NCBI GenBank assembly: GCA_900316445.1
Contig: ONCZ01000006.1
Span: forward strand, 1-63,309
Direction of reading: 5' to 3'
Length of the DNA: 63,309 nt
DNA from: an uncultured Prevotellaceae bacterium
GTDB lineage: Bacteria > Bacteroidota > Bacteroidia > Bacteroidales > Bacteroidaceae
Position 1 is the stretch's first letter; every line of letters begins with the position of its first letter. The notes below the pieces were generated by a model, which was not told where the DNA came from, made no database searches, and saw only the letters and a list, made by a program, of their open reading frames with translations. This document shows positions 1 to 63,309 of this stretch, piece by piece. The position numbers and the translations under genes are program-made.

Positions 1-83
1 CGGTGCTGGAAATCGATGCACACCCAGATGCCACCGTCCATGCGAATGGCGGTGCCTTTTTTAATGTCTTGTGAATTAATCAT
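1..83 (-). CDS. efp: Elongation factor P, N-terminal fragment
   Basis: Reading the minus strand from the ATG at 83 gives 27 residues beginning MINSQDIKKGTAIRMDGGIW, the start of the KOW-like domain I of elongation factor P. EF-P enters the ribosomal E site and relieves stalling at polyproline stretches. The gene is cut by the left edge of the window, so the domain I loop that carries the modified residue and domains II-III are not seen. It is divergent from rpmH, and about 170 bp between them hold a promoter for each. Identification rests on the N-terminus only, but that stretch is very typical of Bacteroidetes EF-P. Confidence 0.85.
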   Translation of the reverse strand, partial: MINSQDIKKGTAIRMDGGIWVCIDFQH

Positions 84-120
84 ATACCTATAAATGTTAC
101 TTTTGTATCGTTTTCGGGTG

Positions 121-128
121 CAAAGTTA
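121..128 (-). promoter_or_regulatory. Probable efp promoter (-7 box)
   Basis: The minus strand reads TAACTTTG, matching the Bacteroidetes -7 consensus TAnnTTTG, about 37 bp upstream of the efp ATG. The -33 region is T-rich without a clean TTTG. Confidence 0.6.
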
Positions 129-177
129 CTGCTTTTTTGGAAAAAAACATAAAAAGTTGCACTAAATTTCTCATATT

Positions 178-210
178 TCTTGCGTAATTCAAAAGAAATG
201 AGTACTTTTG
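178..210 (+). promoter_or_regulatory. Probable rpmH promoter
   Basis: TACTTTTG at 203-210 is a good -7 box. A TTG at 180-182 lies about 20 bp upstream as the -33 element. The predicted transcript starts near 215, giving a leader of about 40 nt before the rpmH ATG at 257. Confidence 0.65.
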
Positions 211-256
211 CACCCCAAATCGTTGAATTTGAACAAATAAATAAGTATAAAAAGCA

Positions 257-412
257 ATGAAGAGAACATTTCAGCCGCACAATCGCCGTCGCGTTAACAA
301 GCACGGCTTCCGTGAGAGAATGGCCACCAAGAATGGTCGCCGCGTACTGGCTGCCCGTCGTGCTAAGGGCCGCAAGAAGTTAACGGTTTCTGACGAGCGT
401 CACGGAAAGTAA
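257..412 (+). CDS. rpmH: 50S ribosomal protein L34
   Basis: The 51-residue basic protein begins [20 protein letters not shown] and carries the L34 hallmark of Arg/Lys-rich sequence around [21 protein letters not shown]34 is one of the smallest large-subunit proteins and packs against 23S rRNA. The length is about right for the family (44-53 residues). The ATG at 257 is the only start giving the conserved MKRTFQP N-terminus. The gene has its own promoter upstream and a hairpin plus T-run downstream, so it is probably a single-gene unit. The efp-rpmH divergent arrangement is consistent with Bacteroidales chromosomes. Confidence 0.97.
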
Positions 413-442
413 TTCCTGTCGCCAATCAGTGAAATTTGAACG

Positions 443-487
443 AAACAGAGTGAAGTGGAGAGCAATCTTCACTTCTTTCTGTTTTTT
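443..487 (+). terminator. Probable rpmH terminator
   Basis: AACAGAGTGAAG (444-455) can pair with the CTTCACTTCTTTCTG segment (468-481) and is followed by a run of T. This fits a rho-independent terminator 30 bp after the rpmH stop. Confidence 0.55.
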
Positions 488-507
488 ATACCTCTATAAT
501 TTAAATT

Positions 508-540
508 TTTCACTTTTCACTTTTCACTTTTCACTTTTTT
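508..540 (+). repeat. Short tandem tract, unit TTTTCAC
   Basis: Four tandem copies of a 7-bp unit (CACTTTT) run through this gap between rpmH and the PASTA gene. Related CACTTTT/GTGAAAA tracts occur near 11980, 12600, 12700 and 58800. The 244-bp gap 413-656 holds only the terminator, this tract and promoter boxes. Confidence 0.75.
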
Positions 541-602
541 TCGTACCTTTGAGCTTTGCTCGAAGATACTTTCGCTCGAAAATGAAAATAAATTGCATTT
601 TA

Positions 603-634
603 TTTTGCATTTTGCTCGCTTATTCGTATCTTTG
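603..634 (+). promoter_or_regulatory. Probable promoter of PASTA-rluD-ddl
   Basis: TATCTTTG at 627-634 is a -7 box. TTTTG at 603-607 is the -33 element, 19 bp away. The start would lie 15-20 bp before the ATG at 657. A second match, TACCTTTG at 544-551, lies further upstream. Confidence 0.65.
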
Positions 635-656
635 CACGTGAGAAATCAGAAACGAG

Positions 657-1301
657 ATGAAAGTAAAGGAATTCTTCGGTAAGTTTGGGAGTGCCTTTCT
701 GTGGGGAAACCTGTTGGCGATGCTGATAGTCATCGTGCTTTTGGCACTGGGTGTGAAATACGGACTCGACTGGTATACCCATCACGGTGAAGGCGTCAGG
801 ATACCTAAGGTGGAGGGCATGGACTATGGTAAGGCCCGCAGTCTGTTAGAGGCCCACGGCCTGAACATCATGGTCAGCGACTCTGGCTATAACAAGGCGA
901 TGGCAGCCAACAGCGTCCTGATTCAGAATCCGGGTGCTGGTACGACGGTGAAGTTGGGACACACGGTCTATGTGACGGTCAACTCCCCCTCGTCGCCTTC
1001 ATTTGCCATCCCCGATATCGTCGATAACAGTAGTTTCCGTGAGGCAGAGGCAAAGCTGATGTCCCTGGGCTTCAAGCTTACGCCTCCTCAGGAGGTGGCT
1101 GGCGAGAAAGACTGGGTTTATGGTGTGCTCTGTCGTGGACGACGGGTCTCTGCTGGTGAACGTGTCTCTATCGACCACCCGTTGACCCTGATGATAGGCA
1201 GTGGGGAATATGATTCCGATGAAGAAATCGATTATATAGAACCCGAATACCGCCTGATGGAGAGCGGCAACGTGGACGAGTTTGAGGAAGTGGTAGAGTG
1301 A
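657..1301 (+). CDS. PASTA-domain membrane protein
   Basis: This 214-residue protein has a cytoplasmic N-terminus, one transmembrane segment at about residues 15-38 (LWGNLLAMLIVIVLLALGV), and then at least two PASTA repeats (about 47-110 and 115-180; RIPKVEGMDYGKARSLLEAH, IPDIVDNSSFREAEAKLMSL). The tail is very acidic. PASTA domains bind muropeptide-like ligands or act as spacers in cell-wall proteins such as PknB or PBP2x. Here there is no kinase or transpeptidase domain, so it is a stand-alone PASTA protein in the inner membrane facing the periplasm. It sits directly before rluD and ddl, and ddl is a peptidoglycan precursor enzyme, which suits a wall-related role. Exact function is unknown. 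Confidence 0.88.
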   Translation: MKVKEFFGKFGSAFLWGNLLAMLIVIVLLALGVKYGLDWYTHHGEGVRIPKVEGMDYGKARSLLEAHGLNIMVSDSGYNKAMAANSVLIQNPGAGTTVKLGHTVYVTVNSPSSPSFAIPDIVDNSSFREAEAKLMSLGFKLTPPQEVAGEKDWVYGVLCRGRRVSAGERVSIDHPLTLMIGSGEYDSDEEIDYIEPEYRLMESGNVDEFEEVVE

Positions 1302-1335
1302 TCAAGAATTAGTGAATTAGAGAATTAGAGAATTG
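1299..1335 (+). repeat. Short tandem tract, unit AATTAGAG
   Basis: After TGATCAAG the sequence repeats AATTAGTG/AATTAGAG about four times, bridging the PASTA stop and the rluD start. The same TGATCAAG-(AATTAGAG)n motif occurs inverted at 11945-11979, where it encodes the C-terminus of the DUF4369 protein. Confidence 0.75.
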
Positions 1336-2454
1336 GACTACTTAGATGATGAAGAACTGGATCTGATGGCCGATGCTGATGCCGATGAGCAGGCGGATGA
1401 CGGTCAGCTCTATGAACACTTCCGTATAGAGGTGGACAAGGGGCAAGACGCTGTCCGTATCGACAAGTTCCTCTCCGAGCACCAGCCGCACTCCAGCCGT
1501 AACCGAATCCAGAAGGCAGCCGACGCAGGTTTCATCCATGTCTGCACGGCCGAGGATATCAAACAGGGACGCAGTTCCCGACCTGTGAAGAGCAACTACA
1601 AAGTGCGTCCTGGTGATGTCATCACCTTGATGCTCGACCGTCCGCACTACGACACAACCATCACTCCCGAGGATATTCCCCTCGAGGTGGTCTATGAAGA
1701 CGATGAAATTATGGTCATCAACAAGCCCGCAGGTATGGTAGTCCATCCCGGTTGTGGCAATTTCAGTGGCACGTTGGTTAATGCCATCGCTTGGCACCTG
1801 AAGGATCTGTCCACTTACGACCCTAACGACCCGGAAGTTGGACTCGTCCATCGCATCGACAAGGATACCAGCGGCCTGCTCGTCGTGGCGAAGACACCAG
1901 ATGCGAAGACCTCGCTGGGCAAACAGTTCTTCAACAAGACCACCCACCGCAGTTACAATGCACTGGTTTGGGGTAACTTCGTGGAAGACGAGGGGAGGAT
2001 AGAAGGCAATATCGGACGTGATCCGAAAGACCGTCTGCGGATGGAGGTGTTTCCTCCTGAATCGGAGATTGGCAAGCCTGCCGTCACTCATTACAAGGTG
2101 CTTGAACGTTATGGCTACGTCACCTTGATAGAGTGTATCTTGGAAACGGGGCGCACACATCAGATCAGGGCCCACATGAAGCACATCGGCCATCCGCTGT
2201 TCTGCGACGAGCGCTATGGCGGAACGGAAATCCTCCGTGGTGAGCGTACAGCCAGTTATAAGGCATACATCCAGAACTGCTTCAAGCTCTGTCCGCGACA
2301 GGTGCTCCATGCCCGCACTCTGGGATTCGTCCATCCCTCGACGGGCCGGCAGATGGACTTCACTTCTGAGTGGCCTGCCGATATGACGGCCCTCATTGAA
2401 AAGTGGCGCAAGACCTACCCCCAACCCCTCCCAAAGGGAGGGGAGTTTGAATAG
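1333..2454 (+). CDS. rluD: RluA-family 23S rRNA pseudouridine synthase
   Basis: The protein has an N-terminal S4-like RNA-binding domain (about residues 30-95, IDKFLSEHQPHSSRNRIQKA) and the RluA catalytic domain with the HRIDKDTSGLLVVAK motif (catalytic Asp within HRIDKDTSGL) and a C-terminal RTHQIRAHMKHIGHPL block. It converts uridines in 23S rRNA helix 69 or a related site to pseudouridine. The annotated start is a TTG at 1333, and an ATG at 1366 (MADADADEQ) is an equally good alternative. The acidic N-terminus is poorly conserved and partly overlaps the AATTAGAG tract. The last residues, YPQPLPKGGEFE, are encoded by a GC-rich hairpin repeat that occurs elsewhere in the window, so the C-terminus appears to be repeat-derived. 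Family is certain; which uridines are targeted is not. Confidence 0.92.
   Translation: MDYLDDEELDLMADADADEQADDGQLYEHFRIEVDKGQDAVRIDKFLSEHQPHSSRNRIQKAADAGFIHVCTAEDIKQGRSSRPVKSNYKVRPGDVITLMLDRPHYDTTITPEDIPLEVVYEDDEIMVINKPAGMVVHPGCGNFSGTLVNAIAWHLKDLSTYDPNDPEVGLVHRIDKDTSGLLVVAKTPDAKTSLGKQFFNKTTHRSYNALVWGNFVEDEGRIEGNIGRDPKDRLRMEVFPPESEIGKPAVTHYKVLERYGYVTLIECILETGRTHQIRAHMKHIGHPLFCDERYGGTEILRGERTASYKAYIQNCFKLCPRQVLHARTLGFVHPSTGRQMDFTSEWPADMTALIEKWRKTYPQPLPKGGEFE
2416..2449 (-). repeat. GC-rich hairpin repeat, copy 1 (in rluD end)
   Basis: The minus strand reads a CCCCTCCC-GGGAGGGG hairpin followed by TTGGGGGT. It is one of seven copies in the window and lies in frame at the end of rluD. Copy 2 is inverted 65 bp downstream. 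Confidence 0.8.
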
Positions 2455-2484
2455 ACTCAGAATTATATATAATCACATATAAAT

Positions 2485-3525
2485 ATGGAAAATAGGAATA
2501 ATATAAGTAATCAAGCCCCCCTCCCCTCGGGAGGGGTCGGGGGTGGGTTCCGGACCATTGCCATCGTTTGTGGTGGCGACTCATCCGAGCACGATGTCTC
2601 GCTGCGCTCGGCACAGGGACTTTACTCCTTCTTCGACAAGGAGCGTTACGATGTCTATATTGTTGATATCAAAGGTCAGGACTGGCATGTTGAGCTGCAT
2701 GACGGAACGACAACCAAGATCGACCGCAACGATTTCTCCTTCGTCGAGGACGGCAAGGCCAAGTTATTCGACTATGCCTATATCACCATTCATGGCACTC
2801 CGGGTGAGAACGGCCTGTTGCAAGGTTACTTCGATCTGATTGATCTACCATACAGTACCAGTGGTGTGTTGGTTGAGGCTATGACCTTCGATAAGTTTGT
2901 GCTCAATCAGTATCTGCGCAGTTATGGTGTTAGCGTGGCCGACTCCCTGTTGATTCGCAAGGGTTACGAGGAGTTGGTGAGCGATGATGAGGTTGAGGAA
3001 CGTATCGGTATGCCCTGCTTCGTCAAGCCTGCTGCTGACGGATCGTCGTTTGGCGTATCCAAGGTGAAGAACAAGGATCAGTTGGCTCCCGCCATCCGTA
3101 AGGCGATGTTGGAGAGTCCTGAGATTATGGTCGAGAGTTATCTCGAAGGTACGGAGATTACCCAGGGCATTTACAAGACCCGTGAGAAGACCGTCATCTT
3201 CCCCATCACCGAGGTGGTGACGAGCAACGAGTTTTTCGACTACGACGCCAAGTACAATGGTCAGGTGAAGGAGATCACGCCGGCACGCATTGCTCCAGAG
3301 ATTGCCGACCGTGTGTCGAAGATTACCAGCCACATCTACGACATCCTCCATTGTAATGGCATCATCCGCATCGACTATATCATCTCTCCTGAGGGTAAGA
3401 TCTCGATGCTTGAGGTGAATACCACACCAGGTATGACTGCCACCAGTTTCATCCCCCAGCAGGTGCGTGCCGCCGGCCTTGAGATGAAGGATGTCCTCTC
3501 CGACATCGTTGAAAACTCTTTTTAA
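2485..3525 (+). CDS. ddl: D-alanine--D-alanine ligase
   Basis: This ATP-grasp enzyme joins two D-alanines for the peptidoglycan stem peptide in the cytoplasm. The sequence shows the N-terminal domain motif AIVCGGDSSEHDVSLRSAQG (residues 25-44), the ATP-grasp segment MPCFVKPAADGSSFGVSKV, and the metal-binding end DYIISPEGKISMLEVNTTPG. Length (346) is normal, but the first 22 residues (MENRNNISNQAPLPSGGVGG) precede the usual N-terminus. They are encoded by hairpin repeat copy 2, so the native start was probably displaced by a repeat. It follows rluD by 30 bp and is the third gene of a likely operon. Confidence 0.96.
   Translation: MENRNNISNQAPLPSGGVGGGFRTIAIVCGGDSSEHDVSLRSAQGLYSFFDKERYDVYIVDIKGQDWHVELHDGTTTKIDRNDFSFVEDGKAKLFDYAYITIHGTPGENGLLQGYFDLIDLPYSTSGVLVEAMTFDKFVLNQYLRSYGVSVADSLLIRKGYEELVSDDEVEERIGMPCFVKPAADGSSFGVSKVKNKDQLAPAIRKAMLESPEIMVESYLEGTEITQGIYKTREKTVIFPITEVVTSNEFFDYDAKYNGQVKEITPARIAPEIADRVSKITSHIYDILHCNGIIRIDYIISPEGKISMLEVNTTPGMTATSFIPQQVRAAGLEMKDVLSDIVENSF
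2514..2551 (+). repeat. GC-rich hairpin repeat, copy 2 (in ddl N-terminus)
   Basis: CCCCTCCC-CTC-GGGAGGGG followed by TCGGGGGTGGG. The copy is in frame in ddl and encodes APLPSGGVGGG. It forms an inverted pair with copy 1. Confidence 0.85.
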
Positions 3526-3564
3526 TTGAGAATTGAGAGTTGAGAATTGAGAATTATGATTACC
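3524..3564 (+). repeat. Left 41-bp arm of the inverted-repeat element
   Basis: It begins AATTGAGAATTGAGAGTTGA and ends ATGATTACC. It is the exact reverse complement of 3962-4002. Confidence 0.95.
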
Positions 3565-3579
3565 CTAATCCCTTGAGTT

Positions 3580-3949
3580 GTGCTACAGAGGAAAGAGAAT
3601 ATTATTTTGGCAAAGACGGATGCATTCGGTAATCGTATTCTCAAACTTTATCAGTATCTGATTAAAGAAAAGCAAGAGTTTATACTTTCTAAACAAATAC
3701 TGAGGAGTGGGACCAGTATTGGAGCAAATACCGCAGAGGCTCGAAATGCTCAAGGAGAAAAGGATTTTATAAATAAACTGAATATTGCATTAAAGGAAGC
3801 GGATGAGACAGAGTATTGGTTGAAGAAGTTACAATCTGGTGAGTACATTTCTTACTCCATGTCAGTATGAGTCAATGCATAATGACAACGAGGAAATCAT
3901 TAAGATTCTGACAAAGATAATAAAAACGATGAAACAAAAAATCTTATAG
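3580..3949 (+). pseudogene. Four-helix-bundle (S23/IVP-like) protein, frameshifted
   Basis: From a GTG at 3580 the frame gives KTDAFGNRILKLYQYLIKEK, RSGTSIGANTAEARNAQGEK and ALKEADETEYWLKKLQSGEY, the signature of the four-helix-bundle family linked to 23S rRNA intervening sequences and related to the Avd accessory protein of diversity-generating retroelements. The frame ends at 3870. The normal C-terminus (QYESMHNDNEEIIKILTKII, then KTMKQKIL) continues in the +1 frame to a stop at 3949. The shift falls near 3850-3860, so about one base has been lost. The family binds nucleic acid, but its exact role is unsettled. The broken frame and GTG start suggest a recent inactivation, unless recoding occurs. 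Confidence 0.85.
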
Positions 3950-3952
3950 TTC

Positions 3953-5215
3953 ATGGAGTCAGGTAATCATAATTCTCAATTCTCAACTCTCAATTCTCAA
4001 TTGTCAGAGTTTGATGAGATTCGGCCTTATGAGCCGGAGGAGATGAAGCAGGCGTTCGAAGACTTGCTCAACGACCGCCAGTTTAATGTGCTGATGAAAG
4101 GCTTTGCCCCGTGGCTGCCGAAAGGCGTCCGCAACGGACTGCTGCGGCTTGCCTTCATAGGCGTCAAGACACCGCTCGACTTCCAGTTGCGGTTTATGAA
4201 ACCCATCGTGAAGTATATCATCCGTAAGCATACCGATGGCTGTACATTTGACGATACAGCTCTTCGGAGGTACGGTGGCACGGTGGCACGGGGGTACGAG
4301 AATACCTCTGCCGCAGACATTTCTCGCACCTCCGTACCCCCGCACCCCCGCACCTCCGAACGTTTTACGTTCGTCTCGAACCATCGTGACATCGTGCTCG
4401 ACTCTGCCTTCTTGGATTTGAAACTGGTTGAGAAGGATTATCCCACCACCGTCGAGATCGGCATCGGCGACAACCTCCTGATCTATCCTTGGATCAAGAG
4501 GCTCGTCCGTATGAACAAGGCCTTTACCGTTCGCCGTGGTCTTTCCCTCCGTGAGACACTCGCTGCCTCACAGCTCATGAGCCGTTACATCCATTTCGCT
4601 GTGACACAGAAGAAGGAGAACATCTGGCTGGCCCAGCGCGAGGGTAGGGCAAAGGACTCCGACGACCGTACCCAGGAAGCTGTGCTGAAGATGCTGGCGA
4701 TGGGTGGTAACCTTCAGGAACTCAATATCGTGCCCCTGACCATCAGCTACGAGTACGACCCCTGCGACTATCTCAAGGCCCAGGAATTGCAACAGAAACG
4801 CGATAACCCTGCCTTTAAGAAGTCCCGTCAGGATGACCTCGACAATATGAAGACTGGTATCTTTGGCTACAAAGGCCGTGTGCACTATCATTGTGCAGCG
4901 CCCATCAACACATGGATCGAAGAACTCTCCGACCTTCCCAAGACGGAGTACTATAAGGCGGTGGCAGAGCGGATGGATAAGGACATCCATCAGGGTTATG
5001 AGTTGTTCCCCTGCAACTATATTGCCCTTGACGAACTGCACGGCGATGCTTCCAATGCCGCTCACTATACGAAGGCCGACAAGCAGCGCTTTGAGAACTA
5101 CCTCGCAGGTCAGATGGTCAAGATCACACTCGACAACAAGGATGAGGCTTTCCTCCGTGAGCGCATCCTCACGATGTATGCCAATCCGTTACTCAATAAA
5201 CTTGCTGCCGTATGA
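3953..5215 (+). CDS. Acyltransferase (PlsC-like) with repeat insertions
   Basis: The protein belongs to the glycerol-3-phosphate/lysophospholipid acyltransferase superfamily. The catalytic block is FVSNHRDIVLDSAFLDL, with His and Asp spaced one residue wider than the usual HX4D. Further conserved blocks are REGRAKDSDDRTQEAVLKML and NIVPLTISYEYDPC. It probably acylates a lipid precursor at the inner membrane. Two stretches look foreign. Residues 2-18 are encoded by the right arm of the inverted-repeat element, and residues about 103-139 (ALRRYGGTVARG to SVPPHPRTSE) come from a GC-rich inverted tract placed just before the catalytic block. The start at 3953 is the only ATG ahead of the conserved EFDEIRPYEPEEM. 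It overlaps the next gene by ATGA, so the two are translationally coupled. The exact acyl acceptor is unknown. Confidence 0.85.
   Translation: MESGNHNSQFSTLNSQLSEFDEIRPYEPEEMKQAFEDLLNDRQFNVLMKGFAPWLPKGVRNGLLRLAFIGVKTPLDFQLRFMKPIVKYIIRKHTDGCTFDDTALRRYGGTVARGYENTSAADISRTSVPPHPRTSERFTFVSNHRDIVLDSAFLDLKLVEKDYPTTVEIGIGDNLLIYPWIKRLVRMNKAFTVRRGLSLRETLAASQLMSRYIHFAVTQKKENIWLAQREGRAKDSDDRTQEAVLKMLAMGGNLQELNIVPLTISYEYDPCDYLKAQELQQKRDNPAFKKSRQDDLDNMKTGIFGYKGRVHYHCAAPINTWIEELSDLPKTEYYKAVAERMDKDIHQGYELFPCNYIALDELHGDASNAAHYTKADKQRFENYLAGQMVKITLDNKDEAFLRERILTMYANPLLNKLAAV
3962..4002 (+). repeat. Right 41-bp arm of the inverted-repeat element
   Basis: It begins GGTAATCATAATTCTCAATT and is a perfect inverted copy of 3524-3564. 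In the acyltransferase frame it encodes GNHNSQFSTLNSQL. Confidence 0.95.
4261..4370 (+). repeat. GC-rich inverted tract inside acyltransferase gene
   Basis: Tandem GGTGGCAC-like units (CGGAGGTACGGTGGCACGG onward, 4266-4299) face an imperfect inverted set (CGCACCTCCGTACCCCCGC onward, 4326-4370) across about 30 bp. The insert is in frame. Confidence 0.75.
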
Positions 5216-5913
5216 AGTCCTTTCTTCGTCTGATAGTAATCATAATTCTCAACTCTCAACTCTCAATTCTCAATAGCTCCTGCACTCAGGACGGCTATGA
5301 CAAGGGCGAGGGGCAGTATTCTTATTTGCGTGGCGACTTCGTTGAGGCCTATATTGGAGCAGACAAGAATATGGTATCTCTCATGACTGATGAGGGTGAG
5401 ACACTTCCTTTGTCACAACCCCATACCGCCAAATGGATTACCCGTTCCGACACCGTCTATCGCTGTATGTTATATTATAATAAGGTACGCGATAGCAAGG
5501 GACAAGATATGGCTGAGGCTATATCCGTCGGTGAAGTGCCTTGTCCGGTGATTATCCCTTTGTCAAAGCTTGAAGTGGAGATGAAGACTGACCCTGTGAA
5601 GTTCGAGAGTGCTTGGATGAGCAAGACGGGTAAATATATCAATCTCAGTTTTGCCCTGAAGACCGGCACGACAGAAGATGAAGAGGCCATTCACTCCTTG
5701 CGGGTCGTACAAGATACAATTTTGACGAATCCGGACGGCACCAGCACCAGCTATCTCCGTCTATATCACGACCAGGGCGGTGTGCCGGATTACTATTCCA
5801 CACAGGTCTATGCCAGTCTCATCACCTCAGAGATCCTTGCAGATTCCGCCTGTATCTCGATCAACACTTACAAGGGAATTATCACGAAGGCTTTCCAGAT
5901 AAAGAAGGAATGA
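5212..5913 (+). CDS. NigD-like lipoprotein
   Basis: This 233-residue predicted lipoprotein has a signal peptide ending near Cys24 (ILNSSCTQDG). The mature part starts with a beta-rich OB-like region (YSYLRGDFVEAYIGADKNMV, DEGETLPLSQP) and continues with a second beta domain, which resembles the two-domain NigD-like family of Bacteroidales. The function of that family is not established. The hydrophobic core of the signal peptide (IVIIILNSQLSILNS) is encoded by a tandem repeat tract. The gene overlaps both neighbours by 4 bp (ATGA), so acyltransferase, this gene and the DUF6057 gene form a tight operon. Assignment to NigD-like is by overall pattern and is tentative; lipoprotein status is firmer. 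Confidence 0.7.
   Translation: MKSFLRLIVIIILNSQLSILNSSCTQDGYDKGEGQYSYLRGDFVEAYIGADKNMVSLMTDEGETLPLSQPHTAKWITRSDTVYRCMLYYNKVRDSKGQDMAEAISVGEVPCPVIIPLSKLEVEMKTDPVKFESAWMSKTGKYINLSFALKTGTTEDEEAIHSLRVVQDTILTNPDGTSTSYLRLYHDQGGVPDYYSTQVYASLITSEILADSACISINTYKGIITKAFQIKKE
5236..5274 (+). repeat. Tandem tract (CTCAATT)n encoding a signal peptide
   Basis: AGTAATCATAATTCTCAACTC and following 7-bp units match the right arm of the 3524-4002 element, including the ATCATAATTCTCAA boundary. The tract lies inside the lipoprotein signal peptide. Confidence 0.85.
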
Positions 5914-7310
5914 TGAAAATCAGAATCGTCCTGTTCGTCTCCGCGGTCCTCGCAGTCTTCTGCTTTTTCCAGTTCTGGTATCCCTACCATTTCTTCTATT
6001 ACGAGCAGAACCAGATATTCCTTTGGGAATGGGAATACGTATCCGGCTATTACCAGAGATCAGGGGGATTGGCATCCCTGATAGGTGATTTCCTGACACA
6101 GTTCTACTATTACTTGTATGCCGGGGCGACGATTCTGACGCTCTGCATCGCACTGGCTGGCTTCTTGTTGTATCAGACGCTGACAAACCTGAAAGTAAAT
6201 CCCTGGATAGCCTTGGCATCAGGACTTTGTGTCATCGCATGGTTGACCGTATGCCATTTCAGCACCAGCTATAAGTTGTCATCTACCATTTGTGTCATTG
6301 GCTGGCTGCTATTCTTTTGGGCAGTCTCTGCCATCCGGACCAAATGGCTGCGTCTGGTGTGTTTTCTCATCATATTATTCCCGTCTTATCTGCTCTTTGG
6401 CACACTGAAAACGGGACGCATTCAACCACCTGACTTTGTCTTGGAGAAAGACTTCGCCGTCGATAATGAATACCGTTTCGGCAACTATGACAAGGTGCTC
6501 GACATCGTCAAGAACTCTGATGGCTGGACAGCGCAGATGCAGTTCTTCTATAATCTCGTCTATGCCCAGCGCGGTCAGCTGCCAGAACATTTGTTCGACT
6601 TTACTCCCAACAATTTGGGCACATTTGAGAAGATCGGTCCAGAGACACCCCGTCTGACTATCATCAACATGAATGAACTCTATTGGGCCTTGGGCGACAT
6701 GACCTTCACAGAGCGTGCGGCGATGATGACCAATGTCTTTGCCCCTGAGAACCGTAATGTGCGGATGATGAAACGCCTGGCAGAATGTAATATCGTCAGT
6801 GGCGACAGCATCGCAGCACAGAAATACCTCCGCATACTCAGCAAGACCTTCGTCTATAGCCGTTGGGCAGAGGCAACACAGCAACAGCTGGCTCAAGGAC
6901 ATCTTCCTCCCTATCTGGCTCAGAAGAAACCCTTCGTCAATCATCGCGACACCATCACCATCAGCGACAATGCCCACTTCCTGATGATGCAGTTGCTGGA
7001 TCACAATCCGGACAATATGATTGCACTCGACTATATCCTCTGTAGTGATCTCCTTTTGAAAGACATCACGAACTTCAAGCGTGACTATGACCGCTACTGC
7101 GCTGATAGTCCACGACTGAAGCCCTTGTATCAGGAGGCCTTGTGCATCTGGTTGGCTGGCACCCAAGCTTCACAGGAAGAGTGGCAACGATATATCAAGA
7201 TGAACGATGTGATGCAGCGGTTCGTTGAGTATAACAATCAGCGTGGCAATCCCCGCTTCAAGGGGACTTATTGGTATTATTTTGACAAGATAAAAGCACC
7301 GGAGATATAG
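5910..7310 (+). CDS. DUF6057-type membrane protein, copy 1
   Basis: The 466-residue protein has about five N-terminal transmembrane segments (residues 5-165) followed by a large soluble region with TPR-like helical pairs (EKDFAVDNEYRFGNYDKVLD, RMMKRLAECNIVSGDSIAAQ). It is the shortest of three paralogues in the window (others at 10399-11943 and 14160-15674). Shared landmarks are FxFWYPYxxxYxEQxQxFLW near the N-terminus and the RMxKRLAExNxxxGxxxxAxKYL helix pair. The family is what I know as DUF6057, of unknown function. Each copy is paired with a PD40-type lipoprotein with a heme-like motif, which suggests that the two work together at the inner membrane and periplasm. It is coupled to the preceding gene by ATGA overlap. 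Confidence 0.75.
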   Translation: MMKIRIVLFVSAVLAVFCFFQFWYPYHFFYYEQNQIFLWEWEYVSGYYQRSGGLASLIGDFLTQFYYYLYAGATILTLCIALAGFLLYQTLTNLKVNPWIALASGLCVIAWLTVCHFSTSYKLSSTICVIGWLLFFWAVSAIRTKWLRLVCFLIILFPSYLLFGTLKTGRIQPPDFVLEKDFAVDNEYRFGNYDKVLDIVKNSDGWTAQMQFFYNLVYAQRGQLPEHLFDFTPNNLGTFEKIGPETPRLTIINMNELYWALGDMTFTERAAMMTNVFAPENRNVRMMKRLAECNIVSGDSIAAQKYLRILSKTFVYSRWAEATQQQLAQGHLPPYLAQKKPFVNHRDTITISDNAHFLMMQLLDHNPDNMIALDYILCSDLLLKDITNFKRDYDRYCADSPRLKPLYQEALCIWLAGTQASQEEWQRYIKMNDVMQRFVEYNNQRGNPRFKGTYWYYFDKIKAPEI

Positions 7311-7364
7311 TTTATTGTTTATAGTTGTTTATAGTTTATTGTTTATAGTTTATAGATGATTACC
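7308..7364 (+). repeat. Tandem tract TTTATAG ending ATGATTACC
   Basis: TTTATTG/TTTATAG units fill the gap between the DUF6057 and PD40 genes and end in TTTATAGATGATTACC. The same end is seen at 30203 and, with another unit, at the arms of the 3524-4002 element. In the two other module copies the genes overlap by 4 bp, so this tract appears inserted at the junction. Confidence 0.85.
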
Positions 7365-7394
7365 AAGATAAACAGAAATGGAGGCAGGAAGGGC

Positions 7395-8849
7395 ATGCGA
7401 GGTATTCTCTCACCTCTCACCTCTTACCTCTCACCTCTCATATTCCTCATCCTATTATCCTGCACGCCGACTCCAGAGAACGTGCAGAAGAGGCATGACC
7501 TGCCTCCAATCTATCCGGACTACTGCGATGTCACTATCCCGGAGAATATCGCACCGCTGAATTTCCTGCTTCGGGCCGATTGTGAGGCCGTCGAAGTGAA
7601 GGCTGGGGATTTGAGTATCAATGCCAGGGGCAATGAGGTCGTCTTCGATATTGACGACTGGAAAGACATGCTTTCTCAAAATGCAGACAAGGAGATTGAG
7701 GTTACCGTATCGGCCTTGATCGATGATCAGTGGATTGAGTATCAATCCTTCCGATGGCAGGTTGTCAAAGATAAGATTGATCCCTATCTCACCTATCGTC
7801 TGATAGAGCCCGACTACGAGATCTGGAACCAGATACAGATTCAGCAGCGTTGCATAGAGAATTTTGAAACCAATGCCCTCGGTCACTATGAGCAGTTGGA
7901 AAACCGTTGTATGAACTGCCACACCTTCGCCAACCAGGATCCTCAGCTCTCGATGATGTATGTCCGTGGTCCTGGTGGTGGCGCTATTCTGAATCAGCAT
8001 GGTCAGCTGAGTAAGTTGGATATCCCGGGCAGCGTCTATTTCGGTTTCAGTCCTTCCGGGCGCTATATCACTTATTCCACCCAGAAGATCATTCCTGCTT
8101 TCCACAGCAAGCCCAGCAAACGCCTCGAAGTCTTTGATGCCGGGTCGAATGTCTATGTGGCCGACATGCAGGAGCATCGCATCATCTCTTCTCCGTTGCT
8201 CAGCGACAGTCTGAAGTTCGAGACCTTCCCCACCTTCTCGCCAGACGGCAAATACATCTACTATTGCGTGGCCGACAGCGTCGCCCTGCCTCGTGATATC
8301 AAGAATCTTCAATACCGCCTCGTGCGCATCCCCTTCGATGAATCCTCTGGTGCTATCGGCATACACGTTGACACTTTAGTATCCTCTCACCTCTCACCTC
8401 TCACCTCTCACCACTCATCAGTCTGCCATCCCCGCATCAGCCCTGACGGCCGTTATCTCCTCTATACCGTCGCCGACTATGGCACCTTCCCCATCTGGCA
8501 TCCGGAGGCAGACCTCCAACTGATGGATCTTCAGACTGGTGCCATTGACACCCTCGCCATCGTCAACAGCGAGAAAAGCGACACTTATCACTCGTGGTCA
8601 TCCAACAGCCACTGGTTTGTCTTTGCCTCGAAGCGCGACGATGGCCTCTATGGCAAACCTTACTTCTGCTATATCGACAAGGACGGCAAAGCCCACAAAC
8701 CTTTCTGTCTGCCGCAGGCGCATCCGACGTTCTACGACAACAATCTGAAGTCATTTAACGCCCCCGAACTGGGCAAGGGAAAGGTGCCTTTCGATGTCAG
8801 CGACGTCGCCAAGGCGATGAAGCAGGAGAGTATTGTTTTCTCCCCCTGA
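7395..8849 (+). CDS. PD40/TolB-like lipoprotein with CxxCH motif, copy 1
   Basis: This predicted lipoprotein (lipobox LILLSC, then TPTPENV) has an N-terminal beta domain (IYPDYCDVTIPENIAPLNFL), one CMNCH motif of the c-type heme kind (Cys codons at 7908 and 7917), and a C-terminal beta-propeller with PD40-like repeats (FSPSGRYITYST, FSPDGKYIYYCV, ISPDGRYLLYTV). Bacteroidales annotations sometimes call it a cytochrome c biosynthesis protein, without evidence known to me. The open frame extends back to an ATG at 7356 inside a repeat tract; I prefer 7395 because it gives a normal signal peptide. Two repeat tracts lie in the coding region: one writes the signal peptide (LSPLTSYLSPL) and the other a loop (SSHLSPLTSHHSS) that is absent from copies 2 and 3. 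Confidence 0.82.
   Translation: MRGILSPLTSYLSPLIFLILLSCTPTPENVQKRHDLPPIYPDYCDVTIPENIAPLNFLLRADCEAVEVKAGDLSINARGNEVVFDIDDWKDMLSQNADKEIEVTVSALIDDQWIEYQSFRWQVVKDKIDPYLTYRLIEPDYEIWNQIQIQQRCIENFETNALGHYEQLENRCMNCHTFANQDPQLSMMYVRGPGGGAILNQHGQLSKLDIPGSVYFGFSPSGRYITYSTQKIIPAFHSKPSKRLEVFDAGSNVYVADMQEHRIISSPLLSDSLKFETFPTFSPDGKYIYYCVADSVALPRDIKNLQYRLVRIPFDESSGAIGIHVDTLVSSHLSPLTSHHSSVCHPRISPDGRYLLYTVADYGTFPIWHPEADLQLMDLQTGAIDTLAIVNSEKSDTYHSWSSNSHWFVFASKRDDGLYGKPYFCYIDKDGKAHKPFCLPQAHPTFYDNNLKSFNAPELGKGKVPFDVSDVAKAMKQESIVFSP
7404..7441 (+). repeat. Tandem tract CTCACCT in signal peptide
   Basis: Octamer-like units CTCTCACC repeat four to five times in frame and encode SPLTSYLSPL of the lipoprotein signal peptide. 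Confidence 0.85.
8382..8419 (+). repeat. Tandem tract CTCACCT inside PD40 gene
   Basis: CTCTCACCTCTCACCTCTCA repeats in frame between propeller blades and encode SSHLSPLTSHHSS. Confidence 0.85.
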
Positions 8850-8934
8850 GTAGGGGGAGTAAGAGGGGGTCTGAGCAAACGCATTGTCTGAGGCTGATCA
8901 GACCACCCCTAACCCCTCCTACTCAGGAGGGGAA
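8840..8934. terminator. Inverted pair of hairpin repeats (copies 3 and 4), bidirectional terminator
   Basis: The 86-bp gap between convergent copies 1 and 2 of the PD40 gene holds two hairpin repeats in opposite orientation: 8840-8874 (CCCCCTGAGTAGGGGG, then AGGGGGTCTGA) and 8897-8934 (the reverse of CCCCTCCTGAGTAGGAGGGG). Each can form a hairpin, and the two can pair with each other. A terminator role is inferred from location. Confidence 0.6.
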
Positions 8935-8935
8935 T

Positions 8936-10402
8936 TTATTTCACCTTCGTTTCTGTGCGCTTGTCGGAAGCGATTTCGATGCCGGCTTCGTAAGCATCGA
9001 AGTCCACTTTCGTCTTTGTGAAGTCTGGCGTGTTGAATGAATAGAGGCTCTTGCTATAGTATTCCTGGGGATTGCGTTGAGGCAGCAGGAAGGGCTTTGA
9101 CAACTGTCCCTTATCGTCGATGCTCGCCAGATAAAGGCGGCTGTAAAGTCCGTCGCCACGTCGGCTGGTGAAGACAATCCAATGAGAATTCACGTTCCAG
9201 TTATGGTAACTGTCGGCCTTGTCGCTATTAATCTCATTCATCTCGCGGGCTTCGCCTGTCTGCAGGTCCAGCAGCCACTGGTCACTCTCGTTGTGCCAGA
9301 TGGAGAAATAGCCGTAGTCCATCAGCGTGAACAGGATATACCTGCCGTCGTAGCTGGGACGAGGCCAGGTCAGACTCTTCCCCATCGCCACGGCGTTGAA
9401 GAGCGTGTCCACCTGTTCTCCGAACTTCCCCGTCTCAGGATCGAAGGCAATCTTACAGAGATTATACTGTTCTTCCTTGTAGTGCTCTGGATATTCCTGT
9501 TGCAGGCAGGTCATATAATATAAGGTCTTTCCGTCTGGAGAGAACACAGGGGAGTTCTCACTCCAGTCCTTCGTCTGCAACAGCGTGTCTGTCAGAATCT
9601 CATGCGTCGCAGGATTATAGACGAAGACATCGCTCGAAAGGTCGAACACCTCAATGCGCTCATCCCTGACGACATGGAATCCCTGACGCGTCTGGTTGGT
9701 GGAGAAGGCGCAGTATTTCCCACTCGGATGCCAATAGGGATAGACCATCGAGCCACCCAGCAGGTCGTTCTTGGCCTTCAGCCATTCCCGCTGACCATCC
9801 ATCTGGAACATCGTTGCCCCATGATCACCACGGACGTGGAAGACGAACTTCTGGGGATCCGTCTGATTCGCACTGTGGCAGTTGACGCACATGCCTGGCA
9901 CCTGGGTGTTCTCGATGATGGCATACTCGTCGAAGTTGGACAGGTCGCGCTGGTAGAGCCCCATCTTGCTATAGACCTCATAGCCAGGGGCGATCCGGCG
10001 ATAGGTCAGTCCCCATTCGTCGAGGCTGTATGGACTGACATAGACCTTGAATTCCTTGTATTGCTTCCACTGGTCTTCTTGTTGGATGCAGACGGTGAAG
10101 GTCAGCTCTCCTCCTTTGTTCTGGGCAACAAGCTCGTGCCAGTCTTCGATATCGAAATCAGCGAAATCACCCTGCGCATGCAGTTCTCCGCCCTTGTTGC
10201 CTTTGACGACTACATCGATACAGCCGACATTCTCCTCCAAACTGTTGAAATTCAGCGGCGCCACCTCCGCAGGAATGGTCACGCCGATATAGTCGGGATA
10301 GATGGCGGGGAGCTTATCCACCGGAATGGGGTTCTCCACCCGCTGGGTGCAAGATGCCAGACAGCATACGAGGGCACAAAGATACCAAGACAGTTTTCTC
10401 AT
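8936..10402 (-). CDS. PD40/TolB-like lipoprotein with CxxCH motif, copy 2
   Basis: The 488-residue lipoprotein (MRKLSWYLCALVCCLASCTQ) is a paralogue of 7395-8849 and 12700-14163. It shares IYPDYIGVTIPAEVAPLNFN at the start, a single CVNCH motif (Cys172, Cys175, His176) and propeller repeats (FSPDGKTLYYMT, SYDGRYILFTLMDYGYFSIW). The heme-type motif implies covalent heme attachment in the periplasm if a cytochrome c maturation system is present; none is seen in the window. It overlaps the upstream DUF6057 gene by 4 bp and is the last gene of a five-gene operon on this strand. The stop faces the end of copy 1 across two hairpin repeats. Function unknown. Confidence 0.85.
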   Translation of the reverse strand: MRKLSWYLCALVCCLASCTQRVENPIPVDKLPAIYPDYIGVTIPAEVAPLNFNSLEENVGCIDVVVKGNKGGELHAQGDFADFDIEDWHELVAQNKGGELTFTVCIQQEDQWKQYKEFKVYVSPYSLDEWGLTYRRIAPGYEVYSKMGLYQRDLSNFDEYAIIENTQVPGMCVNCHSANQTDPQKFVFHVRGDHGATMFQMDGQREWLKAKNDLLGGSMVYPYWHPSGKYCAFSTNQTRQGFHVVRDERIEVFDLSSDVFVYNPATHEILTDTLLQTKDWSENSPVFSPDGKTLYYMTCLQQEYPEHYKEEQYNLCKIAFDPETGKFGEQVDTLFNAVAMGKSLTWPRPSYDGRYILFTLMDYGYFSIWHNESDQWLLDLQTGEAREMNEINSDKADSYHNWNVNSHWIVFTSRRGDGLYSRLYLASIDDKGQLSKPFLLPQRNPQEYYSKSLYSFNTPDFTKTKVDFDAYEAGIEIASDKRTETKVK

Positions 10403-11943
10403 CTCATTCTTCTGATTTTGGCTATGGCCTCCCGGACATAGCGTGGATTATAGTTCACCTTACTTTGTACGTAAGACACATAGTTGATGAAGCGTTGGGC
10501 ATCACCGTCGAGTAGGGGGGCCATTACCAGATATTGGGTAGCCATCTGGTTATGATGATTGTGCATAAACAACTGTCCACAGATCTTGTCCAACTCTTCC
10601 TCGCTGAAGAGGAAATCTTCGTTAAGCCGGTATTGGCGCAGGGTACCATAGAGTGGGTGGGCATCGATCTGTTTTTCATCCCCCAGCATAGCCAGAGCCT
10701 GTTGTGCCCAGGGACGATAGAAAATCGTCTTGTCCAGCATCTGCAGATATTTCCTTGCCACCTCATACTCGCCGTTGATAAGGTTCGTCTCTGCCAGGCG
10801 CTTGATCATCCTGGCACTCTTATTGTAATCGGGTATTGCCTCCATCGCCTCGAAAGCAAAGCGCTGGGCGGTGTTGATAAGTCCGAGGTAGAAGTATATC
10901 TCTCCTGTCAGCTGGGTGGTGGAGAAGTTCCGTTCAAAGGGTGGCAGGAGTCCCTCGCTGCCTCTCTGGTAGAAATCAAAGGCACGCTCGCCAAGTTGGT
11001 TCGTCATCGCCAGTGCAAGATTGGTGGCACTGACGCTCATCGGCAAGTCGGGCGTCTGCTTTTCTGCCTTGGCGATGATGCCCTTCCAGTCTCTGATACG
11101 TACCAGATAATCATACTCCATCAGTTCGTATTTCTTGGCGTCAAAGCCCAAATCAGGACATCCTATAATGACAGCACAACACACTATCGCCTCACACCAT
11201 TTAACCCAAGGTTTAGGCTGCGGCAACCGTCTGACAGCCAAACTCAGAACCCAGATAAAGGCTGGAATGACCATCAGAATGTATGGAATAGCCCCAGGGA
11301 AGCGATAATAGCTGATACCTACCATCACCCTCGACAGGGGGAACGGTACAAAATGTGCGCTCAGCAGCATTACAGCCAGCGCCCAGACGACGGATATCGG
11401 CATCACGAAAAGGGCTACCAATACCACCATCGGCCCTATCAGCCAGTAAAGCACAGGGATCAACAGTATGATTCCTCCCCATCGGATCACCTTACTAACC
11501 CGACTCTCCCTAAAAGCCCTAATCCACCCTACTATTACCACCATCGCCATCAGCAATGCTACGACGTATGCCAGCTTCACACTTTCGTCGCCCATCGTGT
11601 AACATAAGAGTACCGCAGGCAGAAAGCTGAGGAAATAGTGAGACTCACAGCGCATCAGTCGCCATGTCAGACGCTGTACAAGCATCATCAGCACGGCAAG
11701 GATTATGGCTCCGAGGGTAGGACTATTATAGAACTGCACCAGAAACTCCGCCACATATCTTGTCAGGCCTCCAGGCTCGGCTATCCGCTCAGCGAAGTAG
11801 TCGCTGTCGAAGAGGAACATCTGGAACTGTTCCTGATAGGTCAGCGCAAAGGGATAGCGGAATTTCCAAAAGAGGAACACCACCAAGCCGAACAGGATTG
11901 TCAGCAGCCAGGGAATATATTTATGCGGTAGCAGATTCTTCAC
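10399..11943 (-). CDS. DUF6057-type membrane protein, copy 2
   Basis: The 514-residue paralogue of 5910-7310 starts with a GTG at 11943 (V/MKNLLPHKYIPWLL) that lies inside a GTGAGAAGTGAAG repeat tract. About ten hydrophobic segments fill residues 12-265 (ILFGLVVFLFWKFRYPFAL, VLALFVMPISVVWALAVMLL), more than in copy 1. A TPR-like soluble region follows (AFEAMEAIPDYNKSARMIKR, LINGEYEVARKYLQMLDKTI). It overlaps its PD40 partner by ATGA. A GGGATTAG-like tract encodes RESRVSKVIRWGG in a loop. The role is unknown; constant pairing with the heme-motif lipoprotein argues for a joint complex. Confidence 0.78.
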   Translation of the reverse strand: MKNLLPHKYIPWLLTILFGLVVFLFWKFRYPFALTYQEQFQMFLFDSDYFAERIAEPGGLTRYVAEFLVQFYNSPTLGAIILAVLMMLVQRLTWRLMRCESHYFLSFLPAVLLCYTMGDESVKLAYVVALLMAMVVIVGWIRAFRESRVSKVIRWGGIILLIPVLYWLIGPMVVLVALFVMPISVVWALAVMLLSAHFVPFPLSRVMVGISYYRFPGAIPYILMVIPAFIWVLSLAVRRLPQPKPWVKWCEAIVCCAVIIGCPDLGFDAKKYELMEYDYLVRIRDWKGIIAKAEKQTPDLPMSVSATNLALAMTNQLGERAFDFYQRGSEGLLPPFERNFSTTQLTGEIYFYLGLINTAQRFAFEAMEAIPDYNKSARMIKRLAETNLINGEYEVARKYLQMLDKTIFYRPWAQQALAMLGDEKQIDAHPLYGTLRQYRLNEDFLFSEEELDKICGQLFMHNHHNQMATQYLVMAPLLDGDAQRFINYVSYVQSKVNYNPRYVREAIAKIRRMR

Positions 11944-11992
11944 TTCTCACTCAATTCTCTAATTCTCTAATTCTTGATCACTTTTCACTTCT
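11941..11992 (-). repeat. Tandem tracts AATTAGAG and GTGAAAA
   Basis: On the minus strand TGATCAAG-(AATTAGAG)n is followed by GAGTGAGAAGTGAAG. It encodes the end of the DUF4369 protein (SDQELEN) and supplies the GTG start of the next gene. Confidence 0.85.
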
Positions 11993-12678
11993 TCAATGAC
12001 CTCGTTCGTATCAGCATTCATCAGCATGATACGGCCGTCAGGAAACTGACGCTTATAAGTCAGCGGATAGAGGCTCTTCAGGAATTCGCCCAGCACGCTG
12101 CCCTCCATGTTCTTCGCCAACTGGCGGGTATAGTTCTTATAAATCAGGTGGAAGCTGTCGGCACGCTGTTGGATAGCCTTGGCCTGAATGCTGTCGCCGC
12201 CTTTTTCCATACTCGCAATCGTTCTGCGCATTATCGCTAACTGCTTGTGATGGTTCTCTGTCTGGATCTTCCATTGTTCCAGTGAGTCGTTCTGAGGCGT
12301 ACCCGTTGCGTGGCTGATGCTGTCGATGGTCACTTTGATGGTACCCGGCTCGCCAACGATGATCAACGGCTGGAGGCCCATGCGGTAATGGTAGTCGAGC
12401 AGAATCTTGTACATCTGTATGGAGTCCGGCTCAAAGTGGAACTTACCATTGGTGATCTCCATCGAATCGACCGTCTCCATCGTGGCAGGCCCTGAGTTCG
12501 GCACTAAGAAAATCCGCTTGCCCTCATACTGCTCACCAATCACCACACCCTCGATATGGCACTTTCCGTCATTGGCCTGCTGACAGCCCAATAAAAGTGA
12601 AAGAGTGAAAAGGTGAAAAAGTGAAACACTCATCACCATCCATTCTTTCCGCTTGCTCATAAAATTAAATCTTTTCAT
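11959..12678 (-). CDS. DUF4369-type lipoprotein
   Basis: This is a predicted lipoprotein of up to 239 residues with lipobox LSLLLGC and the DUF4369 N-terminal beta domain (CHIEGVVIGEQYEGKRIFLV, DSMEITNGKFHFEPDSI). DUF4369 is often the leading domain of periplasmic thioredoxin-like proteins in Bacteroidetes. Here the thioredoxin domain is missing and the C-terminal half is a helical, charged region. ATGs at 12678, 12660 and 12642 are possible starts. The signal-peptide core (SLFHLFTLSLLL) comes from a GTGAAAA-type repeat tract and the last residues (DQELEN) from an AATTAGAG tract. It lies between two DUF6057/PD40 modules in one operon, so it may take part in redox or assembly work with them; this is inferred from context only. 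Confidence 0.78.
   Translation of the reverse strand: MKRFNFMSKRKEWMVMSVSLFHLFTLSLLLGCQQANDGKCHIEGVVIGEQYEGKRIFLVPNSGPATMETVDSMEITNGKFHFEPDSIQMYKILLDYHYRMGLQPLIIVGEPGTIKVTIDSISHATGTPQNDSLEQWKIQTENHHKQLAIMRRTIASMEKGGDSIQAKAIQQRADSFHLIYKNYTRQLAKNMEGSVLGEFLKSLYPLTYKRQFPDGRIMLMNADTNEVIEEVKSDQELEN
12591..12631 (-). repeat. Tandem tract GTGAAAA in signal peptide
   Basis: The plus strand reads AAAAGTGAAAGAGTGAAAAG and further units. The reverse frame encodes SVSLFHLFTLSLLL, the hydrophobic core of the DUF4369 lipoprotein signal. Confidence 0.85.
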
Positions 12679-12680
12679 AT

Positions 12681-12722
12681 CTTTACTTTCTTAACTTTTT
12701 CACCTTTTCACCTTTACCTTCT
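12681..12722 (-). repeat. Tandem tract CACCTTTT at PD40-3 end
   Basis: TTTTTCACCTTTTCACC units span the gap before the DUF4369 gene and encode the C-terminal KVKVKR of PD40 copy 3. Confidence 0.8.
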
Positions 12723-14163
12723 CCCTGCGGTTCTCAAACACCTGCCGGTATGCCTCATGGGCATCCAACTCCACCTTTGTCTTGGTGAAGTCAGGACAGT
12801 TATAGGCATCCATCATCTCCCGATAGTACTTCCTCGGATTCCGCTGGGGCAGGAGGAAGGGCTTTGTTGCATGTCCCTGTTCATCGATGCTGGCGAGGTA
12901 GGCCTTGGTGTACATACCGTCTTCCCGTTTGGAGGCGAAGACAAACCATCGGCTGTTCCCGCTCCAGTTATGATAGCTCTCGCTCTGATCGCTGTTCACC
13001 TCTTTCATTTCTCGGCTCTCGCCCGTCTTCAGATCCATCAGCCACAGGTCGGCATCGTTCTGGCTCACAGGGAAGTTGCCGCGACTGCTGACACAGTACA
13101 TCAGCCAGCGACCGTCGTAGGAAGGCCTTGCCAGCACATAACTCTGATCCGTTGCAGGACCGTTTAAGAGGGTATCCACCGTCTCGCCAAATGCACCCTT
13201 CTCCGCATCGAAGCCGATACGGCAGAGCGAGCACTTCACTTTCAGATATTCAGCAGGAACGTTGCAGGGCTTCGATGTGCTGTAATAGAGCCACTGGCCG
13301 TCGTGTGAGAAGGCTGGGAAGATCTCCAGGTCCTCCGTCTGCAACAGCGGCGACAGAATCAGCTCGTTGCTGCGGGTGTCGAGCACCTCTACGTTGCTGA
13401 ACCGATGATACACCTCTATCCGTTGTCCTGTTCCTGTGAAGAAACTCTGATGCACGGAGTTCACGGCCAGAGCCACATAGTCGCCCTGAGGATGCCAATA
13501 GCTATACGAGCCGGCAGCCTTCGTGGAGTCCGTCTTTGTCTCCACCCAAGTCTGACGACCGTCTTTCTGTATCAGCGTGCCGCCTCCCTCACCACGCATC
13601 TGCATCGTGATACGGTTGGGATTCGTACGGTTGGCTGTATGGCAGTTGAAGCAACGGCCTGGCACGACCGTCTCCGTCAGGATGGCATATTCCTTGAAGG
13701 TATTCAGGTCGCGCTGATAGATGCCGATGTCGCCGCCCACCTCATAGCCTGGCTTGATGCGGCGATAGGTGAGTCCCCACTCGTCGAGCCTGTCCTGACT
13801 GACGAAGACGTCAAAGTCCTGATACTGAGTCCATTTTCCGTCCTTCTCGATGCAGACGGTGAAGGTCATCTTGCCGCCTTGGTTCTGTTCTGTCAGTTCG
13901 TGCCAGTCATCGATGTTGAAGTCCGCCCAGTCACCATTGACATGTATCTCTCCACCCTTGCTGCCTTTCACGACCACATCCATGCAGTCAATATCCTCGT
14001 CGGCAAAGTTGAAATTCAGCGGCGCAATGTCCGCAGGGATCGTCACCCCGATATAGTCAGGATAGATCTCCGGCAGCTGCTCTACCATCGTCGGATTCTC
14101 CGGATCCCTACTGCACCCTAATAACCCTGCAATCCCTATTATCCCTAACAAGAATCTCCTCAT
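12700..14163 (-). CDS. PD40/TolB-like lipoprotein with CxxCH motif, copy 3
   Basis: The 487-residue lipoprotein closely matches copy 2 (IYPDYIGVTIPADIAPLNFN; WHELTEQNQGGKMTFTVCIE). It carries one CFNCH motif (Cys171, Cys174, His175) and propeller repeats (FSHDGQWLYYST, SYDGRWLMYCVSSRGNFPVS). The signal peptide FLLGIIGIAGLLGC is written by a TTAGGGAT-type repeat tract at 14104-14152, and the basic tail KVKVKR by a CACCTTTT tract. It overlaps the DUF6057 copy 3 gene by 4 bp. Copies 2 and 3 are more alike than either is to copy 1, which suggests a recent duplication of the pair. Function unknown. Confidence 0.85.
   Translation of the reverse strand: MRRFLLGIIGIAGLLGCSRDPENPTMVEQLPEIYPDYIGVTIPADIAPLNFNFADEDIDCMDVVVKGSKGGEIHVNGDWADFNIDDWHELTEQNQGGKMTFTVCIEKDGKWTQYQDFDVFVSQDRLDEWGLTYRRIKPGYEVGGDIGIYQRDLNTFKEYAILTETVVPGRCFNCHTANRTNPNRITMQMRGEGGGTLIQKDGRQTWVETKTDSTKAAGSYSYWHPQGDYVALAVNSVHQSFFTGTGQRIEVYHRFSNVEVLDTRSNELILSPLLQTEDLEIFPAFSHDGQWLYYSTSKPCNVPAEYLKVKCSLCRIGFDAEKGAFGETVDTLLNGPATDQSYVLARPSYDGRWLMYCVSSRGNFPVSQNDADLWLMDLKTGESREMKEVNSDQSESYHNWSGNSRWFVFASKREDGMYTKAYLASIDEQGHATKPFLLPQRNPRKYYREMMDAYNCPDFTKTKVELDAHEAYRQVFENRREKVKVKR
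14104..14152 (-). repeat. Tandem tract TTAGGGAT encoding a signal peptide
   Basis: On the plus strand CCCTAATAACCCTGCAATCC and CCCTATTATCCCTAAC repeat in 8-9-bp steps. The reverse frame encodes LLGIIGIAGLLGC. A related CCCTAAT tract lies at 63051-63090. Confidence 0.8.
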
Positions 14164-15674
14164 TTCCCCCTCCTTTCTGCCATCATCCGCTTGACGTAAT
14201 TAGCATACGGCGAGCCTGCGACATTACCCTGAGCCTGAATACATCGCATCGCATCCTGATAGCCCAACGGCATCTGACGGTAGCCGCCATACTGCTGGGC
14301 GGCTCCCAAGTACTGTTGGAACCCTTGCACATTCCCGTTCAGTAGCATCTGTGCCAGGAAGTAGTCGAGGGCCATCTTATTGTCTGTGTTGTTCATCAAC
14401 AGCAGCCCGAACATCTTGTCAATCTCTTCATAACTATAGAGGAAACTCTCCTTATATCTCATCTTCCGCAGCTTACCATACACGGAATTTTCCCCTCCTG
14501 AGTAGGAGGGGTCAGGGGTGGTCTGATCCGCCTCAGTCTCCGCCTCTATCATTTTCTCCATCTCTTCGGCCCAACTACGGTAAAACAAACTCTTCTTCAA
14601 CAACTCAATCTGCTTCCTCGCCGTCTGATAATGCCCATTCACAATCATGCACTCTGCAATCCTCTTCGTGCATCGTCCACTCTTCTTGCCGTTGAGTATC
14701 GACTCCTGTGTATCAAACATATACCGCTGTGCCGAGTTCACCATCCCCAACCGCCAGAAAGCCTCTGCCGAGGGCAGCATCGACGTGAGGTCTCTGGTCC
14801 TGGGCATGATCAGCGCATCTTCGCCACTCTGGTAGAAATCGAACATGCGGTCTGCCAACAGCCGTTTCTGCGACAAGGCGAGATTCACGCAGTTACACCA
14901 GAACGGTGTCTTCACCTGATACTCTCCAGCCCGCTTCACGATCTCATCCCAACGCTCGTTCCTTACTAAATAGTCCAGCCGTATCAGCTCGTACATATCC
15001 TTATCATATCCGCTCCACTGTGGATACTGCAATGGAATCCGATAATAGCTCAGTCCCGTCATTGCCTGCTGCAACGGCCACTGCGGCAACAGCCACGCAT
15101 ACACCATCAGCTGTACCGCCACTAACCATCCCGCTGTCCACAGCTGCTTCCAACTCAGATGGATCACGCGTACCACTATATATATCCAAACCGCCGGCCC
15201 TATCAGCCAATAGGCCACAGGAACGATCAGGATATCCAACCAAAAAAGCCGTTTAGGCAGACGTATGCAGGCCAATGCCAAAGCCATAACGATGGCGACG
15301 GGCAGCGACAACAGCACATTGATATCGCCCATCAGCCACCACATCACTGCAACGGGCAACAAACTCAGCAAACACCACGCTTTCGGCAATAATCTGGCTG
15401 TCAGCCTTTGCAGCGCAACGAACAGCATTGCCAACAGCAACGCCCCCAACCATTCCACATAATAGAACTGTACGATAAACTCACCTGCCCAGTCCGCAAA
15501 TCCTCCAGGCAGGCTGATCTTTTCCACGAAGTAATCCCCAGTCCAAAGGAACAGCTGATACTGTTCCTGATACGACAGCGCATGCGGATACCACACATAC
15601 CAAAACAAGAACATGCCGATGCCCACCAGCACCGACAGCCCCCAATTCCAGTATCGTTTCACCGCTTTTGTCAT
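14160..15674 (-). CDS. DUF6057-type membrane protein, copy 3
   Basis: The 504-residue paralogue of the other DUF6057 copies has about nine hydrophobic segments in residues 10-215 and a TPR-like soluble half (RCTKRIAECMIVNGHYQTAR, KQIELLKKSLFYRSWAEEM). Residues about 383-395 (QTTPDPSYSGGEN) are encoded by hairpin repeat copy 5, in frame and in a probable loop between helices. The ATG at 15674 lies only 8 bp after a perfect -7 box, so the mRNA may be leaderless. It is the first gene of the operon DUF6057-3, PD40-3, DUF4369, DUF6057-2, PD40-2. Function unknown. Confidence 0.8.
   Translation of the reverse strand: MTKAVKRYWNWGLSVLVGIGMFLFWYVWYPHALSYQEQYQLFLWTGDYFVEKISLPGGFADWAGEFIVQFYYVEWLGALLLAMLFVALQRLTARLLPKAWCLLSLLPVAVMWWLMGDINVLLSLPVAIVMALALACIRLPKRLFWLDILIVPVAYWLIGPAVWIYIVVRVIHLSWKQLWTAGWLVAVQLMVYAWLLPQWPLQQAMTGLSYYRIPLQYPQWSGYDKDMYELIRLDYLVRNERWDEIVKRAGEYQVKTPFWCNCVNLALSQKRLLADRMFDFYQSGEDALIMPRTRDLTSMLPSAEAFWRLGMVNSAQRYMFDTQESILNGKKSGRCTKRIAECMIVNGHYQTARKQIELLKKSLFYRSWAEEMEKMIEAETEADQTTPDPSYSGGENSVYGKLRKMRYKESFLYSYEEIDKMFGLLLMNNTDNKMALDYFLAQMLLNGNVQGFQQYLGAAQQYGGYRQMPLGYQDAMRCIQAQGNVAGSPYANYVKRMMAERRGK
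14490..14526 (+). repeat. GC-rich hairpin repeat, copy 5 (inside DUF6057-3)
   Basis: CCCCTCCTGAGTAGGAGGGG followed by TCAGGGGTGGTCTGA. It is in frame on the minus strand. Confidence 0.9.
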
Positions 15675-15682
15675 AAGCGCTG

Positions 15683-15714
15683 CAAAGTTACTACTTTTTT
15701 ACTAAACCACCAAA
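15683..15714 (-). promoter_or_regulatory. Promoter of the DUF6057/PD40 operon
   Basis: The minus strand carries TAACTTTG at 15683-15690 with TTTG about 20 bp upstream. The ATG is 8 bp downstream of the box, so transcription would begin at or next to the start codon. Confidence 0.75.
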
Positions 15715-15717
15715 CAT

Positions 15718-15897
15718 TTAACCAGCCCAATAGCAATCAAAGAACTCTTCTGGTTCTAACACTTGAATGGCATCTTTTGTGTAATGCTTCTTATTCCTTG
15801 TAATGATCACATCACATCCAGCAGCATAGGCAGATTCAAATTGAAGCATGTCCTCAAAGTCTGGCATCTTTGAATACAAGGCGTTATGGCATTGGGA
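15718..15897 (-). pseudogene. PIN-domain toxin, C-terminal remnant
   Basis: The reading frame gives ALYSKMPDFEDMLQFESAYA, AGCDVIITRNKKHYTKDAIQ and VLEPEEFF, the last third of a PIN-domain ribonuclease (the DFED and TRN motifs hold acidic active-site residues). The N-terminal two thirds with the first catalytic Asp are absent, and the remnant is in a different frame from the antitoxin just upstream. A formal ATG at 15912 overlaps the antitoxin end. It is very likely a deletion remnant of a VapC-like toxin and not functional. Confidence 0.8.
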
Positions 15898-16120
15898 AGA
15901 GTTCAGGGTCAATCGTGCCTTTAATGGGTAAGTTTAATATCTCCTGTACTTCTGGCGCAAGTTTCTCTATTGGTTGTACGTTAAATTTCTTCTTCTTTGC
16001 TTTTGAAAGACCAAACTTGTTAATGAGAGATACGATGAATTCATCTACGCTGAGGTTCTGTGTCTCTGCGTATTGTTTAGCGTCATTATAGGCTGCATTG
16101 CTTAATGTAATTGTTGCCAT
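15884..16120 (-). CDS. Antitoxin-like protein (PIN toxin partner)
   Basis: The 78-residue protein MATITLSNAAYNDAKQYAET has a ribbon-helix-helix-like N-terminus and the helix QNLSVDEFIVSLINKFG, followed by a basic linker (SKAKKKKFNV) and a C-terminal tail that would wrap the toxin (LAPEVQEILNLPIKGTIDPE). It lies directly before the remnant of a PIN-domain toxin, the usual antitoxin-first order. As the toxin has lost its catalytic core, this is an orphan antitoxin that may still repress its promoter. A -7 box lies at 16147-16154. Confidence 0.75.
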   Translation of the reverse strand: MATITLSNAAYNDAKQYAETQNLSVDEFIVSLINKFGLSKAKKKKFNVQPIEKLAPEVQEILNLPIKGTIDPELFPMP

Positions 16121-16146
16121 AGTGATACATTTTTATTTATCTGCTG

Positions 16147-16178
16147 CAAATGTACGAACTTTATTTCAAACAGCCAAA
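16147..16178 (-). promoter_or_regulatory. Probable antitoxin promoter
   Basis: The minus strand shows TACATTTG (16147-16154), with TTTG at 16175-16178 spaced 20 bp. Confidence 0.6.
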
Positions 16179-16378
16179 TGTTTCGTGGATTATTTAACGA
16201 GTAGTCAACTGGTTGGCGTTTAGCACCGCTGGCAACTTCGACCATTTTGTCGACGTCAACAAAAAGTTATCGAAGATGGTTACAACCTGACGGATTTTTT
16301 TTCTTTACTTTCTTTTTGCTGATTTATTTGTGTTTGCCTCTACTAAAATGTGTGTATGTTGCAGAAAATAAGTGTTTT

Positions 16379-16722
16379 AACCGAAACTTTACATCTATTT
16401 TGCCTCTACTTTACCTCTACTTTGCTTCTACTTTACATCTACTTATCTTCTACCAATTGTCTATAAAAAGGAAGAAGGTGTGACGTTGTTGCGTTGTTCT
16501 TAATGATACAATAGTCAAGATTTCCATTAGGTGGAAGAATTGTTCCCACGGTGGGAATATGGTGTTCCCATGCTGGGAACATAACATTCCCACCGTGGGA
16601 ACATACTATAAGCCTAAGGCTTTCTGCGTGTAGAGATAAGGCAGATGGTTAGTAGGGATAATGTAGAGGTAAGGTAGAAGCAAAGTAGAGGCAAAGTAGA
16701 GGTAAAGTAGAAGGAAATAATT
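16379..16722. repeat. Inverted 11-bp tandem tracts around palindromes
   Basis: The left tract (about 16395-16452) has four units like CTCTACTTTGC. The right tract (about 16668-16722) has five units like GTAGAGGCAAA, the reverse complement. Between them at 16541-16603 are TTCCCACGGTGGGAA, GTTCCCATGCTGGGAAC and ATTCCCACCGTGGGAAC. The two tracts could form a stem of about 50 bp. Confidence 0.75.
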
Positions 16723-16896
16723 ATTGAAATATTTGCTAAACCGCTTAAAATCAGTAGCTTTCAGGCGAATCATAATCCATTTAGTAGAGGTAGAACCAAA
16801 ATTGTACAAATGCCAATCTTCTGCGACATCTATTATAAGAATCTTCTCTTAAACCATAGTGCAAAGAAAGGGTCTGTCACATAAAGCTGACGCAAT

Positions 16897-16927
16897 TTCA
16901 CAAACTTGTGAATCACAAACTTGTGAA
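16897..16927. repeat. Double palindrome TTCACAAACTTGTGAA
   Basis: Two near-identical 15-16-bp palindromes (ending CACAAACTTGTGAA) are set side by side. It may be a protein-binding site or part of a hairpin before the T-run at 16932-16941. Confidence 0.5.
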
Positions 16928-16949
16928 TTTTAAGTTTTTTTATTCAACA

Positions 16950-16980
16950 ACCGCCCTGCAGCGGAAGGCTGCAGGGCGGT
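16950..16980 (-). terminator. Terminator of the susCD operon
   Basis: A perfect hairpin with stem ACCGCCCTGCAG/CTGCAGGGCGGT lies 18 bp beyond the last gene of the minus-strand operon. On that strand it is followed by an A/T-rich stretch. Confidence 0.8.
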
Positions 16981-16997
16981 GATAAAGAGGTTCATCC

Positions 16998-17372
16998 TTA
17001 GTTGTTGGGATAGAAAACTATTGTAGTGATTGCGTCAATTGGTACTATGTCACCAATTGATATCGATACTCCATCAATAGTAACGTCATAATTCGTAGCA
17101 ATTGATGTAACTTCCCAGTCACCTTGAGATATGATATAATACCATACGAGTTGGTATGTTACACTTGCATTTATATTCGCAACTTCATTTGTTGAAACAT
17201 TTTTTAGTGTTATATGACCACCACTAAACATCGGGTTTGAGTATACAACTACTTTGCCTTGATCTTGTGGTATATCAATTTGATATGTAATTGGCCATGG
17301 TCCTGACACTGTTGCTTTTGCAGCAATCAGAGGAAGTAATAGAAGTGCTAATACAAAAAATTTCTTTGTCAT
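16998..17372 (-). CDS. Small secreted protein, unknown function
   Basis: The 124-residue protein has a clear signal peptide (MTKKFFVLALLLLPLIAAKA) and a short beta-rich mature part (YQIDIPQDQGKVVVYSNPMF, GGHITLKNVSTNEVANINAS) with no cysteine and no recognised domain. It is the last gene of the SusC-SusD-lipoprotein operon, 25 bp after the lipoprotein stop, and a strong hairpin terminator follows. Its base composition is more A/T-rich than that of its upstream neighbours, which may mark a later addition. It could be a periplasmic or released accessory factor for the uptake system; I do not recognise it. Confidence 0.7.
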   Translation of the reverse strand: MTKKFFVLALLLLPLIAAKATVSGPWPITYQIDIPQDQGKVVVYSNPMFSGGHITLKNVSTNEVANINASVTYQLVWYYIISQGDWEVTSIATNYDVTIDGVSISIGDIVPIDAITTIVFYPNN

Positions 17373-17397
17373 AAATGTTACTTATTGAGTTACTACC

Positions 17398-18870
17398 TTA
17401 CTTTGCCTTGAAGTGCCAGAAGGATGCTTCACCCCAACCGCCATTGCTTCCAAAGTCGCCACCGTCAGGATATACAAGCGTCAACTTGTCACCTGTCAGG
17501 TAAACCACCTCAAAGATTGTGGGACATGCAGGATATCCATTGTCCTTCCAGTTGATCTGGAACGGCCAGAGGATAGAACCAGCATCGGTCTTCAGTTCAG
17601 CAACCTTCCATTCGTTGTTTTCAATGGGACTTAACTCGAATGAGCCTTTGCGGATCTGCTTCCCTGTAGCGTCGTAGGAAGTAATCTGTCCCTCAGCGAA
17701 GGTCATGTATGCATCCAGGTCGCCATCACCGATGTTCGTGCCGGTATCGGTGTGCTGCAGCTGGCCATTGAACTCCTCAGTAGAGGTTACACCCCACCAC
17801 TGGCCATTACCGCTGATACCTACGTCAGCACCAGCACCGCCGCAGTAACCCATGTTACCCCAGACAGCGCCTGTGACTGAGGGATCCCATGTCCAGTCCT
17901 TACCAGCCTCGTCATAACCAGCCAGCATACCACCTACGTCAGTATTGCTCTTGAAGCACCAGTAGGTTGCCTCTGTCCAACTTCCTGTACCAGGTGCAGC
18001 ATAGGTTAACTGCAACTTGTCGGCAGTCAGCTTCACAATGTCAAAGTCTGTCGGAGTTGCGGTATGTCCCTTATCCTTCCAGTTGATTTCGAATGGCCAC
18101 AGGATAGTACCTGCATCGGTGTGAAGAGTACCAACCTTCCAGGGTACATCGTTGACGACAATCTTTTCGCCGTTGTTGTAGTCCTGAATCTCAAAGGCAC
18201 CCTTACGGATCTGGTTACCACCAGCATCATACGTGGTGATAGTACCTTCCTCGGAGAAGATCATGTAAGCTCTGGAGTCTTCCTCACCTGTGGCAACGCC
18301 AGTATCAGAGTGCTGCAACTGACCAGTCAGTTCCTCAGCAGGACATCCCCACCAGTAACCAGAGGTCCAGTCCTCACCAGGCGTGTAACCAATGTTACCC
18401 CAAACGGCGCCACTGGCATGTACGCTGCCGTCCCAAGTCCATTTCTTGGTACCATTGTCGCTACAAGCAATCTTCATTTCGGTTGTCAGATCGCCAGGAA
18501 CATCAACAGTCACATTGTAAGAGGCAGTTACCACAGAACCGTCGAACTCACGGGACTCGACATAGAAAGTCTGACTGGGATCAGAGCCACGAGTAGGCTT
18601 CAGAATGAATGAACCAGCAGAAGAACCCTTGGCCAGGATGATCTGACCGCCAGAACTGTTCAGACGATAAATGGTAACGACACGCGGAGCAGTGTACTGG
18701 AAGAAGTTACCAGTTGCTGAAGGTGAGCCTGCCTCATCTGTCTGTGTATATGTAAACCCGGATGCCAGCTCCGACTCTGAGATAGGTGTAGGTACACCTA
18801 CAGAATCCTTCGACGGGTCGCAGGAGGCGAACAAACCGAGTGCGCAGATTCCTAATAATATCTTTTTCAT
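17398..18870 (-). CDS. Surface lipoprotein with duplicated domain (SusE/F position)
   Basis: The 490-residue lipoprotein (MKKILLGICALGLFASCDPS) has an N-terminal Ig-like beta region (about 25-130) and then two homologous modules of about 170 residues. Each opens with KxWTWDxSVxxxGAVWGNxGY, continues with WWG...GQLQHxDTG and DxxGxQIRKGxFE, and closes with DAGxILWPFxINWKDxG. Many conserved Trp residues fit a carbohydrate-binding surface. It follows SusD and holds the SusE/SusF place in the operon, so it is probably an outer-membrane ligand-binding lipoprotein. The ligand is unknown, and no glycoside hydrolase gene is seen nearby. Confidence 0.8.
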   Translation of the reverse strand: MKKILLGICALGLFASCDPSKDSVGVPTPISESELASGFTYTQTDEAGSPSATGNFFQYTAPRVVTIYRLNSSGGQIILAKGSSAGSFILKPTRGSDPSQTFYVESREFDGSVVTASYNVTVDVPGDLTTEMKIACSDNGTKKWTWDGSVHASGAVWGNIGYTPGEDWTSGYWWGCPAEELTGQLQHSDTGVATGEEDSRAYMIFSEEGTITTYDAGGNQIRKGAFEIQDYNNGEKIVVNDVPWKVGTLHTDAGTILWPFEINWKDKGHTATPTDFDIVKLTADKLQLTYAAPGTGSWTEATYWCFKSNTDVGGMLAGYDEAGKDWTWDPSVTGAVWGNMGYCGGAGADVGISGNGQWWGVTSTEEFNGQLQHTDTGTNIGDGDLDAYMTFAEGQITSYDATGKQIRKGSFELSPIENNEWKVAELKTDAGSILWPFQINWKDNGYPACPTIFEVVYLTGDKLTLVYPDGGDFGSNGGWGEASFWHFKAK

Positions 18871-18908
18871 ATCTTTATTCTTTCAATTTTAAATTAATTA
18901 TTTAGAAA

Positions 18909-20684
18909 TTACCAGCCAGTGTATTCACCAGAGGCATCGCCCCAACCATCGTTCTGAACGACACTACCGAGAGAAACCTGGCTCTCAGGCATCTTCTGGA
19001 AGCCGGCTGTAGCCGAATAGCGTGAAGTGTATCCTCCGTTGTGAGGATCGTTCGTGGCGGGCTTACCGCAATAGTAGACGGGCTGGTTCTCCTGCTTGGC
19101 CAGCACCACAGATGCGATGTGCCAGCGACGGATGTCATTCCAGCGGATACCCTCACAAGCCAGCTCCCAGCGGCGCTCGTTCTGCAGAGCCTGCAGTGAG
19201 TAACCAGTGATGGGGTTCAGGCCGGCTCTTGCGCGTACCTTATTAATACCTTCTGTATCTTCCTTCAGCTCAGACTGCATCAGCAGCACCTCAGCAAAGC
19301 GGATGAGCACGAGGTCGTGGATGTTGTTCAGCTGGAAGTTCTCCTCACCAGAGGCACCAGACTGATCCCATGTGCCAGGATACATAGCGCACTCGAAAGT
19401 ACACCAGAACGAACCGTCGCTCTTCTTGGCAAGGATGGGAGACCACTTCTTCTCGTAGAAGTCAGTTTCCTGTACGAAGTCGTCACCACCGCCGTACTTG
19501 TAGTTACCCTCGTATGAAGATTTGTCTGTCCAGTCCTGAATGGTAGCGTCACGACGCATATCGTCGGGCTCAGCAGCCTTCCAGTCGTTCACGAGGTTCG
19601 GAGCCACAGGGCCTGCACCCCATCCCTGACCGAAGGGGAAGTGGTTCTCGTAAGTAGCGTCGCGGACACCGAAGTGCAGAGCGATACCGTTACCATAACC
19701 GATGGTGGTTGACCAAGAAGCCCACTTATTGAACTTGATGGCGAACATAGACTCGGGGTTGGTGTTGGGACCGTTGTTCACATCGTCCTCCACCCACTTC
19801 AGGCCCTGACCCTTGGTATAGGGGTTGTCCTCCACCGTCAGACGGTTGGTGTAAGCCCAGAGGTTGCGGAAGTCGGGAACGAGAGAATAACCAGAGTTGT
19901 TTACGCAGTCGTCGATGGCATTGATGACATCCTGCTTGGTCAGTGTAGAGCCGTCAGGCAGTTCAACACTGCTCAGCGGGCTATAGGTGGTGCTGGCCAG
20001 GTCGGAGATAGATGTACCGTTGCCATAGAAACCTGTATAGAACAGCCAAGCACGGCCTAACATAGCCTCAGCAGTGAACTTGTCCACATGTCCGTCTGTC
20101 TTGCGGGTAGCAGGCATCATCTTGACAGCATCACGCAGGTCCTGAAGGATCTGACCCCAGAGCACTTTCACATCACCCTGAGTCACCAGGTCACCACTCG
20201 GAACAGTCAGCAGGGGTACGTTGCCGTACATAGAAGCCAGCTCGTAATAGTAGTAAGCACGGAGGAACAGGGTCTCACCGAGGAACTGGTTCTTCAAGTC
20301 ATCAGAAATTTTGGCATTCGGCAAGGCCTGAATCAGGGTGTTGGCGCGGTTGATACCCTCGTAACGCTGTCCCCAGAACACGTTGGTCATATCGTTACCA
20401 TAGTTACAGATCAGGTCGAGTGCCTGCATCAGCTTATCGTTCGTACCACCGCCACCGTACTGGTCGTCACTGGCCAGACAAGCCATATAAAGATAGGAGC
20501 ACTGCGGGTTGGCGTGCGTTGCATTCAGGTTCTCATAAACACCGGCAAGCGTGGCAATAGCGTCTTCCTCGCTGGCGGGGAAGCCTTCGGTAGACAGGCC
20601 GCTGATGTTCTCTACATCGTCAATGCTACACGAAGCAAGACCAAGTGTGGCAATGGCAGCAGTTAATAAAAATATCTTTTTCAT
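18909..20684 (-). CDS. susD: SusD-family nutrient-binding lipoprotein
   Basis: This is a SusD/RagB lipoprotein, the extracellular lid of a SusC transporter. It shows a lipobox (LGLASCSIDD), TPR-like helices (YEGINRANTLIQALPNAKIS, FLRAYYYYELASMYGNVPLL) and the C-terminal SusD signature (IHDLVLIRFAEVLLMQSELK; ERRWELACEGIRWNDIRRWH). The open frame reaches back to 20714, but that would overlap the susC stop; the ATG at 20684 (MKKIFLLTAAIATLG) gives a proper signal peptide and a 16-bp gap after susC. Substrate cannot be read from the sequence. Confidence 0.95.
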   Translation of the reverse strand: MKKIFLLTAAIATLGLASCSIDDVENISGLSTEGFPASEEDAIATLAGVYENLNATHANPQCSYLYMACLASDDQYGGGGTNDKLMQALDLICNYGNDMTNVFWGQRYEGINRANTLIQALPNAKISDDLKNQFLGETLFLRAYYYYELASMYGNVPLLTVPSGDLVTQGDVKVLWGQILQDLRDAVKMMPATRKTDGHVDKFTAEAMLGRAWLFYTGFYGNGTSISDLASTTYSPLSSVELPDGSTLTKQDVINAIDDCVNNSGYSLVPDFRNLWAYTNRLTVEDNPYTKGQGLKWVEDDVNNGPNTNPESMFAIKFNKWASWSTTIGYGNGIALHFGVRDATYENHFPFGQGWGAGPVAPNLVNDWKAAEPDDMRRDATIQDWTDKSSYEGNYKYGGGDDFVQETDFYEKKWSPILAKKSDGSFWCTFECAMYPGTWDQSGASGEENFQLNNIHDLVLIRFAEVLLMQSELKEDTEGINKVRARAGLNPITGYSLQALQNERRWELACEGIRWNDIRRWHIASVVLAKQENQPVYYCGKPATNDPHNGGYTSRYSATAGFQKMPESQVSLGSVVQNDGWGDASGEYTGW

Positions 20685-20700
20685 ATCTTGTAGTCTGATT

Positions 20701-23700
20701 TTAGAATTTAACATTTACACCTACCAGGTAAGTACGGGGCTGCGGATAGTTACCTACGTCGACACCCGTTACCCAAGACTCAGAAGAGATGGACTTACCG
20801 TTTTCAGGATCCATACCCTTGTACTTGGTGATGGTGAAGAGGTTCTGGGCAGCAAAGTAGAGGCGGAGCTGCTGGAACGGAGCGCTCTTCCAGAGGTTCT
20901 TGAAGTCATAACCTACGGTGAGGTTCTGCAGGCGGAAGTAGCCGGCGTTCTCAATGTAGATGTCAGAGATGGCCATCCAGTTCACACCCTCACTCATCTT
21001 AGCCAGACGAGGATACTTGTTGCTGGTGCCAGGACCTGTCCAATAGTCATACACCTCCGTGGTGTAGTTCTCCATTTCACCGTCGGCGAACTTACGGTAG
21101 CTGCGAGCCACCTGCTGTCCGAATGCACCATAACCCGTGATGTTGATGTCGAAGCCCTTATAGGCAGCGTTCAGGTTGATACCCATGGTCACATCGGGAT
21201 GAGGATCGCCGAGGTAGGTCTTATCGTCAGCGTTGATGACACCGTCGCCGTTGGTATCGGCAAACATCAGGTCGCCAGCCTGCAGGCTTTCACCCTGCAG
21301 AGAGTTGGCAGCATTGCCGCCGCAGTTGGTGCTGATATAGTTCTGGAGGTCATTCTGATCCTGGATGACACCGAGGGTCTTGTAACCATAGAAGTAACCG
21401 ATAGGCTGACCTTCCTCGAAGCGGGCGATGATACCAGTACCCTGAGAGAGGTTGTCATTACCGCCCTCATTGTACTTACGGCTACTGTTCACCTCTGTCA
21501 CCTTATTCTTATTATAAGCAATGTTCCAGCTGACGCCGTAGGTGAAGTCTTTACCGATCTGGTCGCGCCAGTTGATAGCGAACTCAATACCAGTGTTCTG
21601 TACGGTACCAGCATTCTTCAGCTGTTCAGAGAAACCTGTCGTCGGAGGAATGGGCACGGAGACGAGCAGGTCCTTCGTGGTCTTCTTATACCAGTCGAAA
21701 ATCACGCCGAGCTTACCGCCGATGAAGCGTGCATCGAAACCGAAGTCAAGCTGCTCAGAGGTCTCCCAAGTCAGCTCCTCGTTGGCGAGGCGCTCAGGAT
21801 AAACACCGGCAGTATAGTCGTCCTTGTTGCTGTTGAAGGAATAGTTACCGTAGGCACCATACTGGAAGGTAGCGAGATAACCGAAGCTGTCAGCAACGTT
21901 CTTGTTACCGTTCTGTCCCCAACCTGCACGGATCTTCAGGAAGTCGAGCCAGGAAGAGGTCTTCTGCATGAACTTCTCGTTAGAGACTACCCAACCTGCA
22001 GAAACAGAGGGGAAGTAACCCCAACGATGTCCGGGAGCGAAGACTGAGCTACCGTCGGCACGGATGATGGCAGACAGCATGTAGGTCTCGTTGAAGTCAT
22101 AGTTCAAACGTGCGAAGTATGACATGCTGCGAGAGTCGCCATAAGGCCAACCTGAAACCGAACCGGTGGAACTCTTGTAAAGGCTCATATAAGAATGCTT
22201 CAGGTCGCCGAAGACAGAGTGAGATGAGCTGGCAGATACAGAGAAACCGTAGTCAGGCTTTGACATACTGTACTCAGTACCGAAGAGTACGTCGAAGTTG
22301 TGCTTCTGGTTGATGTCGAACTTATAGTTCAGGGTGTTGGTAGTGTTCCAGCCCCATCCGAGACCTGCCTGGTTAGAACCAGAGTCGGTGTTGCGGAAAC
22401 CGCCTGCCTGATCGTGAACATGGAACACAGGCAGATAGTCGCGATAGCCCCAGCTGCTCTGGTTGTAGCTGACCTGTCCGCGATAGATCAGACCCTTAAT
22501 CGGCTGAATCTCAATATAGCCAACAGCATTCAAGCCGAAGCTCTTGTTCTTGTTGTTACCACCCTGAGAGTTTACCAATACAGCCACGGGGTTGCTGGAG
22601 AACTGGTTGTAACCGAACCATCCGTCAGTACCGGAGTTCTTCAGATCGTCATACATGAAGTAGTCGCCATCCTTATTATACATGGGAATCAGCGGGTTGG
22701 CACGCAGCATGTTCGACAAGTCGTTTGCGTACTGGTTACCCAGCTGGATACCCTGACTCTGACGATGCTGGTAGTAAAGATTCTCACCTACCTTGATGAC
22801 ATCCATACCCTTGGAGTTACGATAAAGCACGTGCTCAGAGTTCAGACGCATGGTGAAACGGCGGAAGTCAGTCTTAACGACGCCACCCAAAGCACCATCC
22901 TCATACTGGTAACCGAGACCCATTGAGAACTTTGAGAACTCAGAACCGCCGGCGATGTTCAGGGCGTGGCTGGTTGTCATAGCGTTCTTGTTGCGGATAG
23001 ACTCAATCCAGTTTGTTCCTTCGTTGGAGCCGTTGCGATAGGCAGCAAGGAGGTCAGCGTCAATATACTTTTCCCATGTGCGAGCCTCGTCGCCAGAGTT
23101 GACGCGGACGAGGTCCATCACGTTCATATACTCCTTGGCAGTCAGCATCTGGGGCAGACGGTAGATATTGCTCCAACCCACGTTGCCGTCGTAGCTCACC
23201 TGGATCTTACCAGCCTTACCCTGCTTAGTGGTCACGAGGATCACACCATTGGCAGCAGCAGAACCGTAGATGGCGCAGGATGCAGCGTCCTTCAGCACGT
23301 CAACACGCTCGATGTCGGCAGGGTTCAGGTTGTTGATGTCACCACCGGCCACACCGTCGATAACGTACAGAGGCTTCGTGTCACCATTGGTACCAGCACC
23401 ACGGATAGACACCTTAAAGCCGTCACCCGGCTGGCCAGATACGGCCTGGATGGTTACACCAGGGCTCTGGCTCTGAAGAGCGCCGAGAACCTGAGTGGTG
23501 TTCAGCTTTGTGATGTCTTCACCCTTTACCTCAACAGTAGCACCAGTGACCAACTTCTTCTTCTGGACACCGTAACCTACGACAACCACTTCGTCGAGCA
23601 GAGCGTTGTCTTCCTTAAGAGTGATGTTGTAAGTACTCTGGTCACCAACCTTGATTTCCTGAGTCTCAAAGCCGATGTACGAAATAACAATCGTAGCACC

Positions 23701-23943
23701 GGGATTCACGTTGAGAGAGAAGTTACCGTCGAAATCGGTTACAACACCGTTCGAGGTACCTTTTTCTGTTACACTGGCTCCGATGACCGGGCCCTGAGCG
23801 TCGACTACAGTACCTGTAATCTTCTTCGTTGCCTGCTGCACGTCTTGTACGGCGTCAGCGGCATAGGCTTTGGGAGAGTAGCAAAGTCCCAACAGGGAGA
23901 ATGCACCCACCATCAGCGCTGTCTTTCTAAAGTTTTGATTCAT
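20701..23943 (-). CDS. susC: SusC-family TonB-dependent transporter
   Basis: The 1080-residue outer-membrane transporter has a signal peptide (ending PKAYAAD), a carboxypeptidase-regulatory-like beta domain (KITGTVVDAQGPVIGASVTE, about 41-110), the VVVVGYGVQKKK box, a plug domain (GVTIQAVSGQPGDGFKVSIR; VLKDAASCAIYGSAAANGVI) and a 22-strand barrel ending in GVNVKF with the terminal Phe. Energy comes from TonB. It forms the pedestal-bin complex with the following SusD. The promoter lies about 170 bp upstream. No sigma/anti-sigma pair or hybrid two-component gene flanks it, so the inducing signal is not apparent. Confidence 0.96.
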   Translation of the reverse strand: MNQNFRKTALMVGAFSLLGLCYSPKAYAADAVQDVQQATKKITGTVVDAQGPVIGASVTEKGTSNGVVTDFDGNFSLNVNPGATIVISYIGFETQEIKVGDQSTYNITLKEDNALLDEVVVVGYGVQKKKLVTGATVEVKGEDITKLNTTQVLGALQSQSPGVTIQAVSGQPGDGFKVSIRGAGTNGDTKPLYVIDGVAGGDINNLNPADIERVDVLKDAASCAIYGSAAANGVILVTTKQGKAGKIQVSYDGNVGWSNIYRLPQMLTAKEYMNVMDLVRVNSGDEARTWEKYIDADLLAAYRNGSNEGTNWIESIRNKNAMTTSHALNIAGGSEFSKFSMGLGYQYEDGALGGVVKTDFRRFTMRLNSEHVLYRNSKGMDVIKVGENLYYQHRQSQGIQLGNQYANDLSNMLRANPLIPMYNKDGDYFMYDDLKNSGTDGWFGYNQFSSNPVAVLVNSQGGNNKNKSFGLNAVGYIEIQPIKGLIYRGQVSYNQSSWGYRDYLPVFHVHDQAGGFRNTDSGSNQAGLGWGWNTTNTLNYKFDINQKHNFDVLFGTEYSMSKPDYGFSVSASSSHSVFGDLKHSYMSLYKSSTGSVSGWPYGDSRSMSYFARLNYDFNETYMLSAIIRADGSSVFAPGHRWGYFPSVSAGWVVSNEKFMQKTSSWLDFLKIRAGWGQNGNKNVADSFGYLATFQYGAYGNYSFNSNKDDYTAGVYPERLANEELTWETSEQLDFGFDARFIGGKLGVIFDWYKKTTKDLLVSVPIPPTTGFSEQLKNAGTVQNTGIEFAINWRDQIGKDFTYGVSWNIAYNKNKVTEVNSSRKYNEGGNDNLSQGTGIIARFEEGQPIGYFYGYKTLGVIQDQNDLQNYISTNCGGNAANSLQGESLQAGDLMFADTNGDGVINADDKTYLGDPHPDVTMGINLNAAYKGFDINITGYGAFGQQVARSYRKFADGEMENYTTEVYDYWTGPGTSNKYPRLAKMSEGVNWMAISDIYIENAGYFRLQNLTVGYDFKNLWKSAPFQQLRLYFAAQNLFTITKYKGMDPENGKSISSESWVTGVDVGNYPQPRTYLVGVNVKF

Positions 23944-24112
23944 ACTTGAGTGTTATACTTAGATTAATGATGTAATGTATTACGTTTGATTTGGGCTATA
24001 CCATTTATAATGGTACGCACCGCGGTTAGGTTGAGTTGTTTAGATTCATATGTTGTAAATTTGTTATATAATTAGTTATGAATATAAATTCCGATAGTCT
24101 TGATTTTGGTTG

Positions 24113-24120
24113 CAAAGGTA
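24113..24120 (-). promoter_or_regulatory. Probable susC promoter (-7 box)
   Basis: The minus strand reads TACCTTTG. The -33 region has no clear TTTG, which suggests an activator or alternative sigma factor. Confidence 0.55.
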
Positions 24121-24225
24121 AAGAGAATATTTGAAACGGCGCTTGCTTTTTTTGATAAATGATGATACTTTTTTGCTAAAATTTGCTAAATTGTATAATT
24201 TTGCCCACATTTTAACATAAAATAC

Positions 24226-24298
24226 CGAATAAGTGTAAATAATACAATATAGGATTTCGGATCCTTTTGGGGATAAATGTATTTAATACACTTATTCG
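24226..24298 (-). terminator. Long inverted repeat after threonine aldolase gene
   Basis: CGAATAAGTGTA (24226-24237) and TACACTTATTCG (24287-24298) are perfect 12-bp inverted repeats across a 49-bp loop. They lie directly after the ltaE stop. It is a possible terminator, though the loop is long. Confidence 0.4.
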
Positions 24299-24299
24299 A

Positions 24300-25361
24300 C
24301 TATACGATCTGTTCCAAGGCATCGATGTCGGCCTCGGTGGTGGCCCAGCTGGTGACGAAACGGCAGATGGTGTGGTGATGGTCGGTCTGTCCGAAATGGG
24401 AGAATTCGATGTGTCGGCTCAGGCGTTCCACCTGTTCGTTGTCGATGACTACAAACTGCTGGTTGGTGGGGGAGTCAACGAGGAACTGATAACCCTTTTT
24501 CTTGAAGATGGCTTTCATCCGCATGGCCATCTTGATGGCGTGTTCGGAGAGGCGGAGGTAGAGGATATCTTTCCCCTCCTGAGTAGGAGGGGTAGGGGTG
24601 GTCTGACTAAACAGGGCATCGAACTGGAGGCCGATGAGGGCACCCTTGGCGATGACGGCGCCGTGCTGCTTCTGGATGGAGAAGAAATGCTTGTGGGCCT
24701 TACGGTTGGTGAAGACAACGGCCTCGCCACAGAGGGCACCAATCTTCGTGCCACCGATGTAGAACACATCGCAATGGCGGGCCAGATAGGGCAGGGTGAC
24801 GTCGTTGCCCTCTGCCATCAGGCCATAGCCCAGCCGGGCACCGTCGATATAGAGTGGAATGTCGTACTGTTGGCATACCTTATATATATTATCTAATTCT
24901 CGGGCTGAATAGAGCGTACCCAGTTCTGTGGGGAAGGTGATGTAGACCAGTCCCGGATGAACGGCGTGGTCCTTATTGCCGTCGTGCATGTAGTCATCGA
25001 GGTATTTGTCGAGTGTGGCGGCTTCCATCTTTCCGTCGGTGTCGGGGATGGTGATGATCTTATGTTCCGTGAACTCCACGGCGCCGGCTTCATGGACGTT
25101 GATATGACCACTGCCCACACAGATGACACCCTCATACTGGTAGAGCATCGAGTCGATGGTGGTGGCATTGGTCTGGGTGCCTCCCGTCAGGAAGAAGATC
25201 TGGGCATCGGGCATGCCGCAGGCTTCGCGGATACGGTCCTTGGCCCGTTCGCTGAACTCGTCGAAGCCGTAGGGCGTCGGCTTGGCATTGTTGTATTTAA
25301 CCAAATTGTCAATCACTTGCTGACAGGCACCGTTGTTGTAATCACATTCAAAGGAAAGCAT
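24300..25361 (-). CDS. ltaE: Low-specificity L-threonine aldolase
   Basis: This PLP enzyme splits L-threonine or L-allo-threonine to glycine and acetaldehyde. The fold-type I pattern is clear: GGTQTNATTIDSMLYQYEGV near residue 55, the GARLGYGL segment, and the PLP-lysine region CDVFYIGGTKIGALCGEAVV. Residues about 252-264 (SQTTPTPPTQEGK) are encoded by hairpin repeat copy 6, an in-frame insertion between the small-domain helices that is not expected in the family. It is transcribed alone from a -7 box at 25410-25417, divergently from the DUF3089/phosphatase fusion gene. Confidence 0.93.
   Translation of the reverse strand: MLSFECDYNNGACQQVIDNLVKYNNAKPTPYGFDEFSERAKDRIREACGMPDAQIFFLTGGTQTNATTIDSMLYQYEGVICVGSGHINVHEAGAVEFTEHKIITIPDTDGKMEAATLDKYLDDYMHDGNKDHAVHPGLVYITFPTELGTLYSARELDNIYKVCQQYDIPLYIDGARLGYGLMAEGNDVTLPYLARHCDVFYIGGTKIGALCGEAVVFTNRKAHKHFFSIQKQHGAVIAKGALIGLQFDALFSQTTPTPPTQEGKDILYLRLSEHAIKMAMRMKAIFKKKGYQFLVDSPTNQQFVVIDNEQVERLSRHIEFSHFGQTDHHHTICRFVTSWATTEADIDALEQIV
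24571..24607 (+). repeat. GC-rich hairpin repeat, copy 6 (inside ltaE)
   Basis: CCCCTCCTGAGTAGGAGGGG then TAGGGGTGGTCTGA; in frame on the minus strand. Confidence 0.92.
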
Positions 25362-25409
25362 GGATATATATTTACGATTTACAAATTTACGATTTATTAT
25401 TTATGTGTG

Positions 25410-25417
25410 CAAAGGTA
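25410..25417 (-). promoter_or_regulatory. Probable ltaE promoter (-7 box)
   Basis: TACCTTTG on the minus strand, about 48 bp before the ltaE ATG. Confidence 0.6.
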
Positions 25418-25425
25418 GTATATTT

Positions 25426-25493
25426 ACCGCAGATTACACAGATTATACAGATTATTTTCATTTTTTTTCTGCGGAATCTGTGTAATCTGCGGT
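25426..25493. repeat. 19-bp perfect inverted repeat between divergent promoters
   Basis: ACCGCAGATTACACAGATT (25426-25444) and its exact reverse complement (25475-25493) flank 30 bp of mostly T. They sit between the ltaE and phosphatase -7 boxes. Confidence 0.85.
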
Positions 25494-25501
25494 TATTTTT
25501 G

Positions 25502-25509
25502 TAAATTTG
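25502..25509 (+). promoter_or_regulatory. Probable promoter of the phosphatase pair (-7 box)
   Basis: TAAATTTG ends 8 bp before the ATG at 25518, so the transcript is probably leaderless or nearly so. Confidence 0.65.
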
Positions 25510-25517
25510 CACCCGAA

Positions 25518-27692
25518 ATGATCAAGAAAGTACTTCTGATATTCCTTATAGAACTTATGGGGACTAGTCCCGTGAGTTCTCAAAGAGACATCATGCCACC
25601 TGCTCCTGATTATGGGGACGCTTCACAATGGTATATCCACGACCAGAACGGCGTTGCTGACATCTTCTATGTGATCTCCACAGAGACGGGCGACCACATG
25701 GAGGGTACTGATACCTGCCATTTCGCCAATACCAAACATCCCCACCAACGGGCTCAGATGCTGATGGAGATGGCGGCAGTGGATTCCTTCTATACAGGCA
25801 AGTTGAATTATTACTCCCCCTACTATCGTCAGGTTTCCATGCATGCTTTGACTGATCCGAAACGGTTCCCAGTACGTATGGCCAGGGCGATAGAGGATGT
25901 GAAAGTGAGTTGGCAGTATTATCTGGAGCACTTTAATCAGGGCCGTCCTTTTATCCTGGCGGGTTACAGTCAGGGTGCTGCCGCCGTGTTGGCTATCATG
26001 AGGGAGATGCCCGACAGTATCGCCAAGCGGATGGTGGCATCATACGTTATCGGTTATAAGGTGACGGCTGGTGACTTGGATGATATCCAGAATCTCCGTC
26101 CTGCCAGAGGGGCAACGGATGTAGGTGTGACGGTGTGTTTTAACTCGGTGGCATCACCAGAGGGAGAACTGGCTGCCGTCAGTGGCGGGAACCTGTTGTG
26201 CATCAATCCTGCGAACTGGCGAAGAGATACGGTCAGCACCTCTTTTATATATAATATGCCGCCGGTAAGGGACACCCTCACCGTGGCCTGCGATCCGGAG
26301 CGCCATCTGTTGATGGTCGGGGGATTGGATAAACAGGAGATCCTGCCTGTCATCGGCAAGTCCGGCAATTACCATAATTATGAACTGCGGTTCTATCATC
26401 CCTTTATCCGTCAGAATATGGCAGACCGTGTGGCGGCTTATCTGAAGGCTGTCAGTCATCAACCGTCGGTTAAGGAAGAGATCTTGGAGGATGTGACTTG
26501 TGCGGCTGGCGTGAATAAGGCTTATGTTCCCGCCGTCAAGAGGTCATGGACTGCGGCGCCTGACGGTAAGTCGCCGTTTGCTATCATTGCATACGGACGT
26601 CACGGTTCTTGCTATCTGGGCAAACCGTCAGACTATGATGCGCCTCTCAATGTGTTGGCGAAGGCTGATAGTATCGACCGGCTGACACCTTTAGGCAAGA
26701 GTGTCTTGGATCGTCTGAAGCTGATACGAAGAGATGCACAAAACCATTGGGGCGAACTGACGGAAACCGGTGTCCGTCAGCAGTGTCAGATTGCCTGGGA
26801 GTTGATAGAGCGGATGCCAGAGATATTCAATAAGGATGCCACTCATCTGGGGGCACGTAGCCTGAGGAACACCCGATGCATGCTTTCGATGGAACAGCTG
26901 ATGATGCATGTGGCGAGGGCTTGCCGTATCCGTGTCTATCATAATGCCAGCAATGAATATTCCTATTATCTGAATCATCAGGAGGAAGAGCATCTCCGTA
27001 TCCGGAAAGACTCTCTGGCTAAGGTGGCATTTGATGCCTTCTCAAAGAAATACGAGGATGGTGACCGACTGGCGAAGACACTCTTTACTGACCCAGATTA
27101 CATTCGTGACCAGGTGGATGTGCAGACACTGAGCGACCAGCTCTTCAAGATTGCCGGCAGTATACAGAATACCAGTCTGGATGGGAAAGTGTCGCTCTAT
27201 GACTTATTTACGGAAGATGAAATCTATCATCAATGGAAGAAGCAGAATGCCTGGAACTATGTGAACTATGGGAATTTTAGGAGAGAAGGAGTAAGGAGAG
27301 AAGGAGAAAAGGAGGGTCTGGAGCATCGCCTCCTGCGTCGCCTGTTGCATGATGCAGATACAGCCCTGACCATGAAAGCAACGGCAGTCTTCCAATATGC
27401 CGATGAGACCAGCTTCCTCCCGTTGGTTAGCCTGATGGAAATTAATGGCTGTGGACTGGCTACCGATGATCTGGAGACGATTGACGAGAAGGGCTGGGCA
27501 GACTATCGTATCTGTCCGATGAGTGCCAACCTGCAGTGGATCCTCTATCGCAAGGATGAGGAAGATAAGGATGTGAGGATCAAGGTACTACTGAATGGTC
27601 AGGAGGCTACGCTGCCTATTCCTTCGGAGAATGCTCCTTATTATCATTTGAGGGATTTTAAAGACTATTATCTTAAAAAAGTCACAGAATGA
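25518..27692 (+). CDS. DUF3089 hydrolase fused to a degenerate histidine phosphatase domain
   Basis: The 724-residue secreted protein has two parts. Residues about 25-310 are a DUF3089-type alpha/beta hydrolase with the nucleophile elbow GYSQGAA (Ser151). Residues about 345-724 match the branch-2 histidine acid phosphatase-like domain of the next gene. In that domain the active-site motif RHGxR reads RHGSC (Arg361 to Cys365), and the proton-donor HE reads DE (Asp629-Glu630). Both catalytic changes predict loss of phosphatase activity, leaving the esterase-like half as the possible enzyme. A repeat tract encodes RREGVRREGEKEG in a loop near residue 593. It overlaps the next gene by ATGA. The substrate is unknown; an ester or inositol-phosphate-like ligand is only a guess. 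Confidence 0.85.
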   Translation: MIKKVLLIFLIELMGTSPVSSQRDIMPPAPDYGDASQWYIHDQNGVADIFYVISTETGDHMEGTDTCHFANTKHPHQRAQMLMEMAAVDSFYTGKLNYYSPYYRQVSMHALTDPKRFPVRMARAIEDVKVSWQYYLEHFNQGRPFILAGYSQGAAAVLAIMREMPDSIAKRMVASYVIGYKVTAGDLDDIQNLRPARGATDVGVTVCFNSVASPEGELAAVSGGNLLCINPANWRRDTVSTSFIYNMPPVRDTLTVACDPERHLLMVGGLDKQEILPVIGKSGNYHNYELRFYHPFIRQNMADRVAAYLKAVSHQPSVKEEILEDVTCAAGVNKAYVPAVKRSWTAAPDGKSPFAIIAYGRHGSCYLGKPSDYDAPLNVLAKADSIDRLTPLGKSVLDRLKLIRRDAQNHWGELTETGVRQQCQIAWELIERMPEIFNKDATHLGARSLRNTRCMLSMEQLMMHVARACRIRVYHNASNEYSYYLNHQEEEHLRIRKDSLAKVAFDAFSKKYEDGDRLAKTLFTDPDYIRDQVDVQTLSDQLFKIAGSIQNTSLDGKVSLYDLFTEDEIYHQWKKQNAWNYVNYGNFRREGVRREGEKEGLEHRLLRRLLHDADTALTMKATAVFQYADETSFLPLVSLMEINGCGLATDDLETIDEKGWADYRICPMSANLQWILYRKDEEDKDVRIKVLLNGQEATLPIPSENAPYYHLRDFKDYYLKKVTE
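27277..27317 (-). repeat. 27-mer repeat family (GGAGAGAAGGAGTAA), copy 1
   Basis: AGGAGAGAAGGAGTAAGGAG and following bases are the reverse complement of the tracts at 27836 and 32307. It is in frame in the fusion gene. Confidence 0.85.
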
Positions 27693-29143
27693 CACAGATG
27701 ATTATGGTCACACGGAAATCACAGAAATCACGGCGCTCGAGCTCTGCTCGCTTGCTACCGAAGGGACGCAAGAAATGGTCGACCGGTGGTCGACGCCCGG
27801 CACAGAGAATACTGCAGTCGGTACTCTTTACATTCCTCCTTCTCTCCTTACTCCTTCTCTCCTCCTCTCCTTCTTCTGCGCAGTCTGTTTTCGATATTAT
27901 CGAATTTAACCGTAGTTTTGCGGCCAGCAACTACTGTATATATCCTGATACGGTGATTCCTAACCTGACGCCGGCGCCAGAAGGCAAGGCTCCTTTCTAT
28001 ATCTCCCACTATGGCCGTCACGGTTCTCGTTATATCCAAAATCGCAGAGGGTTTGATGTCCCTTACAAGATGCTTTGCTGTGCCGACAGCCTGAATGAGC
28101 TTAGTGAGGCTGGACAAATGGTGATGAATAGCATGCGGATGATATATGCCGACACCGACAAGCACTGGGGTGACTTGACCTCTTATGGACAGAGACAGCT
28201 CCGTGGTATAGCCCAGCGAATGTTGGAAAATTTCCCAGAAGTATTCAACGGCGATGCCCATGTCGATGCCCGCAGTACTGTCGTACCTCGTTGCATCCTT
28301 TCGATGGGTTCGGCCATGCATGTCATGGCCAGCATGAACCCTCAGTTGCGTATCTCGATGAAGGCCTCGCAGGAGGATATGTGGTATATGAATCATCAAG
28401 ACCCAGTGTTAAGAAAGAATGACATGACACCAGAGGCGACGAAAGCCTATAATGAGTATATCGAACATCGTGAGCATAACGAACGGCTGATGCAGTTGCT
28501 CTTTGTCCATCCGGATTCCGTCCGTGGTGTGGTCAATGACATCTGGCTGAACTACTATCTGATTAAGCTGGGGCTTTTTCAATTGAATACACATCTGTAT
28601 AAGCATACCTATTTGATGGACATCTTCTCTTCTGAGGAAATCTATCGGCTATGGCAATGGGAAAATGTATGGTGGTATGTCTTGTATGGCGCCTGTCCGC
28701 TGAATGGGGGGCACCAGCCTTACACCCAACGTTATCTGCTCAAAAAGATCATCGAAGATGCCGACAGTTGCATCCTGTTGGAACGGCCTGGGGCGCAGTT
28801 GCGATTTGGACACGAGACGGTGCTACTGCCACTGGCATGCCTGATTGGCATCAATGGCTTCGACTTGGAAACGGATAACTTGAATGAGTTGGAAGAGAAA
28901 GGATGGTGGGCATCGAAGGTGTTCCCCATGGGCTCAAACCTCCAGTTTGTCTTCTACCGCAAGGATATCCACGACGAGGACGTGCTTTTCAAGGTGCTGT
29001 TGAACGAAAGAGAGGCTACGTTGCCTATTCCGACGGACGTAGCCCCCTATTATCATTGGAAGGATTTCCGAGAACACTATCTGAAGAAGATCGAGGACTA
29101 TGAACAGTTGCGCAATGGCGCAAGTTCGACGAAGAGCCAATAA
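27689..29143 (+). CDS. Histidine acid phosphatase-like secreted protein
   Basis: This member of the histidine phosphatase branch 2 family (phytase/MINPP-like) has RHGSR at residues 110-114 and an HE pair at 375-376, so both catalytic elements are intact. That contrasts with the preceding paralogous domain. It probably removes phosphate from small phosphomonoesters in the periplasm or outside. The N-terminus is odd: about 40 basic residues (RKSQKSRRSSSARLLPKGRK) precede a signal peptide (VLFTFLLLSLLLLSSSPSSA) that is encoded by a CTCCTTCTCTC repeat tract. The start ATG at 27689 overlaps the previous stop. The pair may act on one substrate, with the degenerate partner as a binding subunit; this is inference. 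Confidence 0.87.
   Translation: MTQMIMVTRKSQKSRRSSSARLLPKGRKKWSTGGRRPAQRILQSVLFTFLLLSLLLLSSSPSSAQSVFDIIEFNRSFAASNYCIYPDTVIPNLTPAPEGKAPFYISHYGRHGSRYIQNRRGFDVPYKMLCCADSLNELSEAGQMVMNSMRMIYADTDKHWGDLTSYGQRQLRGIAQRMLENFPEVFNGDAHVDARSTVVPRCILSMGSAMHVMASMNPQLRISMKASQEDMWYMNHQDPVLRKNDMTPEATKAYNEYIEHREHNERLMQLLFVHPDSVRGVVNDIWLNYYLIKLGLFQLNTHLYKHTYLMDIFSSEEIYRLWQWENVWWYVLYGACPLNGGHQPYTQRYLLKKIIEDADSCILLERPGAQLRFGHETVLLPLACLIGINGFDLETDNLNELEEKGWWASKVFPMGSNLQFVFYRKDIHDEDVLFKVLLNEREATLPIPTDVAPYYHWKDFREHYLKKIEDYEQLRNGASSTKSQ
27836..27872 (+). repeat. 27-mer repeat family, copy 2 (signal peptide)
   Basis: TCCTTCTCTCCTTACTCCTT and following bases encode FLLLSLLLLSS in the phosphatase signal peptide. Confidence 0.85.
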
Positions 29144-29147
29144 GTCT

Positions 29148-30110
29148 TTATAGGGCTTCGAGCATTCTCTTGATCACCACAGAACAACTGATCTCACGGT
29201 TGGCAGCCTCAGGGATGACGAGGCTGTTAGGTGATTCAATGACATCATCGGTGACAATCAGGTTACGGCGGACGGGCAGGCAGTGCATGAACTTACCATT
29301 GTTCGTCCACGACATGTGCTCGGTGTCCACCGTCCACGACATATCCTTGGATGTGATCTTGCCATAGTCGGCAGGATTGGTCACGCCGGGATTACTCCAG
29401 TTCTTGGCGTAGATGAAGTCGGCCCCTTCGAAGGCTTTTTTCTGATCGTACTCCACACGGGCATTGCCGACGAACAGAGGATCGAGCTCATAGCCTTCGG
29501 GGTGGGTGATGACGAGATCGACATCAGCAGCGTTCATCCACTGGGCGAAGCTGTTGGGCACTGCCTGTGGCAAAGCACGGCAATGGGGAGCCCAGGTCAG
29601 CACGACCTTCGGACGCTTGACGGTCTTATGCTCCTCGATGGTAATGAGGTCTGCGAAGGCCTGCAAGGGATGCACGGTGGCAGTCTCCATCGCGAAGACG
29701 GGACGGCCAGAGTATTTGATAAACTGGTTCAGCACGGTCTCTGCATAGTCATACTCACGGTCTGTCAGTCCGGCAAAGGAGCGTACACCGATGAGGTCGC
29801 AGTAGCAGCCCATCACGGGGATAGCCTCCAGCAGATGCTCACTCTTGTCACCGTCCATGATGACACCACGCTCCGTCTCCAGTTTCCAGGCACCGGCATT
29901 GACATCGAGCACGATGACATTCATGCCTAAGTTCATGGCGGCCTTCTGGGTGGACAGACGGGTACGCAACGAGTTGTTGAAGAAGATCATCATCAGGGTT
30001 TTGTTCTTGCCCAGATGCTGATACTTATAACGGTCGTTCTTAATCTCAAATGCTTCGGCCATCGCCTTATCCAACGGCCCGATATCCTGTACGTTTATAA
30101 ATGTATGCAT
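29148..30110 (-). CDS. argF': N-succinylornithine (acetylornithine-type) carbamoyltransferase
   Basis: This carbamoyltransferase shows the carbamoyl-phosphate site SLRTR (residues 47-51), the HPLQAFADL motif, and the C-terminal MHCLPVRRN block. It lacks the usual ornithine DxxxSMG motif. The sequence, with EHLLEAIPVMGCYCDLIGVR, fits the Bacteroides class shown to use N-succinyl-L-ornithine rather than ornithine. It makes N-succinylcitrulline in arginine synthesis. It is the last gene of the minus-strand arg/pro cluster, separated from proA by a 119-bp repeat element holding a micro-ORF. Bacteroidetes orthologues are established; substrate choice here is by family. Confidence 0.9.
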   Translation of the reverse strand: MHTFINVQDIGPLDKAMAEAFEIKNDRYKYQHLGKNKTLMMIFFNNSLRTRLSTQKAAMNLGMNVIVLDVNAGAWKLETERGVIMDGDKSEHLLEAIPVMGCYCDLIGVRSFAGLTDREYDYAETVLNQFIKYSGRPVFAMETATVHPLQAFADLITIEEHKTVKRPKVVLTWAPHCRALPQAVPNSFAQWMNAADVDLVITHPEGYELDPLFVGNARVEYDQKKAFEGADFIYAKNWSNPGVTNPADYGKITSKDMSWTVDTEHMSWTNNGKFMHCLPVRRNLIVTDDVIESPNSLVIPEAANREISCSVVIKRMLEAL

Positions 30111-30120
30111 TTCTTTTTTT

Positions 30121-30239
30121 GTTTATAGTTTAATGTTTATAGTTTATAGTTGATTACTTCTATAGTTTCCAGTGATTCTTTCAAGGGCTTGCCAGGTTAT
30201 CATCTATAAACTATAAACCATCAACTATAAACTTTATAC
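30121..30239 (-). repeat. 119-bp TTTATAG inverted element, copy A
   Basis: The whole proA-argF' gap is one element: GTTTATAG-type tracts in inverted orientation on both sides of about 60 bp. It aligns without gaps to 34658-34776 at about 90% identity. Confidence 0.9.
30144..30203 (-). CDS. 19-residue micro-ORF in element A
   Basis: The frame starts ATG-ATA-ACC right after the left tract and stops in the right tract, giving MITWQALERITGNYRSNQL. The copy at 34681-34740 has the same length and frame with mostly mild changes (WQALE, YR and NQL kept). I do not recognise the peptide. Whether it is translated is unknown; retention of the frame in two copies is the only support. It could also be the relic of a longer gene. 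Confidence 0.35.
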   Translation of the reverse strand: MITWQALERITGNYRSNQL

Positions 30240-31480
30240 TATGGTCTCGTTTGTCCTTCACCTTCGATGAGCCATTTGTAGGTGCAGATCTCTTCCAGCG
30301 CCATCGGACCACGGGGACCCAGCTTCTGGGTGGAAATGCCGATCTCTGCACCGAGGCCGAACTGCGCACCGTCGGTAAACGAGGTGGGGACATTCCAATA
30401 GACGCAGGCGGCATCGACATGGGCCTGGAACTTTCGGGCAGTGGCCTCATTCATGGTGATGATGGATTCGCTATGGCCGGAACCGTTGGCATCGATATGG
30501 TCTAAGGCCTCGTCGAGAGATGCAACGGTCTTGATGGCGAGTTTGTAATCCATAAACTCCGTGCCGAAGCTGTCCTCGGTGGCATGCTCCAGGTAGGGGT
30601 ACTTGCCGCTGAGGGCTGCAAAGGCTTTCTCGTCGGCATAGATGATCACGTTCTTCTCTGCCATCTTCTCGCAGAGAGCGGGAAGGTCTGGAAGACGGCT
30701 CTCGTGAATGAGCAGGCAGTCGAGGGCGTTGCAGACAGAGACGCGACGGGTTTTGGCATTGTTGATGATGGCCTTGCCCATACCGAGATCACCCTCTTCG
30801 TCGAAATAGGTGTTCACCACACCGGCACCCGTCTCAATCACCGGCACCCGGGCGGTATCCCTGACGAAGTCGATGAGCTTACGACCGCCACGGGGGATGC
30901 AGAGATCCACGTAGCCCACGGCATTGAGCATCTCACCGGTAGCCTCATGGGTGGCGGGCAGCAGGGCAACGACATCAGGACTGACACCATATTTTTCCAA
31001 GATCTCATGAATCAGTGCCACCTCCTCACGGTTGGAGCAGTCGGCATCCTTGCCGCCTTTCAGCACACAGGCGTTACCGCTCTTGAAACAGAGGGAGAAG
31101 ACGTCGAAGGTCACGTTGGGACGGGCCTCGTAGATCATGCCGATGACACCGAAGGGCACAGAGACACGACAGAGGCGCAGACCGTTAGGCAATGTCCTCT
31201 GCTTAGTGATGTGTCCTAAGGGTGTAGGCAGGGTGGCGACGTTGCGCATATCGGAGGCGATGCCTTCCAGACGACTGTCCGTCAGTTGCAAACGGTCATA
31301 GAGGGGATTGTCCTTCGACATCTTGGCCAGGTCCTGAGCGTTGGCGTCAAGGATCCTTACCTTATTATTAATAATAGCATCGGCAACGGCATTGAGTATC
31401 TCGTTGCGCTGCCCGTCGCTCAGCAAGGCCAGGCTCTTACTGGCGCGCTTCACTCTCTCAAAAGTCTCTTTCAGTTGCAT
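30239..31480 (-). CDS. proA: Glutamate-5-semialdehyde dehydrogenase (gamma-glutamyl phosphate reductase)
   Basis: ProA reduces gamma-glutamyl phosphate to glutamate semialdehyde with NADPH, the second step of proline synthesis. The 413-residue protein has the expected family motifs: [37 protein letters not shown], the catalytic cysteine segment [15 protein letters not shown], and the C-terminal [20 protein letters not shown]. It lies 37 bp after proB, the usual coupling of kinase and reductase. The last codons run into a TTTATAG repeat element. Confidence 0.96.
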
Positions 31481-31504
31481 AATTCAATCTTTAGAAGTAT
31501 CTAC

Positions 31505-31542
31505 TTCCCCTCCTGAGTTAGGAGGGGTTAGGGGTGGTCTGA
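31505..31542 (+). repeat. GC-rich hairpin repeat, copy 7 (end of proB)
   Basis: CCCCTCCTGAGTTAGGAGGGG-type hairpin followed by TTAGGGGTGGTCTGA. On the minus strand it encodes the proB C-terminus QTTPNPS and its stop. Confidence 0.9.
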
Positions 31543-32306
31543 ACAGGCGTAAACTCCGTATGTGGAGTCTCGTTATTGTGCTCAATCAGATCCACGAGGA
31601 TGTTCTCACGCTCACCATTGGCGATGATGACACGGATGCCGGCCTGGGACACCTTGGCGGCAGTGGTGTACTTCGAGTGCATACCACCACGACCGAAGGC
31701 GCTCTTCTCGGGTTGGATGTATTCAGAGAGGTCGCGGCCGGGAGCCACCTCACGGATGAGTTCGGCACTGGGATCATCGGGATGGGTGGTGAAGATGCCG
31801 TCGATGTTCGAGAGCAGAATGAGGGTGTCTGCCTGCATCATCTGGGCGATGAGGCCGGAGAGCTCGTCGTTATCCGTAAACATCAGCTCTGTGACGCTGA
31901 CGGTGTCGTTCTCGTTGACGATGGGCAGCACGTCGTTCTCCAGCATCACCGTCATACAAGCCCGCTGGTTGCGATACTGCTCGCCAGGCTCGAAGTTCTC
32001 CTTCATCGTCAGCACCTGGCCTACGTGGATGCCGAACTCGCGGAACAGGTCATAGTAAAGTCCCACGAGTTTCACCTGACCCACAGCGGAGAACAACTGG
32101 CGCTGCTCCACGGAGTCGAGGGAGTGGTCGATACGCAGTTCGCCCCGTCCGGAGGCCATGGCACCCGACGATACGACGATCACCTCGATGCCCTGCTTCC
32201 GCAGCCAGGCAATCTGGTCTACGAGTGCCGACATCCGGGTGACATCCAGTTTCCCGTCTTTCCGTGTCAGCACGTTCGAACCGATCTTTACAACAATCCT
32301 CTTCAT
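31518..32306 (-). CDS. proB: Glutamate 5-kinase (kinase domain only)
   Basis: This amino-acid kinase phosphorylates glutamate at the gamma-carboxyl, the first step of proline synthesis. Motifs are VVKIGSNVLTRKDG at the N-terminus, VVSSGAMASGRGEL, NENDTVSVTELMFTDNDELS and GRGGMHSKYTTAAKVSQAGI. At 262 residues it lacks the C-terminal PUA domain of the E. coli enzyme (367 residues), which may alter proline feedback. The tail FTPVQTTPNPS is encoded by hairpin repeat copy 7, which also supplies the stop codon. It overlaps no neighbour; the acyl-CoA ligase lies 12 bp upstream. Confidence 0.95.
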   Translation of the reverse strand: MKRIVVKIGSNVLTRKDGKLDVTRMSALVDQIAWLRKQGIEVIVVSSGAMASGRGELRIDHSLDSVEQRQLFSAVGQVKLVGLYYDLFREFGIHVGQVLTMKENFEPGEQYRNQRACMTVMLENDVLPIVNENDTVSVTELMFTDNDELSGLIAQMMQADTLILLSNIDGIFTTHPDDPSAELIREVAPGRDLSEYIQPEKSAFGRGGMHSKYTTAAKVSQAGIRVIIANGERENILVDLIEHNNETPHTEFTPVQTTPNPS

Positions 32307-32338
32307 CTCCTTCTCTCCTTACTCCTTCTCTCCTTTCT
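32307..32338 (+). repeat. 27-mer repeat family, copy 3
   Basis: TCCTTCTCTCCTTACTCCTT followed by CTCTCCT fills the ligase-proB junction and encodes the KEGEKE-type tail of the ligase. Confidence 0.85.
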
Positions 32339-33998
32339 TCTCGTCCTTCTGTCTGATCTCCACACGGCGGATCTTACCGCTGATGGTCTTCGGCAGTTCA
32401 TCGACGAATTCGATGATACGGGGGTACTTATAGGGAGCCGTCTCTTTCTTCACGTGCTGCTGCAGTTCTTTGATGAGGTCTTCGCCGGCCTTGTCCTTCC
32501 ATTCCTTGCCGAGTACGACGGTAGCCTTTACCACCATACCACGGATATCGTCGGGCACACCGGTGATGGCACACTCTACGACGGCGGGATGCGTCATCAG
32601 GGCGCTCTCCACCTCAAATGGACCTATGCGGTAGCCGGAACTCTTGATCACATCGTCGATACGACCTTCGAACCAGTAGTAGCCGTCTTCATCGCGCCAG
32701 GCCATATCGCCGGTATGATAGATGCCGTCGTGCCAGGCCTCACGGGTAAGTTCTTCGTCACGATAGTATTCCTTGAAGAGGCCGATGGGCTTACGGTCAC
32801 CGACGCGCACCACGATCTCACCCTTCTCACCATCTTCGCAACTGGTGCCGTCGGCACGCAGCAAGTCGATGTTATACTGGGCATTGGGCATACCCATGCT
32901 GCCGGGCTTCGGCTCCATCCAGGGGAAGGTGCCGAGGGTCATGGTGGTCTCCGTCTGTCCGAAACCTTCCATCATCTTGATACCGGTCTTCTCATAGAAC
33001 TTATCGAACACGGCGGGATTCAGGGCCTCGCCGGCGGTGGTACAGTACTCCAGACTGCTGAGGTCGTACTGCGACAGGTCTTCGCGGATCATAAAGCGGT
33101 AGATAGTGGGAGGAGCGCAGAAGCTTGTCACATGGTATTTCTCCATCTGACGCAGCAGGGTGTCGGCGTTGAACTTCTCATGGTCGAAGACGAATACCGT
33201 TGCTCCGGCGAACCACTGGCCATAGAACTTTCCCCAGACTGCCTTACCCCAGCCAGTGTCGGCAACGGTCAGGTGGAGGGAACCTTCGTGCAGGTTATGC
33301 CAGAACACACCCGTTGTCAAATGGCCCATGGCATAGAGGTAGTCGTGGGCCACCATCTTCGGCTCGCCACTGGTGCCTGAAGTAAAATACATCAGCATCG
33401 TGTCAGAGTTGTCGTTGACATGCTTCGGACGGACGAACTGCGGGGCCTGCTTCCATTCACTCTGCCAGTCGTGGAATCCCTCGGGGATGGGTTTGCCGTG
33501 GTCGGTGACGGCAATCAGCGTGTCAACTGTCGGACTCTCAGGCATGGCCAGCTTGATCTGTTCGGTGACGTAGGGATCATCCACACAGATGATGGCCTTC
33601 ACAGAGGCACGGGTATTGCGATACACGATGTCGTGCTTGGTCAGCATGTGGGTGGCAGGGATGACGATGGCGCCGATTTTATGCAGGGCGAGCATGACCA
33701 CCCACCACTCGTAACGGCGCTTCAGAATCAACATCACGGGGTCGTTCTTGCCGATGCCTAACGACATCAGATAGGAGGCGGCCTGATCGGTCTGCTCCTT
33801 CAGCTCTCCGTAGGTGGTACGTATCTCGTCACCCTGGTCGTTGGTCCACAGGATGGCCAGCTTCTCGGGAGCCTCTGCTGCCCAGGCGTCCATCACGTCG
33901 TAGGCGAAGTTGAAGCCCTCGGGGATGATGAACTCCAGGTTCTTGTTGTAATCCTCAACAGACGTGAACTTTGTCTGCTTCAAAAATCTTTCAATCAT
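32319..33998 (-). CDS. AMP-forming acyl-CoA synthetase
   Basis: The ligase belongs to the ANL superfamily and resembles acetyl-/medium-chain acyl-CoA synthetases. It shows the P-loop motif MYFTSGTSGEPKMVAHDYLY, the A5 segment EGFGQTETTMTLG, the YHTGDMAWRDEDGYYWFEGR block and the C-terminal lysine motif LPKTISGKIRRVEIR. It activates a carboxylic acid as the acyl-AMP and transfers it to CoA. The frame extends to an ATG at 34019, but the ATG at 33998 (MIERFLKQTKFTS) is the better start since the first codons come from a repeat. The acidic/basic tail is repeat-encoded. It sits between the XRE-cupin regulator and proB; this neighbourhood is common in Bacteroidales. Confidence 0.88.
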   Translation of the reverse strand: MIERFLKQTKFTSVEDYNKNLEFIIPEGFNFAYDVMDAWAAEAPEKLAILWTNDQGDEIRTTYGELKEQTDQAASYLMSLGIGKNDPVMLILKRRYEWWVVMLALHKIGAIVIPATHMLTKHDIVYRNTRASVKAIICVDDPYVTEQIKLAMPESPTVDTLIAVTDHGKPIPEGFHDWQSEWKQAPQFVRPKHVNDNSDTMLMYFTSGTSGEPKMVAHDYLYAMGHLTTGVFWHNLHEGSLHLTVADTGWGKAVWGKFYGQWFAGATVFVFDHEKFNADTLLRQMEKYHVTSFCAPPTIYRFMIREDLSQYDLSSLEYCTTAGEALNPAVFDKFYEKTGIKMMEGFGQTETTMTLGTFPWMEPKPGSMGMPNAQYNIDLLRADGTSCEDGEKGEIVVRVGDRKPIGLFKEYYRDEELTREAWHDGIYHTGDMAWRDEDGYYWFEGRIDDVIKSSGYRIGPFEVESALMTHPAVVECAITGVPDDIRGMVVKATVVLGKEWKDKAGEDLIKELQQHVKKETAPYKYPRIIEFVDELPKTISGKIRRVEIRQKDEKKGEKE

Positions 33999-34012
33999 AT
34001 ATTTTTCTTTCT

Positions 34013-34083
34013 TTTGCAACGGACAACAGGACTAACACGACTTATGCGCTTAAAGTCTTTAAGTCCTGTAGTCCGTTGCTAAA
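34013..34083 (-). repeat. Inverted-end repeat GCAACGGAC...GTCCGTTGC, copy A
   Basis: GCAACGGACAACAGGACT (34016-34033) faces AGTCCTGTAGTCCGTTGC (34062-34079), one mismatch in 18. It fills the gap between the XRE stop and the ligase start. A related copy lies at 59842-59920. Confidence 0.8.
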
Positions 34084-34085
34084 TA

Positions 34086-34643
34086 TTACTCAACGGTGAA
34101 TGCTAAGAACTTGACGGCTTTGTCACCGACGGCGAGCATGCCGTGGGGTTTCGTGGAGTCGAAATAGATGCTGTCACCCTCTTCGAGCACCATCGTCTTA
34201 CCGCCGATATAGAGCTCCATCTTACCTTCGAGCACAAGGTTGAACTCCTGGCCGGGGTGCGAGTTCTTATAGATGGTGTGAACACCGGGCTTGGGCTCGA
34301 CGGTAACGATGAACACGTCGGCCTTGTGGTTCACGAAGCCGCCCACGAGGCTCTGGTACTTATAAGCCTTGGTACGTTCGATACTCATACCCTGTCCCTT
34401 GCGGGTCACATAGTATGACTTCATATGAGGAGCCTCCGCAAAGATCAGCTCCTCTGTCGATACGCCGTACTTATGGGCAATCTTCATGAGGTTGGAGATG
34501 GTGATGTCCAACTCGCCGGCCTCTATCTTCTCATACTTCTCGGCACTGATGCCGATGGTCTCTGCCATCTCACTCACGGGGATGTCGAGCACGTCGCGCA
34601 ATCCCTTCAGGCGTTCGCCTATCTGCTTTAATTGTTCGTCCAT
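34086..34643 (-). CDS. XRE-family regulator with cupin domain
   Basis: The 185-residue protein has an N-terminal XRE helix-turn-helix (about 8-65; LRDVLDIPVSEMAETIGISA, EAGELDITISNLMKIAHKYG) and a C-terminal cupin-2 domain (about 105-183; HPGQEFNLVLEGKMELYIGG, EEGDSIYFDSTKPHGML). Such proteins sense a small ligand in the cupin and repress local genes. Here it lies between proC and the acyl-CoA ligase and probably regulates that ligase or the cluster. The signal is unknown. Confidence 0.92.
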   Translation of the reverse strand: MDEQLKQIGERLKGLRDVLDIPVSEMAETIGISAEKYEKIEAGELDITISNLMKIAHKYGVSTEELIFAEAPHMKSYYVTRKGQGMSIERTKAYKYQSLVGGFVNHKADVFIVTVEPKPGVHTIYKNSHPGQEFNLVLEGKMELYIGGKTMVLEEGDSIYFDSTKPHGMLAVGDKAVKFLAFTVE

Positions 34644-34657
34644 ATATCTTTTCTTCT

Positions 34658-34776
34658 GTTTATAGTTTAATGTTTATAGTTTATAGTTGATTAGTTCTAT
34701 AGTCTTCAGAGATTCCTTCAAGGGCTTGCCAAGTATTCATCTATAAACTATAAACCTTAAACTATAAACTTAAAAT
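34658..34776 (-). repeat. 119-bp TTTATAG inverted element, copy B
   Basis: It fills the gap between proC and the XRE-cupin gene and is the near-identical, gap-free partner of 30121-30239. Confidence 0.9.
34681..34740 (-). CDS. 19-residue micro-ORF in element B
   Basis: It encodes MNTWQALEGISEDYRTNQL, the same length and frame as the micro-ORF in copy A. Seven codons differ in amino acid and one is a silent ACC/ACT change. There is no known homologue and no proof of translation. Confidence 0.35.
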   Translation of the reverse strand: MNTWQALEGISEDYRTNQL

Positions 34777-34777
34777 A

Positions 34778-35557
34778 TTACTTCGCTCCGGCTTTGAGTC
34801 CGCGGATGACGGCGGAGGTAAAGCCTGCATGTTCCATCTCGTTAAGCCCCTTGATAGTTACACCGCCAGGAGTCGTCACCAGGTCGATGGCTGCCTCGGG
34901 GTGCAGACCGCTGGCCTCTAACAGCTCTACGGCGCCTTTCATCGTCTGCATCACGATCCTCTTGGCATCGTCGGCCTTGAAGCCCAGTTCCACACCGCCT
35001 TCCGATGCTGCACGGATATACCGCATAGCATAGGCGATGCCACAGGAGGCGAGTGTTGTGCCTGCTGCCAGATGCGCCTCGTCGGTGATCAGCGAATTGC
35101 CCATCTCGTCGAAGATATTGACAACGGTCTTGGTCTCTGCTTCCGAGGCTCCGATGGGTACGATAAACGTCATCGACGCCATCTCTGCAATGGCGATATT
35201 CGGAATCACCAGGAACAGCGGCGGGCACTGCTCTCCCAGCCACTCCTTGATGCTCTCCGACTTCACGCCGGCGGCAATCACAATCAGAATCTGCTTCTTC
35301 GGATTCAGTTCTGGCTTGATATCCTTCAGCACCTGCTCCACGAGCCAGGGTTTCACGACCACACAGACGATGTCTGCACTGTCAACCGCCAACTTATTAT
35401 CCGTCGTCACACTGACGCCCGTCTTGGCAAACTTCTCCACCACGGCCTGCGAAGGGTCGCTCACGGTGATGTCCTCGTTCTTGAACTGCTGGCCCTTGAT
35501 GAGACCTTCCACAGTGGCGCCGCCCATGGCGCCTGCTCCTATTACTGCTATCTTCAT
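34778..35557 (-). CDS. proC: Pyrroline-5-carboxylate reductase
   Basis: ProC reduces pyrroline-5-carboxylate to proline with NAD(P)H. The 259-residue protein has the Rossmann start MKIAVIGAGAMGGATVEGLI and the C-terminal helical domain signature ASGLHPEAAIDLVTTPGGVT followed by IKGLNEMEHAGF. Length is normal. It overlaps argD by 4 bp, so proline and arginine genes are translationally coupled. That is consistent with the shared glutamate semialdehyde chemistry. Confidence 0.95.
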   Translation of the reverse strand: MKIAVIGAGAMGGATVEGLIKGQQFKNEDITVSDPSQAVVEKFAKTGVSVTTDNKLAVDSADIVCVVVKPWLVEQVLKDIKPELNPKKQILIVIAAGVKSESIKEWLGEQCPPLFLVIPNIAIAEMASMTFIVPIGASEAETKTVVNIFDEMGNSLITDEAHLAAGTTLASCGIAYAMRYIRAASEGGVELGFKADDAKRIVMQTMKGAVELLEASGLHPEAAIDLVTTPGGVTIKGLNEMEHAGFTSAVIRGLKAGAK

Positions 35558-36681
35558 AATACTTTCTTTAACTTTTTGATGAAATCATCGGCATCTTCCT
35601 TAGTGAGGCAGAGTGGTGGCAACAGACGCAGGATGTTCGTTCCTGCGCAGCCGGTGAAGCAATGCTCCTGATAGATCAGCGGCTTACGCACATCGGCATG
35701 CGGACAGTCAAGGTCGATACCAATCATCAGTCCCCGGCCTCTGACGTCTTTAATCTTTTCATTTTTTAATTCTTTAATTCTCTCTATCAGGTACTCGCCA
35801 ACCACTCTGGCATTCTCCACCAGATTCTCCTCTTCGAACACATCGAGCACGGCCAGCGCTGCAGCACAGGCCAGATGATTACCTCCGAACGTCGTTCCCA
35901 GCTGTCCATACACCGGTTTGAACTCCGGAGAGATCAGCACACCGCCCATCGGGAAACCATTGGCAATGCCTTTGGCAACGGTGATGATGTCCGGGCGGAT
36001 GTCGAGCCACTGATGGGCAAAGAACTTCCCGCTTCGTCCGTAGCCGCACTGGATCTCGTCGCAGATGAGGATGGTGCCATATTTCTTGCAGGCTGCAGCC
36101 AGACCCTGGGCAAACTCTTTCGTCGCCAACTTGATGCCGCCCACACCCTGAATACACTCCAAGATGACAGCACACACATCGCCCTTCGCCAGTTCTGCCT
36201 CCCAGGCGGGCAGGTCGTTCAACGGCAGATAGGTCACGTGACTGTTATCATTGATGGGGGCGATGATCTTCGGATTGTTCGTCACCTCAACGGCCAGCGA
36301 GGTACGTCCGTGGAAAGCCTTCTCACAAGACAAGACGCGTGTTCTGCCGTTGGTGAACGAGGCGAGTTTCAGGGCGTTTTCGTTCGCCTCGGCACCAGAG
36401 TTGATCAGGAACAGCTGATAGTCGTCGTAGCCGCAGATCTTGCCTAAGCGCTCTGCCAGCTCCACTTGCAACTTATTGATCACCGAGTTGGAGTAGAACC
36501 CCAGCTTCTGCAACTGTTCCGTTACCTTCTGGACATAGTGCGGATGGGCGTGGCCGATGCTGATGACGGCATGTCCGCCGTACAGGTCCAGATACTCCTG
36601 CCCCTTGTCGTCCCACACCTTGCAACCCTTGCCCTTGACGATGTTCACGTCGAAGAGCGGATATACGTCGAATAGTTTCAT
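35554..36681 (-). CDS. argD: Acetyl-/succinylornithine aminotransferase
   Basis: This class-III PLP aminotransferase converts N-acyl-glutamate semialdehyde to N-acyl-ornithine in arginine synthesis. Motifs include LDLYGGHAVISIGHAHPHYV, INSGAEANENALKLA, LICDEIQCGYGRSGKFFAHQ and the PLP-lysine segment IITVAKGIANGFPMGG. The ATG at 36681 lies directly after a TTTATAG/TTTAAAG tract, and a -7 box is found at 36717-36724. It therefore has its own promoter, whereas in related genomes, as I recall, argD directly follows argC. With argF' of the succinyl type the natural substrate is probably the succinylated form. Confidence 0.94.
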   Translation of the reverse strand: MKLFDVYPLFDVNIVKGKGCKVWDDKGQEYLDLYGGHAVISIGHAHPHYVQKVTEQLQKLGFYSNSVINKLQVELAERLGKICGYDDYQLFLINSGAEANENALKLASFTNGRTRVLSCEKAFHGRTSLAVEVTNNPKIIAPINDNSHVTYLPLNDLPAWEAELAKGDVCAVILECIQGVGGIKLATKEFAQGLAAACKKYGTILICDEIQCGYGRSGKFFAHQWLDIRPDIITVAKGIANGFPMGGVLISPEFKPVYGQLGTTFGGNHLACAAALAVLDVFEEENLVENARVVGEYLIERIKELKNEKIKDVRGRGLMIGIDLDCPHADVRKPLIYQEHCFTGCAGTNILRLLPPLCLTKEDADDFIKKLKKVL

Positions 36682-36706
36682 CTTTAAACTATAAACTTTA
36701 AACTAC
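36682..36706 (-). repeat. Short TTTATAG/TTTAAAG tract before argD
   Basis: AAACTATAAACTTTAAACTA lies immediately 5' of the argD start codon. Confidence 0.7.
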
Positions 36707-36716
36707 TATTGGGCTG

Positions 36717-36724
36717 CAAAGTTA
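36717..36724 (-). promoter_or_regulatory. Probable argD promoter (-7 box)
   Basis: TAACTTTG on the minus strand, about 35 bp before the argD ATG. It would drive argD-proC-XRE-ligase-proB-proA-argF'. Confidence 0.65.
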
Positions 36725-36773
36725 CAGCAAATATCCGACAAACCGCAATAATCTCCCGTCTTTTTGCATAAAA

Positions 36774-36811
36774 ATGTCAATTGCACGCCCCAAAGTGCAT
36801 GCAATTGACAT
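36774..36811 (-). terminator. Hairpin terminator after the GNAT gene
   Basis: ATGTCAATTGCA (36774-36785) and TGCAATTGACAT (36800-36811) form a perfect 12-bp stem. On the minus strand a TTTTTAT run follows. Confidence 0.7.
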
Positions 36812-36849
36812 ATTCTTGCACTTCAAAACTGATTTTTTATTTCGTGTCT

Positions 36850-37527
36850 TTAGTGTCCTTGGTGGATCATTTTTCTGCCCAAGCGCCCCAAAAGGTTGTC
36901 TTGGCCATTGGAATCCTTCGTGAGGCGGGTAATGGCATAGGCGACCAAAAAACGCAGACGGCAAAAGACCGCGTTGCTGTGGAGGGCATAGACGGGATGA
37001 CGCAGGATGAAGGCGATGGCGGCAGGCGATGAAAAACTGATAGGAATGAGCTGCTTGCGGAACACGTAGTTCGCAAAGTTGTTGTTTGGCGAGTGATAAT
37101 AGCCGATGATACGGTAACCGTTTTTAAGATGCCAACGTACGCTCCACTCGGCAGTGGTGCCTGTGACACCCCTCAGATAGCGATAGCCTGCCTGTCTGAT
37201 GCGCTCTGCTTCGTAGGTCAGCATCCGCGAGGCAATACCCTCACGACGGGCTGACGATGCAATAGCCAGTCGATATCCATAGCACCAACCCTCCTTACGG
37301 TGAGTTCTGAAGCTATGCATCCCCAACAGTTCACCTGTCTCTGCATCCAACGCCACAAACATCGGTATACCACGAATTGCCTGCTGGAACTCAGGAAACG
37401 TCAGATGCATCCACGGTGCATCCAGACCTTGCTCTGTCCACATCCTGTGCGACTCCTTATTCAGCGCATACAGCGCCTCATCCGTCACATCCGTCTCCTT
37501 CCGATTTTTGATTTCAATCTTTCTCAT
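36850..37527 (-). CDS. GNAT-family N-acetyltransferase
   Basis: The 225-residue protein has the GNAT acetyl-CoA site (RLAIASSARREGIASRMLTY; the R/QxxGxG/A-type loop is ARREGIA) and the preceding beta strands (GIPMFVALDAETGELLGMHS). The C-terminus is long and basic (FCRLRFLVAYAITRL). The acceptor substrate cannot be read. The start ATG lies 8 bp after a -7 box, so the message may be leaderless. It is divergent from the Rpn gene and lies at one edge of the accessory block between argC and argD. Confidence 0.88.
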   Translation of the reverse strand: MRKIEIKNRKETDVTDEALYALNKESHRMWTEQGLDAPWMHLTFPEFQQAIRGIPMFVALDAETGELLGMHSFRTHRKEGWCYGYRLAIASSARREGIASRMLTYEAERIRQAGYRYLRGVTGTTAEWSVRWHLKNGYRIIGYYHSPNNNFANYVFRKQLIPISFSSPAAIAFILRHPVYALHSNAVFCRLRFLVAYAITRLTKDSNGQDNLLGRLGRKMIHQGH

Positions 37528-37535
37528 ATCGTCTG

Positions 37536-37543
37536 CAAAGATA
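37536..37543 (-). promoter_or_regulatory. GNAT gene promoter (-7 box)
   Basis: TATCTTTG on the minus strand, 8 bp before the ATG. Confidence 0.65.
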
Positions 37544-37600
37544 CGTTCTTTTTCTTAAACCGCCAAAACTCTCGCATCAATCTCTCATTTTCCTGTCGAA

Positions 37601-37635
37601 AAGTTTGGCGGTTCAGAAAATAGTTCGTACCTTTG
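37601..37635 (+). promoter_or_regulatory. rRNA-like promoter of the Rpn gene
   Basis: GTTTGGCGGTTCAGAAAAT then AGTTCGTACCTTTGC almost matches the rrn promoter at 63204-63237. -7 box TACCTTTG is at 37628-37635. Confidence 0.75.
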
Positions 37636-37677
37636 CCCCCGAATTTAGTTTGTTACACCATTTAAATTTTAATCACT

Positions 37678-38691
37678 ATGGCAAAAGACATCAAAAAGAC
37701 AAAGAAAGGAAAGATGATGGTAAAGGGTAAGAACAGGTACATACGGTTTGACTGGGCAGCGAAGTACATGCTCCGCTCAAAGGCCGACTTTGCCATCTTC
37801 GAAGGCCTGATCAACGTACTTATCGGCGAGAAGATTGAGATTGTCGAACTCCTGGAGAGCGAGTTGAACCAGGAGCACAAGGACGACAAGTTCAACCGCG
37901 TGGACATCAAGGCGAAAGACTCCCAAGGACGTATCATCATCGTGGAAATTCAGCAGAGCCGTGAACTGGACTACCTGCAGCGGATGCTCTATGGCGTGGC
38001 GAAGACCATCACGGAGCACATGGGCAGGGGGAAAAGCTATGAGAATGTGAAAAAGGTGTACAGCATCAACATTCTCTACTTCGATCTTGGCGAAGGAGCC
38101 GACTATCTCTATCACGGCCAGACCACGCTGATTGGCGTACATACTAAGGATACCCTCCAACTGACACAGCATGAGCAGGACGACCTGCATGTGGTGACAC
38201 CTGAAGATGTCTTCCCGGAATATTTCGTCATCCGTGTGAATGAATTCAACCAGCTGGCCGTCACACCGCTGGAAGAATGGCTTGAGTACCTGAAGGACGA
38301 GTATATCCGTCCAGACACAACAGTTCCCGGCCTGATTGAGGCTCGTGAACGTCTGGAATATCTCAGGATGTCGGATGAAGAGCGCCGTGTCTATGACAAC
38401 TACCTTGACACTCTTGTCCGAGATACCGATGTCATGAAGACAAAACTCCTTGAGGCAGAGATAAAAGGCCTTAAAAAGGGCCACGCTAAAGGTTTGGCTA
38501 AAGGTTTGGCTGAAGGCGAAGCAAAAGGCCGGGCAAAAGGCCGGGCAGAAGGGCGTGAAGAAGAGAGACGGAAAAATGTTCAGGAAAAGCTGGAGAGTGC
38601 ACGTACTTTAAAGGCAAACGATGTACCCCTCGATGTGATTGTCAAAAGCCTCCACCTCACAGACGATGAAGCTGCTACGCTGCAGTCATAG
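37678..38691 (+). CDS. Rpn/PD-(D/E)XK nuclease family (transposase-like) protein
   Basis: The 337-residue protein matches the PDDEXK_2/Rpn group, once called putative transposases. It has YIRFDWAAKYMLRSKADFAI at the N-terminus and the nuclease core FNRVDIKAKDSQGRIIIVEI, continuing QQSRE (Asp about 76, Glu-x-Gln about 90-92). The C-terminal 90 residues contain an AKGLAKGLAEGEAKGRAKGR repeat, typical of the family, probably an extended helix. Rpn proteins cut DNA and promote recombination, and recent work links some to phage defence. Its promoter is a close copy of the rRNA operon promoter. Confidence 0.9.
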   Translation: MAKDIKKTKKGKMMVKGKNRYIRFDWAAKYMLRSKADFAIFEGLINVLIGEKIEIVELLESELNQEHKDDKFNRVDIKAKDSQGRIIIVEIQQSRELDYLQRMLYGVAKTITEHMGRGKSYENVKKVYSINILYFDLGEGADYLYHGQTTLIGVHTKDTLQLTQHEQDDLHVVTPEDVFPEYFVIRVNEFNQLAVTPLEEWLEYLKDEYIRPDTTVPGLIEARERLEYLRMSDEERRVYDNYLDTLVRDTDVMKTKLLEAEIKGLKKGHAKGLAKGLAEGEAKGRAKGRAEGREEERRKNVQEKLESARTLKANDVPLDVIVKSLHLTDDEAATLQS

Positions 38692-38727
38692 CAACGAGAT
38701 CAGAAAGACTATATTATTATACGCACT

Positions 38728-38753
38728 GTCGCCGACCCTCACGGGCCGGCGAC
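38728..38753 (+). terminator. Hairpin after the Rpn gene
   Basis: GTCGCCG/CGGCGAC stem with a 12-base loop, 36 bp after the stop. No strong T-run follows, so this is only a possible terminator. Confidence 0.4.
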
Positions 38754-38920
38754 AACTGTTTCAATTAATTTATACACTAAAAATTTCAGTTCATGACTGT
38801 ACTATCCTCACGGACCGCAGCCACAATTAATAAGTTTAAATAACTTTAAATTAACATATAAGAAGTCGCAAAGCAATGTTTCGCTCATTCCTAGTACCAT
38901 CGCATGGCAACTTTGCGTTT

Positions 38921-38960
38921 GAAAAAAATCTGGGGCGTAGGGCGAACCTGCGCCCCAGAT
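38921..38960 (-). terminator. Terminator of the BspA/small-protein unit
   Basis: The stem ATCTGGGGCG/CGCCCCAGAT is followed on the minus strand by a run of seven T. Confidence 0.8.
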
Positions 38961-39017
38961 GGTTTGCTGATTTCTCACAAAAGGAGAAAACTCTATTGTG
39001 AGATAATTGTCATCGTA

Positions 39018-39167
39018 TTATACGAGATCATCATCACCAGCCTCGCCAGGGATAGTCGGTGTTTCAGGAGGTACAGTGGGATCATACTCGCCCGATCCGG
39101 ACAACAGTGTGCCCTTCAACTCCAAGTCAACAATCTCGATCTCAGGTGTTAAATAAATCTTTTCCAT
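39018..39167 (-). CDS. 49-residue acidic small protein
   Basis: The frame from the ATG at 39167 encodes MEKIYLTPEIEIVDLELKGT then LLSGSGEYDPTVPPETPTIP and GEAGDDDLV. The pattern (K-x-Y-x-x-P-E, repeated hydrophobics, then LLSGSG and an acidic Pro-rich tail) is one I associate with abundant small Prevotella/Bacteroides proteins of unknown function. They resemble precursor peptides with a leader and a Gly-containing junction. It lies 81 bp after the BspA gene on the same strand and before a strong terminator. No modifying enzyme or peptidase gene is adjacent, so a peptide-precursor role is not supported beyond appearance. Confidence 0.7.
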   Translation of the reverse strand: MEKIYLTPEIEIVDLELKGTLLSGSGEYDPTVPPETPTIPGEAGDDDLV

Positions 39168-39248
39168 TTTCTTTTTTTACTTTTTATTGTTTTCTAATTA
39201 TGCAGGGGAGGCGTGCTCCCCTGCACTTGTTGATTGATTAATCTCTGA

Positions 39249-41957
39249 TTACTTCATGATATACTTCTTACCATTCTTGATGTACAGGCCCTTCTTGGCT
39301 GCGTTTACGCGGACACCCTGCAGGTTGTAGATGGCACCATTCTCTGCCTCTGCAGCCTCAATTGCCTTGATAGCTGTAGCTTCATCCTCTATGGTGTTGC
39401 CATTCTCGTCCTTCCAAACAATGTTCAGACGACCGCTTGCAGAGGGAGCCTTGTTGATGATAACGAAGATGTTGCCATTATTCAGATAGCTACCAGTGTA
39501 GTACTGGAATGAGAAGCCTGCGGTTGCATTATTCACAAGTACATACATATAGTTGCCATAGCAAGCTGTTGTTCCATCAGCAGTAGACTTAACCTCCTCA
39601 CGGGCGGTCTTTGTAGATACACTGGCCAGAATGTTCTCAGTCTTTGTCGGTAAATAAGTAGCATCAGGATTATTGCCATAAACATTTGAAGACTTGACAG
39701 TACCAGCAGCAGGTGTTGCAGAATCATCAATTGTAACAGCTACAGGGCTAATCTTCTTGGCTTCAGCCGTTCTTACAATAATAGCTTGTTTTGCCTTGAC
39801 ATTGTACTTACCATTGCGTTTACGGAGCTCACTCATTACGATGTCACTTCCGTCGAGGTAAGCCTCATAAACCTGACACTCCGTAGCATCGAACTGATAT
39901 GCAGTAGTGCTGTTGAAGAATCCCTTCATAGCATAGTTACGTACTTTGTCCTTAACAGTTGTAAACTCTACAGGACTTGCTGTTTCGTATTTTGCGTTTG
40001 TAGGAGGAGTAGGAACATCAGCAGTATAGATGGTGTTAGTAATAATCGTTACGAGAGAGCAACCTTTAAACGGATTTGTACCGAAAATAGAAGCACCAGG
40101 AGTTGCTGTAGGCATGTAAGTCAGAGACTTCAGGCTCTTACAATTTGCGAAAGCCTCATTACCAACCTTACCAGCAGCAGTAGCAGGATTCAGAGTAATT
40201 TCTGCGATGCCAGTACCGTCGAATGCATTTGCACCAATCTCTGCAAGAGTTGTTGGCAAAGTAATGGTTGTCAAAGCAGCCAAACCTTTGAATGTATTGG
40301 CAGCAATATTCACTGTTGTTCCACCATTCTTCAGAACTGTACAACCGCTCAGGTCAATAGTAATGGCATCTGCTGTAGAGAAGGGAAGGGGATCAGTTGT
40401 TCCCGGTGCGGTCAATGTACCTAAGAACGGAGTGGTCAGAGTTTCAAGAACTCCACCGAATTTCAGGTTAGCCAACTTTGTACGATAGAAAGCACCGTTT
40501 CCAACCTCAACGATTGTTGAGAGGTCAGTCTTGTCCTTAACGCTCAATGTCTCAAGAGCAGTACAGTTGTAGAATGCCTTAGCTGCTAACTTTGTGAGAG
40601 TCTGAGGCAGAGCAACAGTAGTCAGCGTGCTGATACCATTAGCACCAAACAGAGCATCAAGGGTGTTAGCCGTAGCAACCTGAACGCCTGCAGTCAAATC
40701 AAGCTGTACAAGAGCTGTACCTGCAAACATCCCTGCTGCAAGAGTTGCACCAGCAGGAAGCTTATACTCAGAATCAGAAATACCAACCTTTGCAAGAGTT
40801 GAGATGTTTGCAAGATTTGTTCCAATTGTGTATGTCTTGCCGGCAGTAGAGCCGTCAAAAGCCTTGTTCAGCACCAACTGCTGCAGTTTACTGGGATCGG
40901 GGGCAGGAGCACCTGGATTCGTAGAGAACCAAGCTCCGATAGCATTGATCTCACTAGCAGAAAGGTCAAACTTCGTGATGGCAGTCTTCAGGAATGCACC
41001 TGCTCCGATAGAAGCAACCTTTGCAGGGATGATTGCACTATTGGCTGTTGCGCCGATAGTAGCCAACTTTGTACAGCCGTCAAATGCATTGGCAACAATG
41101 GGATAAGCCACAGCGTTTGTTGTAGGTAGCACAACGGTTGTCAGGTTAGCGTTTGTTTCATCAGCTTCAGCATAAGCAGATACTGTTCCTAAAGTCAGAC
41201 CTGAAGCAAAAGCAGCAGCTTTCACTCCTGTGAACAAACGGTTAACGCCATTGGTAGCATTGAGCAGAACACAAGCAGAAAGGTCCAATGTAGATATTTT
41301 AGTTCCTACAAATGCACCAGCCTTAATCATCTTTAATTTTGCGCCAACAGTAATAGCAGCTAACTTTGCACAGCCGTAGAAAGCTTCTTCGTCAATCTCC
41401 TCAAGCCATGTTGCATTCTCTGTAGCGAAAGTCTCGAGAGAAGCTGCATTTGCAAAAGCACCAGCTGCGATTTGCACAAGGTTTGACATTGCGGGAATAC
41501 CCACAGTAGTGCCCTTGAAACCCTCAAAGGCTTCCTTACCGATATACATGATTGTAGCAGGAAGAGAGACGCTCGTTGCTGCACAATCCTTGAACGGCTG
41601 GTGAGCTGTCGTAGTATTCACCTTAAATGTCGTGTTAAGTGTAACAGCAGCAGTCTCAGAACCATCAATACCTACCACCTTAAATTTGTGGGTGAGATCA
41701 ACGGCTACGGAGTTGTCCAGATTCTGTACCTGTTCGGGGATGGTAACTGCAGTTGTCTGAGAAGAGTAAGCATAGCGAATAACAGTAACCTGTCCCAGTA
41801 CCTCAGGATTTCCTGCAGAAGCGGCCTGATAGTCTGCTGTAATCTGATATTCTACGCCGTTGTCTCCAATGAACGTCTTGCCTACCTCAGTCTGAGCAAA
41901 TGCGTTAGAGCTCAGCATAGCAAACATAGCAAGAGCGAATAACTTGATTTTTTTCAT
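39249..41957 (-). CDS. BspA-type leucine-rich-repeat surface protein
   Basis: The 902-residue secreted protein has a signal peptide (MKKIKLFALAMFAMLSSNAF AQ) and many BspA-like LRR_5 repeats of about 23 residues, such as AFEGFKGTTVGIPAMSNLVQ and LTTITLPTTLAEIGANAFDG. A C-terminal module follows, ending IYNLQGVRVNAAKKGLYIKN then GKKYIMK. The tail resembles the short C-terminal sorting domains of type IX secretion substrates in Prevotella. BspA proteins bind host matrix proteins or other bacteria. The upstream leader is unusually long (about 770 nt from the only -7 box found). Confidence 0.9.
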   Translation of the reverse strand: MKKIKLFALAMFAMLSSNAFAQTEVGKTFIGDNGVEYQITADYQAASAGNPEVLGQVTVIRYAYSSQTTAVTIPEQVQNLDNSVAVDLTHKFKVVGIDGSETAAVTLNTTFKVNTTTAHQPFKDCAATSVSLPATIMYIGKEAFEGFKGTTVGIPAMSNLVQIAAGAFANAASLETFATENATWLEEIDEEAFYGCAKLAAITVGAKLKMIKAGAFVGTKISTLDLSACVLLNATNGVNRLFTGVKAAAFASGLTLGTVSAYAEADETNANLTTVVLPTTNAVAYPIVANAFDGCTKLATIGATANSAIIPAKVASIGAGAFLKTAITKFDLSASEINAIGAWFSTNPGAPAPDPSKLQQLVLNKAFDGSTAGKTYTIGTNLANISTLAKVGISDSEYKLPAGATLAAGMFAGTALVQLDLTAGVQVATANTLDALFGANGISTLTTVALPQTLTKLAAKAFYNCTALETLSVKDKTDLSTIVEVGNGAFYRTKLANLKFGGVLETLTTPFLGTLTAPGTTDPLPFSTADAITIDLSGCTVLKNGGTTVNIAANTFKGLAALTTITLPTTLAEIGANAFDGTGIAEITLNPATAAGKVGNEAFANCKSLKSLTYMPTATPGASIFGTNPFKGCSLVTIITNTIYTADVPTPPTNAKYETASPVEFTTVKDKVRNYAMKGFFNSTTAYQFDATECQVYEAYLDGSDIVMSELRKRNGKYNVKAKQAIIVRTAEAKKISPVAVTIDDSATPAAGTVKSSNVYGNNPDATYLPTKTENILASVSTKTAREEVKSTADGTTACYGNYMYVLVNNATAGFSFQYYTGSYLNNGNIFVIINKAPSASGRLNIVWKDENGNTIEDEATAIKAIEAAEAENGAIYNLQGVRVNAAKKGLYIKNGKKYIMK

Positions 41958-42059
41958 TGTTCTTAAAATTTTTAGTTTGTAAATTTTGAATTTGAAATAA
42001 TAATCGGATGATTCCTGCGGCGGGGCTGAGCCTCGCTGATGCAGGCGAGAGAGTAAACG

Positions 42060-42155
42060 TCAGGTGCCAAGCACCTCCCCTTCCGCCATTAGGACGCATT
42101 GCTGCGCGGACACCTTGGCGGAAGTCACATTCATTCTAATTGTTTTCTTGTCCAT
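42060..42155 (-). CDS. Possible 31-residue leader peptide
   Basis: ATG at 42155 gives MDKKTIRMNVTSAKVSAQQC then VLMAEGEVLGT and a stop. The second half is also the CTTCCGCCA...TGGCGGAAG and AGGTGC-TTG-GCACCT hairpin region, so translation could affect folding of the BspA leader. It may be no more than a chance frame. Confidence 0.3.
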   Translation of the reverse strand: MDKKTIRMNVTSAKVSAQQCVLMAEGEVLGT

Positions 42156-42731
42156 AATCTTTAAAATGTTAATAATGTGAACTATTTTGTTTAATGTGAA
42201 CTAAAATCCATCATTGTTTGAAGCGGACAAAATCCAGCTCCCGGCCAGCTTCTCCCCTTGCTGGTCGTTACTCTCATTAACATTCTAAAAATGGAATCAT
42301 CCCTGATCGTAGGGAACAAAAAAAGACGTGGGAGTAAAGTTTCTCTCCGCGCCTATCCCTTCATTCAGGCCTTCGCATTGCCCCCGTATAAGGATAAGCA
42401 ACGTAAAGCCCGCCCACGCCGAGTGATATACAAACCCACTACGCCCTAACTGTCCCAGACATATATATACCAAGATATACTCCACCTGAGGGGAGTTACA
42501 CCTTATTAATATATATAAGGGAATCAGGACATGGGGGAATATAAAACTCACCCACGCGAACGCTTCTGTTGCATCACCGCTGTATACGGATTCAAGTTTG
42601 CGAAGTTTGAATGAACAGACAGGTAACGTTTAGAAAACGTCCTTTCGAGACTGGCCGTACAACTGGCCTGAGGTCTCTTCCATCGATGTCAAAATTTACC
42701 GCCCGCCCACACTAAGGCGGACTTTTCGCTG

Positions 42732-42739
42732 CAAATTTA
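42732..42739 (-). promoter_or_regulatory. Probable BspA gene promoter (-7 box)
   Basis: The minus strand reads TAAATTTG. It is the only convincing -7 box found upstream of the BspA gene. Confidence 0.5.
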
Positions 42740-42862
42740 CATATATTTTTCTAATTACCAAATATTTTTTAGGAAAAAATCACATTTTAACCAAAAAAAG
42801 ATGATTTGAGGGGTGTTTGGGAAGAATAAAAGGAGCCTTGTCGTAGAAAATGTCGGTATTTG

Positions 42863-42894
42863 TTTGGAAGTTTGGGAATATTTTCTTAACTTTG
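42863..42894 (+). promoter_or_regulatory. Promoter of the LRR-dockerin gene
   Basis: TTTG at 42863-42866 and TAACTTTG at 42887-42894, spaced 20 bp. The ATG is 28 bp downstream. Confidence 0.75.
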
Positions 42895-42922
42895 CACCAA
42901 AGAACAAACAAATTCGAATAGT

Positions 42923-43867
42923 ATGAAGAAGACATGTGTTTTATTCCTGTTGGCCCTGCTGCCCTTGACAGTAAGTGCTGTGGATGCGGTGGAAATCGAT
43001 GGTGTGTGGTATAACCTGGATGCGGAAAAGGGCTGCGCGACGGTTGTCAGCAGTCAGACGAGACATGGTTATGAGGGCGATGTGGTGATCCCGGAGCGTG
43101 TGCGTTATGACGGTGAGACGTATGACGTGACTGCCATTGCCTCGCGGGCTTTCTACTATAGTACGCTGAGCTCAGTGTCTATAGGCGACGGGGTGACCTC
43201 CATCGGCGATTTTGCCTTCTATTCGTGTCCCAATCTGGTGGATGTTGCCATCGGCAATGGGGTGACTTCCATCGGCACCTCTGCCTTCCATTGGTGTAAC
43301 GCCCTGAAGACGATCATCATCGGCAGCAGCACAGCCTCCATCGGCGAGTCTGCCTTCTGTGACTGCAGCAGCCTGAAGGATGTCTATTGCCTGGCAGAGG
43401 ATCTGCCTTCGACAAAGAGCACTTCTCTGGATTCCAGATATTTAAGTCAGATGACCCTCCACGTGCCGGCAACGGCTATCGATACTTATCTCTATGCATC
43501 GCCTTGGGGCGCATTTGGGAAATTTGTCAAGATTACTGAGGATGAGCTGATCAAATGTGCGACACCGGTGATTGGCTTCTCCGACGGTAAGGTCGTGTTC
43601 AGCTGTAAGACGAAGGGCGTGGCCTACAAGTCAGAGGTGCGGGTAGCTGATGCCAAAACGTATGACACCTCCGTGCTTTCTACTCCAGGCACATTCGTTG
43701 TTTCCGTCTTTGCCGTGAAGAAAGGCTGTTACAGGTCAAACACCGCCACTCGCGAGTTCTCCTTCTCGGATGCCAAGCCGAACGCCAAGCTGGGCGACCT
43801 GAACAACGACGGCAAGGTGGACGTGGCCGATCACGTAAAGCTGTCGGAGATCATCATGAATCAATGA
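42923..43867 (+). CDS. Secreted LRR protein with C-terminal dockerin-like half
   Basis: The 314-residue protein has a signal peptide (MKKTCVLFLLALLPLTVSAV), three or four BspA-type LRR_5 repeats (LSSVSIGDGVTSIGDFAFYS; LVDVAIGNGVTSIGTSAFHW; about residues 70-165), a beta-sandwich region, and a terminal calcium-loop segment KLGDLNNDGKVDVADHVKLS. That last segment is one half of a type I dockerin repeat (DxNxDGxVxxxD) and ends five residues before the stop. Half-dockerins at the C-terminus are common in Prevotella secreted proteins; no cohesin is seen, so they may serve as a surface-sorting tag. It has its own promoter and is convergent with the giant gene downstream. Confidence 0.87.
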   Translation: MKKTCVLFLLALLPLTVSAVDAVEIDGVWYNLDAEKGCATVVSSQTRHGYEGDVVIPERVRYDGETYDVTAIASRAFYYSTLSSVSIGDGVTSIGDFAFYSCPNLVDVAIGNGVTSIGTSAFHWCNALKTIIIGSSTASIGESAFCDCSSLKDVYCLAEDLPSTKSTSLDSRYLSQMTLHVPATAIDTYLYASPWGAFGKFVKITEDELIKCATPVIGFSDGKVVFSCKTKGVAYKSEVRVADAKTYDTSVLSTPGTFVVSVFAVKKGCYRSNTATREFSFSDAKPNAKLGDLNNDGKVDVADHVKLSEIIMNQ

Positions 43868-43882
43868 TGGCAGTGCCGCTCT

Positions 43883-46800
43883 TTAGTAGTCATCGGGCAT
43901 CGGCTCCCAGGTCGTCTTGTTGCTGTTGTCGCTGTCTTTGATAATGGCATACTTGAAGGGACTGTCGGCATCTTCGTAGTTTGCAAGGGCGCAGTGCATG
44001 TCGCTGACTGTGCCGTTTGAAATATCACCGGAGATGATAAAGAAACTGCCCTTCCAGGGGGCACAGATGCTGAACTTCGAGCCGTCGCCCTGGATGAGGG
44101 CCTTCGACTCGCCATTGGCATAGTCGGCCTCGCCCTCAGTAATGAAGTAGTAGTCGAAGTTGAGCTGTCCGTCTGCCTGGCTGCTGAATTTCATCACCAT
44201 TCCATTCAAACTTCCTATGTCCTCCCCGGCACCGGTATTCTCTGACACGATGGTAAGAGGCGACATGAGGTAGGTGCCGTTGACCGTCGGCGGGTTGTTG
44301 CCCTCGTGGATGGGCAGGCCGTTGCTCTTCAGCTGCTGCATCGTCGCAGCATCGGGCCACTCAAGGGGCACTTCTTCTTCCTCCTCCTGCTCCTTCATAC
44401 TGATAATGAGCCATACGTAGTCTGATGCATCACCAGTCGGATTATAGGATACGTGGCTGGTATATGGCTTGTCGGGCATGTCAAGATCAATGATGTCCGC
44501 CGTTTTGACATAGTAGCCGTGCAGATCTGCCGTGTTCGTCCAGTTCTTGAACTCCAAGCCGTCGGCCACCGTCCACTTGCCTTCCTTATAGGTTCGTGAA
44601 TTGGTTTGTAGCGGGAAGTCACCCAAGGCCACGACCGTTGAGAAATCACCATCTTCGATGATGTCGTAGCCCAGCATATGCATATGGAAGACATTCGCAC
44701 TGGTGGCCCGCGAGAACTGCAAGTTCTTCACCATGTTGTTCGTCTTGTCGATATCGAACGATAGCGAGGCATTTGTACGCTCGTTGTTGAGTTCTTTTTC
44801 TATGTAGCCCTGACACTCCACGTGCATGGTCTTCTTGTCCTCGCTCCACGTGAAGTGGGTGTTCTTAGCCTCGAAGTTGACTCCAATTGCTGCGCGGAAC
44901 AGCGTGTCGGGGGTATTTTCATCATCTGATACGTACTGCACGTTTCGTTCTACCCAGAAGTTGATGCGCTTGAAGGGACTCTCGTCGCTGGGGTTCGGTC
45001 CAGGTCCAGGCTCTACGCCGGAGCCCGTGCCGTCCTGATGGACGAGGATGTATTCCTTGGCCACCGTGCCGTCCTTCATCAGGGCGGTGATGTATACGGT
45101 GCCAACCCTTTCCTCCTTGCCTTCGTTGGGCTTGGCCGAGAGCGTCATTGACAGTCCGGAGGCTGCACCGCCGAGCCATGATGAACTCAGGCAGTCGATC
45201 TCGGTGATTTTCTCTACGTCTTCGCCTACGACATAGACTTTCTTCTCGCCGCCTTGGGCGGTGAGCCTGACGGTCTCAGGACTGAAGGTGAAGGCCTTGA
45301 TGACCTGGTAAGCCAGTTGTGTCACCTTTATCGTCTTTGACAGACGACCACCGTCCTTCATGGTGATGGTATAGGTGAGTGTTGCTGTTCGCTCAGCCTC
45401 GTCGGGGTTGGCCTCTGCACGCACCTCGATGATGTCATCCTTCACGGTGGCTTCTATCCATGTTACAGATGCCTCTGCCTCGCGGCTCTGGATGGCGCTG
45501 GAGATATAACTGTCCGCCGGGTCCATCTTGATGCTGACGGTGGCCGTGTTGCTATACTTGGCACCGCGCTTCTCCTCTGCCGTCAGCGTCAACTCTGTCG
45601 GGTCGAGTTCCAACTTCAGGCTGAGGGCCGACTGCTTCACAGTCAGTGTACGTGTGGCAACAGAGCCTTCAGCGTCGGTCAGTTCCACAGTGATGACGCC
45701 GTCGCGTGAGGATTCGAGGTTGAAGTTCGGCTTGATGTGGATCTTGCGCGTCGCGGTGGTGGTCAGGTCGTCTGCCGTCTTGCTGGTCCAGGCTTCGTCT
45801 ACCGTCAGCCACGACTCCGCATTGCTGCTCACCTTGATGTCCTGGGCGTTGTTGGGATACTTAACGGTCAACTGCTGTGTCAGTTCGCCGTCTTTGAAAT
45901 CCTTGCTGTACCCGGCCACCTCGATGAGTTCTTCGGGGCTGACAGAGAACTCGTAATCGGGAGCCTCCTGGAAGACGGGCACGTTGAGCGTGAGATTGAT
46001 ACTTCTGTCTTCATTGTACAGGTAGAAGTCTACCGTCCCAGAGCGCTCTTTGGCCGTGGTATTAGGCTTGACGCTGACCTTATAGGTGCCGTTCTCCTTC
46101 TTCACCGACAGCCATTTGCTTTCGTCATCCTCGTCAACGGTCACTCCGTACTCGTCGATATAGATGTCTTCTTCGCGGTCCAGGTTGTCGGTAACGGTGA
46201 GCGTCTCTTCTCCTCCCTTGGCATCGAATTTCAGTTCCTCTGGCGCACATTCGAATTTGACAGGAACGGTGTAGGACGTATAGGGCGAGGCCAGCATCTC
46301 ATATTTGATGACACCAAGATTGGTAATGGGGTAGACGGTTACTTCCTTGCCTCCGCCAATGCCTGTCAGGTCTTGTTCCCAACTCTTGAAGTTGGGTTCC
46401 TTCAGATATCTATACTCTTTATCATATAGTTCCCTTGCTACCTGTTTCCCACTCTTCGAGTAGTAGGCGGCAAAGCCCACCTTGTTTCCTGTAAGCGTCT
46501 TGCGCCCAAGGCTTGCACTGGCTTTCAGTGTCTTGCTCTCCGAGTCATAGGTCAGGCTTGTGCCAGAAAACTTGGGGACAAGGCCTCCTTCGAAGCCGTA
46601 TAATTCGTTGACGTCGAACATTTCAAATTCTTTCTTCCAGGGGCCTAAGGATGCTTCAATCTTTCCTGTGCAGAATGGTCCGAATTTAACAGAACCGTCA
46701 CGGTTGAGGGCATCGTATAAGGCTGTCGGATTGACCATCATATAGGCAGGGATCAGTGTCGGGACAGCGGTCATCAGATAGTCCGTCAGTTTCAGTTCTG

Positions 46801-48040
46801 ACTCTACCTCTCCCTTTATACCGGCATCGTATCTTGTGCCCACGGCACCAATCTCTTTCTTCATCAGACTCAGACAAGACGAGAAATACGGACCAGCGGT
46901 GATTGTAAATTTGCCGGAAAATGAGTTCTCCTCAATGTTTTTAAGCAAGCGAGTGCTCGCCACAGCGCTTTCTCGTTGCTCATCGTAGAAACAGTCGTTG
47001 TATTGCGCCATCGCATAATCGCTTGTCACATTCTCACGCTTAATCTTCAGTTCCACCTCTCCGGAACCGCTGACGGAGACACCTGCCTCAGTCTCTATGG
47101 CAAACGGTGTGTCGGTAATCCAGGTCCAAGTGCTCGCTAACGGAAAGTCAAACTGACCAGAGACTCCGCCCTTGATGTCAAGATTAAACCAGGACCTTTT
47201 CTCCATGCGTGCGACGTAGTCGAAGTTGATGCCGAGGATGGGACGCACAGCCAGGAAGACACGGACAGTCATCTCGTCCTTTATACCCATATCGAGGGTA
47301 CCACTGCCCGTTACCGACCAGTCGGAATTGATGCCATACGATATGCTTGTCAGATCTATCTTTAAAGACTTGTCATACACAGGTAGCGTGGACTTTGTGC
47401 TGTTCTCATCTCCGAAGATACGCGTCCGGGCTCCTCTGCTCCCCCGCGTCTCCGCGCCTTCGCTCTCCGCTGCTGCCTTGCAGACCCACTGGTCGAAGAG
47501 ATCCGTCAGTTCTGGCGTCTCGCAGATCACCAGTGTACTCCCTGTAATATCTTCGACCCGCTTCACACGGCCATAGAAACCGCCGGGCAGGAATTTGCGG
47601 CTTTTGGTCGTCACGATCTTGTCGCCCACCTCGGGAATCAGTGTCTTTGGCGTATTGGTAGCAAGAAGCAATACGGTGGAGGAGTCGCTGCCGATGACGT
47701 AGTTCCACATCTCGCTCTCTGTGGTGTGGGCCACGTCTTTCTTATAGACGGTCTCGGGCGTGACGAATCCGATGGAGTCGATGGCAGAGAGAGGAATGCG
47801 GAAGAGGGAGTCGAGTGCATAGACCTCCTGCACTACCATCTCGTCGTGGGCCACGCCGGTCGTGTCGATGTTGCTGTACTCGAAACGCTCGATGTCGTCG
47901 AAGAAGAAGGCATTGAACCCGCCATCGTTACGATAGATGTAGAGGGCATCCTGCACGGCCTGTGCTTGTGCGGACTGGATGCCGATAGCCGACAACAGCA
48001 TTGCCAGCATATATATAATAATGTGTGTGGTCTTCTTCAT
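43883..48040 (-). CDS. Giant BACON-repeat surface protein
   Basis: The 1385-residue protein has a signal peptide, an N-terminal module (residues 30-110: ALYIYRNDGGFNAFFFDDIE, RIPLSAIDSIGFVTPE) shared with the 946-residue protein at 53461-56301, a large beta-rich middle, four BACON-like repeats (about 600-1005; FDAKGGEETLTVTDN, KWLSVKKENGTYKVSVKPNT), a GPGPNPSD linker and a C-terminal beta domain. BACON domains bind mucin or glycans or act as stalks. A short stretch SEGAETRGSRGARTR looks repeat-derived. It overlaps the preceding small CTD protein gene by 4 bp, and the same pairing is seen for the 946-residue paralogue. Function unknown; surface adhesion is likely. Confidence 0.82.
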   Translation of the reverse strand: MKKTTHIIIYMLAMLLSAIGIQSAQAQAVQDALYIYRNDGGFNAFFFDDIERFEYSNIDTTGVAHDEMVVQEVYALDSLFRIPLSAIDSIGFVTPETVYKKDVAHTTESEMWNYVIGSDSSTVLLLATNTPKTLIPEVGDKIVTTKSRKFLPGGFYGRVKRVEDITGSTLVICETPELTDLFDQWVCKAAAESEGAETRGSRGARTRIFGDENSTKSTLPVYDKSLKIDLTSISYGINSDWSVTGSGTLDMGIKDEMTVRVFLAVRPILGINFDYVARMEKRSWFNLDIKGGVSGQFDFPLASTWTWITDTPFAIETEAGVSVSGSGEVELKIKRENVTSDYAMAQYNDCFYDEQRESAVASTRLLKNIEENSFSGKFTITAGPYFSSCLSLMKKEIGAVGTRYDAGIKGEVESELKLTDYLMTAVPTLIPAYMMVNPTALYDALNRDGSVKFGPFCTGKIEASLGPWKKEFEMFDVNELYGFEGGLVPKFSGTSLTYDSESKTLKASASLGRKTLTGNKVGFAAYYSKSGKQVARELYDKEYRYLKEPNFKSWEQDLTGIGGGKEVTVYPITNLGVIKYEMLASPYTSYTVPVKFECAPEELKFDAKGGEETLTVTDNLDREEDIYIDEYGVTVDEDDESKWLSVKKENGTYKVSVKPNTTAKERSGTVDFYLYNEDRSINLTLNVPVFQEAPDYEFSVSPEELIEVAGYSKDFKDGELTQQLTVKYPNNAQDIKVSSNAESWLTVDEAWTSKTADDLTTTATRKIHIKPNFNLESSRDGVITVELTDAEGSVATRTLTVKQSALSLKLELDPTELTLTAEEKRGAKYSNTATVSIKMDPADSYISSAIQSREAEASVTWIEATVKDDIIEVRAEANPDEAERTATLTYTITMKDGGRLSKTIKVTQLAYQVIKAFTFSPETVRLTAQGGEKKVYVVGEDVEKITEIDCLSSSWLGGAASGLSMTLSAKPNEGKEERVGTVYITALMKDGTVAKEYILVHQDGTGSGVEPGPGPNPSDESPFKRINFWVERNVQYVSDDENTPDTLFRAAIGVNFEAKNTHFTWSEDKKTMHVECQGYIEKELNNERTNASLSFDIDKTNNMVKNLQFSRATSANVFHMHMLGYDIIEDGDFSTVVALGDFPLQTNSRTYKEGKWTVADGLEFKNWTNTADLHGYYVKTADIIDLDMPDKPYTSHVSYNPTGDASDYVWLIISMKEQEEEEEVPLEWPDAATMQQLKSNGLPIHEGNNPPTVNGTYLMSPLTIVSENTGAGEDIGSLNGMVMKFSSQADGQLNFDYYFITEGEADYANGESKALIQGDGSKFSICAPWKGSFFIISGDISNGTVSDMHCALANYEDADSPFKYAIIKDSDNSNKTTWEPMPDDY

Positions 48041-48510
48041 CGCTTCATGATTTTATAGGTGATGGTGTCTGCTTTGATGATATACACGCCTTGGGGCAGA
48101 GCTGAGAGGTTGAGTCGGTAGGTGCCGGCACGGGTGGCTTTCAACTGGCGCACCTGCTTGCCGTCGATGCCATAGACTGTGACGGTGGCGCCAGCCTTCA
48201 GTTGGCTGATGGTGAGCGTGCCGTCCTGATAGCCGATCTCTGCACGTGATTCACTGAGTTCATCGATACCTGACGGATCGCGGTCGACGTAGGTAAAGCG
48301 GATGATGTCGGTGAGAGCATAGGTGACATCGACCTTTGAAGATACGATGTGCAGGTTCTTGCCTTCGAATTTGACCTGTGGCTTCTCTGAGAGGGTATAA
48401 GCTGCCTGCGCTCCATCCTTGGTCAGTACGAGCAGCGTTGGGTTACTATCTGCCCATATGCCTATTGGCAGAACCAGCAAAAGGGTGAGTAATAGGAGTT
48501 GTCTTCTCAT
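48037..48510 (-). CDS. Small secreted protein with C-terminal sorting-type domain
   Basis: It has a signal peptide (MRRQLLLLTLLLVLPIGIWA), a short beta domain (LLVLTKDGAQAAYTLSEKPQ, IIRFTYVDRDPSGID) and a C-terminal domain typical of type IX secretion (LKAGATVTVYGIDGKQVRQL, PQGVYIIKADTITYKIMKR). The open frame extends to a TTG at 48564, but a -7 box at 48539-48546 lies inside that extension, so the start must be the ATG at 48522 or 48510; I chose 48510. The 4-bp overlap with the giant BACON gene indicates coupled translation. It is a paralogue of the C-terminal part of 56298-56966, without the dockerin. Confidence 0.82.
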   Translation of the reverse strand: MRRQLLLLTLLLVLPIGIWADSNPTLLVLTKDGAQAAYTLSEKPQVKFEGKNLHIVSSKVDVTYALTDIIRFTYVDRDPSGIDELSESRAEIGYQDGTLTISQLKAGATVTVYGIDGKQVRQLKATRAGTYRLNLSALPQGVYIIKADTITYKIMKR

Positions 48511-48538
48511 TTTATACAGCATTTTGTTATTTATGGGG

Positions 48539-48546
48539 CAAAGATA
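48539..48546 (-). promoter_or_regulatory. Promoter of the BACON operon (-7 box)
   Basis: TATCTTTG on the minus strand, followed upstream by 19 bp and then the 49-bp operator. Confidence 0.75.
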
Positions 48547-48565
48547 CGAAAAATAATCGAACAAT

Positions 48566-48614
48566 CGACTAACAATTTGTTACTTTCGACTAACAAATCG
48601 TGTTTTGTAAGTCG
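48566..48614. promoter_or_regulatory. 49-bp three-site operator, copy 1
   Basis: The plus strand has CGACTAACAATTTG, a 7-bp spacer, CGACTAACAAATCG, then directly TGTTTTGTAAGTCG (the inverted site). The same 14+7+14+14 layout occurs at 57020-57068. Confidence 0.75.
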
Positions 48615-48682
48615 ATTTGCCTGTAGATATTCTATTCCGTCTGTCTTGCGTGCCCTAATCTGGTTGACGTGGCCGATTGATG

Positions 48683-48722
48683 CAAAAAAATAGCCCGCTG
48701 CTGGAATAGGCAGCGGGGCTAT
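48683..48722 (-). terminator. Terminator of the sialidase-like gene
   Basis: The stem AGCCCCGCTGC/GCAGCGGGCT is followed on the minus strand by TATTTTTTTGC. Confidence 0.85.
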
Positions 48723-48744
48723 GATTGAAGCTTGGATTTTAGGA

Positions 48745-51700
48745 TTACTTCTTGCCTATGATGAATACGATGTCGGCTACATTTACCTTCAGGTCACCGT
48801 TCGCATCGGCATTCACAAGATTGATGCCCTTCGCATTTCCTGTTACGATATAATTGGCAATGGTGGACAGATCCTTGTTGTCGACAACACCGTCGCCGTT
48901 GGCGTCGCCAGGCAGATACTCGGGCTTGATGTCCTTGGGCTCAGACCATCCTACGTTGTCTTCGGCTATCACGCAAAGCGCTTTGGTTGGCTTGCCATCG
49001 GTCCCAAACTCAAACGCGTTACCGACGATACCGCTAAACAGCAACTCGGGCTGGCCTCCGTCCGTGAAGCCATAGAGATCGTATGACTGGATGCCAGAGG
49101 TGGCATCGCTGCCTTCGAACTTGACTGTCATCTTGTTGCCGTTGCGTACTACACCGGTGATTTGTGACGTCGGATAGTCGGTGTCGAAGGTGTTCACGAA
49201 GGTGTTGGTCTCAATCGGATCATTGGCATCGAACACGATCGTAGCCTTATTGCTGATGGTAGAGCCATTGGCAGGATTCGGCTTGTGCTCAATGGAGAAG
49301 CTCACGAAGCCCTCACCGACGTGGTTGTCATTATTGGGTAACAGATAGCCGAGGTCGGGATCGTCAATCTCTTCGCCCTTCTTCGTGAGCGAAATGATGC
49401 TCCAATTAACCTCACCTGTCTTTTCGTTGAACTGACCGCTAACGCGTACTATGATCTCTGTCTCATTAACGGTGTACGGGATGTCACACGTGAACTCCTT
49501 GGTATTTCCTCCTACGCTCCAGGTTTGGCCTGCCCAGCCGAACGACGTGAAGCCGAAGGTAGAGAGGTCGTACTTGGTAGCATCGAGCTTGTCGTTGATA
49601 AATACTTCATGGGCCGGAGCCGTCGCCGTCGATTTGTTCTCGTAGGTGATGGTATAGGCCATGTTGTGAATCGGCTTGATATAGTGGGCGTTGTCGTCAT
49701 AGCCGGCAGGACCGATCATCTCGTTGGGATCATAGCTGCCGCGACCCTTGTTCTTAATATCGTCGGGATCGCCATTCAGACATTTCCTCATATCTTTTAT
49801 GCTCTTGTATTTGCTATATAGATCCCAGGCATTGCTACCCAATTTATAAAGTCCCTTAACAAGCGAAGAACCGGGTATGACTTCAGAGCCACAGTTAAAG
49901 AACACGTCGGCTGCATTTGTAAAGAGTGTTGACCATTTGCCTTCGGCACCAGTGGCAGTACTGTAGCCTGCCTTGGCGATGCTGCTGACGCAACTGCCAC
50001 CGGGAATAAAACCAATGGCAGTGTCGAAGACAGCCGAAGCCCACTCCTTGGCGAAGCATTCACCCTGCTCCAAGGTGAAAGGTGCGCGGGTACGGGCAGC
50101 AGCAAAGTCGTTTGGTCCCCACGGCTGCTCAATCCAGTAACCGATTTTTATCTCTTCGGACGGCTCGTTGTCACCCTTCACCATCTTGATGCGGAAGGCA
50201 CGCTGCTCCGTGCTATTCGGGCCGATGTAGGGAATCATAAACGAATAGACACGGTAATAGTCCTTAGTCTGTTCGTCATAGACTTTTACGTACTCTCCCA
50301 TTTGTTGTGCCCACTCCTGAGCCTCTTCGTCGAGGGCTGGATCGCAAAGATCAAAGTCAAAATCGAACGACACATCGACAGTGCCATGACGATCGGGGAT
50401 GATGATGATCATGGGAGTGTTGTAGGCTGCTACGTTGGCCCTGTTACCAAAATCGATGGTGTAGCGTTGCCATTTGTTCCACAGGCTGGCTCCCCTACCG
50501 TTCACCTGCATCCAGACATCGGGCTCTTCGCCGCCGGCAGTCACCGTGAAAGCCTGGGCCAGCGTTTCGGTGCCTACGATGACATCGTACTTGCCCACGG
50601 GGGCTGCACTCAGGTCGAACCGGGCCTCGGGAAGCTCGCCGGGCGATGACACATTTTTAATATCATAGCCGTATTCGATGAGCCATTCGCCCTCAATCTC
50701 CTTATCGCCCTGCTTCAGTATCACTTTGGGCTGCTTGCTGTAGGTCAGGTTGTAGCCGCCCTGAATGCGCAGACGCACACCCTTGTCCTGGGCTGCCTCA
50801 TTGGGGAACACCTTGCTCAGGCCGCCCACGATAATGCTCTGAGAGGTGCCGACGTAGGCATTGGTGTTCTTGCCGTCGCCCTTGGCCACCATCCAGTAGG
50901 TGTAGATGCCGGGATGGCCGCTTACATCCTGCTTTTCGTGACGTTTCTTGCTGGTGCTGTACTTGTCGAAGCGGTCCAGGTTCCAGGGGTCGGGCTTAAT
51001 CCACTGGTAGGCCTCGCCGTCCTTGGTTATGTCGGTCATATAGACGGTCAGGCCTTTCAGATCCTTTGTAAGGGTAAACTCAGGATGCGGGGGACGGATG
51101 CCGTCGTGGGCCTTCAGGTTATTCTCCAACAGCGGGGCTGGGTCGTTGTGATACTGGCTCTGGTCCTGCAGCGAGCCGTCGAAGGTGAGCAGCAGGCGGC
51201 AGTCCTTGTCAGTGGCGTCGGGCTTGCCGTAGATGTGCTGCATGATTTCCTCGTGCGTCAGGGCACGGCTATAGACGGCGAAGTTGTCGACGTAGGTATC
51301 GTTAACATAATAATCTCCGGATGAGCTGGGGCCGATGACGATGGGGTTGTTGCCCATAAGGATGGGGCCGCTCTCGGTCTGGGTACCCATGAGCATGCCG
51401 TCAACGTAGAATCGGATGTTGTCCTTCTCTACGTGTGAATCGTAGGTCATGGCCAGGTGATGCCACGTGGCCGTCTCGTTGATGCGATAGCGCCAGCTGT
51501 CCCACACCTCCTTGCCTTTACCGTTCACGGACAGCTCGGTGCTGAGGCCGGCATAGAAGGCATAGCCTTGATCGCCGTTCTGGTGTACACTAATATACCA
51601 TCCGCCATTATAATAGGATCCGTTGTGATTGCCGTTGGAATGGCTGAGAGCAGCGATGTCGAGTGATCCACTGCTGCGCTTGTCGATGCGCACCCAGCAC

Positions 51701-53328
51701 TCTACCGTGGTGGCTTCGCGGGTCTCCATGATGCTGGGCGTCATGGGAATAGTGACCTTGTTGAGCGGATAGTCAATGAGGCGGTTCTCGGGAACGGATA
51801 TGTCGAGCGCCATCTCCTGGCCTGTGGTGGCGGGAGCCGGGTCGTTGCGGCGATAGACGATGCTCCAGAAGTAGGGGTCGAAGGCCTTGTAGGGGGCCGA
51901 GTAGTTCATCACCCAGTGTTCAGTGCCCTCGCTGTCCAGGCGGACGGTGAGCGACTGGTTGTTGCGGTCCTTGCTGTCCCACGACTCGTAGCCGACGGCA
52001 AAGTTGCGATGGACGGTGCGGAAGCCGTCCTTCGACTCCACCAGCAGGCCGCGGCAAGTGGTCAGATAGACGTGCTGGCCCGTGGGGTCGTCGGGGGCGA
52101 GGTAGAGGTCGTAGAAGTTGGAGAAATTGGAGTATTGCGAATTCCAGAAGCAGCGCTCCTGCATCTCCCAGGTCTTTCCGCCGTCGTGCGAGTGGTACAT
52201 CCGGGGGCCGTAGGGCGTCTGCAGCACGTAGATGTTTTGGCCCTTAGCGGCAATGGCACCAGGGCTTCCCTTAGACTCGGGCAAGTAGATGGCCTCCGTC
52301 CACGTCTTGCCGAAATCGGTAGAGCGGCGGAATACGGTATGGCTGCGGTCGCTGGTGGGTCTTGTGCCCTCCACCTCCTGGATACAGCCCCTGAAGATGA
52401 CGTTGATGGCATCGCCTTCTAAGGTCATCTGGGCGTGGTAATTAAAGGATTCGCCGTTGAAACCCTTCATATAGTTCAGGTCGCCCCATGATTTGCCCTC
52501 CTCGCCAACTGGCGGTGCTATGTTCTGTGTGGTGATAGTCTCGCCGCCGTCGGAAGAGGTGGAGACATAAACATTGCCCCACAGCATGTTGTAGTTCCAG
52601 CCATAGTCGTTGCCGAGCACAGCCCATTTGCGGCCAGACACCTGCAGGTCGGCTAAGTTCTGTATGGTATCTATCGTCTTGTCTGTGAACGTGGCACCGC
52701 CGTCGAAGGAGGTGAGCACGCGGGTCTTGTAGCTGGTGTAGTTGTAGCGACTGCTATTGAAGGCGATGACCAGTGTCTGCCCGTCTGCTTCTACGTGGGG
52801 TCGTCCGTAGTAGTAGTGGCCGTCGCCCTCGCTACCGTCCGCTATCTTACGCGTCTGGAAAGTCTTTCCGCCGTCGTGTGAATAGGTGTAGTAAACCTCG
52901 CCGTTCTGTTCACTCTCGGCGGTAAGCATGGTGACGAAATGGACGTTCTGCCCTTCCACCTCCATCCATTTGGCATTGGAGCCGAAATTACCGCCCACAT
53001 AGTTGATGTCGCCCATCTTCATTGTTTTCGACTTGACGATGGCACGGGGCTCTTCCCACGTGCGGCCGGCATCAGTGGAGCGCCGGTACCAAAGGCAGTA
53101 ATCGCCATCGGCGTTGGGCTTCCAGTCAGTCCAGGCCACGTGTACGGTCTGGCCGGAGACCTGCATGTCTATGGGCAACTGAGTCTTGGTGTAATACGTG
53201 ATGTCTGTCGTGCCTAACGACAGGTTCTGCCATCCGCCCCAGTTAGAGGGCACATATTGGCTCATGTCATCGGCTCTGCCCTGGATGACCGCCACTAAGA
53301 TAGCACAAAGAAATAAGACTTTTCTCAT
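48745..53328 (-). CDS. Giant sialidase-like BNR/LamG protein with dockerin
   Basis: The 1527-residue secreted protein begins with a six-bladed sialidase-type propeller carrying Asp-box motifs (STDAGRTWEE, SHDGGKTFQ, SFDGGATFTD, STDFGKTWTE, SHDGGKTWEM; residues about 85-385). A LamG-like jelly-roll follows (about 533-700; TVECWVRIDK, LTHEEIMQHIYG), then a PKD/Ig-like region and a conserved beta module (about 1230-1365; YDPNEMIGPAGYDDNAHYIK). It ends in a complete dockerin with two calcium loops (DANGDGVVDNKDLSTIANYI, DANGDLKVNVADIVFI). Catalytic residues of true sialidases (Arg triad, Tyr/Glu) cannot be confirmed, so it may bind rather than cut glycans. A strong terminator follows. A 30-codon relic of the neighbouring family lies just upstream. 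Confidence 0.85.
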   Translation of the reverse strand: MRKVLFLCAILVAVIQGRADDMSQYVPSNWGGWQNLSLGTTDITYYTKTQLPIDMQVSGQTVHVAWTDWKPNADGDYCLWYRRSTDAGRTWEEPRAIVKSKTMKMGDINYVGGNFGSNAKWMEVEGQNVHFVTMLTAESEQNGEVYYTYSHDGGKTFQTRKIADGSEGDGHYYYGRPHVEADGQTLVIAFNSSRYNYTSYKTRVLTSFDGGATFTDKTIDTIQNLADLQVSGRKWAVLGNDYGWNYNMLWGNVYVSTSSDGGETITTQNIAPPVGEEGKSWGDLNYMKGFNGESFNYHAQMTLEGDAINVIFRGCIQEVEGTRPTSDRSHTVFRRSTDFGKTWTEAIYLPESKGSPGAIAAKGQNIYVLQTPYGPRMYHSHDGGKTWEMQERCFWNSQYSNFSNFYDLYLAPDDPTGQHVYLTTCRGLLVESKDGFRTVHRNFAVGYESWDSKDRNNQSLTVRLDSEGTEHWVMNYSAPYKAFDPYFWSIVYRRNDPAPATTGQEMALDISVPENRLIDYPLNKVTIPMTPSIMETREATTVECWVRIDKRSSGSLDIAALSHSNGNHNGSYYNGGWYISVHQNGDQGYAFYAGLSTELSVNGKGKEVWDSWRYRINETATWHHLAMTYDSHVEKDNIRFYVDGMLMGTQTESGPILMGNNPIVIGPSSSGDYYVNDTYVDNFAVYSRALTHEEIMQHIYGKPDATDKDCRLLLTFDGSLQDQSQYHNDPAPLLENNLKAHDGIRPPHPEFTLTKDLKGLTVYMTDITKDGEAYQWIKPDPWNLDRFDKYSTSKKRHEKQDVSGHPGIYTYWMVAKGDGKNTNAYVGTSQSIIVGGLSKVFPNEAAQDKGVRLRIQGGYNLTYSKQPKVILKQGDKEIEGEWLIEYGYDIKNVSSPGELPEARFDLSAAPVGKYDVIVGTETLAQAFTVTAGGEEPDVWMQVNGRGASLWNKWQRYTIDFGNRANVAAYNTPMIIIIPDRHGTVDVSFDFDFDLCDPALDEEAQEWAQQMGEYVKVYDEQTKDYYRVYSFMIPYIGPNSTEQRAFRIKMVKGDNEPSEEIKIGYWIEQPWGPNDFAAARTRAPFTLEQGECFAKEWASAVFDTAIGFIPGGSCVSSIAKAGYSTATGAEGKWSTLFTNAADVFFNCGSEVIPGSSLVKGLYKLGSNAWDLYSKYKSIKDMRKCLNGDPDDIKNKGRGSYDPNEMIGPAGYDDNAHYIKPIHNMAYTITYENKSTATAPAHEVFINDKLDATKYDLSTFGFTSFGWAGQTWSVGGNTKEFTCDIPYTVNETEIIVRVSGQFNEKTGEVNWSIISLTKKGEEIDDPDLGYLLPNNDNHVGEGFVSFSIEHKPNPANGSTISNKATIVFDANDPIETNTFVNTFDTDYPTSQITGVVRNGNKMTVKFEGSDATSGIQSYDLYGFTDGGQPELLFSGIVGNAFEFGTDGKPTKALCVIAEDNVGWSEPKDIKPEYLPGDANGDGVVDNKDLSTIANYIVTGNAKGINLVNADANGDLKVNVADIVFIIGKK

Positions 53329-53345
53329 ATTCTTAAAAGATTTTG

Positions 53346-53438
53346 TTATTTGTTGCGGTAGATGTAGAAAGCTTCCTGCGCCATCATGCTTTGTCCTGCC
53401 GACAGCAGAAGGAATAGGGAGAATAGTAGTTTCTTCAT
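53346..53438 (-). pseudogene. 30-codon relic of the YIYRN surface-protein family
   Basis: The frame encodes MKKLLFSLFLLLSAGQSMMA then QEAFYIYRNK and a stop. It copies the signal peptide and first mature residues (MAQEAFYIYRN) of the 946-residue protein at 53461-56301 but ends at once. It lies between that gene and the sialidase-like gene. It is most likely the stump left when a third family member was deleted, or a short expressed peptide of unknown use. Confidence 0.7.
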
Positions 53439-53460
53439 ACAGTTGACAATTTTTAATTCT

Positions 53461-56301
53461 TTACTCGTCTTCAGTCCACAACCGGACTTCGATGCCGGTT
53501 TCTGCTCCAGGAGTGGGGGTGTACTCCCCTTCTACAGTACCTTCAAATGATTCAGTAAAAGTATGTCCATTCTTATAGTCCTGTCGTATATATCTACGTC
53601 CATAATCATGCCAAGAATAACTTCCCCATACATCTGCCGTCAGATAGCCGTTATAATTGATATAGTCATAACCGGAATGATAGCCGGTAATTTCATGCTC
53701 CCATCCCCATTTCTCATCCAGTTCCTCGTTGCTGGATTCGCTGGTTGTCCAATAGGTAAAGTCGTCTTTGTCTCCACCAACTTTTTCTTCTGATGAAGAG
53801 GCGGTTCTTTTAAAATAGTTTACATATGATCCTTTAAGAACCCGGCCAGGACGTTTGGATACATCTACCGTTAACTCCAGAGTCTCTACACTTGTAAGTT
53901 CACCATCTTCAAATTGAACGTGTTGTGGGTAGTTCTCACAATTGATGGTTATGATGTCTCCATTTCTGGTGCTTGTGAATTTGTATCCAGTGCCATCAGA
54001 ATATTCAGTGTTTTCAAATCTCTTACCAGATATACCTGGAGACACCTCCCTGGTCTCTGAATTGTCGAAAGGCTCTCCGTCTCGAGTGCCCCAGCTGTGA
54101 TCTCTCATTTCGCCAGGCATTGAAAACCAGATCGTTGCACGTGTAAATGTATCGCTGCCTGCGGCCTGATATATAAACAGGGTGTCGCTGCTAGTGTACA
54201 AATCAGTACCCGAGGTGGCTACAACTTCTAATCTGCGGGGGAATACGGATGGATTCTTGCCTACGTTGATAATCATCTCGCCATATTCCTCCTTAACATC
54301 AATATCGGTAATGGTTGCCGATGCCCACGAGTCACCGGAAATTTCCCGATAAGTAATTTCTTCTTGATACGAATTGTATGGCACTTCTTCATAGAGTGTT
54401 ACATGCACAGATTCGTGGTTGGTTCCAAAAAGAATCTTCACTTGCTGTTCTTTGCTGTCAATTCTTATCTCATCTTCAGAAATCTCCATCATGGGGGCTA
54501 TCACGAAGTACTCTGTGGCATCATTGACAGGTATTTCCTGGCCTAATGTCTTGAGATAGGGGCGCACATGATACATACCACTGGGAAGACCGCTTGTGTT
54601 GAACTTCGTTGTCAAGTTAAGGCTGTCTCTCATGAAGTAATTATGATAGAAGTCAAACTTGTCTATCAATTCGTCTTTGTCATTATACAGGGCGATTCCG
54701 ATCTTGCTCAACCAGAACGTTCTGCGGCATGGGCGTATCATGACTGTCGCCTCCTGTCTTTGTTGGCTGAAGTCGACCTTTGTCGGTTTGAAATCAGGGA
54801 AGAGATAGAGCGTAAGTTCTCCGAAGGCAATGCTTTCTTCAAGGAAGGTGCTCTCCTGTTCTTCGTCCCACAACAGTTTGTAACGTGCCTTGGCCTCCAC
54901 ATCAACGGAACAGAGTGAAGCGTCAATATGACTGTCCTTCAAATTGTCGTAGATGTTCTCGTCCGGATTATTCCCGAGGCTTGTGTTATATTCAAGGGTG
55001 GCTCGAATCTTCGGACCTGTATAAAGCTCCACACCAATGCCGAGGTCAAGGAAGTCCTTTGCCCAGTCGTTGGTCTCAATGTTGATGATGTTCTTGATGC
55101 CTGTCTGCACAAATCCGGAAAGTTTGACAGAGGCACTGTTCAGATCCAGGTACGTACCGTCCTCTCCTGCATCTTCTTTTTTAGGACCATTCATCTCATT
55201 GGAATATCGGACAGGGAATCCGGAAAGATCTGTGTCGAGGGTAAAAGACTGGTCCCACTGGAAATGGGAAGAGGGGAATGTGATCGTGGCCTCTATTTCT
55301 CCTCCGCCTCTGAGGAAGGCTTCGGGGAACGGACGTGTCTGGAACAGCGGCGCTATGGCGGGGAATTTGATGCTTTTAATGAATTGGGGAAGGCCGTCAA
55401 TGGGGAACTCAAAGTCTGTAGAGGCCTTCACGCCAACGGACGGATTGATGTCGACGCCCGTGTTGATCATCGTATTCACATAGGCTCGCCGCCAAGTGAT
55501 GTTATAGGCTACCTGTAGCTTGACTTTGATGTCGACCCCCATATTCACGCTGACCTCTACGCCTTCTCTCGGATTGAATGTCTTTGAGAGGGTCAGGTTG
55601 TCATCGATCAGCATCAGGCTGCCACTACCGCTGCTGCCTCGGGTATTCGCAGGATTGTCGTCAGAACCATAACCCGCCAGACGGCTGCGGACTTTACCAC
55701 TCTCATCTGCCGTCACCTGTTCGACAGTAATAAACTGGACAAAAATATCTCCCAGGTCGGTAATGAGGTCACAGTAGATATTCAAAATAGGATAATTTGG
55801 GTCATGTTCAATACTTCTAACCTTGCCGGAAAAACTATTTGCGCCATAGGGTTCGAGAAAAGCCTCGTCAAAGCTTACCAACACATCGCCAACTTGAGGG
55901 GTTAGCTCCAATGGAATGTCATCACGAAGATAGACCACCTTTTCGTTGCCATATAAACCAATGCTTTCGATATAAGGAGTCAATCCCGTCTCTTCCATAT
56001 TCTTTAAGCTCGGGTTGAAGATGATCTCCGGCTGTACGAAGCTGATGGAATCGATGGAAACGATGGGAATGCGGTAGAGCGAGTCGTCTGTCAGCACCTC
56101 CTGGATCACATAGTCATCGTGCTCCACACCGTCGAAGTCGACCTTCGACATGTTCATGCGCTTCACTTGGTCGTAGAAGAAACCGTTGAAGTCACCGTCG
56201 TTACGGTAGATGTAGAAGGCCTCCTGTGCCATCAGACTCTGTGCTACCGATAGTAGAAGTATGACAGCCATTAGCCCTCTGACTATATTTTGTCTTTTCA
56301 T
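53461..56301 (-). CDS. Large surface protein, paralogue of the BACON giant
   Basis: The 946-residue protein starts MKRQNIVRGLMAVILLLSVA and has the AFYIYRNDGDFNGFFYDQVK and RIPIVSIDSISFVQPE N-terminal module shared with 43883-48040. The middle is beta-rich (GVDIKVKLQVAYNITWRRAY) and similar in arrangement to the giant, but BACON repeats are mostly replaced by one or two Ig-like stretches (about 600-760). The C-terminal about 180 residues are rich in Trp, Tyr and Asp (YHSGYDYINYNGYLTADVWG). It overlaps the upstream dockerin/CTD gene by 4 bp. Location is probably the cell surface; function unknown. Confidence 0.78.
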   Translation of the reverse strand: MKRQNIVRGLMAVILLLSVAQSLMAQEAFYIYRNDGDFNGFFYDQVKRMNMSKVDFDGVEHDDYVIQEVLTDDSLYRIPIVSIDSISFVQPEIIFNPSLKNMEETGLTPYIESIGLYGNEKVVYLRDDIPLELTPQVGDVLVSFDEAFLEPYGANSFSGKVRSIEHDPNYPILNIYCDLITDLGDIFVQFITVEQVTADESGKVRSRLAGYGSDDNPANTRGSSGSGSLMLIDDNLTLSKTFNPREGVEVSVNMGVDIKVKLQVAYNITWRRAYVNTMINTGVDINPSVGVKASTDFEFPIDGLPQFIKSIKFPAIAPLFQTRPFPEAFLRGGGEIEATITFPSSHFQWDQSFTLDTDLSGFPVRYSNEMNGPKKEDAGEDGTYLDLNSASVKLSGFVQTGIKNIINIETNDWAKDFLDLGIGVELYTGPKIRATLEYNTSLGNNPDENIYDNLKDSHIDASLCSVDVEAKARYKLLWDEEQESTFLEESIAFGELTLYLFPDFKPTKVDFSQQRQEATVMIRPCRRTFWLSKIGIALYNDKDELIDKFDFYHNYFMRDSLNLTTKFNTSGLPSGMYHVRPYLKTLGQEIPVNDATEYFVIAPMMEISEDEIRIDSKEQQVKILFGTNHESVHVTLYEEVPYNSYQEEITYREISGDSWASATITDIDVKEEYGEMIINVGKNPSVFPRRLEVVATSGTDLYTSSDTLFIYQAAGSDTFTRATIWFSMPGEMRDHSWGTRDGEPFDNSETREVSPGISGKRFENTEYSDGTGYKFTSTRNGDIITINCENYPQHVQFEDGELTSVETLELTVDVSKRPGRVLKGSYVNYFKRTASSSEEKVGGDKDDFTYWTTSESSNEELDEKWGWEHEITGYHSGYDYINYNGYLTADVWGSYSWHDYGRRYIRQDYKNGHTFTESFEGTVEGEYTPTPGAETGIEVRLWTEDE

Positions 56302-56966
56302 CGCTTCTCGAATTTGTATTGTGCATCACCGATCTTCACGTAATAAGTGCCCGCGGGCTGGTCTGTCAAAGAGATTTCAGTAGTAGCGTCGCCAGAGGTC
56401 TTCTGTGATGAGAGCTGCCTGCCGTCGGCAGTGTATAGTTCTACGACCGTTCCTCTAGGAAGGCCTTCAAACGACATGACATCGCGGCCCTGATGATAGA
56501 CGGTCTCGCCAGCACGGACCTTGGCCTTTCCGATCTCATCGTAGGCACCTTCGAAAGTGTAGCGTGCTATCTCGCTCAACTTAAAGTAGGCAGTCGTCTT
56601 GCTGGTGGTCAGCACCAACTGCCCGTTGGCGAAGGTTGTCACCGGCTCCTCGTGTAGGTCGTAATAAGACTTCGTGCCGTCTTTCTTCAAGAGCACCAGA
56701 CGCTGTCCGCCGGCGTTCGTCGTGCCGTCGAGTACCATATTGGTGATCACGACGACATCAGCGGCGTTTACCTTGTCGTCTTTATTGGCATCGGCATTCT
56801 TCGCGTTGTAGTTGGCAGAAGGCTTGCCCATGATGGCGTTGCTGACCTCGGTGACGTCTTTCGAGTCGACCGTATTGTCGTTATTGGCATCACCCTTTCT
56901 GATGCTCTGAGCACTGACAGTGACAGCTGTCAGCACAATGGAAAGAAATACTAATAGTTTCTTCAT
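56298..56966 (-). CDS. Dockerin and CTD small secreted protein
   Basis: The 222-residue protein has a signal peptide (MKKLLVFLSIVLTAVTVSAQ), a full type I dockerin at the N-terminus (residues 24-82; GDANNDNTVDSKDVTEVSNA, DANKDDKVNAADVVVITNMV), a short beta domain (LVLLKKDGTKSYYDLHEEPV) and a C-terminal sorting-like domain (LPRGTVVELYTADGRQLSSQ, AGTYYVKIGDAQYKFEKR). An N-terminal dockerin combined with a C-terminal CTD is uncommon. It is the partner of the 946-residue protein by 4-bp overlap, as 48037-48510 is of the BACON giant. It may anchor or escort its larger partner; this is inferred from the repeated pairing. Confidence 0.85.
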   Translation of the reverse strand: MKKLLVFLSIVLTAVTVSAQSIRKGDANNDNTVDSKDVTEVSNAIMGKPSANYNAKNADANKDDKVNAADVVVITNMVLDGTTNAGGQRLVLLKKDGTKSYYDLHEEPVTTFANGQLVLTTSKTTAYFKLSEIARYTFEGAYDEIGKAKVRAGETVYHQGRDVMSFEGLPRGTVVELYTADGRQLSSQKTSGDATTEISLTDQPAGTYYVKIGDAQYKFEKR

Positions 56967-56993
56967 GTTGTTGATGTTTGATTAATATCGGCA

Positions 56994-57001
56994 CAAAGAT
57001 A
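56994..57001 (-). promoter_or_regulatory. Promoter of the dockerin/946 operon (-7 box)
   Basis: TATCTTTG on the minus strand, 27 bp before the ATG. The operator begins 18 bp upstream. Confidence 0.75.
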
Positions 57002-57019
57002 GGAAATAAATCCGAAAGG

Positions 57020-57068
57020 CGACTTACAAAACAACACTTTCGACTAACAGAACATGTTTTGTTAGTCG
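57020..57068. promoter_or_regulatory. 49-bp three-site operator, copy 2
   Basis: CGACTTACAAAACA, a 7-bp spacer ACACTTT, CGACTAACAGAACA, then directly TGTTTTGTTAGTCG. Layout and site consensus (CGACTWACAnAnnn) equal those of copy 1 at 48566-48614. Confidence 0.75.
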
Positions 57069-57099
57069 TTTTTCTTCAAAATAGTAATGGAATATAGAT

Positions 57100-58800
57100 T
57101 TATATTCCCTTGTCCTTCCACTCCTTGGGCGTCATGCCTGTGAGGGCTTTGAAGGTGCGGAAGAAGGAGGTTTCGTTGGCAAAGCCTGACTCGACGTAGA
57201 TGTCAGACAGCTTTCTGTCAGGGTATTGGCGGATGATGCGCTTGGCGTGTTCCGTGCGGAAGGTGTTGACATATTGGTTGAATGAGCAGCCTACCTGTGA
57301 GTTGATGCAGTCGGAAACGGCCCGTCTGTTGCTGCCGACGGCATTGGCGAGGTCTGAAAGTTTCAGCTCGCTGTTCTTGTATAGTTTCTGGCTCTCCATG
57401 ATGCTGTTGATGTGCTGCATCAGGTGAGGAACGTCTTCTTCTGCGGTCTCTTGTGTTGCAATGGGTTCTGGAGTGGCTGATGTCGGTTTTTGCTTTCTCC
57501 AGCGGATAACCCATAGGATGGCTGCCAGCACGACGATGCCCAACAGTATCCATATCCAATAGCTTTTGCTACTGGCGACTTCGGGTTCTCCACCCAAACG
57601 GAGCAGCCAGACGGCATTGGAGGGCGTGAAGTTGCTACCTTCTGTCAGACCGCCGGCAATCACCAAATTGCCTTCTGGCGTCAGGAGGGGCATGCAGTCG
57701 GGAACGGCTTGCAACGGATCTGTAAAATAAAGTGTCAATGGTACTCCGCCGTTGGTTGATGTCTGGTCATAGTCGATACAGAGTGTGTAGAGGCGGGTGC
57801 TTTCTGGGAAGACGTGTATGTTGGCACTGACGCCGAGCAGATAAGCACGGTGCGTCTGACGGTCTACGATGATGTTCGTGCCGTATTCGATGGGCTCTCC
57901 CTGGCAGGTCATCGGAATGGGACAGGTTGTGGGCAGCATGGTGAAGTCTGTGCCGCAGACTTTCGCAATGGCTATCTGACCTGTGCTGTCCTGCACAGCC
58001 AACAAATAGGTATAGTCGCCTTCTGCCTCGTCGCTGATGAGGCTTATGGCACTATTATGGGTGCTGATCCTCAATGGCTGCCACGTTTCGAACAGGGGAA
58101 TATGTATGGTATCGCCTTTCAGACGGTCGGCGAATGTGCTGTGGATGGTGTCGCCCTTGATGCCGTTGCTGCCGAAGATGAGGGCATCGCCATCAACCAG
58201 GCGGAAGATATAGGGCGTGCTGTGTTCTGCCGCTACATCTTTAATGTAAGAAAAACTGTTCTTCCCCTTGAAGTCTCCACTGCCACTTTGGGCTTCGTGG
58301 AAGATTTCGATGCCGTCTTGATGGTACCAGTTGCCGGCGATAACCACCTGCCCGCTGTCGAGTTCCAGGGCTGAGGCCAAGACACGCTTTTGACACATGT
58401 TGGCAAAGCCTCTGAAAGTGTGAGTCTGTGGATCATAAAGCTCGGCAGTGTAAGTCTGACCGATACCTGTGGGCTGCTCACATCCTCCGGCAAGAAGAAC
58501 CTTTCCCGAATTGAGTACTGCGGAGAGGCCGAAGTCGTGGGTGTAGGTCATTGGTATGGTGTGCCACTCGCCGTCTTTGAAGTATTCTGCCGTCGGTGTG
58601 GGCACAAAGCCGTTGGTGTGTCCTCCAGCCACCGTCAGCTCGCCGTTGGCATAGAACAGCGCATGTCCGGCACGGGGGATATTGAGGTCAGGCAACCGCT
58701 CAGCCTCAAGTTTGATGACTGGGCATGCTTCTTGCTGTTGTGCCGCCATAGGCAGCACAATACTCAGCAATGACAATATGAGCGGTAGCAAATTCCTCAC
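57100..58800 (-). CDS. Kelch-propeller transmembrane AraC-type regulator
   Basis: The 566-residue protein starts with GTG at 58800 inside a GTGAAAA tract. It has a signal peptide (LLPLILSLLSIVLPMAA), a periplasmic Kelch/beta-propeller (residues about 40-400; HALFYANGELTVAGGHTNGF, LNSGKVLLAGGCEQP, LTPEGNLVIAGGLTEG), one transmembrane segment (about 412-432, YWIWILLGIVVLAAILWVI) and a cytoplasmic AraC helix-turn-helix (about 465-566; LKLSDLANAVGSNRRAVSDC, YVESGFANETSFFRTFKALT). There is no kinase or receiver domain, so a periplasmic signal would act directly on DNA binding. It follows argC by 21 bp and lies next to an operator found twice in the window. It is the likely regulator of the two surface-protein operons. 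Confidence 0.88.
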   Translation of the reverse strand: MRNLLPLILSLLSIVLPMAAQQQEACPVIKLEAERLPDLNIPRAGHALFYANGELTVAGGHTNGFVPTPTAEYFKDGEWHTIPMTYTHDFGLSAVLNSGKVLLAGGCEQPTGIGQTYTAELYDPQTHTFRGFANMCQKRVLASALELDSGQVVIAGNWYHQDGIEIFHEAQSGSGDFKGKNSFSYIKDVAAEHSTPYIFRLVDGDALIFGSNGIKGDTIHSTFADRLKGDTIHIPLFETWQPLRISTHNSAISLISDEAEGDYTYLLAVQDSTGQIAIAKVCGTDFTMLPTTCPIPMTCQGEPIEYGTNIIVDRQTHRAYLLGVSANIHVFPESTRLYTLCIDYDQTSTNGGVPLTLYFTDPLQAVPDCMPLLTPEGNLVIAGGLTEGSNFTPSNAVWLLRLGGEPEVASSKSYWIWILLGIVVLAAILWVIRWRKQKPTSATPEPIATQETAEEDVPHLMQHINSIMESQKLYKNSELKLSDLANAVGSNRRAVSDCINSQVGCSFNQYVNTFRTEHAKRIIRQYPDRKLSDIYVESGFANETSFFRTFKALTGMTPKEWKDKGI

Positions 58801-58821
58801 TTTTCACTCTTCACTTTTCAC

Positions 58822-58824
<3 letters not shown>
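58797..58824 (-). repeat. GTGAAAA/GTGAAGA tract at argC end
   Basis: GTGAAAAGTGAAGAGTGAAA fills the gap and supplies the GTG start of the regulator, as a similar tract does at 11943. Confidence 0.8.
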
Positions 58825-59841
<1,017 letters not shown>

Positions 59842-59847
<6 letters not shown>

Positions 59848-59920
59848 GGACTACAGGACTTAAGGACTTCTTTCTTCTGCAAAAGGTAGTCGTGTAAGTC
59901 CTGTAGTCCGTTGCTAAATT
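59842..59920 (-). repeat. Inverted-end repeat GCAAGGAC...GTCCGTTGC, copy B
   Basis: GCAAGGACTACAGGACTTAA faces AAGTCCTGTAGTCCGTTGC. It fills the argG-argC gap and matches 34013-34083 in its ends. Confidence 0.8.
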
Positions 59921-61121
59921 ATCTTTTCTCGTCTTTGTGGATGCCGTAGTAGACACGGAGTGGGGTAGAGCTGACTTTGATGAAGCCCTTGGCCTCGTCG
60001 GCAGTCCAGCCTGTCTGCGTCTCACCATACTCGCCCAACTTCGACTTTGTCAGGTCGTTGGCAGAGTCAATACCCACGGTCTCGAAGCCGTAGGGACGGA
60101 GTTTCAAGATGGCCGTACCAGTGACGTTGCGCTGAGAAGAGGTCAGCATAGCCTCGATGTCGGGCATCACAGGCTCCAGGTACTGGCTCTCGTGGAGGAA
60201 CATACCGTACCAGTTGGCCACCTGGTCCTTCCAGTACTGCTGCCACTTGGAGAGCGTCGACTTCTCCAGCAGACGGTGTGCCTCGATGATCAGCTTGGGT
60301 GCGGCAGCCTCGAAGCCCACACGACCCTTGATACCGATGATGGTGTCTCCCACGTTGGCATCGCGACCGATGGCATAGGAAGCTCCGATCTCCTCGATCT
60401 TCTGGATGGCCTTCACTTTGTCATCGAACTTCTCACCGTTCACACCTACGATCTCGCCCTTATTGAACTCAATCTTCAGCAGCGTTTCCTTCTCAGGAGC
60501 CGTCACATGCTTCAGGTAAGCCTCCTCAGGCAAGCCTTGAGTGGGGTCGAGCAGTTCGCCGCCACAGATGCTGGTGCCCCAGATGCCGACATTGTAAGAA
60601 TACTTCAGTTTGGTGAAGTCAGCGAAGAAGCCGTGCTCGTTCAGAAAATCCACCTCTTCTTTACGTGTCAGTTTCTTGTCACGAGTCAGGGTGATGATCT
60701 CCACGCCAGGAGCCATCACGAGGAATGTCATATCGAAGCGGATCTGGTCGTTGCCGGCTCCCGTCGAACCGTGGGCGATGGCATCGGCGCCGATCTCCTT
60801 GGCATAGCGGGCGATGGCGATGGCCTGGAAGATGCGCTCGGAACTAACGCTGATGGGGTAACAGTTGTTACGGAGCACGTTGCCGAAGATCATATACTTC
60901 AGCGATTTCTCGTAATACTCGTGGGTCACGTCGAGGGTGACATATTTCACGGCCCCCAGCTTATAGGCGTTCTCCTCATTGGTTTTCAACTGCTCTGCGC
61001 TGAATCCGCCCGTATTGGCACAGGCTGCATACACATCCCAGCCGTCCTGGGTCAGCTTCATCACGGTGTAACTGGTGTCAAGCCCACCAGAAAAGGCTAC
61101 TACAACTTTCTTGTTTGCCAT
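59919..61121 (-). CDS. argG: Argininosuccinate synthase
   Basis: ArgG joins citrulline and aspartate with ATP hydrolysis to AMP. The 400-residue protein has the P-loop VAFSGGLDTSYTVMKL, the citrulline/aspartate-site segments AHGSTGAGNDQIRFDMTFLV and GIWGTSICGGELLDPTQGLP, and normal length. The pathway with argF' of the succinyl type requires deacylation of succinylcitrulline before this step; no deacylase gene is in the window. The gene is 22 bp after the GNAT stop. Confidence 0.96.
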   Translation of the reverse strand: MANKKVVVAFSGGLDTSYTVMKLTQDGWDVYAACANTGGFSAEQLKTNEENAYKLGAVKYVTLDVTHEYYEKSLKYMIFGNVLRNNCYPISVSSERIFQAIAIARYAKEIGADAIAHGSTGAGNDQIRFDMTFLVMAPGVEIITLTRDKKLTRKEEVDFLNEHGFFADFTKLKYSYNVGIWGTSICGGELLDPTQGLPEEAYLKHVTAPEKETLLKIEFNKGEIVGVNGEKFDDKVKAIQKIEEIGASYAIGRDANVGDTIIGIKGRVGFEAAAPKLIIEAHRLLEKSTLSKWQQYWKDQVANWYGMFLHESQYLEPVMPDIEAMLTSSQRNVTGTAILKLRPYGFETVGIDSANDLTKSKLGEYGETQTGWTADEAKGFIKVSSTPLRVYYGIHKDEKR

Positions 61122-61143
61122 ATCTATAATTCTTTTAATTCAT

Positions 61144-61767
61144 TTAATTCGTGGTCGTTATTTCTTTGCCGTCGATCTTCCTGATGCGCTCGATGACTTC
61201 ATCGGGTATCTTGGCGGGCAGATGCTCCGTCGGATCATAGAGCATAGCCGTGCAGATGCAGTATTTGCGGCCTGTGCGATGCAGCACGTCCACATTACAG
61301 CATCCCTCGCAACCCTTCCAGAAAGCCTCGTCCTCAGTGAGGTCGGCGAAGGTCACGGGCTGGTAACCCAGCGCTGTGTTCATCGCCATCACAGCAGCAC
61401 CGCTCGTCAGGGAGAATATCTTGGCGTGTGGCCAGCGGGTACGGGCCAGGGTGAAGGTCATGTCCTTGATACGCTTGGCTACGTGGTGGCCTCTGAAGTC
61501 GGGGTGTACGATCAGTCCAGAGGTAGTCACGTATTGCTGGTTCTCCCATGTCTCGATATAGCTGAATCCGGCAAAACGACCGTCTTTCGTCAGGGCTATC
61601 ACGGCCTTGGCTTCCATCATCTTCTTTGCCAGGTACTCGTGTGTTCGCTTGGCAATACCAGTGCCACGTACCTTGGCTGCCTCGGCGATGGTGTCGAGGA
61701 TGGTGTCGACGTACTGCTCATGCTCAGGACCCGCCACCAAAACTTCTATTTCTATTTCCTGTTCCAT
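61144..61767 (-). CDS. GNAT-family acyltransferase in the arginine operon
   Basis: The 207-residue protein has a GNAT core: VIALTKDGRFAGFSYIETWE, then GLIVHPDFRGHHVAKRIKDM (acetyl-CoA loop RGHHVA) and the C-terminal half FSLTSGAAVMAMNTALGYQP. A cysteine-rich segment CEGCCNVDVLHRTGRKYCIC follows. Its fixed place between argR and argG, with no argA or argJ in sight, makes it the natural candidate for the N-acylation of glutamate that opens arginine synthesis. With a succinylornithine-type argF' the acyl group would be succinyl. That assignment is an inference. Confidence 0.82.
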   Translation of the reverse strand: MEQEIEIEVLVAGPEHEQYVDTILDTIAEAAKVRGTGIAKRTHEYLAKKMMEAKAVIALTKDGRFAGFSYIETWENQQYVTTSGLIVHPDFRGHHVAKRIKDMTFTLARTRWPHAKIFSLTSGAAVMAMNTALGYQPVTFADLTEDEAFWKGCEGCCNVDVLHRTGRKYCICTAMLYDPTEHLPAKIPDEVIERIRKIDGKEITTTN

Positions 61768-61770
61768 ATT

Positions 61771-61801
61771 TACTGTAAACCGTAAACTGTAAACTATAAA
61801 C
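61771..61801 (-). repeat. TTTATAG/TTTACAG tract before the GNAT gene
   Basis: Units of GTAAACT and ATAAACT lie immediately 5' of the start codon, in the argR-GNAT gap. Confidence 0.75.
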
Positions 61802-61805
61802 TGTT

Positions 61806-62282
61806 TTATCTCATATTCGGCACAATGTCGCTCAGGGCTTCGACCACTTCCTGGTGCCTGATACCCTCTTTGATCACGATGAAGATCGTGTCGTCGCCAG
61901 CGATGGTGCCGATGATCTGGGGTACATCGCTGTTGTCGATGTTCCAGGCGATGCTGCTGGCATAGCCGGGACGGGTCTTGATGACACCCATGTTCCCGGA
62001 GAAGTTGATGCTGACGAAGCCTGGCACCTGCATCATCTCACGGATGTTGCTCGGCGTACTGACTCGTTTGTACATCGTATCGTTGGGCAGCACATAGATG
62101 TAGTTGCCGCCCATTGTGGCAGCCTTGGCAACCTTCAACTGTTTCAGGTCGCGGCTCAGAGTAGCCTGCGTCAGTTTGAATCCTTCTTTCTGCAAAGCGT
62201 TCAACAGCTCGTCCTGACTGCCAAGCTGCTGGCTTGAGATGATGAGACGCAGGGCCTCCAATCGGTTGTTCTTTACTTTCAT
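61806..62282 (-). CDS. argR: Arginine repressor
   Basis: The 158-residue ArgR/AhrC protein has the winged helix at the N-terminus (NNRLEALRLIISSQQLGSQD, GFKLTQATLSRDLKQLKVAK, with the SRDL recognition helix) and a C-terminal arginine-binding, trimer-forming domain ending GTIAGDDTIFIVIKE. The frame extends to 62333, but the -7 box at 62311-62318 lies inside the extension, so the start is the ATG at 62282. A 10-bp inverted repeat surrounds the -7 box, fitting autoregulation. It heads the operon with GNAT, argG and argC. Confidence 0.93.
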   Translation of the reverse strand: MKVKNNRLEALRLIISSQQLGSQDELLNALQKEGFKLTQATLSRDLKQLKVAKAATMGGNYIYVLPNDTMYKRVSTPSNIREMMQVPGFVSINFSGNMGVIKTRPGYASSIAWNIDNSDVPQIIGTIAGDDTIFIVIKEGIRHQEVVEALSDIVPNMR

Positions 62283-62304
62283 GTTGGTATATTTATTCAG
62301 AAAA

Positions 62305-62336
62305 CGGATGCAAAAGTAGTAAAAACTTTGCATCCG
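62305..62336 (-). promoter_or_regulatory. argR promoter with operator-like inverted repeat
   Basis: CGGATGCAAA (62305-62314) and TTTGCATCCG (62327-62336) are perfect inverted repeats around the -7 box TACTTTTG (62311-62318, minus strand). Binding there would block RNA polymerase. Confidence 0.65.
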
Positions 62337-62345
62337 ACCAAATAT

Positions 62346-62365
62346 TTCTGCATATTTTTGCAGAA
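62346..62365. promoter_or_regulatory. Second palindrome upstream of argR
   Basis: TTCTGCA-TATTTT-TGCAGAA. It shares the TGCA half-sites with the argR inverted repeat and may be a second ArgR site, or a hairpin after the DUF4923 gene. Confidence 0.5.
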
Positions 62366-62368
62366 AAA

Positions 62369-62974
62369 CTATCTATTCATATCAAAACCGACTCTGACGC
62401 CCTCGTACTTCTTGCTGATTTCACTAACAGTTTCGAGATTCTGGTTTCCGCTCAGTGTGGCCAGCGTCTGCAACAGCGAGAGCAGTTTCTTACCCTCAAA
62501 CAGGATAGAGATGCCGCTCATCTCACGTTTCGTGTAGCAGTTCACGCTCAGCAACATTCCCTGTAAGGTGATCTTCTGTGTGGCCTCGTCGAAAGTGTAT
62601 CTGCCGTTGAAAGGCGTGCCGCAGATCTTTGAACTGAACGTGCCGTCCTGATTGAAACTGATCATCGTGTTGCTGGCAGAGACACCCACCTGCTGGTAAT
62701 ACGGCAGCAGCTTCTCTTCAATCTGTACGGCAGCCACCTCACCACCGGCCTTGTATAGCAGGTTCTTGCTGGTGAACGCACAACCCGGACCTTTATACTG
62801 CCAATTGCCAATCAGTCCCTGAGCGGACACTTTATCGAGACCGATGACACTCGTGATGGCATTGGTGATGCCGGTGCCGTTGCCCATGGCGCCGAGCACC
62901 TGCCCCATGTTTGCACAACTGACCAGTGCCAAGCACATCAGACCAGCCAAACTCATTTTCATTATTTTTTTCAT
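62369..62974 (-). CDS. DUF4923-family lipoprotein
   Basis: This predicted lipoprotein (MKMSLAGLMCLALVSCANMG, Cys lipobox LVSC) has the DUF4923 pattern: GLIGNWQYKGPGCAFTSKNL, AAVQIEEKLLPYYQQVGV and the beta-rich half GTFSSKICGTPFNGRYTFDE. The family is widespread in Bacteroidales and of unknown function. The open frame runs to 63007, but a -7 box lies at 63005-63012, so the start is an ATG at 62986 or 62974; I chose 62974. It stands alone between argR and the rrn promoter region. Confidence 0.85.
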   Translation of the reverse strand: MKKIMKMSLAGLMCLALVSCANMGQVLGAMGNGTGITNAITSVIGLDKVSAQGLIGNWQYKGPGCAFTSKNLLYKAGGEVAAVQIEEKLLPYYQQVGVSASNTMISFNQDGTFSSKICGTPFNGRYTFDEATQKITLQGMLLSVNCYTKREMSGISILFEGKKLLSLLQTLATLSGNQNLETVSEISKKYEGVRVGFDMNR

Positions 62975-63004
62975 ACGCTGATACATTATATTTGTTATTG
63001 GGCG

Positions 63005-63012
63005 CAAAGGTA
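63005..63012 (-). promoter_or_regulatory. DUF4923 gene promoter (-7 box)
   Basis: TACCTTTG on the minus strand, about 20-30 bp before the likely start. Confidence 0.65.
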
Positions 63013-63050
63013 CTGCTTTTTTTTGAATCCGCCAAATCTACGGGCAAATA

Positions 63051-63090
63051 ATTCCCCTAATATCCCTAATCGTCCTGACCTCCCTGATCA
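63051..63090 (+). repeat. Short tract CCCTAAT/CCCTGAT
   Basis: CCCTAATATCCCTAATCGTC followed by CCTGACCTCCCTGATCACCC, degenerate 8-9-bp units related to the tract at 14104. Confidence 0.6.
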
Positions 63091-63205
63091 CCCTCATTTC
63101 CTCTTCCCTTTATATATATAATAAGGTGTAGCCCATTTTCTGTCTTGATATTCGTCAAGAGTGGCTAAAATTTTGCATAAAAGATGAAAATTTCTTCTTA
63201 AAAGT

Positions 63206-63236
63206 TTTGTCGGTTCGGAAAAAGTTCGTACCTTTG
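63206..63236 (+). promoter_or_regulatory. rRNA operon promoter
   Basis: TTTG (63206-63209) and TACCTTTG (63229-63236), spaced 19 bp, with A/T-rich upstream sequence. It is followed by a leader of the type found before 16S genes in Prevotella. Confidence 0.75.
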
Positions 63237-63309
63237 CACCCGCTTTCGAGAAATCGGGAGTCAAGAAAGAGTTCTTTGAAAGATTTACATAGACAGAAGT
63301 AGTACAAGA
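63237..63309 (+). other. Leader of an rRNA operon (16S follows outside)
   Basis: The leader reads GTTCTTTGAAAGATTTACAT then AGACAGAAGTAGTACAAGA. This resembles the sequence just before 16S rRNA in Bacteroidales, so the 16S gene should start shortly after the right edge. No 16S sequence is yet present. Confidence 0.7.

Follow-up and report, generated by a model that had tools for sequence, protein, structure and literature searches.

The perfect inverted repeats between ddl and an acyltransferase-like gene of an uncultured Prevotellaceae bacterium probably delimit one copy of a widespread mobile element of the intervening sequence (IVS) type, in which an S23 gene occupies a loop closed by a stem of inverted short tandem repeats. 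The cassette is IVS-like, yet it is not an rRNA IVS. Its parts and neighbours, in positions of the window (the whole stretch of 63,309 nucleotides analysed), are as follows.

2485..3525, + strand: ddl, the upstream neighbour, its stop codon abutting the left arm (NF002527 above cut-off)
3524..4002, + strand: whole cassette (arm, S23, inverted arm)
3524..3564, + strand: left arm, a heptad array (TTGAGAA/TTGAGAG; TRF period 7) with the end AATTATGATTACC
3580..3870, + strand: S23/four-helix-bundle ORF of 96 aa (PF05635, TIGR02436)
3962..4002, - strand: right arm, the left arm repeated exactly in inverted orientation, inside the N-terminal region of the acyltransferase ORF
3953..5215, + strand: acyltransferase-like ORF, the downstream neighbour (weak Pfam PF01553 match)

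The first-pass annotation had described two exactly complementary 41-bp arms around a single gene, and indeed 41 of 41 nt pair between 3524-3564 and 3962-4002. Its assignment of that gene to the S23/four-helix-bundle family was likewise borne out by profile searches with the ORF at 3580-3870 (PF05635, E 4e-21; TIGR02436, E 2e-24), and a search of PDB sequences gave one match, 2rld (E 2e-29). The profile searches matched the enclosed ORF to S23 families only and found no Y1 (HUH) transposase in the cassette, and Rfam at gathering gave no match in L001-L008, a set which includes this cassette. In the source genome the frame of the S23 gene is disrupted close to its 3' end, whereas three relatives have intact copies. 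For the RNA of the cassette the predicted folding energy is -145.3 kcal/mol, and 100 shuffles give -105.1 (sd 5.3; z -7.6). As for the proposed place between ddl and an acyltransferase, profile searches identify the upstream ORF as a D-Ala-D-Ala ligase, while the downstream match to Pfam Acyltransferase is weak (E 7e-4) and falls under the curated cut-off. The right arm does lie inside the downstream ORF, but that it forms the N-terminus of the protein is unproven, since a TTG at 4001, at the arm end, could be the true start of the acyltransferase.

Inverted arms are a general trait of S23 genes in several phyla. They are found at 8 of 9 S23 genes of the source genome, at 101 of 114 loci of a wider set in which the remaining 13 fall under the arm score threshold of 14, and at all 12 plasmid loci fetched from 31 records, so that the check proposed by the first-pass annotation, whether other S23 genes have inverted tandem arms, came out in its favour. 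That score is reached by none of 224 windows shifted by 1 kb, by 1 of 354 shuffled flanks and by 19 of 233 cross-locus flanks, and 14 of 284 other ORFs of the source genome are flanked by inverted arms. The arms are mostly built of 7-8-nt tandem repeats, and their sequence varies between the S23 loci of one genome. In the Azospirillum plasmid locus L296 the S23 gene (1501-1818) lies inside LSU rRNA (277-3318; Rfam RF02541) with an arm score of 21, and as this copy sits in 23S rRNA, a classical IVS bears the same arms. The core claim of an IVS-like element outside rRNA held against the refutation tests set for it. A literature search of partial coverage found no report of arm-bounded S23 cassettes. 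On the selection for pairing that the first-pass annotation had suggested, orthologous S23 arms give a mixed picture: 18 columns changed in both arms and 45 in one, as counted over 22 of 23 chosen and overlapping pairs, of which L106/L108 is poorly aligned; the clear case of covariation is L003/L150, with five both-arm changes and no one-sided change.

The ddl insertion is patchy within the genus: of 30 ddl-acyltransferase junctions fetched from that genus, 29 lack S23 (among them L190, where no acyltransferase was matched). Junctions lacking the element, for which the first-pass annotation had asked, therefore exist. Its suggestion of a recent arrival is on the other hand not supported and was dropped, since three other species (G060, G061 and G062) carry the same insertion, in flanking DNA that is 76-92% identical and with the left arm unchanged over at least 38 nt. 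The L002 site is empty in the same three genomes. Among 62 element pairs at least 75% identical, 35 are at the same site and 27 at different sites, the closest of the latter being 85-90% identical, and each of the 12 pairs at least 90% identical shares its site. Purifying selection acts on the S23 protein, with dN/dS of 0.00-0.10 in 13 of 17 chosen pairs, namely those with finite dS. The element is mostly sense-oriented between co-directional genes: with orientation calls that included an ambiguity class, the upstream neighbour of 118 S23 loci is in the same direction as S23 in 76 and opposed in 7, the downstream neighbour in 88 and 4, and both neighbours are in the S23 direction at 58 loci and both opposed at none. 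Of the annotated cyanobacterial S23 copies, 3 of 10 are antisense to both neighbours.

Arm sequences also occur away from S23 genes, and the window holds inverted doublets of the L003 and L005 arm families.

5236..5274, - strand: solo unit of the ddl-cassette arm family, no inverted partner, 38/39 to the arm, at the start of the next ORF
4263..4360, no strand assigned: gene-less hairpin, arm family of S23 cassette L005, absent from G061, G060 and G062
30121..30232, no strand assigned: gene-less hairpin, arm family of S23 cassette L003
34658..34769, no strand assigned: another gene-less hairpin from the L003 arm family
27279..27306, + strand: array belonging to the arm family of L004 (an S23 cassette), paired with an inverted array at 27836-27863

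The 529 nt between the two L004-family arrays belong to two phosphatase-like ORFs. The arm family of the ddl cassette is represented by 13 additional array sites across the source genome, all of them singlets; 10 of these have the end ATGATTAC, and in an eleventh the end is nearly the same. In 20 sampled stretches of G000, taken from contigs with earlier matches and five of them holding array sites known beforehand, gene-less copies were found for 6 of 8 own arms, the other two having none in the sample. Excluding those five stretches leaves copies for 5 of 8 (L003 11, L004 6, L005 6, L007 4, L008 2; none for L001, L002 and L006). Samples of 60-80 kb from other genomes, likewise from contigs named in earlier matches, gave a gene-less copy for 1 of 7 arms. 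Gene-less units vary at one spot between sister species. Array density rises with S23 number over 17 genomes (rho 0.69; 0.71 with the source genome left out, n 16); G045 has many arrays and one S23, and the abundant array of G028 flanks none of its 9 S23 genes among the matches listed.

For rRNA IVS copies it is known that RNase III cleaves the stem, which frees the loop. The IVS of Coxiella burnetii is described as having a 28-bp stem, RNase III cutting and heptameric repeats ahead of the S23 ORF, and the S23 protein is there thought not to be made (PMC4990558). The cassettes resemble the Coxiella IVS in that terminal inverted repeats close a loop which contains one S23 gene. The ddl cassette lies in a protein operon and not in rRNA, and the cassettes differ from 23S rRNA IVSs also in having many arm sequences, many copies per genome and dispersed gene-less relatives. 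REPIN/RAYT systems comprise a gene flanked by repeats with copies elsewhere, as singlets and inverted doublets (PMC3116915). Most S23-flanking repeats of the source genome likewise have dispersed copies there; the S23 cassette however lacks a Y1/HUH transposase, its repeat is a tandem array with a period of 7-8 nt and not a short palindrome, and two own arms have no gene-less copy seen in the sample. Terminal inverted repeats are shared with classical IS elements and MITEs, but target-site duplications were not seen, since at least 6 nt are shared outside the arms in 7 of 82 loci against 8.5% of cross-locus controls, although a short duplication could escape detection because the element ends are fuzzy. 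Eukaryotic foldback transposons (cf. Tetris) have long inverted arms of internal tandem repeats, which the S23 cassette arms seem to resemble. Xcc0516, a relative of the S23 protein, is a pentamer. It is the S23 protein of X. campestris (PMC3936711), and dispersed heptad arrays like those seen here are described for Xanthomonas and Nostoc (GGGAATC, GGGGA(C/T)T), with 70 inverted pairs reported in X. campestris (PMC4692102). The text of that paper on heptameric repeats does not mention S23, four helix or 23S rRNA. PF05635 is furthermore stated to resemble Avd of diversity-generating retroelements (PMC10053308).

As to how the element moves, we infer that the arms would pair in transcripts of the ddl-acyltransferase region to give a 41-bp duplex, which may be processed like the stem of an rRNA IVS, so that the insertion would be tolerated, and that the S23 protein may bind arm hairpins and promote copying of arm-bounded segments, its own as well as gene-less ones. 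Since S23 has no recognisable nuclease or polymerase, such copying would perhaps proceed via recruited host reverse transcriptase or repair enzymes. A wider reading, which we offer tentatively as possible but short of probable, is that S23 proteins mark a novel type of bacterial transposable element that lacks any recognisable transposase, the protein reading its own arms, driving RNA- or hairpin-templated copying of arm-bounded DNA and seeding gene-less arrays; rRNA IVSs, the heptad repeats of other bacteria and cas-operon S23 genes would then be its products, and GxxExxY cassettes a parallel period-9 class. Points that speak against a mobile element are that no transposition has been observed, that S23 encodes no known recombinase, that the most similar pairs (at least 90% identical) all share their site, and that one-sided arm changes outnumber both-arm changes. 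The missing target-site duplications, the 13 low-scoring loci, the antisense cyanobacterial copies, the own and foreign arms for which the samples gave no gene-less copy, the arrays of G045 and G028 and the S23 protein of Coxiella count on the same side.

It seems unlikely that arm-bounded segments are moved or copied by something else, be it the GxxExxY nuclease or an enzyme of the host, and that S23 is merely carried for another function. This notion draws on the unrelated GxxExxY (PDDEXK_3) family, which is found in similar arm-bounded cassettes at 24 of 35 loci, as well as on the existence of gene-less copies and the lack of a catalytic domain in S23. The arm period however tracks the protein family: GxxExxY arms with a callable period mostly have period 9, and within the same genus 23 S23 arms have a period of 7-8 and 5 one of 9-12, against 1 and 11 GxxExxY arms (Fisher p 2e-5; no call for 3 and 12 arms, respectively). 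In addition, strong purifying selection on S23 is in poor agreement with a mere passenger, and G058, G004 and G035 hold S23 without any PF13366 match. Rather improbable is a domesticated regulatory module, i.e. an ordinary, vertically inherited host gene whose arms are mRNA-processing or regulatory hairpins. The ddl copy at the same site in four genomes with unchanged arms, the 35 same-site pairs and the co-directional placement are in line with this, but close elements change site, occurrence is patchy at ddl and at a fumarase site, and the arms of one genome differ from locus to locus.

If a cassette inserted into a one-sided array already present in the host, and its second arm arose as an inverted copy of that target, this would account for each locus having its own arm. 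Some empty ddl-acyltransferase junctions do bear such an array ahead of the start of the acyltransferase, the one at L165 ending in TTATGATTACC like the left arm of the ddl cassette. The empty L002 sites however have no such array, the ddl-free S23 cassettes L070, L071 and L072 share the TTATGATT(AC) arm end, and solo units with an end of this type adjoin other genes. We therefore regard this explanation as very improbable, and as the sole source of arms it was rejected, the empty ddl junctions being suggestive and the L002 site failing to confirm it. Accidental flanking of S23 genes by abundant dispersed repeats is hardly credible at all: arrays are common, at about 25 per 100 kb in a sample drawn in part from contigs on which arrays were already known, and other ORFs are at times flanked, but the frequencies at S23 loci (8/9, 101/114 and 12/12) against 0/224 shifted windows and 14/284 ORFs refute it.

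The origin and movement of rRNA IVSs are stated to have been unclear since 1990 (PMC4990558). Hairpin-armed S23 cassettes at many unrelated sites may explain the source of ribosomal insertions, and if the cassettes are mobile genome-wide, the rRNA IVS would be just one of the places where a common element has landed, and its origin could then be tested in culturable Bacteroidota. A mobile S23 element would also be a possible source for the heptad arrays of repeat-rich genomes. It would furthermore give another reading to the 18 S23 genes which have been described at cas loci as an interesting associated function (PMC3936711); inverted arms are present in all three of the cas-operon copies fetched (L286, L291 and L295).

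The S23 gene (four-helix-bundle family PF05635) found between ddl and an acyltransferase-like ORF belongs to a recurrent cassette, in which the gene is enclosed by inverted arms and which shows signs of having moved and of encoding a protein under selection. The perfect 41-bp arms claimed in the first-pass annotation are indeed present, and they are heptad arrays (TTGAGAA/TTGAGAG) with the non-repeat sequence ATTATGATTACC at their inner end. The features at this site are:

Window 3524-3564 and 3962-4002: left and right arms, an inverted pair, mutually exact reverse complements
Window 3580-3870: S23 / four-helix-bundle ORF between the arms, assigned by family matches
Window 4263-4360: gene-less hairpin in the acyltransferase ORF, absent from three relatives

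The sole PDB sequence match of the S23 ORF is 2rld. In this genome the ORF has a disrupted reading frame close to its 3' end; three relatives carry intact copies. The RNA fold of window 3510-4020 has an energy of -145.3 kcal/mol, against a mean of -105.1 (sd 5.3) for shuffles. The insertion at the ddl site is common to three further genomes, in which the left arm is unchanged over at least 38 nt, and comparison of ddl junctions, as had been proposed, found S23 missing at 29 of the 30 fetched same-genus loci. In one of the three relatives without the 4263-4360 hairpin, a solo TTGAGAA unit occupies that position. A solo arm unit is also found at window 5236-5274, within the beginning of a lipoprotein-like ORF, where it would encode part of the hydrophobic N-terminus, and by eye the ddl-acyltransferase junctions of other species (L166, L175, L177) hold other inverted G/C-rich repeats and no S23.

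Nine PF05635 matches occur in the assembly, and eight of these have inverted arms close by, each of a different sequence and with scores from 17 to 41, the score being that of the highest-scoring inverted repeat without gaps (+1/-2) that pairs the 200 nt before the S23 match with the 320 nt after it; the ninth match is weak (35.7 bits) and has an arm score of 11. The claim that the element lies outside rRNA holds in so far as no Rfam rRNA was detected at the eight armed loci. With a threshold of E 0.001 the family is present in 52 of 60 same-genus genomes, in 47 of which the match exceeds the curated cut-off, and arms recur at other S23 genes, as the first-pass annotation had suggested checking: the scan took in 118 loci (9 from this genome, 29 from others of the genus and 80 named ones from a wide scan), four with short flanks, and 101 of the 114 scored reached at least 14 and 70 at least 20. 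Shuffled flanks gave 1/354 and windows shifted by 1000 nt 0/224, and the 19/233 obtained on pairing flanks of different S23 loci arise because arm families are shared between loci. As a stricter control, 400 kb of this genome were scanned ORF by ORF: 14/284 ORFs were flanked, and 3/30 of the small ones. The scanned set covers Bacteroidota and records named Clostridia, Victivallales, Chloracidobacterium, Sulfurovum, Cloacimonadota, Chloroflexi and others, many of them metagenome bins, so that single taxon labels may be wrong. The arm period could be called in 94 of 100 S23 arms and is 7 or 8 in 89 of these.

The 14 flanked control ORFs include two small nuclease-like proteins of the GxxExxY family (PF13366/PDDEXK_3), which is matched eight times in this genome, once weakly, and is present in 41 of 60 same-genus genomes. 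When 36 GxxExxY loci were scanned, excluding the weak match, and one was dropped for a short flank, arms of score at least 14 were found at 24/35, and in 0/66 shifted windows:

L194:503-934; L200:13166-13543 (minus strand); loci L298-L334: GxxExxY / PDDEXK_3 genes, armed at 24 of 35 loci, with arm period mostly 9 where callable

Within the genus, 23 S23 arms have a period of 7-8 and 5 of 9-12, the corresponding GxxExxY numbers being 1 and 11 (Fisher p 2e-5; no call for 3 S23 and 12 GxxExxY arms). This correspondence of protein family and arm period suggests that the arms are recognised by the protein of their own cassette. Small gene-less hairpins resembling GxxExxY cassette arms occur at window 59848-59909 (GGACTACAGGACTTA) and 25426-25493 (ACCGCAGATTACACAGATT).

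Of 62 element pairs with at least 75% identity, 35 share a site and 27 do not. The 12 pairs at 90% identity or more are all same-site, and 6 of 8 at 85-90% are at different sites. Nine such elements, when aligned, have in common the inner part of the left array, the gene and the near part of the right array. The site of another armed cassette of this genome, L002, is empty in the three relatives sharing the ddl-site insertion (G060, G061 and G062), and by eye two of them (G061 and G062; loci L223 and L225) carry a different small hairpin there. No target-site duplication was detected at S23 elements. At L005 and L153, an orthologous site in two species, the S23 genes have diverged and the arms are quite different.

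Gene-less copies of the arms of L001-L008, counted on both strands of 463 kb of this genome at score at least 20, number 0, 0, 16, 6, 6, 1, 4 and 8, or 0, 0, 11, 6, 6, 0, 4 and 2 with five stretches known beforehand to hold arrays left out; shuffled arms gave none in 24 tries, and of 14 arms from other same-genus genomes 13 had no copies and one had 3. In 60-80 kb samples of other genomes, copies were found for just one of seven testable arms, and whole-genome array patterns in nine genomes are clearer but mixed. TTAGTCG is found 24 times in G008 and 22 times in G059, each of which has an S23 gene flanked by it, 5 times in G044, once in G028 and not at all in five genomes. AGTTGAC, counted in overlapping registers, occurs 41 times in G044, where it flanks the S23, 69 times in G028, where it flanks none of the nine S23 genes listed out of 15 matches, 7 times in G003, which is without S23, twice in G008 and in none of five; GGAGTTCAGGAGTTGC occurs 31 times in G058, flanking an S23, 3 times in G059 (two being the arms), once in G028 and in none of six. 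Across 17 genomes array density climbs with S23 number (rho 0.69; 0.71 without this genome), from 2.5-8.3 arrays per 100 kb in six genomes without S23 to 8.3-40 in nine with six or more, G045 being an outlier with one S23 and a density of 28.8. Window 16394-16711 holds an inverted pair of 11-nt tandem arrays, 44/49 complementary and 220 nt apart, with a central palindrome and no S23.

With an ambiguity class allowed for, the upstream gene is oriented like S23 at 76 of 118 loci and oppositely at 7, and for the downstream gene the numbers are 88 and 4, the rest being undecided; both neighbours are (+,+) at 58 loci and (-,-) at none. Adjoining ORFs in this genome are mostly co-directional (195/269), which makes insertion between co-directional genes the expected case; at such pairs, however, random insertion should give equal numbers of sense and antisense cases. 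The sense bias could reflect RNA-level insertion, or survival only of those copies that are read by a host operon. Selection on the protein is indicated by dN/dS: of 17 chosen pairs, 13 have a finite dS, and in these, different-site elements included, the ratio is 0.00-0.10, several dS values being near saturation.

Among plasmids, 31 records with S23 were found, mostly cyanobacterial, and all 12 fetched loci have inverted arms of score at least 14 (a count made without shift control). Three of these cassettes (L286, L291, L295) lie inside cas operons, as cas6-S23-cas4 in two and cas10-S23-cmr3 in one; in the ten annotated cyanobacterial loci S23 is co-directional with both neighbours in 7 and antisense to both in 3. 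The S23 of an Azospirillum lipoferum plasmid lies inside large-subunit rRNA and is a classical intervening sequence (IVS); its inverted arms consist of repeats of about 7 nt and score 21. In PMC4990558, the Coxiella IVS is described as having a 28-bp terminal stem cut by RNase III and three heptameric repeats ahead of the S23 ORF, with copy number differing among strains. The S23 cassette shares gene and stem with the rRNA IVS and would work alike, but the cassette of interest differs in location, not being in rRNA; with REPIN/RAYT it shares flanking repeats with dispersed copies, but it is without their transposase. No paper linking non-rRNA S23 genes with inverted tandem arms was found in an open-access collection, whose partial coverage means that a missing report is no proof of absence. 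The stem may be processed within mRNA, the S23 protein may bind the arms, and S23 is a candidate for driving the copying. Two unannotated phage records, MT835815.1 and MT835590.1, encode relatives of S23.
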